Source: Muricea muricata
Taxonomy: Eukaryota > Cnidaria > Anthozoa > Malacalcyonacea > Plexauridae
Assembly (NCBI GenBank): GCA_963855995.1
Contig: OY979723.1
Location: 3,746,501 to 3,810,500, forward strand
DNA: 64,000 bases
Direction: 5' to 3'
Numbering within the stretch: position 1 is the first letter of the stretch; every line of letters begins with the position of its first letter. This document shows, piece after piece, positions 1-64,000 of this stretch. Below the pieces are notes generated by a model. That model made no database searches, was not told the DNA's origin, and saw only the letters and a list, made by a program, of their open reading frames with translations. The translations under genes were made by a program, and so were the position numbers.

Positions 1-248
1 ATATTACATGTGTAGTGAAATATGTCAAAACTGAAAACCTTATACTGTATATTTAGGCGTTTTAGTGTGGATTAAAAATGTGTGTTTTGTTGAGATATTC
101 TGCTAGAAAATGGGTTTAAACGATGTGTTGGTCTCGGAAATGCCAGCGGTATCATCCATGAGCGCTGCGCCAACTTCTGGGACCGAAAAAAATCAGAACT
201 CAGGACGATGGCACACTCCGCCATGGCCTCTGGGCAGGCTGAGCAAAG
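1..248. other. Flank before the segmental duplication
   Basis: I see no gene, RNA or repeat that I can name here. The stretch is AT-rich. Sequence similarity to the second duplicated unit begins only near 249, so this is outside the duplication. Confidence 0.4.
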
Positions 249-344
249 ACAGTATAACGACATGAACTCAATCGATTTGTTTTCCAATATATTCATTTGA
301 TTTTCAGGTGATGCGAAGAGGTCTTAAATAGAAGAACTTCAAGT

Positions 345-545
345 TCAAAACGTCACCTAAACATGTATAAAATACAGTTTCTTACGAATTGATACTGAAT
401 AAGTCTCCTGAGAACTGGAAAAGATTATAGTTGTTTTGAATTGTTATAACTGTGCTCAATTTTGAAGTTAACAAGCGTTTGTTTCTCCCAAAACATTTAG
501 ATCAGTTCATAGACAACTCGAGTTCCTAGAATAACTGTTAATTTT
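345..545 (+). repeat. Dispersed repeat, short copy
   Basis: The stretch resembles parts of 24770-24950 and 36205-36340. The shared landmarks are a block reading 'gaataagtctcc' followed by 'aactggaaaa', then a run ending in 'caaaacattta'. It ends near the 590-848 foldback and is absent at the equivalent point of copy B. The class is unknown. Confidence 0.6.
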
Positions 546-589
546 TTTTATAATATAGCATTCGTAAATTCTGAACGCTGATTGGCTAA

Positions 590-848
590 GAGCCGTGTTG
601 ATATAACTCTATGTCAACACGGAAAATTTCCCGCCTCTCTTCTTTTAAAGTTCTTTGTGCTATATTATAAAAGAAATTTAAAACATTTTTTCCGTATTGA
701 TATACAGTTATATCAACACTCGTGAAAATTGGAAAAACTCGAAATTGTGTGAAAACACTCCGCCCTGCGGGCGTCGTGTTTCCACACAATTTCTCATTTT
801 TCCAATTAATTTCCACTCGTGTTGATATAACTGTATATCAACACGGAA
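590..848. repeat. Foldback-type repeat with nested palindromes
   Basis: The motif 'gttgatataact' and its partner 'tatatcaacac' occur at both ends (about 597-632 and 703-720, 820-845). A strong inner palindrome lies at about 743-795 around the centre 'ccctgcgggcg'. No protein is encoded. The corresponding part of copy B lacks it. It is probably a non-autonomous element, but I cannot define a target duplication. Confidence 0.55.
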
Positions 849-1100
849 AATGTTTATATTTCTAAAATATACTATGTTTGTTCAATGCAATTGGTCAAAA
901 TCAACCAAGTGCGTTTCGGTTGCCCTTCAACAACCAGTCTTTTGAGTGCAGTATTGACATTGGAGAGTTTTAGCAAACACAAAGCGACGTCGATGAAGAC
1001 GGGCACAAAAACAGACCTCTACTTCCGGTTCCCTCTCGCCTGCTTATTTCGCTAGATATTTCAATCAGTTGTAAAGAGGGGTGAGGAAAAAAAGTACTAA

Positions 1101-1294
1101 AGGCCTGTTCAAACGAAGCGAACATGTTGGTCCAACATCATCCAACATTGTTGGATGCAACATGTTGGCTTCGTTTGAACACCATGTTGGATGATGTTGG
1201 CTTAATTTTAAACTTGCTTAAAATTTCGTCCAACATCATGTAACATTGTTGGGCCAACAATGTTGCATGATGTTGGCTTTGTTTGAACAAGCCT
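1101..1294. mobile_element. Harbinger-type MITE with TAA target duplication
   Basis: The 194-bp element begins 'aggcctgttcaaacgaag' and ends with the near-complement 'tttgtttgaacaagcct'. It is flanked by TAA on both sides (1098-1100 and 1295-1297). Inside are many copies of 'caacatgttgg'-like words that fold on themselves. A 3-bp TAA target site is typical of PIF/Harbinger elements. The equivalent site in copy B (about 9785-9792) lacks the element. Confidence 0.75.
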
Positions 1295-1334
1295 TAAGGT
1301 TGGCCTTGCGTCTCTGAACATTGTGTCTCAACCG

Positions 1335-2370
1335 GAAAGTATAAACTGATAACATTTTGTCGTTTTGAGGAGACGAAGTCTGTCATAGTTTTCAGGAAAA
1401 ATACAAATACCGAAGGTCATTTTTGACCAAGGTAAATGCTTATAGTGTCTGATCTTGCTAAGAATGAGGTGTTGGGTTTTTTCAGTACAATTAACAATAG
1501 CCTCTCAGTGATTATCCTTGTAACCTTTAGAAAGTTTTCAACAATTTTTTTTATTTTTGTTCATGTTGCGCTCAAAACTGCTACAATTGCTCGAGCTTTT
1601 GCTGGTTTGACTATGTTAATTCTTGTTCATTTCTATGTTTATCATTTTTATAAAAACGTTTTCGCAAAATGTCTTCAAATTTTGCGGACGAAATGACGAC
1701 GAAATTAATCAGATTGTACATGAAGCAAGTCCTAGAAGTATGAAAAGACTAACAAAGCGGAGCATTGTAGTACTTAATAAATAAACTCAATAAATAAACT
1801 AAGCAGACGTAGCTTTACTGTATTATATATACAGGGTGTCCCAAAAAAAAACGGAATCCGCATAAACAATTATGTATGCACTTAAAACGAAACCCGCATA
1901 AATTAATGTTGTATGCATTATGATTCACAAATTGACAGCTATAAAAGTTTTAGAAGCTGTGTCATACACGCTGATTTTTTCCTCGTTCGTCAAAACGTTT
2001 ATAGGAAACATGATTACGTTTGTTGTTGCTATTATTCAGTTAATGTCGCTTTGTTTTTACTACACTTTTGAGTGAAAAATTAGCAATACGGATAGGTGTA
2101 AGACATTACTTTTAACTTGTTTTGCTTTGACATATGCTGCACAAAAATATGAATCCCCAGGGGTACAGAAATGTCAAGTAATTACACTACTGTGAATAAT
2201 AATTACATTATTGAACATTAGTGAACAATATTTTTAACGACTGCATAATTAATTTATGCGGGCTCCATTTTTTTTTGGGACACCCTGTATATTAAATGTT
2301 TAAACATACAATGAACTCAAAATTTTCTATGCTGCACTCGGTCCCAGCGGCCTCGTACATTCAGCTCGTG
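1335..2370. other. Copy-A-specific block without recognised gene
   Basis: This ~1-kb block has no counterpart in copy B. It holds an unrecognised 86-codon open frame at 1436-1696 with no family features beyond hydrophobicity, and the MITE at 1832-2287. I see no evidence that the open frame is a gene. Confidence 0.4.
1832..2287. mobile_element. Mariner-type MITE (GTGTCCC ends, TA target)
   Basis: The ends are 'cagggtgtcccaaaaaa' and its complement, flanked by TA dinucleotides at 1830-1831 and 2288-2289. The inverted ends extend about 30 bp through an A/T tract to a 'ccgcataaa' word. No transposase is encoded. TA duplication and these ends fit non-autonomous Tc1/mariner-like elements. Confidence 0.8.
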
Positions 2371-2518
2371 CGCTTTTTATAAACAAAACACTCACAACTG
2401 TCTCTAGCCCTTAAATACTCCTGCACTAAATTTGCATACAGTTCAAAATTTTCATATTACTCGAAATGTCGATCAAATTAATTTGAATATGCAAAAACTG
2501 TATGCCTGAAAAAGTTAA

Positions 2519-2524
2519 CAGGTG
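2519..2524 (+). promoter_or_regulatory. E-box-like CAGGTG upstream of GPCR (copy A)
   Basis: CAGGTG sits 94 bases before the receptor ATG and is followed by CA. The same ACAGGTGCA word occurs before the GPCR loci at 10023, 54696 and 57003, and AGGTGCA before 61422. Its role as an activator site is inference. Confidence 0.35.
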
Positions 2525-2617
2525 CACACATATGCAAGCTTAGATAAACAAGATCTTAATAAATGGGCGCACATGAGGAAATACTAACATTCCTTTATCG
2601 CAGAAAATACATTGAAA

Positions 2618-3493
2618 ATGGAGTTAAGTACAATTATGAACGTAGTACTTCTGCATCTTTTGAATATTTCTTTCATGGTTGCAGGAATATTTCTCAATTC
2701 TGTGGTCATAATCAGCATATGGAGATCGTCCCAACTTCGAAAGAAATCGTCCTACTTTCTGATCCTTGTCTTGTCGTGTTTCGATTTGGCAGCAGTCGTG
2801 GTCACCCACCCCCTCCTTACATTATTAACGATTTTGTGGTCAATGGACATTTATCCGGAAGAAATTAGATTTACATGGATATACACATCTGTTCTCTTCG
2901 GCGGCTTTTCATTATTTGCACTGTTGACGTTAAATATTGAACGATACTTGGGCGTAATGTTCCCAATTTTCCACCGCACTTCAGTTACAAAGAAAAGGCT
3001 CCTGTATTTTCTGGTATTTTTAAATACCTTACTAGTCGCTCTGTTGCCATTGCATTACTTTTACTGGGACACAGTTGGTGACATACTCACAGTTGTAGTT
3101 CTCTTACTTTTCTTCATCACCTTTGTTTATTTACACTGCAAAACACTTGGAATTGCCAGGTCAGAAAGTGAAGTAAAAAAACTTAACCAAAGTACTGAAG
3201 GAACGGCAAGTCACGAGCAAAGAAATAAAATACAGATAATTTTCAAAAATATATCTTCATGCTCTTTGGCACTTGGATGCTTTTCAATCTGCTCTTTTCC
3301 GGAAATCATAAATTCTATTTGTCATTTAACATCAAGCAATTCATGGAACGCAAAAGAAACGCTTCTATTTAATATATGGGCCAGCACACTTTTCGCCATG
3401 AACTCGACATTTAACTGTCTGATATTTTTCTGGAAAAATTTGATCCTTCGTCGTGAAGGAATGAAGATAGTAAAATGTTTTCTGAATAAATGA
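2618..3493 (+). CDS. Orphan rhodopsin-like GPCR, intronless (copy A)
   Basis: This is a 291-residue seven-helix membrane protein. I chose the ATG at 2618; an upstream TTG is not a credible eukaryotic start. Helices lie roughly at 6-34, 44-72, 85-108, 128-147, 155-178, 211-234 and 247-272. Class-A landmarks are Asn27 in TM1 (GIFLN), Asp56 in TM2 (LSCFDLA), an ERY motif at 108-110, CSFP in TM6 and NSTFN in TM7 in place of NPxxY. The tail before TM1 is only about five residues. Extracellular loop 2 is very short, and there is no Cys at the top of TM3 to form the usual disulfide. The ligand is unknown. The array setting suggests a lineage-expanded chemosensory or peptide-type receptor, which is inference. 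It shares the segmental duplication with the receptor at 10023. Confidence 0.88.
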   Translation: MELSTIMNVVLLHLLNISFMVAGIFLNSVVIISIWRSSQLRKKSSYFLILVLSCFDLAAVVVTHPLLTLLTILWSMDIYPEEIRFTWIYTSVLFGGFSLFALLTLNIERYLGVMFPIFHRTSVTKKRLLYFLVFLNTLLVALLPLHYFYWDTVGDILTVVVLLLFFITFVYLHCKTLGIARSESEVKKLNQSTEGTASHEQRNKIQIIFKNISSCSLALGCFSICSFPEIINSICHLTSSNSWNAKETLLFNIWASTLFAMNSTFNCLIFFWKNLILRREGMKIVKCFLNK

Positions 3494-4330
3494 GCGTAAC
3501 TTGCCTTGAGAATTTTTTTGGGAAAATTGTTCGTGAATGTGAAAGACTAAATATCAAATTATTGTAGCTGGCACGTGAGATAACTTCCACCAAATCAATA
3601 GCAACATACAGTAAATATATGTAACAGATACTTTAAGCTATAGAACTGGAATGAATTTAGTTCTAGGATTCATCAGCGACATAGGTTGTATCGTAGTCTA
3701 CGATCATGTAAGCGTACCTACAGTTTATTTAACATGGCATCGATTTGAAGAAAGCTCAGTTGTTCGCAATTTATATTGATCCGAGTTTTATCTAGCTCGT
3801 AGGATGTTCATTTTTGAACTGAATAGCACTATTAGATAGAATGGTACTAATGTATCGAATTCATCGTTGCTGCAACGTTCAAAATCATTAAAATCAAATG
3901 GGGAAGATTTGACATTTCTATGAAAAATGATTTGTCGTCAAAGGAAGGAATCAAATAAATGGGTTTCTAATTACTACATTTGGCTTCCTGTGTGTATCGT
4001 GTGCATCAATATGAAAAACTATATTTCATATGTACATAAATGAGCAGGTGAACCTATAATAAACGTTTTGCAAATATTCCAAAATTCAACACGGAATAAC
4101 TAAACACTATAGTCTACTACAGTTAATTGTGAAGTTAATATAAACGTTATAAACAGATAAGCCAACTTAAAATACAAATTTTCTTTTTCTTTTGCCATTC
4201 GAAGTTTTATCACCAAAAAAAAGCTCATGAGCGCAACATAAACCTGCATGGATATGAGCTGAACACGAAAATTACGACCTTATATTATGAAAAAGAAAAA
4301 GGATAATTATCTAGTTCTAAAGCAAGTTAT
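3494..4330 (+). other. GPCR 3' flank conserved between copies A and B
   Basis: This stretch has no gene. It is closely matched by 10899-11725, including a block around 3865-3960 that ends 'caaataaatgggtttct', which contains a possible AATAAA polyadenylation signal. The similarity is explained by the duplication rather than by separate conservation. Confidence 0.5.
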
Positions 4331-4812
4331 TTTATTTTGATGTGTACTGTTCGCGCAGTTATAGTTTTCATATTAAGAACGAAGCATGGATATTATGACG
4401 TAATTCAAAACTAAGAAAATAAATATGATTTTGGTGGCTACTGGCTGCTCTGTGAGCCATGTGACGATGTGTATATAGTGTTGTAATTTTAAAAGAAAAA
4501 CTAAGAGGGTGAGTTTATTTACCAGTAACCAAAAGCTGTCGTGTGAAGCGAGTTTTAAGGATAGAACGAGGATACTTATAACAAGCAAGCAGCAGAGAGA
4601 AACAAAATTCACATACAAAAATACAAGTTCTGAATGCAAATAGCAATAACTAAGCATTCAGGTCAAATAGAAATGTTTTTAATTATTACTCGTATAGACC
4701 ATAGATATCCCATATACACTAGATAGCGCATCTGCATATCAAAAGTGAAGCCAAAAATCTCAGCGGTATCCCCTCATAACAATAGGCAGCGACCATATTG
4801 CTCATTCCCACT

Positions 4813-4964
4813 CAGTAGCGTAGCCAGCGCGACGATTTAGTCCCGCTATGCCAATATTTTTGTGTTCATTGACTGTGAAAACAACAATTTCTAAAGAAAC
4901 GAATAATTATAATGATTTGAAATTTGCATAGCGGAACTAAACTGTCGGGCTGGCTACGCCGCTG
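4813..4964. mobile_element. 152-bp hAT-type MITE
   Basis: The ends are 'cagtagcgtagccagc' and 'gctggctacgccgctg'. The flanking 8-bp duplication 'ttcccact' is perfect at 4805-4812 and 4965-4972. Copy B has one copy of the site and no element near 13930. An 8-bp target duplication with CAG...CTG ends is the hAT pattern. Confidence 0.9.
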
Positions 4965-5113
4965 TTCCCACTCACCAAAAAATGCCAAAGAAAACACTTT
5001 ACTTTTCTGCATTTGTGTATTAAATACTTTTTAGCTGCATAAAACAGAATTTATTGTCAATTTTGTCCATTTCCGTAATACAAAATACACAAATTATCAC
5101 GCTCCGTGTCAAC

Positions 5114-5561
5114 CATAGAGATTATAAATAACACTAGAGGAGGCATAGTAATCTTTTTCATTGAAAAAAAGGGAACGCGTTTTTTGGGGGGCAAATTCTA
5201 GTCCCGGATGCAGGGCCAGGCGCTTATTGGCTGAGCTAATGCTTCCTTAGGAACCACCTTAGCAACAGCAGAAACCTGTATTAATTTTTTTCCTCATCGT
5301 TGTTTAAGTCGTTTTGCCGGTCTTGCTGGCAAAATAGTAATTTTTCAATTGTTTTTATTATTTTAGACAATCTGAAATGATATTTTCAATATTTTTACGA
5401 GTAAAAACATTTCAAAAAGCAGAAAACCTCGTCTAAAATGACTTTTTGGCCTGGGACATCGTAAATGAGTGAACATCTGGGACTTGAATTTGCCCCCCCA
5501 ATCGCTGCGCTCCCAAATTTTACTCTCGATGTCCTCTCTAGTGTTATTTATGATCTCTATG
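5114..5561. mobile_element. 448-bp hAT-type MITE
   Basis: Inverted ends of about 26 bp begin 'catagagattataaataaca'. The perfect 8-bp duplication 'gtgtcaac' lies at 5106-5113 and 5562-5569. The unoccupied site is at 14070-14077 in copy B. Internal sequence around 5200-5280 resembles about 12900-13000 of copy B in the opposite orientation, so the family recurs nearby. No transposase frame is visible. Confidence 0.88.
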
Positions 5562-6309
5562 GTGTCAACTCTGTGGGAACGACCAGCGCCTGCGATTCGG
5601 CTTCAATTTTCGCCTGCCCACAGTGTAGGATGCACTATCTAGTCTATATGAGATAGAGATATCTATGGCATAGACGGATAAATTTCGTCCGAAATGCGTC
5701 AAAACAGGTTTGAATTAAGTACATGCATTCAAAAAGTAGATATACCTCAGAGATTGTAACTAGCGTGAGACAAACCTTACGCCAAGCCATAAGCATGCAA
5801 GCATTTAAACAAACATTGATTTTAAGTAGTCTTAGTACAATTACCTCGATGTTTAGTTGTAGAGGCGGTCCATCTCACTTCGCTTAGAGGTTTTTCCTTA
5901 TCATTCGCCTTTTGAAATGAAAACATTACTGGAGCCAGTGGACGGACAAGTCGTCAAGTAATAGCATAAAAGTCTACGTTTGCTTTTCTCTCAAGCTTTC
6001 GAAAAGGCGATTGAGGTGAAAATGCTACAAACATCGCAGTTGCTGTATTCTTGAATAATTAAGCCAGCCGTCATTACTGCTGTCGAAATAACCCCCAAAG
6101 AAAACAAAAGACAAATACAAAGCAAAGCAAAAAGCACTGTCAAAAATTTGGCTAATTCATTGACGTAATTTGGAAAACGAGACAAGTCTGTACCTTCATT
6201 GTTCAAATTAGCCATGAACTAATACAGAGTGAGTAAAAAAACAACTAATGCCTTTTCATATTCAAATTAGCTGCATGGCAACTGCAATTTGACAGAAGTT
6301 CTCTAGATA

Positions 6310-6573
6310 CAATGTGTGCCAAAAACAGGCTACCCTTTGTAGTCAAGCGCGTTGCCAAACATTCGAATTTGATTGTTTTAACTCCCTAATGAGCCCGAGA
6401 ATGTGTAATTCTCTGCAAGACCGAGATTTTTATGCTTACGTTGCAAAATGATTGAATTTGATCTGTCAAAATAACACAGAAAGACGCTCCTTAGGGGACT
6501 AAAACATTTAAATTCAAACGCCCAGCGCAAATGCTTGATTTTAAAGGTAGCCTTTTTTCTGAGACACATTGTA
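6310..6573. mobile_element. Mariner-type MITE, copy A allele
   Basis: The ends are 'aatgtgtgcc' and 'tgagacacattg', flanked by TA. Internal ends share a 'ggctaccctttg' word. The orthologous element in copy B is 14812-15080, so it was present before the duplication. No coding capacity. Confidence 0.7.
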
Positions 6574-6895
6574 CAATCATTTATTGTTGTTACTTATGCC
6601 TCGTATACCCACGAGATATATTTATGCCACTTCTGTCATGAAATTACACTCGGTATGCGTCTAATTTAAATATGAAAGGACATCAGTCGTGCTTTTTTGC
6701 TCACACTGTACAACTATAATTCAACAATTCCCATGTGTACAGCCAACAGGACGTGGTATAATGAATGCTACATGCAGTAGAGTTCCATGTAAATTTCTAT
6801 TGTTTTATTTTTTCTCACTCAAGTAATACCCACATTTATGTTTTAGATTAATCAATTTGATATACTTCGGTAATTCATACGCAAGTGAGTATATA

Positions 6896-7250
6896 CAGGA
6901 TGTCCCAAAAACCCCCCAAAACTATTGAAAATGATCTATTGCTAACATTTGAATGCCCTAGCACTTGTTAAAAAATTAAAATATCTTTGTAAAGTACGGT
7001 TTTTTTTGCTCATGAGAATTGTTTTCTCTAAATCAAATAACCCATGCAGAAAATTTGATTCTATTTTTAATGTGACTCGTAGATTTTGTTTTTTTGTCTG
7101 GCATAAAAAATGGTTAACACTGAGTATTACTATTAATTATGACGGTTATGTCAATACTTTATCCACTCGTGGGTTCCATTTAGTGCTATGCATTGAAATT
7201 CTAACAATAGATCATTTTCAATAGTTTTTGGGTTTTTTTGGGACACCCTG
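6896..7250. mobile_element. Mariner-type MITE with ~50-bp inverted ends
   Basis: The element starts 'caggatgtcccaaaaa' and ends 'ttgggacaccctg', with TA on each side (6894-6895, 7251-7252). The inverted ends continue through 'actattgaaaatgatctatt'. The open frame inside (6949-7224) is not credible as a gene. Copy B lacks this element, having a different insertion in the region. Confidence 0.8.
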
Positions 7251-7968
7251 TATGTAAAAAACTCGCAAGTTACTTTACATGATTTTTTGTTAGAGTTCTA
7301 ATACCAAGCACTTAAAGGTAAATCTGGTTCATATTGGCAACGCAAGACAAGCAAGGAAACAAAGCAATACTCTTCCTCTGAGGATTTTCAGGACAAAAGA
7401 GAAAGAATTTTCTTTTTAATTTACATTTGTTCTTCCATAGCTTATGCTCGTTGTCTTACAGTAAGGTCATGCTTTGTCACACACTTGTTTTAGCTCGTGC
7501 TTATGTTGCTCGTGGGAACTAGGCTTTAAACTCACGAGGGTATAAACTAATGAGAAAATTTATCAATTAAATTGTTGCTGGGAAAAACGGTGTATGTGCA
7601 GTCCACCACTGTTGTTGATGGCGAGGTTTAGGTATCGAAGCATGCTGTGTAAAGGCTGAGTACAGAGTGTGTATCAGTGTATGACTGTTACAGTTTACGA
7701 TAATTTACGTTGACTTTTCCTAATTTATGTTCATCACGGGTGGACATTGTTTTTGAGCTACACTGATTGCTTAACGCACCGTTTTGTGCGATTTTAATAG
7801 AGAGGTTCAGATTTGAATTCCGCTACCACTACCTAATCATTCAGCCAATTAGATGAGCTTGGTCTACCTAACTTACCAATCAGATTGCTTAAAAACCGGG
7901 ATAAGGTCGCAGTAGTGGTAGTCAAATCTGGACCTCTCTAGTATAACGCTCTAATAGACACAATCGGC

Positions 7969-8171
7969 CAGTGGCGGATCTAACGTAAGTTAAAATAAAT
8001 TACCACAGCTCATTCTAGGATATATTTACATTTTAAAATATCTTCAAAGCAACTTCATTGGTTGGATTTTATTTTTCTAAAATTCATAACCTATGACATT
8101 GTTATAAAGTTATTTTGAATTTAAAATTGAGCTAATATAATTTATTTTGACTTACCCTGGATCCGCCACTG
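7969..8171. mobile_element. 203-bp hAT-type MITE
   Basis: The ends are 'cagtggcggatc' and 'gatccgccactg'. The perfect 8-bp duplication 'caatcggc' is at 7961-7968 and 8172-8179. Copy B is uninterrupted at the same point (about 16901-16915). The interior is AT-rich and noncoding. Confidence 0.92.
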
Positions 8172-9919
8172 CAATCGGCTATCGTTTGTTTACACCGTTG
8201 CCACCCAATTCTCGTCTCTGGATAACTCACATGTTGAATAACATTGCTCTGGTAATAGTTAATAAAAGAACAGGCATGTTAGGAAGGCTGAGTCACGTGA
8301 CTAAAAATGTTATTGCTCTGATTTATGTCATATGACGTCAAAACGTAGGTGCACAATTAATGTAAGAAAAAACATACAGCGGTAGAATAACATCTTGTAT
8401 TCTCAAGACTCGAGCTTTTAAAACAAGAAAACAATTTTGAAACGTCAGTGTCGACATAGCCCATTGAACTAAATAAAACAGGAACGCTACGTCCGACCGG
8501 AAATGTGAAGCCAAACTTCACGGCTTGTCCCAGTCTTTTCACGTACGCAACGCGCGCGGTAAAAACAATACACGGGTTTTATATTTGTCAAAACTGGCTC
8601 GAAATCACAAAAAGAAAATATTTAAGTCCTTTTAGTCCGAATTATGTTTTTTTAGTAAAACTTGCCGGTGAAGTTTAAATTTTAGTTTTGTTCATTTTTG
8701 CCTTATAAATGGCAGTTAAAAGACATCTTTTTGAAAAAAAAATGTGTCGAGGAGTGAAATCTATTTTGTGACTTTTGTCGGCTTCGAAATTTCTGTATTT
8801 TCTCAGACTTTTCCACACATTCTGACCATATTTTTTACTGAAATTTTGGTCTACAAAAAACAAAGACAATATTTGTAAAAAGATATTTTCTTTTTAAAAG
8901 ATCAGATGCAAGTATAATATTCTCAACAGGGGTATTGAAATAAAAACCAAAAATACAAAAAATACAACATTTTGAGCTATCCTGATTTCATCCAGGCACA
9001 TTTTTACCCTCGTTTTTCCACATCACGAGTCCTCTTCAAACCAAAAAAATCTTTATTTCGCTAATTCTTTAGCATTAACACTGAAAATATGGTTCGTTTT
9101 TAAGCTAAAAGTCGTGAGAACAACAGCAGTTTACCACGACGGAATTTCGTGCAGCTGAACTCGCAAGACTTTACGTCTAGGCAAGCTTGACTGGGCGTAA
9201 AATTTGGCTTCATCAACGCATTACAAGTTCAAAAATACTCCGCTGACGGATCGTATTTTCAACCCTTTTCTCGGTGTTTAAATCTTATCGTCAGCTTACT
9301 AACATACATAACCAAGTCAATTTTGGTCAAAAAGTCAAAAAACAGTATAACGTCCGATATGAACTCAATCTATCAGTTTTCCATTATATTCTTTTGATTT
9401 TCAGGTGATGCGAAGAGGCCTTAAATAGAAGAAATTCAAGTTCAAAACATTGCTCATAATCTTTTATAATCTTCCTAAAGAGAAGAGAGATGAAGAAAAT
9501 TACTAATCCCTATTGTGTAATAAACACCGTTTATCAATAATTATTGATATATGATGTTCGTTCACTGTTCAAAATCCACGTACGCGATTGGTCAAAATCA
9601 GCCAAGTGCGTTTTGGTTGCCTGGCAACAACGAGTCTTTTGAGGGCAGTATTGACTTTAATTAGATAGTTTTAGCAAACATGACGCGACGTCAACGAAGA
9701 CGTGTACTAAAACAGACACCAGTTTCATTCCCGCCTGCTTATTTCGTTAGATATTTCGATCAGTTGTAAAGAGGGGTAAGGAAAAAAAAGGTTGGCCTTG
9801 CGTCTCTGAACATTGTGTCTCAACCGTAATTTGAGCTATTTGTAAACAAAGGACTCACAACTGTCTCCACCCCTTAAATGCTGCCGCACTACATAAGTTT
9901 CCATAACTACACACAATAA

Positions 9920-9925
9920 CAGGTG
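9920..9925 (+). promoter_or_regulatory. E-box-like CAGGTG upstream of GPCR (copy B)
   Basis: The same ACAGGTGCA word as in copy A lies 103 bases before the ATG at 10023. Conservation between A and B is uninformative because of the duplication. Its recurrence at the distant loci is what makes it notable. Confidence 0.35.
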
Positions 9926-10022
9926 CACACATATGCATGCATGGATGAACAATTAAGATGTTTATTAATGGGAGCACATGAGGAAATACTAACAGTCCTT
10001 TATCGCAGAAAATACATTGAAA

Positions 10023-10898
10023 ATGGAGTTAAGAACAATTATTAACGTAATACTCCTGCAACTTTTAAATATTTCCTTCATGGTTGCAGGAATATTTCTC
10101 AATTCTGTGGTCATAGTCAGCGTTTGGAGTTCGCCACCACTTCGAAAGAAATCGTCCTACTTTCTGATCCTTGTCTTGTCGTGTTTCGATTTGGCTGCAG
10201 TCGTGGTCACCCACCCCCTCCTTACATTACTAACGATTTTTTGGTCAATGGACATTTATCCGGAAGAAATTAGGTTTACATGGATATACACAACTGTTCT
10301 CTTGGGCGGCTTTTCATTATGTGCACTGTTGACGTTAACTATTGAACGATACTTGGGCGTAATGTTCCCAATTTTCCACCGCACTTCAGTTACAAAGAAA
10401 AGGCTCCTGTATCTTCTGGTATTTTTAAATACCATACTAGTCGCTCTGTTGCCACTGCATTACTTTTACTGGGACACAGTTGGTGATGTACTCACAGTTG
10501 TAGTTCTGTTACTTTTCTTCATCGTCTTCATTTATTTACACTGCAAAACGCTTGGAATTGCAAAATCAGAACGTGAAGTAAAAAAACTTAACCAAAGTAT
10601 TGAAGGAACGGCAAGTCACGAGCAAAGAAATAAAATAAAGATAGATTTCAAAAATATATCTTCATGCTCTTTGGCACTTGGATGCTTTTCAATCTGCTCT
10701 TTTCCGGAAATCATAACTTCTATTTGTGGTGTCACATCAAGCGATTCATGGAACGCAAAACAAACGGTCTTATTTAATATATGGTCGGGCACACTTTTCG
10801 CCATGAACTCGACATTTAACTGTTTGATATTTTTCTGGAAAAATTTGATCCTTCGTCGTGAAGGAATGAAGATAGTAAAATGTTTTCAGAATAAGTGA
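10023..10898 (+). CDS. Orphan rhodopsin-like GPCR, intronless (copy B)
   Basis: The product is a 291-residue paralog of the receptor at 2618, with about 33 amino-acid differences by eye. The ATG is the equivalent one. The same landmarks are kept: Asn27 in TM1, LSCFDLA in TM2, ERY at 108-110, CSFP in TM6 and NSTFN in TM7. There is no TM3-top cysteine and loop 2 is very short. Differences cluster in the first 45 residues, the TM3 entry, the third intracellular loop and the stretch before TM7. The TM4 core and the C-terminus are almost unchanged. The frame is fully open, so the gene is probably functional. Ligand and coupling are unknown. Confidence 0.88.
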   Translation: MELRTIINVILLQLLNISFMVAGIFLNSVVIVSVWSSPPLRKKSSYFLILVLSCFDLAAVVVTHPLLTLLTIFWSMDIYPEEIRFTWIYTTVLLGGFSLCALLTLTIERYLGVMFPIFHRTSVTKKRLLYLLVFLNTILVALLPLHYFYWDTVGDVLTVVVLLLFFIVFIYLHCKTLGIAKSEREVKKLNQSIEGTASHEQRNKIKIDFKNISSCSLALGCFSICSFPEIITSICGVTSSDSWNAKQTVLFNIWSGTLFAMNSTFNCLIFFWKNLILRREGMKIVKCFQNK

Positions 10899-12180
10899 GC
10901 GTAACTTACCTTGAGAATTTTTTTGGGAAAATTGTTCGGGAATGTGCAAGACTAAATATCAAATTATTGTAGCTGGCATATGAGATAGCTTCCGCGAAAT
11001 CAATCACAACATACAGTAAATCTAACAGATATTAAACTGAGATGAGTTTAGGTCTAGGATTCATCATCGATATAGGTTGTATCGTGGTCTACGATTATGT
11101 AAGGTGTACCTATAGTTTATTAAATATGTGATCGACTTGAAGAAAGCTAAGTTATTCGCAATTTATATTGATCCAAGTTTTATCTGACTCATAGCATGCA
11201 TGTTCATTTTAGAAATGAATAAGACTATTAGATAGAAGAGATATGACTATTTAACTTGAGTATCGAACTCATCGTTGCTGCAACGTTCAAAATCATTAAA
11301 ATTAAATGGGGAAGATTTGACATTTCTATGAAAAATGATTTGTCGTCAAAGCAAAGAATCAAATAAATGGGTTTCTAATTTATACATTTGGCTTCCTGAA
11401 AATTGCTTTCATAAAAAAACGTACAACGTATGCATATCGATATGAAAAACTAGATTTCATGAGTACATAAACGAGCAGGTGAACCTACAATTAACGTTTT
11501 GCAAATGTGCCAAAAATTCAACACGCAATAACTAAACACCAGTCTACTACAATTAATTGTGAAGTTAATATAAACATCAAAAACAACTTAAAATACAAAT
11601 TCTCTTTTTCTTTTGCCATCCGAAGTTTTATCACCCAAACAAAAACTCATAAACGGTACATAAATCTGCATGGATATTATCTGAACACGAAAAAACACGA
11701 CCTCATATTATCAAAAGAAGAAGGATAATTTAAATTGTGGAACATTATTGTTACATTTATTATTTGTTTTCAGACTTCAGAAGACATTACGTTTTTTCAA
11801 TTAAGAATCATGCTATTCAGGACTTCAGCATTAGGCTTCATATTGTAAGAAATCAGAAAGTTATAACGTGAATATACTCAATCAGGGCAACATAACAGGC
11901 TCCATTGTCATTATCACTCAAAATGTTTTTCACTCGAAATGTTTATCACTCAAAATAGACATTTTTGTTTGCAGGAGGATCAAATAATTCGTCCAAAAGA
12001 CCGGAGCCATTAATTTTAGTCGAATTAGCATACCTGTTGTTATTATTATTTGTGAGTAATCCAGGTAATTATCCTGGGACGACAGAGCCATTAACGATAG
12101 TTGAATTAGCATTCTGTGAGTCGTTATTATCAGATATACGTGACTTAAAGGGAAATGGGAACCAAAATTTTTATTCCGTC

Positions 12181-12633
12181 ATTTGAAAGAGACTCTAAAA
12201 ATAATATATAGAAGTCTTTTACACAATTTTTATATCTGTTTTACTTTGGGAGATATTGTCACATGAATAATCGAACTGTCCGCCATCTTTGATTAATTTT
12301 TAACCTCATTAACTATGTTTTGGTGACGTCACAACAGGGATGAGCTATTCAAAGCTTCTCCTAAATACTTACCACCAATAAAATATTTTGAAACCTTTTC
12401 AGCCCGTGCTGAAATCCAAAACACTTACCATGTGTGTGGTTAATGGAGAAGATTAATCATTGGGTCGTAAGAAAAAAAATTGCGTGACCTCAGTTGTGAC
12501 GTATCATGCATATCTACAAATATTCAAGATGACGGACAACTAAAGATTTCAAGTCAAAAGATCTCCCTAAATAAAGCAGATATAAAAATTCTTTAATAGA
12601 CTTCTATATATTGTTTTGGAGTCTCTTTCAAAT
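12181..12633. mobile_element. Foldback MITE with ~130-bp inverted ends
   Basis: The left end 'atttgaaagagactc' and right end 'gagtctctttcaaat' are complements. The match continues inward through 'tatatagaagtctttt' and on to 'gacgtcacaac'. The middle is short and noncoding. I could not fix a target duplication, so the class is unassigned. Confidence 0.75.
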
Positions 12634-12804
12634 AAGACGATAAAAGACGACACTTCGACTGATTTTCTGCCATCAACAGACAACAAATATTTAGTTTTTC
12701 GCCATATCAAAGTGATATCACCACTAGCAAATAATTTCTTACCACCACCCGGCTGTGTCCAGTCGCCGTTTAATTTCAAAACATCTGCCATGAATTGTTT
12801 AAGA

Positions 12805-12890
12805 GATTTAAAATTGCCTGTCCAGGCGAGACTTCAGGCGAGGCGAGATTTAAAATCGCCTGTCCAGGCGAGACTCCAGGCGAGGCGATC
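12805..12890. repeat. Two tandem copies of a 42-bp unit
   Basis: The unit carries 'gcctgtccaggcgagact' followed by 'caggcgaggcg' and is repeated twice with few changes. It contains small palindromes. No function is apparent. Confidence 0.6.
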
Positions 12891-13821
12891 GATGAAGAAA
12901 ACATTTCATACAGATTCTGCTGTTGCTAAGGAAGCATTAGCTCAACCAATAAGCGCCTTGCCCTGCATCCGGGACTACGATTTGCCCCCAATCTCGCAAC
13001 ATCATTGAAAGTCGCGAGTGTTACATTAAAAGTAGATACAATTTATTCCAATGTAAAAAGCACTAAATTGTTCAGCATACTTTAACTAGCAACCTGCAGT
13101 TTAAGAATGATTTTTGTGCTTGAAATTTTGGCATTAAATTTTGTCAAAAATTACATAATATTATTATATGTTTTGGCAGAATCAAATCGTAATAAAATTT
13201 GCTGTGTAAAAACCGCATCTTTCAACAAAGCTTAAGCTTATTTGGTAAACGAACCAGAAAATAAATAATCATGATACTTTTTAATCACCTTTCCAACTGT
13301 TGCGTTGAGAAGAGGTAGAAAAAACCCCCAAAAATATAGCCTTTTTGCACTTTTAGCCGCCTAGCGGGGTCCCAATCAGTAGCTCGCGTACCCGGTATGG
13401 TCTCTGTCTATACCGAGTTCTAAAGCAAGTTATTTTATTTTGATGTGTACTGCTTCGCAGTTAGTTTTCATATTAAGAACGAAGCATGGATATTATGACG
13501 TAATTCAAAAGTAAGATAATAAATATTATTTTGGTGGCTACTGGCTGCTCTGTGAGCCACGTGACGATGTGTATATAGTGTTGCAATTTTTAAGGAAAGA
13601 CCAAGAGGGTGGGTTTATTTACCAGTAACCAAAAGTTAGTAGCTAAGATAGCGTGCAGCTGTTGTGTGAAGCGAGTTTTAAGGATAAAGCGAGGATACTC
13701 ATATAACAAGCAAGCAGCCGAGAGAAACAAAATTCACATATCGAAATACAAATTCTGAATGCAAATAGCTATAGCTATGCATTCAGGTCAAATAGAAATT
13801 TTTTTAATTATTACTCGTCTA

Positions 13822-14127
13822 GACCATAGATATCTCATATGCACTAAATAGCGCATCTGCATATCAAAGGTGAAGCAAAAATCTCAGCGGTATCTCCTCA
13901 TAACAATAGGCGGCGGCCATATTGGTCATTCCCACTCTTCAAAAAAATGCCAAAGAAAACACTATACTTTTCTGAATTTGTGTATTAAATATCTTTAGCT
14001 GCATAGAACAAGATTTATTGTCAACTTTGTCCATTTCCGCAATACAAAATACACAAATTATCATCCTCTGTGTCAACTTTGTGGGAACGACCAGCACCAT
14101 CTAGTGTATATGAGATATCTATGGTAT
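13822..14127. mobile_element. MITE shell, uninterrupted copy-B allele
   Basis: The ends 'gaccatagatatctcat' and 'atgagatatctatggt' are inverted complements. It corresponds to the interrupted 4698-5674 element of copy A and holds the unoccupied sites for the nested copy-A insertions. No coding capacity. Confidence 0.7.
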
Positions 14128-14811
14128 GGACGGATAAAATTCATTCGAAATGCGTGAAAACAGGTTTGAATTAAGTACATGCATTCAAGAAGTAGATATA
14201 GCTAAGAGACTTCAAGTAGCGTGAGACAAACCTTACGCTAGCGCTAGCTAAACCATAACCATGCAAGCATTTAAACAACATTGATTTTAAGTAGTCTTAG
14301 TACAATTACCTCGATGTTTAGTTGTAGAGGCGGTCCATCTCAGTTCGCTTGAAGCGGTGTTTGTTTCTTATTATTCGCTTTGTGAAATGAAAACGTTAAC
14401 ATTACTGGAGCCAGTGGACGGACAAGTCGTCAAGTAATAGCATAGAAGTCTACGTTTGCTTTTCTCTCAAGCTTTCGAAAAGGCGATTGAGGTGAAAATG
14501 CACAAACATCGCTCTTGCTGTATTTTTGAATAATTAAGCCAGCTGTTAGTGCCGTCGAAAAAACCCTGTCGAGAAAACAAAAGACAAATACTCAGAAAAG
14601 CAACGAGCATTGTTAAAAATTTGGCTAATTTATTGACGTAATGTGGCAAACCAGACAAGCCTGTACCTTCATTGTTCAAATTAGCCGCAAACTAATACAG
14701 GGTGAGTAAAAAAACAACTAATGCCTTTCATATTCAAATTAGACACATAGCAACTGCAATTTGACAGTACAGCTGCATAGCGACAGCAATTTGGCAGAAG
14801 TTTCCTAAATA

Positions 14812-15080
14812 CAGTGTGTCCCAGAAAAAAGGCTATCCTTTGATATCAAGCGTTAGCGCCGCACGTTCAAATTCATTTAATCCCCTAGCGGGCCGAAGGA
14901 GCCCATTCTCTGTTATTTTGGCAGAACAATTCAATTATTTGCAACGTAAGCATAAAAAATCTCAGTGTAGCAGAGAATTACGCATTTTTTTGCTCATTAG
15001 AGGGAGTCAAAACAATCAAATTCGAGGGCTCGACACTATTGCTTGATCTCAAAGGGTAGCCTTTTTTTTGGGACACACTG
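14812..15080. mobile_element. Mariner-type MITE, copy B allele
   Basis: The ends are 'cagtgtgtcccagaaaaaag' and its complement ending 'gggacacactg', flanked by TA (14810-14811, 15081-15082). It is orthologous to 6310-6573. The copy-B ends are better preserved than those of copy A. Confidence 0.78.
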
Positions 15081-15211
15081 TAGAATGTATACCTATGAGA
15101 TATATTTATGCAACTTCTGTCATGAAATTACACCCGCTATGCAGCTAATTTGAATATGAAAGGGCATCAGTTGTGCTTTTTTACTCACACTGTGTAGGTG
15201 AAATTCAACAA

Positions 15212-16085
15212 GAGAGTCGAGAGTAAATGTCGAGAGTAAAGACTCTCGAGAGTCGAGAGTAAATGTCGAGAGTCGAGAGTAAAAAGTCGAGAGTGGAGAG
15301 TAAATGTCGAGAGTCGAGAGTAAACGTCGAGAGTCGAGAGTAAAAAGTCGAGAGTTGAGAGTAAAAAATCGAGAGTAATTGTCGAGAGTGGACAAATGTC
15401 TCAGGAACAACAAAGTAGATATATTTTTAACAAAATATGCACGACTACGGAAATAATTTCTCTTCCTGGATATACATGCACGAGAAAATAGAGCGTAAAC
15501 AATCAAGGAAACAATATCCGTACAATATTTGAAACAGTACAATTTAATTGAAACACAATCTTTCACATGAAAATAGCTATCATGCAGTCAACAATAATAA
15601 CGCAGGTATAAGCTAAATATAAATTTCCTTTTTATAGATTTACCAAATAAAGAGGAACCCAAAACTAACATATAAACGCCTCTGCGGTCCCCTGAATTTC
15701 AAGTTTATCTATTTCGCAGATTTAGATTCCATAGCTGCTCCGAATAAAAGAATAATTATGCGTAGAGCATGAAGCATTGGAAAACCTCACTTTTTTCATT
15801 TAACGTACGTCTATTTTAAACGAAAGTTCATGCAGTTTTGTACGTTGAGCACAATCTAACGAACCATACAATTCTGAGTTTATATATACGAGCCCTGTAA
15901 AAAGCGGATTCTTCTGCATATTTTGTTAAAAATATATCTACTTTGTTGTTCCTGGGACATTTGTCCACTGACAATTACTCTCGATTTTTTACTCTCGACT
16001 TTTTACTCTCGACTCTCGACATTTATTCTCGACTCTCGACTTTTTACTCTCGACGTTTACTCTCGACTCTCGACCCTCGACTTTT
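15212..16085. mobile_element. Large foldback element with short tandem repeats as ends
   Basis: The left arm (about 15212-15385) is a string of 'gagagtcgagagtaaa'-type units. The right arm (about 15968-16083) is the same string on the opposite strand. Inside these, 15388-15442 and 15916-15968 are near-perfect inverted complements. About 470 bp of noncoding sequence lies between. Copy A lacks it. The layout resembles foldback elements whose ends are internally repetitive, such as Drosophila FB or Galileo; that comparison is by structure only. Open frames across the arms are repeat artefacts. Confidence 0.75.
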
Positions 16086-18002
16086 AGATACACTCGCTGA
16101 GGACATATGTAAAAAACTCGCACGTTACTGAACAAGATTTATTGTTAGAGTTCCAATACCAAGCACTTAAAGGTAAATCTGATTCTTACTGGCAACGCAA
16201 GACATGCAAGAAAGCAAAGCAATATTATTTTTTTATTATTAGAACAATATTTTAGCAGGAGTGCTCCGCTCACCGTAGTGATTTTCAGGGAGGCCAATAA
16301 TGTTCCTCTGAGCATTTTCAAGACAAAAAAAGTAATTTACTTTAGTTCTTCCATAGCTTATATGCTCGTTGTCTTACGGTATGGTCGCACACTTCACTCG
16401 ACTTCTTTGTTTTTTGTTTAGCTCGTGCTTATGTTGCTTGTTGGAACTAGGCTTTAAGCTCACGAGGGCAAAAACTAATGAGAAGTTCTATCAGTTAAAT
16501 TGATAAACATTCTGTGTTGAGAAAAGCAGTCTATGTACAGTCCACCGCTGTTGTTGATGGCGAGGTTTAGGTATCGAAGCATGCTGTGTAAAGGCTAAGT
16601 GCAGATTGTGTATCAGTGTATGACTATTGCAGTTTACGATAATTTACGTTGACTTTTCCAAATTTATGTTCATCACAGGTGGACATTGTTTTTGAGCTAC
16701 ACTGATTGCTTAACGCACCGTTTTATGCGATTTTAATAGAGGTTCAGATTTAACTTCCGCTACCACTACCTCATCTTTAAGCGAATCAGACGAGCTTGGT
16801 CTACCTAACTAACCAATCAGATTGCTTAAAAATTTGGATAAGGTAGCAGAAGTGGTAGTGGAAGTCAAATCTGAACCTCTCTAATATAACGCTCTAATAG
16901 ACACAAACGGCTATCGTTTGTTTACACCGTTGCCACCCAATTCTCGTCTTTGGATTATTCACATGTTGAATAACATTGTTCTGGTAATAGTTAATAGAAG
17001 CACAGGCATGTTAGGAAGGCTGAGTCACGTGACTAAAAATGTTATTGTTCTGATTTATGTCCTATGAGGTCAAAACATGGGTGCACAGTTAATGAATTCA
17101 TACAAGAAAAAACATACAGCCGTAGAATAACATTTTGTATACTCAAGATTCGAGCTTTTAAATTTAAACAAGACAACAATTTTGAGACGTCAGTGTCCAC
17201 ATAGCCCATCAAACTAAATAAAGCAGAAGCACTACGTCAGACCGGAAATGCGAAGCCAAACTTCACGGCTGGTCCCAGTCTTTTCACGTACGCAACAAGT
17301 GCGGTGAAAACAATACACGGGTTTTATATTTGTCAAAACTGGCTCGAAATCACAAAAAGAAAATATTTAAGTCCTTTTAGTCCTAATGTTTTTTTTTCAG
17401 TAAAACTTGCAGGTAAAGATTAAATTTTAGTTTTTTTTTTCATTTTTGCGTTATTAATGGCAGTTAAAAGATATCTTTTTGCATTAAAATTATGTCGAGG
17501 AGTGAAAGCCATTTTGCGACTTTTGTCGGCTTAGAAATTTCTGTGTTTTCTCGCACTTTTCCCCACATTCTGACCATTTTTTACTGAAATTTTTGATCCA
17601 CTAAAAATAAATACAGTATTTGCAAAAAGATATTTTCTTTTTAAAATATTAGATGCAGGTATAATGTTCGCAACAGGGGAATTGAAATAAAAACCAAAAA
17701 TACAATATACAACATTTTGAACTACCCTGATTTCATCCAGGCTCATTTTTCCATTCGTTTTTCCACATCACGAGTCGTCTTCAAACCAAAAAAATCTTTA
17801 TTTCGCTAATTCGTTGGTATTAACTCTGAAAATATGGTTCGCTTTTAAGCTAAAAATCGTGAAAACAACAGGAGCTTGGCAACATGCAAGCTCGCTTGGA
17901 GTTACCACGCGGGAATGTCGCGCAGCTGAACTCGCGAGACTTTACGTCCAGGCAAGCTTCACTGGACGTAAAGTTTGGCCTCATTAACGCATTACAAGTT
18001 TA

Positions 18003-19045
18003 ACTGAAGGTAGCGTTCCAGTTATTTCTAGTTCACTGACATAACCCTAACTTACAAAAAGCAAAAGCTTTTCTGAAGTGCCAAAGCTCTAGTATTTAGC
18101 TGGGTTTCTTTTAAAAGTCGTATTCAAATGAACTTAGTTTTTCATGATGGCTTTTTCGGGAAGTATGAAAATTCAATTCATGCAAGCGATTTTAGTGATT
18201 TTTTGCATATTGAGAACCAGTTGCATGAAACTCTTAATCACTTATTTAATCACTGTTTTCTAGTTAAATAGTGATTAAGTATAAAATACGTGACAACAGG
18301 TCGTAACACCACTAAATTTACTATTAATTCAACTCGTAACACCACTAAATTTACAATCAATTCAATTAACATTAATAATCGTGAGTTTCTTTACGGAAAT
18401 TCTAATAGATAACATATTTTTCAAGATTCTTACGACTTTTCAAATATCAATTAATTAACAATTAGTCTCTAAAAGCGAGGTAACTATATATACGTATAAT
18501 AAAGAGTTAAATAATTATTATATAATAACATGCAATTCTGTTGTACATATGTATAATTTAGTTCTGAAAACTTAAGAACAATGTTGATAGACTCTATATA
18601 GCATTTGCATTAAAAAGTCTTTTAAGCCAATTTTGCAATTTAAGTATTACAATTTCAAACATTTTAGAAGGCATGTATTTTTTGTTTATGTTCATGTTAA
18701 ACATAAAAGTAGATCGTTGGAAAGGTCGGCCGAAACATTGAGTGATGCTCTAAAAATTTACCAATTTCTTCTTGTTTTTCGTTAGATTTGCATAATTAAA
18801 AACTGTTTAAGGAATTTGTTTTCGGAGTAAAATCAACATTTTACTTCGTTTGTTTGATTGTGTCAAAAGAATGAAACGTCATAACGACCTTCGTTAGCAG
18901 TCCTTTTTTTTATAGAAAGCACCCCGAGCCGTAACTATTGCTTCAGAAATCCTGCTTTGGGAACCAGTCAGGATACTTAAAAAGCATTATTAAGTAAATA
19001 AATTGCATGTGTTAGCAGTGCTTACAGTGCCTGTTAGGAATGGTA
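18003..19045. other. Intergenic stretch between duplication and minus-strand gene
   Basis: No gene is visible. At about 18301-18366 a ~35-bp unit containing 'cgtaacaccactaaattta' is tandemly doubled. A small hairpin around 'agtgattaag' lies at about 18235-18280. The part nearest 19046 would be the 3' untranslated region of the gene ending there. Confidence 0.45.
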
Positions 19046-32746
<13,701 letters not shown>

Positions 32747-33316
32747 GGGGAATCTAACTCCCAGATTTGACAGCAAATTTTAGATAATATTTCTGCAGTC
32801 AGTTCTACCGTGGATAAACTCAACAAACGCATAACTTGTCCTAAGCCAGTAGATATTTCGGATCATAGTTTTGATAGTTCAGATCATTATTATTTGTCAG
32901 AAAACTACAATGGCGTTCTGAAGCATTTAAAGAGTTTTTAGAAACCAATTTTTACGGCAATCACAAATTTGTGGCATTTTCAAACAGATTTCTCTTCCAG
33001 AATGCGACCTTTTTACAACGCCAAAACTTGATAAGGCTATCGCAGATCAAATTCCAAAAAATTACAAGAAATCGGTTTGAAACCGTGATAAGGAACTGAT
33101 AGAGGTTCAAAGACATGTTAACAATATGGGAGCCTCATTGACGGCTCTCCACAATCTGCGGTCCCAGATGTAGTGACATATGGATTCTACGAGTGTTTTA
33201 GTTCTCTATAAAACACCCTTGTCCATATAATAAATAGCGCTACGTTGCTATACCAATGTACGTAGAGGCAAAATTAAAACAAAAAACGTGTAAACATCAA
33301 TCCATGTACAGTTACG

Positions 33317-36300
33317 CTATAAGTAGCGAGCATTTCGCCTACCTCTTGCATCACAATCAACTTGTTTGGCATGACGAACCATTCCAGCCCATACCGCATC
33401 GGCCAACATCATAGACTTGTAAGCATTTTGTGGTTTACACCTCTGGACGATAGCCTCATTGATACCCAAATAATCTTCGGCCGTTGGCCCTATGTCAAAT
33501 TTTCCAATTGAGCCGTTGTAAAAATATTCCTGTTCATTCAAATCCTACAAAATAAAACCGAACACAATTAACAGTTATCTTACAAACTCGAGTCGTACAC
33601 GACCGACAACCGACGAGGGGGGTAGTAACTGTTTTGTTATATAGACAACTATGTACTGCTGCCAATAAAGTTTTCAGTGCAGTTATATTTTACCTAGATA
33701 TAGTCAGTTTAGCAATGTAAACAATTTTGGCTCGTACCTTTACATTATAAAACACTATTGCAAATGCTTTTATTTGATTGGCTACTCTACTCGCTGTCTA
33801 TTTAAAAATCAGACAACGAGGACGAGTTGTCCTTGAGCTGATAATTAACGAGAACGCATGTTTTATGTACACTCATACCCAAAATACAAGTTATGAAGGG
33901 AAATAGAAAGATATCAAATATTAAAAGTCCTAGCATTATTTGTTTACTTTTCGTAACTTAAGCCAGCGACAGTTTTTGAATTATACACATCTCGTAAAAG
34001 TTGAACAGCGTCACAAAGCGCACCGCATAAATACCGTATTTACCAAGAAAAAACCAAGAGAAGTTTTCATCAAAATGAGAGCTGGAAATAAATACATAAG
34101 GAACCAAGAAATGATCAAAAACGTAAACTGGTTTAATTGTAAACACGTACAGCAGCTGCATGGCTTCTTGAAATGCTGCTTCATTTTCCGTTAGAATTGG
34201 GTTTAGAAATAGAAAAAAAACCCCTTTAATCTCGCTCATATCGACGAAATAAGACTTGCCAAGAAAATTGCTCTCTCCGGGGAAACATAAACACAAATTA
34301 ACATATAGAATTTAAACGCAAAACTTGGAAACTATAAAGGCAGTAATTGTTGTCGAGATCTCGATACATACAAAAAATATAATCTGCAAGTTTAAAAACC
34401 TTTACATTTTCGAGCTAAATACTTAGATCTACACTTTTAAGCAAACAAAACACCAGGAAGGCTCGGAAAACATAGTCAAATAATTATAAAGGACTGTAGT
34501 TTCAACGATTTTGCTTGCCATACAAATTGAAATTAGATCGTGTCAAATTTTCACGCAAATAAAAAAAAATTTATCGTAGAATGTGGCTGCTCGTATTGTA
34601 ATATTGCTCCTTGCCTTTGCATGTCTCCTGACCCTTTTCATATTCTCTTAAGCTACTAAAACAATTAGATTACTTTGCTCTTGATTTCTATAAAATGATG
34701 GAATTCGGTTCTCACAGGATATGAGGAATTATTATATGGTAATGGCTAGAAGGGATGGACGAGAGGTAGGTTTTAAAGATGGCGGCTGTTTTTCAAAATT
34801 CTTAAAATGAGAACGAATTAGCAACCAGACATTTATATCATTCCTATAGCTTACCCTAACCCTTACTCTAAACATAACCATAATTTAGGAATGCTATAAA
34901 TGTCTGGTTGTTGATTCGTTTTCGTTTTAAGAATCTTGAAAAACAACCGCCATCTTGAAAACCTACCTCTCGTCCATATCCTTTAGACATGACCATTATC
35001 ATATCGACTCCAATCGGATAATAAGTATTCTGTAATCTGATTGCCTCGCTACTAGTAGGATATTAGCTCAAATTCTACTAGTAGAGAAAACAAGACGGCG
35101 GCCGAAAGTTTTTCGATTGCAAAAAATCTTGTTTAGAGCATTTTGGCAGCCTTTCTTGGCCATACGTACAACACATAAGCTTAGATAAAGTTTTTGAAGG
35201 TTAGTACTTGATTTAAATGTCACCTAAACAAGTATAAAATACAGTTTTTTATGAAATAAAGACAATTTATATACGATATAAATTACTGTTAATGGAGCAA
35301 TGCTTAGAACTTTGACAGGTGATACTAACACGTACACAATCGCATTATTTTCTGTGCGTTGTTCAAAGGTCACTTTGATTACATGGTCTAAAAGATCAAA
35401 GGTCATATTTCGAGCCATCATGTGTGCACATGCACAGGTTCGACATGGCTCCCCACAGCCAATGAAATTGCGAGATTTCCATAAATACGATACAATAGAT
35501 ATTGCATGCTCGAAAAAATGTCACTTTGTCTCAAATTTCCATTAAGAAGGCTTACAAACGAAGCAAAATTCTTCACCCACCCACCCACATCGCCTGTCGA
35601 TGGCCCCTTGACGATCTCCAACGAAATCATTGGAACACTTGGGATAAACATTGCAAACATTGGTGAACATTGTAACCCGGCAAATTTTATGCACACCAAG
35701 TATAGTATAGCATATAGCGTATCATTTATGTTACATGTATGTTTTCAATTTTTAACAATAAATAGAATGGTCCTGGGGTTGAAGAGCTCCCAAATGGTCA
35801 CCTTCAGGCCCATAGATAAATCGTAGGAACTGTCCAAAGAAATTATCACCCTTTGGTTCAGGTTAATATCGGAGGGGATTATCACCCTTCTGCCATGGCC
35901 CTGCTCGGAGATTATGACCCCTAGGGCTGCCCTACTCGGGGATTATCACCCCTAGGGCATTTAACCTGGCATGGCTCTACTAGGGGATTATCACCCCTAG
36001 GGCCGCCCTACTCGGGGATTATCACCCCTAGGGCATCCTTCTAGCGGGTCTTATATATACCCCCAAGATGAAAACGCAAGGCAGTACGAGTCTCTTGGGT
36101 TAGACCACAATTAGAACAGTCTATGTAACGATGTACAACGACCACTTATCCCACAATTATTCTGTGTGTCCGCGTTTGTTATTTATTTTCAGTCTAAAAA
36201 CCAAATGAAACTTTAATACAGAATAAGTCTCCCGAAAGCTGGAAAAGAATTGCTATAATAACAAAAACTGTGCTCAATTTTGTGGTCAACAAGCGTTTGT

Positions 36301-39300
36301 TTGGCCCAAAACATTTATATTTTTTAGGAATGTGAAACTTTTGGTAAAATTTGTTTGAAACATAATTTTAAATAACGATAGCGAAGTAGTGTTTTATGTG
36401 GTATAAGTTGAAGTTGTTTACATTGCTATTAAAACCGACTAATAAGTCTATTTTTGTAAAATATAACTGCAGTTGTTGTCTAGATAATAAAACAGTTATT
36501 CCACTCACTCTCGTCGTATATGAGCGATAGCCGACAACTCGTCGGCTATCAGCTCATATATACGACTCGAGTTCGTACAATAACTGTTAATTTTTTAGGC
36601 CTCTGTTTGTGGTATCTGGTTCAGCTTTCGGCTGTGGCAGGTAACACAAACCTATGCCTTAATAATTCCTCATATCCTACTCGACCTCATTCAATGATTG
36701 TTTAATATCCGAATCAATCTATGCAATAAATGCCGATACACCGTCTGCAAAGATTTTTTTAGAAATATGTTTTTCCTTACAGGCAAGACGACCAAACGCC
36801 TTATAGCAAACGTCTTGTTATATCTGATAAACACACGCTGCATTTAAAATAGCTTGAAAAAGAACTCATCTAATAACCCAGAGAAATCCAACAACGCGAT
36901 GGAAGTTTGAGTACAGACAGTACTCTTGAGGAAAGCACATTTTCTTTAAAAAAACGTTGCTACATGTTACAGTAAAGCTTGTTGTTTGCTTTCAGTGTTG
37001 CTCACTTGTTTGTGTATAATACGACGTTAGATGCTCATAGTGAAGGATGAGAAAGACTAGATTATTTAAAGTGTTGAAAGAGATTTTATAAGACTTTGGG
37101 CGCAAGAATCACTGAATTTAAATCCATTTTGTAACCTCAAGGCGTCGCTGAACATCGGAAATTAATTTAAAATTTCCGCCACTTTGGCTAGCGGCCGAGC
37201 ATCCATTCTAGCAGTCGGGCAGCTATTATGTGATGTAAATTCGTGAAACAACAAAGTTTTCTTCTAGCATTTGTATTACTTCCTGTGCAGACGAATTGTT
37301 CACGACCTTCACAGCCCGCCAAAAGCCCTCCCTAAAGAAAACACTCGCGGAGGAGCTGGTTGTATTACAATTGTAATTAGGTACAATTTCCGGAATTTAC
37401 GTCACAGACATACTTTCAGCAGGTAAAGTTTCAGCGTCAGTCACAGTCAGAAAATTTATCAAGTCTGAAACGTTTTGCGTGAAAAATCATCAAAAATCAT
37501 GCACGGTCTTCCCGATTTCATTAAACAATTTTGGGGACGTGCGATTTAATCGTCTTGTTATGAAATTTCATAACCCTTGTACATTTTGTAACTCGTCGAG
37601 GTTTTCATATCCTTCAAAACGACAAAATCGCGGCGTAAATCGCACCAAAAATCGCTCTTGTAAACTGGCCTCAAGACAACACCGATTATAAACTTATATT
37701 CACTTAACACTGTTTTCCTCTACAAAATGTTTTCCTGCGAAGCGACTTCTCAGATTTTGAAGGTACCTACCTTATAATATCCAAGGTACATTGTGCCCAA
37801 CCTGAAAGTGTAAAGCCTGTTGGAATAAGGTGCAGCAATGGTTAATTTTGGCTGATCACGCCTGACTCCATCGAGGTAGAATAATAACTCAGCCGACGGT
37901 TGTAAAACTATTGCAATCACGTGCCAGTTGCCGTCATTGACAGGATGTGAGAGAGGAAAACTGAAATTGTATCTGGAATAGAAATAAAAGCTTCAAGCAT
38001 TGATCCAAAACTAAACAGCGCAGAGTGCGGTCGATATTCGGGTACCTAAAAGATCGAAACAGAAAATACGTTACGGTATAATTATGATACAATTTAAATA
38101 CAGCTATTTTAATCTCCATTGATACCGTCTTAATTAAAGTCTTAGTACTAACTGGAGAATGCCAAGTGCTCTGCAAATATCTACTGGCGGTCGAAATAAT
38201 ATTTGTCCACCGTTTGGAATTTAAGTATGTAAATTTCGTCAGTCACGGAATAGATACGATAAAGCGAACTCACCTTTGAGGTTTTTGCCCTCACGCATTG
38301 CTCGATGCTGGAAGAAAACCTCCCTAGCGAAAACTAGTAAAAAACCAACCTCGTACCCAGGCTCTCTTCTTTATGCTCTCGCTCGAGGACGAGACCCTGG
38401 TGAATGCTGGTCTCGTGGCTCCCAGATTTTGGGAGCCATTAATATGTCCAATGCTAGGGAGGGGAGGGTTCGCATGTTAGTATTTGCGCAAATGTAAATC
38501 GTGTCACACGTTTCGTGAGTACTGTATTAAACACCTGGCTCTGAGCGAGAGTATAGACTGCATTTTATGAAATGTTATACTAGCAACGCGTTTCAAAACT
38601 AAAGGTAACCTGTTTTCGAAATACCTGCAATGGCTTCTTCGGCCACATCGCGGACGCCAAGAAAATTTCGGACCACTACAACAAGATGTAGTTCTTGCAG
38701 ACTTTGTGGTTCCGTGATCGATAAAAAACACGCCAAAAATCTCTTTAAAGGCAGCAACCGTGCGCTCCTTAATCTGGCTCGCAAGTTACCATCGGAGAAT
38801 ATTGCACCACACGAAAATCTTCCTAAGTTGTTATGTCGCCCATGCGAAAGAAGGCTTGGAAACTTTAAGGAATTCAGATCGAAAATACAAGAATGTCAAA
38901 AAAAATTCGAGCGTTTCAGCAAAAGATGCGTAGAAGTTTCCCATTCTTTACTGCCTCCCGCTAAAGCTATACGAGGAGTGATTCTGAGACAAGGACAGTA
39001 CGTACTAAGTTAAACTTTACACCAAGCGAAGAGGTAGGTTTCACTTTGTGTCATGTATTTAATTCTTATTTCATATCCATCTATGTATATCTATATATGT
39101 ATATATACTTAGAAATTTAATAAGTTCTTAAAAATTCAATTGGCATAGTTTTTGTTTTTATAGGATAAGCCATACTCATTGACGTTTTTTTATTCTCGAT
39201 GCTATCATTACCTAAAATGTTGCTAATCTGCACGGAAGTATTGTTTATGTAATACTTATTCTTGTCAGGTTCTTGTCCGTCAGCTTTTCATATATATGTG

Positions 39301-42300
39301 TTAGGGTTTTAGCGCATCGACACTCAACACTGTTTATGGCCATAAATGCTTATGTAGGTTTATAATGCAAAGTTAAGGTTCATATAATTACTGAACAGAT
39401 TTTGTTGCATCCTTTTGTTACAAGTATAAATGTGCCTAAAAAATTCACACTTGCTCAAAATGAACGAAAAATGCACATTCAAAGCCATGTGGACTTTACT
39501 CTTTTAAAATTACCTATATCCCTACTAACCAAAACAGACAGGAACCGTATATGCATCGCAAAGTTTTCTTACACCCGAAAAAGAAAGTATTTTAGAATCG
39601 TATGTAGAAAATATTATATTTATGATAATAGTTATTTCGCCAATTGCATGTTAGTGTATTTTTTACCGGTTAAGGAGATCAGGTAGTGGAACTCCTTACC
39701 TTATCAAGCGAAAAACTATCTTAGATTCAAAACGCAAAATGGTTGGAATCAGACCTCGCGAATTTTGTAAACTTGCTGAATCATTTGTTTTGTCTTGTTT
39801 TTGTTTTGCGCGACATTTAAAACTGGTTGGTTACATGATCTTATTAGCCAAGTAATTGAAATGCATGTCGTTTTATTTTAGGCCATTTCGACTGATAATA
39901 CGTCTACCGCAGATTTATGTACTCAAATAAACAAAGAGTTAAATGAAATCACAAGAAGAGATAAAAATTTTGTGTTGCGATGTAGAGGATACAATGGATT
40001 AGCAGCAACTTGTATCGACGAAATTAACAATGAAATAAAAACCGCTTGTCCACTTGCCTACCAGCTTCTGTCTGCCATGATAGACAGGCAGCTTTGGTCT
40101 TGATTTATGCCATTAAAATGTTCAGAAGATGCCATGAAATGAGCAGACTTCAAAGGATGAACACAGTTTTACTTGTTGAAGGAGGAGCTACTCAGCAGGT
40201 AATATGTTAATTATTAATTAAATGTATCAAAGCTTTTGATTTGACCGCTACGACAACAAAACAGACAAACAAGTAATTTTGTGGGAGAGATGGGTCGTTG
40301 AGGGTGAAGTACTCTGGTAGTAAAAAAATAATTCCATAGCATTGTTAGTGTTATCATAGACTCATAAAATATGCAAGCTTGTATAACCTAGCGGGATGTA
40401 TATATGCCCGCTAGGCGACTGGATGCCTTGGGGTTACAATCCCCATCAGGTAATGTTAGAGGCTTTACAATCCCCCATAACATGATCGACAAATAAATGC
40501 TCGACAAATATTGAAACAATTTCGTGCTCCCTATTGTATCTCTCTCAAGTTTAGAGCAAATTGATACCTAATAAATGCGCCTCATCCGTTTATATCCTAC
40601 GGAAGCTATTTCTATTGGTTGATCAATGTTAACAAAGACGATATTGTCTGTCTATTAGTTGTTGGATTACATTTGACATGATCCGCACATGTTTGCATCG
40701 TGCACAGCGCGTGATCGCCGATGCATTAGGTTAATGACTGACAATTGCGCACGACGTGAAATTCCGCGCACTTGGACAATCTCCAAAAAATGTAAGAACT
40801 TTGAACAATGTTAACAGCATTTCTCCATTAGCTCTAATTTACAATCCGGAAATTATAAATTGGCTAAAAAAACTTATACATGAACTTTCTGCAAGTCGAA
40901 TTATAAGAATCAAATAAAATGAAAGTGCAAGCTTGCCTTATGCTTGCTTCTCGCTTAAAAAATGCAGCAATGGAAAACCTTTACAACAATTCTCAGGTTA
41001 AATGCGAACAATTAATGTGAATTGCGAACTAGGATCCGTCCTTTAATTAAACCGATAAACTCGAGCTAAACCACGCAGCCAAAAAACGTGCAGCGCGTAA
41101 TTCGTGCATGTGTTTGTTGTAATACTCCCTAATCATTCATATAATGCATGATGGTATCAAATGTGCCAGAAAAACAGTTGCTTAGTCTAGTTTAAGCAAA
41201 AACAAACAAATTAACAAAAGTCACTTGAACTTAATACTAAGTGTGTTCAACAAAAAGAAGTCTATTTTGGATCGAGGAGTAGCATAACAGAATCTGTGCA
41301 ATCTTTAGGGATTTGAATATTATGAGAAGGTAAATTGTACACCAGCAATATGTCTTTCCAATATCTCTGTTATAGTAGTAGAGAACTGCTTTAGATGGCA
41401 GCCCATCCCGCCCTGCTCTTCCTGTTTCTTGGAAGTATTGCTGAGTAGATGCAGGTGGTCTAACTTGAATAATCTCTCGAATACATGGAATGTCAGCCCC
41501 CATGCCGATAGCCACAGTTGCAAAAATAACTCGAATTGTTGAAGAAATACATTTTAATTGGTTTAGAATCATTTCCTTCATTTCTGAGGTTTGTGGTGCA
41601 TGATACTGTGCAAACATACGATGCTCAGGAATGGGGTCTAAACCAGGTGGGTGATATTGCGCTTTGCCCAGTAAACCTTCAAACAGCTTATATGCAAACC
41701 CACACCATCTTAGTGGTAAGTATATAATAGGTAAAGGATGTTCCACTTTTAAGTCCATCAACCTTTCAGCAATTGGCCTGAGTATATTTTAATAAGATGT
41801 CAACTCATCATTTTCTCGTAGGATCTTGCTGTAAAAAATGTTACTTCTGTTTGGACTAGCAATAACCTCAACAGGGTTTTTCATGATAAGAGAATGTTTA
41901 ATTTTAACCCTGTCAATGCCATTTGCAGTTGCAGTAAGGGTAATCATCATAGCATTTGGAAAAAAGGCACCCAGCATTCCTAGTTGAGAATAGTCCGTCC
42001 TGAATTCATTGCCCCTAGAAATGTAGAAAGCGAAAATTAACATACACCTCAATTTGTGGTATTATGTTAATATTACTGTAATAATTACATAGTCATTTAT
42101 GTAAACAATAATACGCTTTAGAAAGTGATCACAAAATGTATGACTGTCAAAATTTATTTTTAAAAGCTTCGACTGCGCTAATGGAGTTGACACAGATGTA
42201 GACGGGTGTTGCAATACATACCATTCCAATGTACAGTGAGCTTCATCCACAACCACAGCAGCGACGGAACATTTATATGCGTTGCTCTGAAACAGCGCCA

Positions 42301-45300
42301 CTCCTTGTTTTGTAGACAAGCAAGATTCTGGATGTGTTAATACATATTCGTAATCTGCATTCTTTAAGCGTAACTCATCGACATTAGCCAAATCAAGGTT
42401 TAATAGTTCGTTATCATAATTCCTTTTTACACTCAAAACAGCCGCTCTAGTACGAACAGCGTTTATCCTTTGTAACTGATCTTGTATAAGAGAGTTTAAT
42501 GGAAAAATTACGAGAATGACGGGATCGTTTTCTCGAATGCCTGACCTCCTTTTTTTCTCCACTAGCAATGCAGGAAGCAGATGAAAAATAATCGATTTTC
42601 CGTAGCCAGTTGGCAGAACAGCTAACAAATCTCTTCCAAGATACGCTGCTTCTAAACATACAACTTGTTTCGGCTTCAGTACAATGGACACATACTCACT
42701 GTTAACTACGGCAAAGTGTAAACAAAGCAAGAACTGAAGACATTTAAAATTTGAAGACTCGTACATCTTGAAGGCATAAAGTATATGAAAATAGATAAAA
42801 ATATATAGCTACAAAATAAATCACCCTTGTGTCAGTGTATTATTTTGTGACAATGGCCCAAACTGGGCTCAAATTGAGTCTATTAACAAGTACTACCCTA
42901 CCACCCCTCTCAGGAGACATATTAGTGGCTCCCAAAATCTGGGAGCCACGTGACCAGCATTCACCAGGGTCTCTTTCTCGAGCGAGAGCGTAGAGAAGAG
43001 AGTCTGAGTGCGAGGTTGGTAAAAAACCCGAAAAAACTCGTTTTCTCCGAAGGCTTTATTTCAAGGCTGCGGACATGCCAAAAGTCATGCACACGACTTT
43101 GCACCCCCGAGCGAGACCTCTATATCGTATGTACTCTGTGGCCGTTCAAATAGTCTTTTAACATCCAGACACATGAAATGACAAATCACTGCAAAATGTC
43201 TCACCAATTCAAAATGCTGCGACATTACCATATCCATTTATTCGTGAAATTTTGGCACATTTTTCAACAATCAAGCGTAATGTGAGTCGTTAATTCCACC
43301 CATCCTGTCGACTGCCCATGCGCTTATACTCCAAGAAATGTATAATGCAGGAAACGCAAAAATATTCTACTTACACATGATCTTTCCACAACTCAACAAA
43401 AAAAGTGTTTCTGTCACGCCATACGGTAAGCCTCTCAGTGGGTGAATTCTTTGGAATATGGTGTACAAAGTAAGACTTATTCTGTTCGGTGGTTTTAAAC
43501 CAGAAACGTAGAGTGAATCTACTGAGTGGTCTGCCGGTAACCGCAGCATATGGATAATAATCCCCAGTTCCATTGAGATGGAATTCATATACTCTCTTAA
43601 CTACATGAAAGAGAAATATTATTTTCGTATACCATGAATAGTTAAAGAAATGGATAGGGCAATAGCTGGCGTCAATGTTAAAACCTAGTTGCGATTCGTG
43701 ATGAAACGAGTGATGGCAAATGTTGTGACGGTTTTCCACATTTTATTTATTTCGCTATATTTTCAGATTCCAAACAGTAATATCAAAGTAGAACAGAATA
43801 TCTATTATTCTCATTGGTACAGTATACAAACTTGCCTATGCCGCGACAAAGTGCATGTTTGCGGTAAACGTCTCACGTCTCTGTTTCTAAATTTTTGCTC
43901 AAGTTCCTACGAAAATTGCGTCCCAAAAACTATGGTTGACTGAAGTTAAATTTGGGATGCATTTTTAAATGTTTAGTCGTCGGAATATTTGGTAAAAATT
44001 ACAGGGAATATTTAGATATTTAATGATAGAATGGCGTAGTGAAACGTATTTGTTTTTAAAAACAAGAAAAAGATGAGACTGTAATATTTCGGTTTTATTT
44101 CAAAACCATCATCAGACAGAATGAAGTTACATGGGTTAGCTAAGATCTATATATACACAGTTAAAGTATTCAAGTTACATGAGAATGAAATCCTTTTCAC
44201 TACCTACAAAGCTTCTGAAAATGCTTTCGCTGTCTGAAAGCATTCTTTTCCGTTGATGAAGTATCTTCATGCAAAGTAAGCAAGATAACGCTCCTACAAC
44301 AGCTGGTTTACGGCAGTTCTTATGACGTAGTTTGTATTTGCGAGACTTGGTTGAACAATACCATTCTAAACGGTGAACTTCTACAAGGCTACAATATTAT
44401 ATTCCGTAAAGATCGAACAGGCAAAACTGGAGGTGGCGTCCTTGTCGCTATCAAATCAGAACTTGAAGCATTGCATCGTCCAGATCTCGAAAAACCCGAT
44501 TGCGAACTCGTTGTTGTGCAAATATAGAATCTGAACAGCAAACCAGGAATTTTATACACTTTTATCGTCCACCTAACTTGACGCATAATTCTTTGAATGA
44601 ACTAAACGACTCTCTTCAAAGCAACGTAGAAAAAGACTATGTCGTAGTTGTAGGCGATTTGAATCTTCCAGAGTTAAGATCGTCCGAAGATGATGTCAGA
44701 GCTTTATCCGATGAACAATTTCCAAGTGATCGCTATCCTATTGAGTTCTTCATCAAACAAACTTTCAAACGAGCTTATCGCGTTCGTAGTCGTGTTTATG
44801 ATTTCCGAAGAGGGCAGTTTAAACAACTCCAAACCTTTCTTCAGAGATCTGCGATTGAAGTAACGTTTTCAGGAAACATCGATGAGTGTTGGGTTCAATG
44901 GAAAACTCAATTTCAAGAAGCTGTTGATCAGTTCATCCCCTCTAAAACAATAGTGGATAAGGACTATCTACCATGGATTGATAGAGAAGTCCAACACTTA
45001 ATTCGCAAAAAATATACGGCTTAAAGAAATATCGCTTAAATAAATGTGAAACGCGGAAACAAAACTTACGTGCTACCAGTCAAAAAGTGAAGAATTTGAT
45101 CAAGAAAAAGCATCGTGAGTATCTGAAAAATATTGAAACATCATTCTATGCAAATCCCAAAGTATTCTGGAGCTATCACAAAGCCATGACGCACAAACGA
45201 AGAGATTTAAATCCTTCTATAACGTACAAAGGAGTGACTGGCAAAACACTGCGTGAAAAAGCAGAGATCTTTAATTCATATTTCTCATCTATCTTACAAA

Positions 45301-48300
45301 AATCAGGAGTTAACTCGGACAATGGTGATACTGATAGTGCGGCTCGGTTCCCAAGCGACTCAAAATTATCCGAAATCAATGTAAGTGCGGAAGAAGTCAT
45401 ATGCTATTTGCGTAATTTGGATGTCAATAAATCGCATGGACCAGACGAAATCCACCCTCGTTTATTGAAAGTATGCTGTGAACAAATTGGACCAAGCCTG
45501 TGCGCTCTTTTTAACCGTTCCCTAAACTGTGGTCGAGTGCCTACAGAATGGAAGTCTGCCAACATGTACATAACACATGTCCACAGAAAAGAGTCTAAGG
45601 AACTTGCGGAGAACTATCGTCCAATCTCACTGTTGTCCATCGTAAGCAAGACACTCGAGCGCTGTGTAAGCAATAATCTCTACCACCATGTTTCCGGCCA
45701 TATTTCAGATGAACAGCACGATTTCGTTAGAAATCGATCGTGTGTCATGCAGCTCTTATCCGTCTTCCATGCAATCGGATAGAATTTAGATAAAAGCATC
45801 CAAACAGATATCCTGTATTTGGACTTCGCTAAAGCTTTTGACTCGGTAGACCACTGCACTCTACTTGTAAAGTTAAAGTCTTATGGAGTGACAGGCAAAT
45901 TGCTAAATTGGTTTGCTGACTATCTTCATGGTCGCCTCCAAAGAGTCGTTGTAGATGGTGTCGCTTCTTAATGGACGTCTGTTACGTCTGGTGTTCCGCA
46001 GGAAAGTATACTTAGTCTTTTACTGTTTGCACTTTTCATAAATGACTTTCCTGATGCTGTCAAGGACAGGTCGCAGACAGCTCTCTATGCTGATGATTCA
46101 AAAATTTATGAAAGTATTTCGAGTATACAATGTTGTGAAACTTTACAACAATCTCTAGATAGTCTTAACACTTGGAGCTATATTAATAATATGTCATTTA
46201 ATGCATCGAAATGTAAAGTTCTGACAGTGACGAGAAAACTAAATCCAGTTAATTTTGATTACCATCTTGAAGATAACACATTAGCTCCTGTAAGAAAAGA
46301 GAAAGATCTCGGAGTAGTGATAACAAGCAACTTCACTTGGGACCAGCAAATTCTGACTGTTGTCAGTAAAGCCAACAAAATGCTCGGCCTTCTACGTAGA
46401 ACTTGTCCTCTGATTAAAGACACCAGAGTAAGACGCTCATTCTATCTCTCGCTGGTGAAGTGTCACTTAAATTACGCGACTGAAGTCTGGTCTCCGTCAA
46501 ATATTTCTCTCAAACTCAAAGTCGAAAACGTCCAAAGAAGAGCAACAAGATGGACAAGAGCAACAAGGATCGACTAGTTGCATTAGATCTTTTACCACTT
46601 TGCCATGATAGAGAGTTAAAAGACTTAACATTCTTTTATAAGGCATTGCATGGACACATTAGCATAGACATTTCCAACTTTGTCTCCTTTGTCAATAATG
46701 GACGGACCAGGTCAAGTAATTTGAGAACACTGAAAGCACCATATTATCGTACCAGCACCTTTCAGTCATCTTATTTTAACTGTATAGTGAAACTTTGGAA
46801 CAAGTCCATTCTCGTTACTCCTCAGAGAAACTTCTCTAGTTTACTGCTCTTTAAAAGGTCAATTAAGGACTTGTTTAAATTGGAGCTGAACAGATCTTTT
46901 GACTTGTCAATGCCTTGCACATGGACTTTCGTGCCTGACTGTGCTTGCCACAGGCAATCAAGTAGTCGTTAAATGTGAAGTCTCAACAGAGGCGAGTGAT
47001 GATATTCCGCGATGATATTGTTCCTACTTGCTTACAAGCTGAGTTATATCATTCTACTATTCATCATTCGCTTCTGTTAGATTGTTCTGCTCTTGTTGTG
47101 TTGTGTTGTGTTGTGTTGTGTTGTGTTGTGTTGTGTTGTGTTGTGTTGTGTTGTGTTGTGTTGTGTTGTGTTGTGTTGTGTTGTGTTGTGTTGTGTTGTG
47201 TTGTGTTGTGTTGAGTTGTGTTGTGTTGTGTTGTGTTGTGTTGTGTTGTGTTGTTTTGTGTTGTGTCGTGTCGTGTCGTGTCGTGTCGTGTTGTGTTGTG
47301 TATTGTTTGTTCTATTGTGATACTGTACAATGTGTACATAGTTTCTATATTACTGTGAGGGAGATGCCTTGCATGGGACGTAGTTACTGTCCCGTTCGCA
47401 TATTTCACCTTTGGGCCATTGTTTGCATGCACTCGTACTCCAATAAAGGTTCCAATAAAGTTGTTAAATTAAAACCCCTTAGAACCAACAAGGGCGGTTA
47501 ATGCCAAGGCGAAGTCAACAGAAAAGCGCAAGATGTTTACCGGCTTTGAGTCCAGAGTTAAGCTCAGGCTTAAGAAATTTGATACGTATGCTCTCTTATT
47601 TTAAAAGATTGGTTTGAGGGATTTTTTTCAATCTTTCAAAAGTTTGAAGAATTGTTCATCTAATAGACTATTTTTTAATCTAATATTTTGAATAAAGACT
47701 GAGGGATACTCTTTCAGTGCTCCAATCGATTGAAATATGTCACTTATACACACACACATTAGATTAGTTAACAAATAAAAAATCCATTAGATTGAGTTTT
47801 CTATCGTTTGAATTAAAAGACTTGCTTCAAGAAGTAGAATTTGGTTATTTCATAGAGCTGTTGTGGTGGAGAATCTTACAGTTACTATCGATTAGAGTTT
47901 TTATGCAAGACGTTGTGTTTGTATGAAAATGCGTGTTTGTCAGGCGGTCATAAAGATTATTAAAGTTGGATATGAATTGTGCGTTTTCATATTCAAGAAA
48001 GTTTTCAGCTACGGCGTTGTTTTGATGGTATTTAGCATGTCCTGAAAGGCGGTCATCTAAGCATCTGAACTTTTGTCCTATGTACGAATTATTACAATCG
48101 GGACAAGTAATTTAGTATAAAACGTTACTTTTTGAATTCAAAAGGCACTTTATCTTTGTTGGGCGTAAAAATCGAGATTTTCTTTGTGTTGTAGAGTACG
48201 GCGAATCTAACTAGGCTTTTTAGCGAACGTTGAATTTTCAAAGTGTACGATTTAATAAAGAATTTTGTCTAGGTAGAGGAGTCGAATCCATATTTTAGGT

Positions 48301-51300
48301 ATGTTTTCATTGTCTGTTTGGTAATTTTTTATCCGAATAATCATCGCAGAGTTTGTGTCATTATAAATTTTTAATCAAGTAATTTGAAAATGTTTTGGGA
48401 TACCCATTCCAAGACATTAACTTATATAGACCTTAGCTAGCCTATGTAACTTTATTCTGTCTGATGATGGTTTTGAAATAAAACCGAAATATTACAGTCT
48501 CAACCGTTTCTTCTTTTTAACTCGAGTATTGAGTTTACGAGATGTATTTCTTCGGAATATGTTCTATTTTGTATTTTATTAAAGTGTAAGCATGGCATGG
48601 CGGCTAGCTTCACACCACATAACTAGCGACATACTACTCACCGTCAGTACAATTTGTTCCATGTAAGGGAAAAGGACAATCACATCTCCAACTCGTCATC
48701 GTACTGATACACTCGCCTCCAAACTGACATGGGTTGGAAGTACATGGGTCCACATCTAAAAAAATGTTATCGAGATCAATTTTTGAAATGATTAAATTTC
48801 ATGCATGATAAAAAACATTTCGCCTCGAGTATTAGAAGGAATTTTTCAAAATTAAATGATCTGTAATACGTGTGTACTTTAACAGTAATATCTTGACATC
48901 AAAAATGTAATTTCTTGCGCAGGTTCTCTAGGTTTAACAACTCGTGCATAAAAATTGTATGCACTCACCAAGCGTGCAGCAATTTCTATTTAATAAGTTC
49001 CAATAGCTATTGAGTAATTTAATAGCTGATAAGCATGTCCATTTATAGATGTATTCGGTTCATTTATTTGCATGTTATTTGTCAGATCAATTTATATTTT
49101 TTGCCATCTACAGGGTGTATAAAAAATTGAACATATTTGAGATCGCTCTGTACTTCAACAAGTGCCTCAATCTTGGGTTATATAATGTATAAGAGACAGA
49201 AAAATTGATAAGTTTATAACATTAAAACCGCGGGGGGGGGGGGGAGTTGTGTCTCTTACAAGTAATTTGTGTCTCTTTTACAAGTTTAATGTTTAAAAGT
49301 GATTTTGACGTGGTGGATAGAAAATACGTCGGATGTAATGGTGCGGTTCAAAATTTTAGAAAATTTAATTGCATCTGAACCGTTTAAAACGTCGAACAAA
49401 CCTCCATACTTTGAGCAAAATCAGCTTAAATTTGTGCATTCATAATTTGTATACAACTCTTCTCAAAGTCCAAGGGGTGTCTATACTTTTGAGAATTCAG
49501 ACTTTAACAGATGGTTTGCGGCTCTCTTTTGAGAAATTGCTAATGTGCGCTTCATTACCTGCGAAAACTCGTCTGCAATGCAGAGTTCTCTGTAATTCCT
49601 AGCATGGTACTCAAATCCGTTTTACAGCTGTGTTCTATTTTGCTAAAAACTGTAATTTATGCTCACGTTCTTCACACTTTGGGCCAGTATATTGAGTATG
49701 ACAATTTTCACACCGATATCCAAGATGCAAATCGTTGACACAACTTTCTGCATTCGTACAAGGGTTGCTTGCACACGCATCTAGTGAAAGAAGATTATTC
49801 TATAAATATCACTGTTATGTAGAGTTTTTGGCCACGGCGAAAAATAGTATCTAAACACGGGAAAAAATACGATATTTTTTATGCGGGAAAATATCATTTT
49901 CGCATTTTCACGTATAAAGAACATAATGCATACATTCCATGCAAACTTTCTTTCGCCGCTTTTAAAATAAACAGATATCTCAAAATACATATAATATACA
50001 GTATAATATATAAATTAGTAAAATAGAAAGAGTATGTATACACAAAATAAGATGCTCAATACAACGTTGTACAGTGTTTTTGCTATGAATTAATTTTTAA
50101 TTTCTAACTATTCATGCAGTAGTGGAAACATCGACCACGTAATCATTTCCCGAAAATAATTTTGAGTTTTCAAAATGGGAGGTTTAATTTGCAAAAGCAG
50201 CACACGCATTTTCAAATTTTATGCAAAAAGTTTAGCTACTTCAGCTAAGATACTAAAATTAAAGATCAAGCATTCGACAAGTATTCCTTTTGTATCCTGG
50301 TGCAGGAACCTCACCTGGTGCAGGAACATAGTTTGCGTGGCGTGCCATTTCTGGTGCCTAAAAGGAAATGAAAGAGTATAGATACAATTTTGATACAATT
50401 TTTTTTCCAAGTGTATTATCAAGCTACGCCTCACGTGATCACATTTGAGCAAATACTGATAACAAATTTGCTAGTTAATTTCAGGTACATATTTTGGCTT
50501 AGCGGTTCAAGTTATACCCGACACCATTAGCGTGGAAGCGAGTTGGGCATTAACCAAGGACCGGTTGTATGAAGAGGTGATTAACGTCAACTACGATTAG
50601 TGGAAATGTTAACCAATCAGAACTACGTATTTCAACCTAATCAATATTTAACATAAATCAGTGATTAAAAAAGTGATTAAAGTGTTTATGCAACAAAATT
50701 TCACCCAAAAGTGTGATGGCCTCAGTGTAAAGTTAACGTGAAATGGGTTGGTAACTTCTTTTACAGAAGTTCATCATTTTGATTCTCTCGTGAGAAATTG
50801 GCTTTGAATAATATGCAAATATCACACTTATGACATCACAGTGCACAATGAGTTTTTAGTGCTGTAGGAATTTCTCTTACATAGGAATTTCGTATCCATG
50901 ATAAATTTCCAAAAGTTGCACTAAAATACAGCAATTCGGAATTTCTAATTAAGTTATAATTTTGGAACTTTGTTCGACAAAATTAAATCGTTTGTTATTA
51001 AAAATTTAGGTTGTTTTAAAATACATTATGCACTGTGATGTCATAAGTATGATATTTGCATATTATTCAAAGCTAAATTTCTCATGAAAGAAGCCAGACA
51101 ATGAACTTTTGTAAAAGAAGTTACCAACCCATTTTACGTTATCTCTACACTGAGGGGGAGGAAGAAATTCGTTGCATAAACACTTTAAAAATTATATACA
51201 ACTGGCCCCAGATTAATAAATCATACACATAGCTACCGGTTTACGACCGAAGATTGGGTTCGCCACGTAAACAGTATCAGATTTGTCAATAAGATCTTCG

Positions 51301-51566
51301 GGATTTGTCAGAATGCTCGCTTCGCTCAGTTCACAGATATCCAAATTGGGAAAATAATTGAAACTCTGGCATCGATCATTTTCTGCCCAACAATCCGCCA
51401 TGCAATGCTGGGGGTCTATAGCTTCTTTCGTTATCTTATACACGTGTCCCCTCAAATATTTTCCAAGTTTTGATCCAGTTCTCCGTTTCACCACGTATTT
51501 TTCTTGTAAGTCAACTGCCAGCGATACGGCGAGCACAGCGGCAAATGCAGCGTAATAAAGTGACAT
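33317..51566 (-). CDS. Secreted PAN/Apple-EGF-EGF-LamG protein (at least 6 exons)
   Basis: Exons on the minus strand are 51566-51245, 49780-49667, 48755-48642, 43600-43375, 37972-37771 and 33544-33343. Phases are 1,1,1,2,0 and all but the first donor are clear GT/AG sites. Modules in order are signal peptide, PAN/Apple (Cys55, 59, 66, 78), two six-cysteine EGF domains and one LamG/pentraxin-like domain. If the last exon is not spliced it reads to a TAG at 33317, giving 401 residues. If its phase-1 donor (GAG|GTAGGC) is used, it joins the exon at 32154 in frame, giving one 876-residue protein with three LamG domains. An extracellular adhesion or matrix role is inferred from the modules. Introns hold the RecQ transposon and the LINE/Penelope composite. 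Confidence 0.72.
33343..33544 (-). CDS. LamG exon, end of the upstream gene's LamG domain
   Basis: Acceptor 'ttttgtag', phase 0 at entry. It encodes EYFYNGSIGKFDIG, the late strand of the fold, then a Cys-containing segment with MMLADAVWAGM. It either ends in phase 1 at 33343 or reads on to the TAG at 33317. Confidence 0.72.
33565..33860 (-). repeat. Fragment of the dispersed repeat, opposite orientation
   Basis: Words at about 33590-33740 ('gtaactgttttgttat', 'gtgcagttatattttac', 'tagtcagttt') are complements of parts of 25030-25140 and 36410-36510. Divergence is high and borders are vague. Confidence 0.5.
33861..34746. other. Intron sequence, no supported feature
   Basis: An open frame of 112 codons on the minus strand (34296-33958) is AT-rich and shows no recognisable domain or splice context. 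I treat it as chance. Nothing else is seen. Confidence 0.35.
34747..34987. mobile_element. 241-bp foldback MITE
   Basis: 'gatggacgagaggtaggttt' on the left is mirrored by 'aaacctacctctcgtccat' on the right. The match runs about 100 bp inward, through 'aagatggcggctgttttt' and 'aaccagacatttat'. The centre is short and noncoding. The target duplication is unclear. Confidence 0.82.
35257..36204. mobile_element. Unidentified 948-bp insertion with 6-bp direct repeat
   Basis: The sequence 'atgaaa' flanks it at 35251-35256 and 36205-36210, where the host repeat is otherwise continuous. It contains open frames on both strands with no recognised domain. It also holds a palindromic minisatellite at 35840-36033, a TATA-like 'cttatatatac' near 36049 and a following transcribed-leader-like stretch. 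A solo LTR or other non-autonomous element is possible. The ends are not TG...CA, so I do not assign it. Confidence 0.6.
35840..36033. repeat. Palindromic minisatellite, about six units
   Basis: Units read 'ggggattatcaccccta' followed by 'gggc', with starts spaced about 30-45 bp. Each unit can fold, since CTAGGGG pairs with CCCCTAG around ATTATCA. The first two units are degenerate. Confidence 0.85.
36513..36566. repeat. Perfect-type hairpin at the end of the dispersed repeat
   Basis: The left arm, 36513-36535, pairs with the right arm, 36541-36566, with a 5-base loop 'aactc'. There are only two small bulges. The related site at about 25138-25170 is degraded. It could be a terminal structure of the repeat family. 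Confidence 0.75.
36601..37770. other. Intron sequence, no supported feature
   Basis: I see no coding exon or clear repeat on either strand. A fragment at about 36815-36850 ('tatatctgataaacacacgc') resembles words at 20123 and 29613. Confidence 0.35.
37771..37972 (-). CDS. LamG exon (middle of the upstream gene's LamG domain)
   Basis: Acceptor 'ttctattccag', donor 'aag|gtaggt', phases 2 to 0. It encodes HPVNDGNWHVIAIVLQPSAE, then LLFYLDGV and RLGTMYLGYYK. The N-D-G-x-W-H-x-I strand followed by LDG is the classic LamG/pentraxin-like core. Confidence 0.85.
38312..38468 (+). repeat. Left inverted terminal repeat of the RecQ transposon
   Basis: It aligns with the complement of 42893-43066 with a few small gaps. 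Nested inside is a smaller inverted pair, 'cccaggctctctt' and 'gagaccctgg'. Confidence 0.8.
38630..40198 (+). pseudogene. Cys-motif (ZAD-like) protein gene of the transposon, broken
   Basis: Exon 1 runs from ATG 38630 to about 39033 (donor GTAGGT). It has CSSCRLCG and LLCRPCERRL, giving paired C-x2-C motifs spaced like a ZAD-type zinc-binding fold. A one-base frameshift near 39000 breaks it. Exon 2 runs 39882-40198 (acceptor 'ttttattttag', donor CAG|GTAATA) in phase 0. It has CPLAYQLLSAMID, then after another frameshift KMFRRCHEMSRLQRMNTVLL. I recognise this combination as recurrent in cnidarian repeat-derived proteins, perhaps of the DUF6589 type, at low confidence. The rest of the protein is missing. 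Confidence 0.55.
39034..39881 (+). other. Intron of the transposon's Cys-motif gene
   Basis: The interval has a donor GTAGGT and acceptor ending TTTTAG. A 94-codon open frame at 39402-39686 has no recognised features and is probably chance. Confidence 0.4.
40199..41236. other. Empty middle of the RecQ transposon
   Basis: No coding motif is recognised on either strand. Expected parts of both genes are absent here, suggesting internal deletion or decay. Confidence 0.4.
41237..42766 (-). pseudogene. RecQ-like SF2 helicase gene of the transposon
   Basis: Exon 1 (42766-42222) has motif I LPTGYGKSIIFHLLPALL, then VILVIFPLNSLIQDQL and THPES, and motif II VVVDEAHCTLEW. It ends at a GTATGT donor in phase 2. 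Exon 2 (from 42014) joins in frame. It carries motif III (ITLTATAN), then an in-frame TAA at 41791-41789, then IIYLPLRWCG, FATVAIGMGADIP and the motif VI block QYFQETGRAGRDG. No RQC or HRDC domain is seen, and the frame ends at 41237 without a clear donor. RecQ-type helicases unwind DNA 3' to 5'; here the role would serve the mobile element. One stop and missing C-terminus mean it is probably inactive. Confidence 0.8.
42893..43066 (-). repeat. Right inverted terminal repeat of the RecQ transposon
   Basis: It is the complement of 38312-38468. Flanking sequence outside 43066 continues with a 'ggacatgccaaaagtcatgc' stretch that has no clear partner on the left, so the true end is uncertain. Confidence 0.8.
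43375..43600 (-). CDS. LamG exon (start of the upstream gene's LamG domain)
   Basis: Acceptor 'tttcatgtag', donor 'catgt|gtaagt', phases 1 to 2. It encodes VTGRPLSRFTLRFWFKTTEQ and VWRDRNTFFVELWKDHV, the first strands of the domain. It joins the EGF exon ending at 48642 and the exon starting at 37972 in phase. Confidence 0.8.
43601..44071. other. Intron sequence, no supported feature
   Basis: Nothing recognisable on either strand; open frames here are short and unsupported. Confidence 0.35.
44079..44119 (-). ncRNA. Hammerhead-like motif, left arm
   Basis: On the minus strand the order is CTGT, CTGATGA, GGTTTT-loop-AAAACC, GAAA, TATT, ACAG. The sequence is identical to 48457-48497 over this core. 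Stem III would be minimal or need a dimer. Self-cleavage is unproven. Confidence 0.45.
44270..47480 (+). mobile_element. Non-LTR retrotransposon (LINE), 5'-truncated and broken
   Basis: The endonuclease part has VCICETWLN and GGGVLVAIKS near 44330-44460, then VVVVGDLNLPE near 44640. The RT has NYRPISLLSIVSKTLERC, then YLDFAKAFDSVDH (motif A), SGVPQESILS (motif B) and ALYADDSKI (motif C). At least three frames are used. Stops include TAG at 45781 and TAA near 45968, and motif B has Glu where Gly is usual. The first endonuclease motif is missing. The 3' part holds a pentamer repeat and ends near 'aataaagttgttaaatt'. The family is probably CR1/Jockey-like, by motif style. Confidence 0.85.
47095..47300 (+). 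repeat. (TTGTG)n pentamer array in LINE 3' region
   Basis: About 40 units run with single-base variants near 47215 and 47253 and a switch to 'tcgtg' units at 47266-47288. The open frames reading CVVLC repeats in all frames come only from this array. Confidence 0.95.
47930..48140 (-). pseudogene. GIY-YIG endonuclease fragment, Penelope-type
   Basis: The minus-strand frame reads VLY, a stop, ITCPDCNNSYIGQKFRC, then DDRLSGHAKYHQNN. The YIG motif and downstream Arg/His fit GIY-YIG nucleases; the C-P-D-C pair is seen in some Penelope-like elements. Only this domain is recognisable. Confidence 0.6.
48457..48497 (+). ncRNA. Hammerhead-like motif, right arm
   Basis: CTGT at 48457-48460 pairs with ACAG at 48494-48497 (stem I). 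CTGATGA is at 48461-48467. GGTTTT and AAAACC (48469-48474, 48480-48485) form stem II with loop GAAAT. GAAA is at 48486-48489, followed by palindrome-like AATATT. This is the order of conserved hammerhead elements as found in Penelope-like elements. The very small stem III is the weak point. Confidence 0.48.
48642..48755 (-). CDS. Second EGF-like exon
   Basis: This 114-nt exon, phases 1 to 1, has acceptor 'ttttttag' and donor 'acg|gtgagt'. It encodes six cysteines in EGF order, beginning DVDPCTSNPCQFGGEC. The leading D-V-D is often linked to calcium binding in EGF domains, though the later Asn/Asp position is not clear. Confidence 0.88.
48756..49666. other. Intron between the two EGF exons
   Basis: A single 'ctacagggtgtataaaaaa' at about 49109 looks like a MITE end without a visible partner. 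A G tract lies at about 49231-49243. The open frame at 49369-49602 has no support. Confidence 0.4.
49667..49780 (-). CDS. First EGF-like exon
   Basis: Also exactly 114 nt with phases 1 to 1. The acceptor is 'ctttcactag' and the donor 'gaac|gtgagc'. It encodes six cysteines (DACASNPCTNAESC, then GYRCENC and GPKC). Equal length and phase with the next EGF exon suggest exon duplication. Confidence 0.88.
49781..50678. other. Intron sequence, no supported feature
   Basis: AT-rich with no coding or repeat signal that I can support. Confidence 0.35.
50679..51187. mobile_element. ~510-bp foldback MITE
   Basis: The outer words 'aaagtgtttatgcaacaaaa' and 'gttgcataaacacttt' pair. Then 'cctcagtgtaaagttaacg' pairs with 'acgttatctctacactgagg', and further in 'atgggttggtaacttctttt' pairs with 'aaaagaagttaccaaccca'. 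The inverted ends exceed 130 bp. A degraded relative lies around 30485-30790. No protein. Confidence 0.82.
51245..51566 (-). CDS. First exon: signal peptide and PAN/Apple domain
   Basis: The ATG is at 51566-51564. Residues 1-18 form a hydrophobic signal peptide (MSLYYAAFAAVLAVSLAV). A PAN/Apple module follows, with cysteines at 55, 59, 66 and 78 and the family's RCQSFNYF...ICEL pattern. I place the donor at GTAAAC (51244) because it gives the phase-1 end the next exon needs. Other phase-1 GTs nearby are possible, and the frame stays open to 51213. Confidence 0.8.
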
Positions 51567-52983
51567 CTATGGGTATGAAAATCAGATGGCTCCATTTAGT
51601 TTCTACGCTTTCCCCGTTCAAAATTTTTCAAAAAAAATAACCACATCACACAACTAAAATCTTTTTAAAGGAGAATGAGAACGTTTGCTATTTTTGAAAG
51701 AAAGTTGGCATTGCGTCACGATTAATTGCGTCACGATTTATTGGATTATTTTACATTCGAGAACTTGGTCTGTTTACGCGCATTTTTTTGCACACGCAAA
51801 TTACAATTTGAAAAAAATAAGACCACCTCGTCACTATTATTACTTATCTTCTCATTAGTTAATTAAGGATCAGGAAAAATGTAGCATAAATCGAAAACAC
51901 ACAATTTTTCTTCGGAAGTAATAAATTCTTGCCTAACTGATTATTGATATTTAAATTGGCAGGTGCTAAAAAAACATTTAAAACTCTATTCCACAGCATA
52001 GAGATGATGAAAAGGTTTTTTATTCTTGTTCAGTTTAAAACAATTTAAGATAAAATTCAAGCCCTTTCCATTCATTATTCTTCATAAGTTGAAGTTGATG
52101 GTAAAAAGTTTACATCTAATGCTACATCTATATCAAAAACATACATGCGGTTTTTAGATGAAAATTTGATGCAAGTTTTAATTCTGCACCTATAGGAGGA
52201 GAAAGATATTGTTCTACAAATTTCAAAAGGATTACTTGACGCTAACGCTGTGTTAAGGAAATAGGAAAATTATAAAAAATTATTAATTTTCAACGCGTTC
52301 CAAGTTTACCTTGGGTGACATAGCTGTAAGAAGCATATGTACTCAGATAATAAAATGTTAGTGAAAAGCTCAATCATATATTAATGTTAGCTTTTCTGCT
52401 TCATATTTTTAGTTTCTGAGGAACCATGCTTCCTCCTAATTTTACGAACTAGTTTATCTGCAGAATTTAGTTGCGCTTTACAAATCGCCCGAAGGGGCTA
52501 AAAATGCAATATCCCCCAAATCCTCGCAAAATTGCACCTGTTGAGAGAATGGCGATTAATTAAAATTCAAATTTGATTTGTTTAGGTATAATAACATTTA
52601 CTTACTTCTTTGGAAAGTATTCTGCTTTGCAAATGTTGGTTTACATCAGCGAAGTTTATCTTCAGTACATGTGATGATTGTGGAATACTTAATTAGTTTT
52701 GTTGCTGGTGGCCAAAGCGTCTTTAAATCTTAGTAGACGAACATTAGGCTTGTTATGATTGCCGGTTTTGGATCCATGTTCCACAGCAAAAATACATAAA
52801 GCAAAACAAACAGGACTACGTTTGAAACTCTTAACAACATGTAGATATAACACCATCGGACCAGTAAAATTAGCGTTTAATCATGTCATGCGTATGATTT
52901 GAAATCTAAAATATTAAAATATACAAAAGTTACAATATTAAATCTTATGCGTAGTGCGTTTATATAGCTATAGCCAACTGGGA
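51567..52983. other. Upstream region of the PAN/EGF/LamG gene
   Basis: No gene is seen. The promoter of the minus-strand gene should lie just right of 51566, but I cannot point to a convincing TATA box or initiator. Confidence 0.35.
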
Positions 52984-53326
52984 TTGGTAGCGAGTCTTAT
53001 CCAATTTAAGTGCACAAAATAATTTCGTGACGATTTAACGTTTGTCTTTGAGGACGTTCAGTGTTTAATTCCATTTTAGAATCATTCTCAGAGATATGAA
53101 AAACTAGATTCATATTAATATGTCACTGCAACACCGAAAAATTCGTTGTCTTGAGTGGGATTTTGACTCGCATTTTCAGGTTTCTTGACTGCCATTCAGT
53201 TAACTGTAATCGGTGCGTCCTCAAAGGCAAGCGTTAAGTTGTCAACTGCGTGCTTGTCCTCAAAGACGAGCGTTAAGTCATCACGGAAATATCACGTGCG
53301 CTTAAAATGGATAAGACTCACTACCG
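52984..53326. mobile_element. ~343-bp MITE with ~80-bp inverted ends
   Basis: 'ggtagcgagtcttatccaat' on the left is mirrored by 'ggataagactcactacc' on the right. The match continues inward to 'gtctttgaggac' and 'gtcctcaaagac'. The open frame at 53185-53508 crosses the right end and is not a gene. Confidence 0.8.
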
Positions 53327-54570
53327 ATATGCAAGTCTTTTGCTCGATAGCTCATTTGGCAGTCTATAAACCCGAAGATGCGATTTTTTGTTGTTCTCTG
53401 CATTGCCAAGCTTTTCATATCTCTGAGGTTGGTTCTGAAATAGTAGGTGATCGCCAATTGGCGTGTTATTACTCCGCGCCATTTATTACTCTTTTGTTGT
53501 GGGTGTAATCGCAGAAGGTGTGTGGGAGAAATGGCTGAACAGGGATTTCTAATAGAGGTTCGGGTAAATTTGAAAAAACCCCGGTCTACAGGAGTAGCTT
53601 TGAAGAAGAAAAAACAACCATTGATGCCTTGTGTTCTTATACTAGAATATAAGAGGCCGATAGTAGTGAAAAATTTGGGAAGTAGGATGGTTGCTAACAG
53701 GTCTTCTTGACGGTGAGTTACAAAGATGATTTCCGCTATGCAAAAATCTGCCGTGAACGCAAACTCACCGCTTTTATAAAGAACAGAGTGCTAGATGTTT
53801 ACCACCTTCGACGCTTTAAGAATGGACACGAGTTAATACTCATAGCGGAAATTAGATCGTGATTCTTTTCAAGTTTAAACATTTCTTTCGTTTCCTCGTT
53901 ACGTTAATTGCTTCATTCGTTAGTCGCTTCAAACTATTATAACCTGATGTTTTCCGCGAAATCAGAAACCGGTGCATTAATTAATGATCGTTTGTTGAAA
54001 TTTCAGTTGAATAGAACTCGGTTAGGGTTCAACTTGGTCGATTGGCCGATGCAATGAAATGTATACTTTTGTCTTTTGCATTGAATGAACTTCCGACTCA
54101 TTAACGTGATCATTAACATTGTTTGTTTTTTGATAACTCGAGTAATTGCTTTTCAATGATTTGAAACATAGATTCAAGTAATACAGAATATTTCTATGGG
54201 TTGCCGTGCTCAGTCGCGTTATTGAGCACGCGGGAAGTTGGCAGAGCAAGAAAAAGGCGTAAGAGTTGGTCAAGGCTAAAGCTGAAACAAATTCTAGCGT
54301 TTGAGTATAGACAATTTACAACTTACAATTTACATACAGTAACGGAGAAATATTTGCACCCTTTTTAGCCGTGCTCGATCGTGTTAGAGAGCACGCATTT
54401 AAACCAATGAAAAAGCCTATTTTATGACATGTATATTTTAATTGGTTTTAATAATTTATTCACACGTATTAACAATCTATAATAATATATGTTGCGACTA
54501 TAGTTTATAGTTTTTATACAGCGAACAGGACACGTTATGAATGTCCTGAAATAAATCAATATAGAAAAGA
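53327..54570. other. Intergenic region before the GPCR cluster
   Basis: Two short hairpins, 54205-54232 ('ccgtgctca...gagcacgcgg' type) and about 54369-54396, look alike and could be remnants of one element. Open frames at 53447-53710 and 54022-54273 lack support. Confidence 0.4.
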
Positions 54571-54587
54571 GGGGGGGGGGGGGGGGG
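54571..54587. repeat. Poly-G tract
   Basis: Seventeen G bases within the upstream block shared by the GPCR loci. The corresponding place upstream of 57003 reads 'gggaggggatggg', so the pure run is a local expansion. Confidence 0.9.
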
Positions 54588-54643
54588 TCATTGCATGTCT
54601 GCCATGCATTGCACTTAAATTACTTTTACAATATACATTTGGA

Positions 54644-54649
54644 CAGGTG
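54644..54649 (+). promoter_or_regulatory. E-box-like CAGGTG upstream of GPCR
   Basis: ACAGGTGCA lies 52 bases before the ATG at 54696. The wider block at about 54517-54570 resembles 56860-56915 and 63300-63355, so the upstream regions are related by duplication. Confidence 0.35.
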
Positions 54650-54695
54650 CATTAAACAACTGTACGATCGAATACGACGATATAAGTTAAACAAA

Positions 54696-55583
54696 ATGGA
54701 CATTAATTCTCTCATCAACGTGATATTTCTGTGTCTTTTGAATACTTTGTTTATGATTGGAGGAATAGTTCTGAACCTTGTTGTTATTATCAGTCTATGG
54801 AGATCAACGCAACTTCGAAGGAAACTGTGCTACTTCACGATATTTGTTTTGTCCTGTTTTGATCTGGCTGTCGTCGCCATCGCTCATCCTATTCTTTTAT
54901 TATCAACAACATTGTGGTCGATGGCAATTTATCACGAACAAATTAGGATCACACGGATACAAACAGTTTCTGTATTGGGAGGTTTTTCAATGTTTGCGCT
55001 GTTAACGTTGAATGCAGAACGATTTTTGGCCCTACAATACCCATTTTTTCATCAAAGCTCGGTTACCAAAAGAAAACTTACATATTTTCTTGCACTATTG
55101 ATCACCAACGAAATCGCTGTAATGCAATTGTACTACTTTCTTGAAGTGAAAAAGAATATTAATATGCTCATAGCTGTGTTTCTAACATTCGTTTTCTTCA
55201 TCTTTATTTATATTAACTACAAAGTGTTTACCATCGCCAAGTCAAAACGCGAAGACGAAAGGGTTGCTTCATTTGAAACATCGGAAAGGCCGAAATATAA
55301 AATACATTTTAAAAGCATATCTGGATGTTCTTTGGCAGTCGGCTGCTTTTTCATCTGCTGTTCTCCACAGCTTATATATTCAATATGGCGTTTACTGTCA
55401 AACACTTCACGTACTGAAAGACAAGCCTTATTATTCAGTCTATGGTGCAACACAGTCATCTGTATGAACTCGACCTTCAACTGTGTGATATTTTTCTGGA
55501 GAAACTCAATCCTGCGATGTGAGGGAATGAAGACATTAAAGTACTTTATTTCAGCCAAAAAACGTCAAGTTTCTTATTCTTAA
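54696..55583 (+). CDS. Orphan rhodopsin-like GPCR, intronless
   Basis: The frame opens further upstream, but I take the ATG at 54696 because the product then starts MDINSLINVIF, aligned with the other family members. It has 295 residues. TM1 has GIVLN, TM2 LSCFDLA, TM3 ends in ERF in place of ERY, TM6 has CCSPQ and TM7 NSTFN. No cysteine is at the TM3 top and loop 2 is about ten residues. The C-terminus is basic (SAKKRQVSYS). Intracellular loop 3 is short and charged. It belongs to the same array family as 2618 but to a distinct subgroup with 57003 and 61422. The ligand is unknown. Confidence 0.88.
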   Translation: MDINSLINVIFLCLLNTLFMIGGIVLNLVVIISLWRSTQLRRKLCYFTIFVLSCFDLAVVAIAHPILLLSTTLWSMAIYHEQIRITRIQTVSVLGGFSMFALLTLNAERFLALQYPFFHQSSVTKRKLTYFLALLITNEIAVMQLYYFLEVKKNINMLIAVFLTFVFFIFIYINYKVFTIAKSKREDERVASFETSERPKYKIHFKSISGCSLAVGCFFICCSPQLIYSIWRLLSNTSRTERQALLFSLWCNTVICMNSTFNCVIFFWRNSILRCEGMKTLKYFISAKKRQVSYS

Positions 55584-56970
55584 AATTATATAAGTAACAA
55601 TTTTGCCTTAGCGTCACGAGAAAATCCATGGCGCTGTACATGTGTAATATAGTAATATGGATATTATTTGATGATTAGCAGCAAAATATAATTGCGTTGT
55701 AAATTGAATTACCACCACAATCCTGGCCAAAATTTTCGCATACAGCGCGTGCGAAAACAGTCTCAGTTACAATTTTCTACACACAAATATAAAAACCCAA
55801 TTCCACTCCTCCCCCCTTTTCAATGTTGACTGATAATCATCACTATACTAAACCCGGACAAATCAACATTTGAGAAACAACATTGTACAGGGGGGAATGG
55901 GGGGGGGGGGAATAGTGTATAATAATCTTGTCATTCGTTTTTTTGTTATGAGCTTAACTATCCACAGAATATTTGTCACAGTTAGCTATTACCACTGATC
56001 TGAAATAGACTGAACTAGCTTCTACGAAAATAACAAAAGTAAAGTTTAATTACGCATTCTAATTTATCTTCCAAGCACAACTGAATCTGCATGCTACAAT
56101 TTTTTACGTAAATATATACAGTAAGCAACAAGCGTTCCAATACACTCTGAATTTTTGACAGCCTCGTTGTTCTGACATTGATAAATGTACAGAGTTATAC
56201 ATAGGATGAATTTGCATCACTGTACATCTCAAAGTTGTCGATATGAATAATTTTACTTTTAATCATTTAGATTGCAAATTATATGTTGTTGTTGCCATTT
56301 AATGATGAATGCAATATCCATGCGTATATTTGGATGAAGTCAATGTTTGACTCATTTCAGGTCGCCTTTTGCGCCATTATACTAACCCCGTTACGCCCAT
56401 GATGTTGTACATCGCTGTTGACAATCACGTTCTATGTAGTCCTTTGTATATGATATTTTTGATATTTTTGTCTTCATCGCTCTTAATCGAGACATTTCAT
56501 TTTTGTTTGATTCATTGATCTTACTTGCATTCATAGATTTTACTTGCATAAGATGTTTATTTGAACTCGGTATTATGCTTTCAGTATAGACGATAAAGAT
56601 CATTCGCTAGAGAATTTTTCATTTACGATAATCAGCTTTTTCGCGTTGGACCGGTCGGACTATTTTATACCAGACCACATTAATCATCAATCGAAAGGCT
56701 TAAAATGAAATTTGAGATATGTTCGATTACTACGTCACTTGCAAGCATATTTATTTACTCAGCTACATGACCTCAGTTTCTCCTGTCTGCTTTGGGCAGA
56801 AAAACATTGACGAATGGCGTTTTCACAGAATAATAAATTAAGCTCGCTGATTGTAATACAGCGAACAAGACTCATGAGATAATGTCCGGAAAAAGCCAAT
56901 ATAGAAAGGGAGGGGATGGGATTATTATTGTATGCCTGTCGTCTATTCCACTTGAAATAATGCAAATAGA
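55584..56970. other. Spacer between GPCR loci
   Basis: No gene. A G-rich run lies at about 55889-55911. The region 56850-56985 resembles the upstream sequence of the receptor at 54696. Confidence 0.4.
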
Positions 56971-57002
56971 TTGAACAGGTGCATCAACGAGTATAGTTTA
57001 AA

Positions 57003-57929
57003 ATGGACACAAGTTCCATTATCAACGTGATATTTCTGTGTGTTTTGAATTCTTTGTTTATGGTTGTAGGAATGGTTCTAAACGTTGTGGTTATTGTCAG
57101 TCTATGGAAATCATCACAACTTCAAAAGAAACTGTGCTACTTTACGATTTTTGTTTTGTCCTGCTTTGATCTTGCTGTCGTGACGATCACTCACCCTATA
57201 CTTACATTATCAACAATTGAGTGGTCGATGGGAATTTATCATTAACAAATTAGAATTACACGCATACATATTCTCATTCTGTCGGGAGGATTTTCGATAT
57301 TTGCACTCTTAACTTTGAATATTGAAAGGATTTCTCGCCCTAAACTTCCCGTTTTTCCACCAAAGTGCGGTTACCAAGGAAAACTTATAATTTTTCTCGT
57401 ATTGTTGATTACTATTGAAATTGCTCTGTCACCACTGTATTACTATATTAAGGGCAAAACGTCGGCAAATATGCTCATAACTATTTTTTTTATACTCATT
57501 TGGTTAATCTTTATTTACATAAACTACAAAATATTCGTCGTCGCCAAGTCAAAGCGCAAAGACGAAAGGGCTGCTTCATCTGAAATATCAGCGTTTAGCC
57601 ACCTGGAAAGGAAGAAACGCAAGATGAATTTTAAAAATATTTCGACATGTTTATTAGCAGTTGGCTGCCTTTTTGTCTGCTCGACTCCACAGCTTATCTA
57701 CTGCATGAGGGGTTTGACGTCAAACACATCACGAAATGAGAAACATGCAATATTATTTAATATTTGGTCCAGCACGTTCGTCTGCATGAACTCAACCTTA
57801 AACTGTGTGATATTCTTCTGGAGAAACTCAATCCTGCGACGTGAAGGAATGGGCTGGAACTATTACAACGCTTTATTTCTACCGAAATACCAAAATATCA
57901 GCTTTCTTATTCCTAAGTTATACAAGTGA
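57003..57929 (+). pseudogene. Orphan GPCR, broken copy
   Basis: The ATG at 57003 opens a family N-terminus with TM1 (GMVLN) and TM2 (LSCFDLA). A TAA at 57244-57246 stands where the relatives have a sense codon just before TM3. Downstream the frame continues into TM3 (FALLTLNIER), then a shifted stretch at about 57330-57400 replaces the ERF and loop-2 sequence before frame is regained at TM4. The C-terminus beyond RREGM also differs. These breaks make a working receptor unlikely. Confidence 0.85.
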
Positions 57930-58829
57930 TAAATTTGCTCTGGCGTGATGAGATAATGGAGATGTATAGCGCAGCGTCAACATATCAATGATGTATAGTA
58001 AAACAAGCGAAAGTGGATTCATTTTGATAATTAAGATAAAGTACGATTAAGATTGATAATTTGATAAAGTACGATTTCACTGTGAATGGAATTAAGACAT
58101 GATATTACTACTGATTTTATGTAGCTTGACTAGCTTCTAGGGCTAAAAGTAAAGCTAAATTATATATTCAATGATAAATATCATTATAATTTCTTTGATT
58201 ATATATCATGTAAAAAAGTAAATTTTAAAATTACACACAAGGCCCTCTGCTGTGGAAATAATTAGGTTTGGAAAACTTGTAAACAATGTTTGTTTTGCAA
58301 AAAATATAGTATTTAAAATTAAAATTACATTTGGAAGCGATTTAAAACGTATAAGACAGTATATTCCTGGTTAAAGTTTATGTTAAGCATAAAAATAGAT
58401 TGCTAAAAAAGGTTAGATGAAAGGTTAGCGACATTTTGAAAATTTTCGTCAAATTGTGTTGGTGAATCTGTACTACATTAATTTTGTTGATGCATTTCAT
58501 CATCTATTTTTAATTTCGTGTAAAAAGTAGAACCAAAGCGGCACGGATTTGCACGGGTCCCTAAGTCCTATGCGAGGCATTCTCACGTAACAGTAAAAGT
58601 AATTATGTAAATACTAACAAGCAAAGACACACGTGCAAACACACACCGATTTACTGCGAACTTTTTAGCAAAATACTTAGAAAACAGCCAAGTGTCTTAC
58701 AGCTTGGGATAAACAGCACTGCCGGATTACATTACAGAGCAAGTCTTTTTTATTCAAACATGATCGTACTCATAGCTAGCTAGAGATTTGCCAGGCAGAA
58801 AACCAATTGTTGCGATGGATATCATGGCC
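57930..58829. other. Intergenic, no supported feature
   Basis: AT-rich. A stretch near 58370-58430 ('gttaagcataaaaatagat') loosely resembles 18700-18720; the meaning is unclear. Confidence 0.35.
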
Positions 58830-59007
58830 CGGATAAGGAGTGCATATTAATTATACACAAATTTGAATTAAACTGCATATTTTGAATCAAATCAGATTCA
58901 TCTTCAGCAGAGTTTGCAAACTCGAGCTGCTGAAGATGAATCTGTTTTGATTTGAAATATACAGTTTAATTCAAACTTGTGTATAATTAATATCCACTCC
59001 TTATTCG
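58830..59007. mobile_element. 178-bp near-perfect palindrome
   Basis: 'ggataaggagtgcatattaa' on the left pairs with 'ttaatatccactccttattc' on the right. The arms of about 85 bp pair through 'cagattcatcttcagcag'. The centre is 'tttgcaaactcga'. It is a miniature foldback element or a large hairpin; no target duplication was settled. Confidence 0.85.
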
Positions 59008-59556
59008 GAATTACATTCATTTTGTATTTGCTGAAGTTATCAGCTGGAAAAGGATATGATGGCCCAACATGTAACATGTAACCAAAGCATTTGATAATTA
59101 CTACAGGAATTCCAACTTAGACGCAAGGGCCTGCAAATTCCAAAATCTAACTTGGCAGTTGTGTCCAGGTTTTGCATATTTGAAGAAATATGGTTGTGCA
59201 AATTTGCGAGTTGTACACATAAGACCAATTTTAGATTGCGTGTTTATTAGCGATTAGAGAAACGATCGCCCACAAAATTTCATGCAAGTTTTCCTGCAAT
59301 TCTTGTTTGTTCCAGATAAGCAGGGATTTAATCAACAGGCCATGAGAGCAACAAGAAACAAAACAGAGACGTGGAAGGAATGCACGAGAAAAAGAAATTA
59401 ATGTTATTACATTTAATCTAGTTTAATTTTTCATATATTACTCTTGTAAAAAATAACAAGACCTGGACGATACGGCCCGATATATCAGGGTTATTCTCTT
59501 TACGAACATTACATACAGCTTTGCGATCATTTTATTTTAGGGATAGCGGGTTTCTA

Positions 59557-59850
59557 TCATAGGACACTAGAATCAACGTGCGTATTAACGCGCAGATTAA
59601 CAAAGCGAATGCTGAGAAAAGGATAAGCAGCAGTACAAAGTCGTGTAAGGGATTGTGAACCAGTGAAAGGAAGGCAGAAATAGACTATTTTCTTCGGAAC
59701 AGCGAGGACAGGTGGTTTTGGCTCAAAAGTTGTCAAAGAGGCGACGAACAAGTTGATCGAACATGTAGAGGGGAAACCGTTCAACTTGAATAATTTCGTA
59801 ACAACTTCGAGTTGGGCGTGAATGTTTTCATAGCCAGATTAGGGCTGGAA
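59557..59850 (-). pseudogene. Penelope-type RT connector fragment
   Basis: The minus-strand frame has LNGFPSTCSINLF, KKIVYFCLPFTGSQS and AAYPFLSIRFVNLRVN. This resembles the segment after the RT fingers and palm in Penelope-like elements of cnidarians, which precedes GIY-YIG. The ends are ragged and nothing else of the element is seen. Confidence 0.5.
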
Positions 59851-61421
59851 ATTCCGGTGAAGTAAACAACAAACTAAAGGGCGCTTGTAGACTGAAGAAA
59901 AAAAGCTGTAAAAGTTAGTGTGACGAGGCCAGTAAAAGTTGGTTTACGATAAACTGAGGAAGAAAATTTACCGTCAGAGCAAGTTATTTCGATGATTCAA
60001 GTAAAAAGAAAATGTTAGTTGTCAAGCTTTAATTTCTTTAACAATGCTTAAACTATAGGTTTTCCCGTTTCAGAACAGTTAAGTATCTCTTCTTTAACAA
60101 GAAAACCTTCATCTAGCCCAGTTATGTCAAGCCTACTCTCCCATTTAAAAACCAGCAGTCACACTGCTAACTCTTATGACTTTGAAATCCTTCCCTCTTG
60201 TTCAGACAATTGCGAATAATTGATTCACGAAAGCCTTCTGATATTAAAGTTTAAGCCCGGTCTTAATTTCCGCGCATTACTGTTTTTGTTGACCTTGTCA
60301 TTCTTCCGTCCTTGTCTGTCTATCCTGCAATGTACCTTACTGAATGTTTCTATCCTATATCTACACCGCGTAACCTTTGTATCATAACACCTTGTAAATA
60401 ATTTGGCATATATTTTCAATAATTAAGTTCACGACTTCAATAATTAAGTTGATTTAGTAGTCGTGGCAGTCCTTCCAAATATGCTAGTTCTTGCTCAGAC
60501 ATAGTAATGAGCGCATTTTGCCAAAAAGAACTCTGCTTGGTTTCGTGTGGATCTTTGCCGTTTAACCATTGACAATAGAAAACGTGCGCCTTATCCATGA
60601 ATTCGGTGCAATTTTGTCATCTCATATGTCGGTTGTCTACAGTTTGGTATAGCAGCTGTTATTCGATAATTTTAAGTCTTGTAATTAAACTAGCAACAAA
60701 TGCAACCATTTTTGGGGCATTAAAAATGCGACTGAAAAAGACGTAATGTAACATTTTACCGCTCTGAACATGGTGACATAGCTTGACAAAGTGACATAAG
60801 GTGAATGATTTTTGCGAATATTAAAAAGACTAAACATATACACTAAAAATTATCTCTTGCTGCCCTGCTAATAACTAAATATTACATGTTTGTAGTAGCT
60901 GTATGGACAATCATAATAATGTAAATTGTCATAAAAAATCCCGATCCGGGATTATTAATATTTTTCAAATAAAATTAAATTAAAATTCTCTGGGAATAGG
61001 TTTGTCCAATAAATGTGCAGCTGTGTTTGCAATAAAACCAGTCTCGTTCAGCGTCACCCCACAAACATGTCGAGCTATGCAAACATTTTCAATCTATATC
61101 ATCTATGTCTCCGTATCGATTGAATTTTGAGAAATACGCCAAAGCGTTGTCCAATTCAAGAAGAACACGAGAAACAATACGTGCAATCCATGACGTTTTC
61201 GAAGAAGTACCATGGTTTGGTACAATTAAACTACACAATTTCCGGTGTATATTCGCTTTGTTATTGATGGGTGGCAGTTCTACTTAAACGTACAAAAAAT
61301 CATATGATTGTATACATGCGTCAGGAGGTGCACTTGTCTGTATAAACGATTACGCATTCGAATGTCACATTTTTGGGAGTAACTTCAATTATAGTATCTA
61401 AACTTTAAAATACGCCTGAAA
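59851..61421. other. Intergenic region before the GPCR at 61422
   Basis: No gene is supported. The 60-codon frame at 61105-61287 has no features. AGGTGCA at about 61326 is the counterpart of the upstream word of the other receptors. Confidence 0.4.
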
Positions 61422-62324
61422 ATGGAATTAAGTTCCATGTTTAATACGGTATTTCTGTGTGTTTTAAACGCTTTGTTAATGGTTGTAGGAATCTTTCTAA
61501 ACGTTGTGGTTATTGTCAGTATGTGGACATCGATACATCTTAAAAAGAAACTATGCTACTTCACAATACTTGTACTGTCTTGCTTTGATTTAGCAGTCGT
61601 CTTCATCACTCATCCTATCCTGATATCATCAACAATTTTGTGGTCAATGGAAAAGTATGAGGCAGAATTTGAGTTCATGCGGAAACAAACGTCGATTCTT
61701 TTGGGAGGATTTTCGATGTTTGCGCTGTTAACGTTAAATATTGAACGATTCCTGGCACTCACCTGTCCATTTTCCCATCAAAGCTTGGTAACAAAAAGAA
61801 AACTTACAATTTTTCTCTCTATCTTAATTACTATTGAAGTAGCTCTGTTGCCGTTGTACTATTATTTTAAAATGAACAAAATTTTTAATATCTTCATAGC
61901 TGTGTTTCTTACGATCGCTTTGTTGATATTTATTTACATGAACTATAAAATGCTTGTAATTGCCAAGTTAAAACGTAAAGACAAAAGACTTGCTGCTTCT
62001 AAAATATTACCAACATATCATCAAGGAAAGAAGAAACTCAAGATAAATTTGAAAAATATTTCCACATGTTCTTTAGCAGTTGGCTGCTTTTTTAGCTGCT
62101 CCGTTCCACAACTTATATATTCTATATGGCGTTCAACGTCATGGGCTTCGCTAAATGACAGAAATGCTACATTATTCAGTATATGGTCCAACACATTCGT
62201 CTGTATAAACTCAACATTAAACTGTGTGATTTTTTTCTGGAGAAACTCAATACTTCGTCGTGAAGGAATCAAGGTACTAAAAAGGTTTAGGTCCACATGG
62301 TATAATGAAGCGTCGAAGAACTAG
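61422..62324 (+). CDS. Orphan rhodopsin-like GPCR, intronless
   Basis: It has 300 residues, starting MELSSMFNTVFLCVLNALL. TM1 has GIFLN, TM2 LSCFDLA, TM3 ends ERF, TM6 has CSVPQ and TM7 NSTLN followed by CVIFFWRNSILRREG. There is no TM3-top cysteine, loop 2 is very short, and the third intracellular loop is strongly basic (KLKRKDKRLAAS). The frame is intact. It is closest in sequence style to 54696 and 57003. The ligand is unknown. Confidence 0.88.
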   Translation: MELSSMFNTVFLCVLNALLMVVGIFLNVVVIVSMWTSIHLKKKLCYFTILVLSCFDLAVVFITHPILISSTILWSMEKYEAEFEFMRKQTSILLGGFSMFALLTLNIERFLALTCPFSHQSLVTKRKLTIFLSILITIEVALLPLYYYFKMNKIFNIFIAVFLTIALLIFIYMNYKMLVIAKLKRKDKRLAASKILPTYHQGKKKLKINLKNISTCSLAVGCFFSCSVPQLIYSIWRSTSWASLNDRNATLFSIWSNTFVCINSTLNCVIFFWRNSILRREGIKVLKRFRSTWYNEASKN

Positions 62325-63489
62325 ACCTTCCGATGATCAGCTCAGTTGACGTGAGGGTCTCGAAAACGAGACCTTTTACTTTCGAATACCTAAACATGTA
62401 AATGAACCTTTGTTTTCAAAAATATTTATTGCACGAGAAAGTAGAATTATACCGCACAAAGTTAATCAATGTAAGATTGCATAAGAAATAGAAGCTAATG
62501 CAACTTCCATATCAAGTTCAGATGAAAATTCACTGTGAAACTATGTCTAAACAATGTTTACAACGTAAAATTAAGATTATTTCAAAATAATGTTTTTAAT
62601 TTCTTTTACAATTAAACCTGTCAATCATTATAACACACTGAAATTGCACATGTCAAGCAAAACACGCCAATGGTGAATAGAAAACTTGCGACATTAAATT
62701 GTGCTCGCTCGTGTGTATATATGCTATGGCATAACTGCAAACACTGGGAAAGCGTAGTAAGGAAATTGTGTTGGCCTGTTATTGGAAAAAAAATGGATTT
62801 TCATTTTTTTGGGAATTTTCTCTTTTTACACTTTAGAAAATTAAACGTAAATCCATGCATCTCGGCAAAATCCAAACGTGACCATTGAAGGCCCCAAATT
62901 CATAGCATGTAAGGCCATATAGAATGTGCTGAATTAAATTGCTTGAATTATGTGCCCGTAAAATTCGAAGTTTCTAGTTACGGTTGAACTAAAACTTTAA
63001 ATTCTACGCACTTTGTGCCAACAATATGGTAATCAATTTATGTTTCGGTCACTAATATGACTCTATCCCCAAGTATCCCCAACCCATAACATTAACCCTA
63101 ATCAAACGCCTAACCCCAACCTCTTCTACCTCTGACCGTTACCTTAGTTACAATATTACTCAATGCTGTCAAGAATATAGAAAATAATGCTGACAACATA
63201 CCCCTGACAACATGAAGTGTACCGTTTTATCATAGTAGAATTTTAGTTTTTATACTTGCACACAAAGTGCATTTTTAAGTTGAATAAAGTTTCTTGATTG
63301 ATATAAATCAAACAAGACTCATGATACAATGTCTGTAAATTAGTCAATGTAGAAAGGATATTTGGGGCTTGTTGCATATTATTTGCGTTCTGTTTACGTT
63401 CAAAGATTTATAAACATGCATGTGAAATCACGTGTAAGCAAATGCATGATCAAACAGTAAGATTTAGGTTATAATAGGCATAAGTTCTC
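62325..63489. other. Spacer between GPCR loci
   Basis: No gene. 63300-63360 resembles the upstream block of the receptors at 54696 and 57003, marking the promoter side of the broken copy that follows. Confidence 0.4.
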
Positions 63490-63870
63490 TTATCAACCGA
63501 ACGTAATAATTCTTTTTCTTTTGAATACTTTGCTCATGGTTGGAGGAATAGATCTAAACGTTGTGGTTATTATCAGTTTGTGGCTTTATGCAGATCATCA
63601 CAACTTCGAAGAAACTGTGCTACTTTACAATCTTTATTTTGTCTTGTTTTTCAACCCTTGTATTACCAAACATTTTGTGGTCAATGGGAATTTATCACAA
63701 AGATATTATGATCACAGGGATACATATACTTGTTCTGCCGGGAGGATTCTCGATATTCGCTCTCCTAACGTTGAATATTGGGCGTTTTTGGCCCTAATTT
63801 GTCCATTTTACCACCAAAGCTCGATCATAAAATGAAAACTTACAATTTTTCTTGCACACTTAATAGTCAT
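63490..63870 (+). pseudogene. Orphan GPCR, truncated copy
   Basis: It has family sequence without an ATG at the expected place. TM1 is recognisable (LLMVGGIDLNVVVIISLW), then a frameshift follows. Most of TM2 is deleted and LSCFDLA is lost. TM3 remains in another frame, ending NIGRF where the relatives have NIERF. A stop follows in loop 2. Similarity ends near 63870 in TM4. It is clearly dead. Confidence 0.8.
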
Positions 63871-64000
63871 TTTGAAGCAACGAGTTATTTTAGCAGATGA
63901 CGTCATCAATGTACAATGACATTTTTTTGGACCGAAGCAACGTATATTGCACAATTTGAATCGCAAGGCCCAGCGTGACCGGCAGCTTTGCTAGGTTTAA

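Follow-up and report, generated by a model that had tools for sequence, protein, structure and literature searches.

The 64,000-nucleotide window of Muricea muricata DNA analysed here raises the question of what kind of mobile element would carry a RecQ-like helicase gene and a gene with paired cysteine motifs between one pair of terminal inverted repeats (TIRs). The original prediction placed a TIR transposon at 38312-43066; the element is real, but that interval overshoots it by about 35-50 bp at either side, its ends lying at 38346 and 43018 in window coordinates (4673 bp). Inverted repeats of 126 nt with 87% complementarity occupy 38344-38469 and 42895-43020, and their local alignment scores 167 in comparison to 16-21 in 20 shuffles. 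After placement of the ends the TIRs are approximately 124 bp long by repeat alignment; the left (38346-38469, + strand) starts with CAACCTCGTACCCAGG and the right (42895-43018, - strand) terminates in CGAGGTTG. Comparison of the flanks reveals a perfect 9-bp target-site duplication, GTAAAAAAC, directly outside both ends (38337-38345 and 43019-43027); together with the repeats and their score, this bears out the claim of a TIR transposon. The left TIR also includes a palindrome, GTGGCTCCCAGATTTTGGGAGCCA (38415-38438, + strand), in which a 9-bp hairpin is possible, and a counterpart is found within the right TIR at 42925-42948.

The two genes are in convergent orientation, as had been proposed, each beginning near its own end: on the plus strand, 284 bp separate the left end from the ATG at 38630, and on the minus strand, 252 bp separate the right end from the ATG at 42766. 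The minus-strand gene (41355-42766) has an interrupted frame, read as at least two exons, and was assigned to the RecQ-family SF2 helicases by profile matches and matches to solved relatives. Its frames match Pfam DEAD (8e-15) and Helicase_C (5e-11), as well as the RecQ-family model TIGR00614 (2e-17 and 9e-20); the latter scores fall under the model's curated whole-protein cut-off, which is expected because the window frames are fragments. The nearest solved relatives are BLM for the N-terminal part and bacterial RecQ for the C-terminal part, and the predicted RecQ type is thereby confirmed. The helicase core is shared with BLM, RECQ1 and bacterial RecQ; unlike these, the window helicase is truncated and transposon-encoded. 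A tblastn search of phages with the N-terminal part returned 12 records, the five matches listed being weak at about 27-31% identity. Between the two long copies of the element (the second is described below), the C-terminal part of the helicase shows 3 changes that are synonymous and 10 that are not, for a ratio of 1.0, and the N-terminal part, read from stop to stop and so perhaps taking in some non-coding sequence, gives a dS of 0.07 and a dN of 0.039; in both parts the changes are too few for a claim of selection.

The plus-strand gene is a probable transposase gene. Exon 1 (38630-39010, + strand) encodes a zf-AD zinc-binding domain (Pfam, E=2e-9) and has 112 matches within its own genome, while exon 2 (39882-40199, + strand; boundaries by eye) has a broken frame in the window copy. 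An unrelated high-copy repeat is nested at 40208-40881 and, by direct comparison, is not found in the second long copy.

This second copy, located on C1, has the same ends as the window copy and a perfect 9-bp duplication of its own, GCAATATGC, and its pieces follow one another as they do in the window copy. It is degraded, and later insertions have extended it to 64.1 kb. The idea that C1 carries a giant cargo element of 64 kb was rejected, as the surplus in this colinear copy consists of a simple-repeat expansion, a Helitron-like block (recognized by eye) and other insertions. Its plus-strand gene includes the Pfam domain DUF6589 (3e-22), also present in relatives elsewhere (9e-36 and 1e-18), in a remainder of the gene that the window copy does not have. 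About 5.8 kb of the C1 copy is missing from the window copy at an inferred internal-deletion junction (41339-41354), and by this comparison the missing sequence comprises transposase exons 3 to the end and the helicase C-terminus, which is cut off there.

The window copy is best read, from sequence comparison, as an internal-deletion derivative. In principle, the 5.8-kb block of the C1 copy could be a second element inserted there, with the window copy a complete short element and the DUF6589 block acquired on C1 by insertion of a related element; other insertions do occur in the C1 copy, as the Helitron-like block and long simple repeats attest. This is very unlikely, given that relatives keep a single order of zf-AD exons, DUF6589 and convergent helicase, and that similarity in the window helicase is lost (by eye) at the junction, leaving it without the cysteine-rich C-terminal part of its relatives, in which RecQ_Zn_bind is matched with a score under the Pfam cut-off. 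With the window copy read as a deletion derivative, the enclosure of exactly two genes, a feature stressed in the original prediction, becomes a consequence of the internal deletion when set against the C1 copy and relatives. The Cys-motif gene is real insofar as it encodes zf-AD, but it is not a standalone gene; by comparison with the C1 copy and relatives, it corresponds to just the initial exons of a larger gene encoding DUF6589. That the copy is defective was correctly anticipated, as seen in its broken frames and missing internal block, and so was the value of fuller relatives, since it is through these and the C1 copy that DUF6589 and its linkage are seen.

The host genome is home to dozens of fuller relatives of the window copy. 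A convergent helicase, downstream and on the opposite strand, is present at 79 of the 117 DUF6589 loci found, as compared to a mean of 0.345 and a maximum of 3 convergent pairs in 200 coordinate-shift controls, and this is the repeated gene linkage that had been looked for in support of the element. A same-strand helicase is found at only 1 of the 117, and an upstream opposite-strand helicase at 7, one of which also has the convergent helicase. With zf-AD upstream as well, 54 triples of zf-AD, DUF6589 and convergent helicase are obtained. No convergent helicase lies within 8 kb of the remaining 38 DUF6589 loci; of 148 helicase loci, 69 fall outside any such convergent DUF6589-helicase pair. 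The genome searches scored 123 of 441 DUF6589 candidates and 150 of 425 helicase candidates, and the DUF6589 list is a lower bound; fragments or other RecQ genes may be among the matches, and the unpaired loci may partly reflect missing data. The TIR is tied to the genes through the zf-AD exon, with a TIR start 268-399 bp upstream in 20 of 25 loci, including both long copies, as against none of the 25 in any of 20 shuffles. The nuclease of AcademX transposons is of the XPG type, and of 26 XPG_I places the nearest to any listed DUF6589 match (the list being a lower bound) is 12.96 kb away, which leaves none inside 10 kb.

The main home of the TIR is a population of MITEs of about 310 bp, which make up 31 of the 33 TIR pairs examined. 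An exact 9-bp duplication flanks 13 of the 33 pairs (both long copies and 11 of the 31 MITE pairs), in agreement with the short target duplications expected of such an element. Identity over 10 bp is seen in none of the 33, and a single exact match has a length of 6; at least two of the nine flanking bases are mismatched in 15 pairs, and 4 of the 33 are not aligned to an end. When flanks were cross-paired as a control, 1 of 1056 combinations matched, and that pair is a duplicated locus (L045/L084). A 7-bp duplication with ends CC..GG was rejected as it suits the two long copies only, the flanking G/C being variable across the 33 pairs. The abundance of MITEs would accord with the helicase and zf-AD segments being independent insertions that became chance neighbours between two MITEs, an explanation left with next to no likelihood by the recurrence on C1 of these segments in unchanged order and by 79 convergent DUF6589-helicase pairs where 0.35 are expected. 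The original prediction had named a TIR occurring mainly in short MITEs, with the genes unlinked elsewhere, as the pattern that would tell against it; the TIR does occur mainly in MITEs, but the genes are linked.

The multi-exon protein with zf-AD and DUF6589 is most likely the transposase. By hand count, 88 of 126 DUF6589 matches are free of stops. Candidate acidic motifs DNxD and GDQLTR, picked by eye from a BLAST alignment, are common to exon 3 and the relative L099, with the first acid altered in the degraded C1 copy; in a further candidate motif, DLxQE (by eye), D534 and E538 are invariant across 9 rows. DUF6589 frames from the C1 copy and relatives matched no transposase model in Pfam, one such frame matched none in NCBIfam, and a DUF6589 profile search of PDB sequences gave chance-level capsid matches only.

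In assigning a class, the closest published description is that of AcademH, the helicase-encoding lineage of Academ DNA transposons, credited to Kojima 2020 in passages of PMC10045372 and PMC10799480. Its target duplications are given as 9 or 10 bp, and the lack of an XPG-type nuclease is implied there by contrast to AcademX, the nuclease-encoding lineage with 3-4 bp duplications (passages of PMC10045372). The family in the window shares with AcademH the TIRs with 9-bp duplications, an SF2 helicase and the lack of XPG_I near listed DUF6589 matches; the features used are those of the published description. Should the assignment to AcademH be correct, AcademX would be a member of one superfamily with this element, but it differs in its 3-4 bp duplications and nuclease, in place of which 9-bp duplications, a helicase and no XPG_I within 10 kb of listed DUF6589 matches are found here. 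A Kolobok transposon with a RecQ helicase was also weighed, as KolobokH encodes such a helicase, a red-alga Kolobok has one on the complementary strand (passages of PMC9587614), and a THAP domain is close to the right part of the relative L098. It is most improbable, and was ruled out by the target duplications, which are 9 bp here and TTAA (4 bp) in Kolobok; KolobokH is moreover reported only from fungi in the same passages of PMC9587614, and the THAP frame sits past the helicase motifs in the single relative that was read and is taken as a nested element.

The combination of a helicase with 9-bp duplications matches AcademH and not KolobokH. The element at 38346-43018 is quite probably an AcademH-like DNA transposon, present as a non-autonomous copy with an internal deletion, AcademH being compared by its published description. 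Academ-type elements had been named as the nearest relatives, which is likely on these two features; the accompanying suggestion that the RecQ type and absence of XPG might set the family apart overlooked that the literature already describes an Academ lineage with a helicase. It is unlikely, though less so than the Kolobok reading, that zf-AD and DUF6589 with a convergent RecQ form a superfamily of their own that came to resemble AcademH in helicase and 9-bp duplications, DUF6589 then being an unrecognised transposase family unrelated to Academ transposases. The unmatched transposase models would fit this, as would the absence of the word DUF6589 from a literature library of 5.39 million papers, where a single paper, listed as dealing with fly and mosquito genes, combines three or more of the terms zf-AD, zinc finger-associated domain, transposase and RecQ. 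Against it, both the helicase content and the duplication length fit the AcademH description (PMC10045372), and no XPG_I is close to listed DUF6589 matches.

A full AcademH-like element would have TIRs starting with CAACCTCG and two convergent genes, one for zf-AD and DUF6589 and the other for a RecQ-family helicase. The observed basis is the ends, the 9-bp duplication, the gene order and orientation, the repeated gene linkage and the MITEs with the same ends. DUF6589 is proposed to act as a DDE-type transposase that would cut at the TIR ends and insert with a 9-bp stagger, while the N-terminal zf-AD exon may aid end binding or dimerisation. The RecQ helicase could unwind or remodel the ends, the target or repair intermediates, and the MITEs and the window copy may be moved in trans by intact relatives, or may formerly have been.

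Even if the element is AcademH, Pfam DUF6589 (PF20231), a family of unknown function, gains context from the RecQ helicase that lies convergently beside it at 79 of 117 loci, and the sampled left ends of DUF6589 elements bear the TIR at 20 of 25 zf-AD loci. The role of a RecQ helicase in cut-and-paste transposition is now approachable, because a single genome holds numerous MITE substrates alongside relatives whose open frames are long.

The helicase-carrying element of the window extends over 38346-43018, its left end starting with CAACCTCGTACCCAGG and its right end closing with CGAGGTTG, and the 9 bp GTAAAAAAC are duplicated immediately outside both ends. The paired inverted repeats of the original prediction are real, as they measure 126 nt at 87% complementarity and their local alignment score of 167 lies far above chance (16-21 in 20 shuffles). 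Within each terminal inverted repeat (TIR), a 24-nt palindrome (z -6.4 and -6.6) folds to a 9-bp hairpin. The start of the '+' gene, which has a zf-AD domain at its head (E 2e-9), is 284 bp inward of the left end; that of the '-' gene, indeed a RecQ-family helicase, is 252 bp inward of the right end. Nested at 40208-40881 is a high-copy repeat, many copies of which were returned by the whole-element search, with more than 30 genome places elsewhere at 93-96% identity among the matches scored. Adjoining the element, 37753-37992 (-) gives a weak Laminin_G_3 match, below cut-off, and the element may lie within an intron of a host gene.

Elsewhere in the window, similar open frames are clustered at 2588-3493, 9993-10898, 54555-55583, 57246-57929 and 61395-62324; of these, 2588-3490 and 61395-62321 were tested, and both are seven-transmembrane receptors of rhodopsin type. 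Further retroelement-like frames occur at 44467-46972, where the reverse transcriptase model RVT_1 matches weakly and below cut-off, and at 20961-22694, which has no Pfam match and appears Penelope-like by eye.

Searching the genome, presumably an animal's and perhaps a cnidarian's (453 Mb in 74 contigs), with the whole element gave at least one further long copy, with 40 of 527 candidates scored, at 55.036-55.100 Mb of contig C1 (55035942-55100042, stretches L009-L015). The ends of this copy are those of the window copy and lie within a perfect 9-bp duplication (GCAATATGC), and its pieces come in the same order. Its length of 64.1 kb is inflated by simple repeats, other insertions and open frames that are labelled Helitron-like from a reading of the frames rather than a library match. 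The simple-repeat expansions are long and have TACC- and ATCT-type units; it is unusual for a single transposon to be bloated to 64 kb and yet keep its target duplication intact.

In the C1 copy, the zf-AD exons and the helicase flank a stretch of about 5.8 kb that is missing from the window copy and includes a 325-aa frame matching Pfam DUF6589 (3e-22). The window copy is read as an internal-deletion derivative with its junction at about 41339-41354. Among 23 zf-AD loci apart from the two long copies, the frames of five relatives were read, and in all five the same exon 2 comes after exon 1. A fuller relative at C1 57.54-57.55 Mb (loci L067 and L098) presents, in order, a TIR start, a zf-AD frame, exon 2, a 291-aa exon-3 frame and a 338-aa DUF6589 frame, with convergent helicase frames whose C-terminus is cysteine-rich and a THAP frame past the helicase motifs; a right TIR was not recognised in the sequence examined there. 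In L058/L097, the relative that matches best, the TIR is present together with both first exons, and different frames stand at the expected DUF6589 position. The DUF6589 frames at L099:268-2226 (653 aa) and L100:1115-3034 (640 aa) are near-identical, intronless across the domain and likewise convergent with a helicase.

Linkage of the genes at many loci, the support asked for by the original prediction, is borne out across the genome. Searches gave at least 112 zf-AD matches (150 of 156 candidates scored), at least 126 DUF6589 matches (123 of 441) and at least 150 matches to the helicase C-part (150 of 425), and merging pieces less than 800 bp apart left 110, 117 and 148 loci, respectively. 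A convergent helicase (downstream, opposite strand, within 8 kb) is present at 79 of the 117 listed DUF6589 loci, involving 79 distinct helicase loci at a median gap of 1.4 kb, against 0.345 convergent pairs on average, and never more than 3, when helicase coordinates were shifted 200 times. A same-strand upstream zf-AD occurs at 69 of the 117 and all three genes at 54, while a same-strand downstream helicase occurs at only one. By hand count, 88 of the 126 listed DUF6589 matches are stop-free. At 20 of 25 loci, counting the two long copies, a TIR start precedes the zf-AD exon by 268-399 bp, whereas every one of 20 shuffles gave none. Because they have a common left flank, two of these 20 loci are not independent. 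Of the 117 listed DUF6589 loci, 38 are without a convergent helicase, and seven have an upstream opposite-strand helicase within 11 kb, one of these being convergent too. The other six (DUF6589 at C25:117932, C3:18588173, C1:41105741, C1:35522543, C1:88801625 and C54:34125) display a second, divergent arrangement, and their helicases occupy open frames that are long, at about 570-604 aa.

The TIR alone gave at least 65 genome matches (40 of 233 candidates scored). In 31 of the 36 regions examined, which together contain every listed match outside the two long copies, a facing TIR pair lies 260-416 bp apart, as a short MITE, the alignment stopping short of an end in four of the 31; the pair is absent in five. 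Counting the two long copies, 33 TIR pairs could be compared for the short target duplications anticipated at the ends: 9-bp flanks are identical in 13, differ by one mismatch in five and by two or more in 15, and none of the 33 is identical over 10 bp. Cross-pairing left and right flanks gave one identity in 1056, from the duplicated locus L045/L084.

According to PMC10045372, duplications are 9 or 10 bp in AcademH and 3 or 4 bp in AcademX, a difference that seems tied to the encoded helicase or nuclease. Kolobok duplications are TTAA, and KolobokH, which bears a RecQ helicase, is described as found only in fungi (PMC9587614); sources of Helicase_C and DEAD domains include AcademH, KolobokH and Helitron (PMC10799480). 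The present element resembles AcademH in duplication length, in its helicase and in having no nearby XPG site, as all 26 XPG_I places are more than 10 kb away from any listed DUF6589 match. The decisive feature for membership would be homology to an Academ transposase, and the element, placed here by the published description, is called AcademH-like. The 26 XPG_I places exceed what is expected from the usual few host nucleases, and this genome may additionally contain Academ elements that carry a nuclease.

The ends, 9-bp duplications, gene order, linkage and short derivatives are observed features of the family, and around them a mechanism can be proposed. DUF6589 would act as the DDE transposase, a putative role assigned because it lies between such ends, is linked and has conserved acidic motifs (DNxD, GDQLTR and DLxQE); a DUF6589 sequence-profile search of the PDB found no transposase. 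The zf-AD domain would bind the ends or dimerise, and the helicase would aid end opening, target capture or repair.
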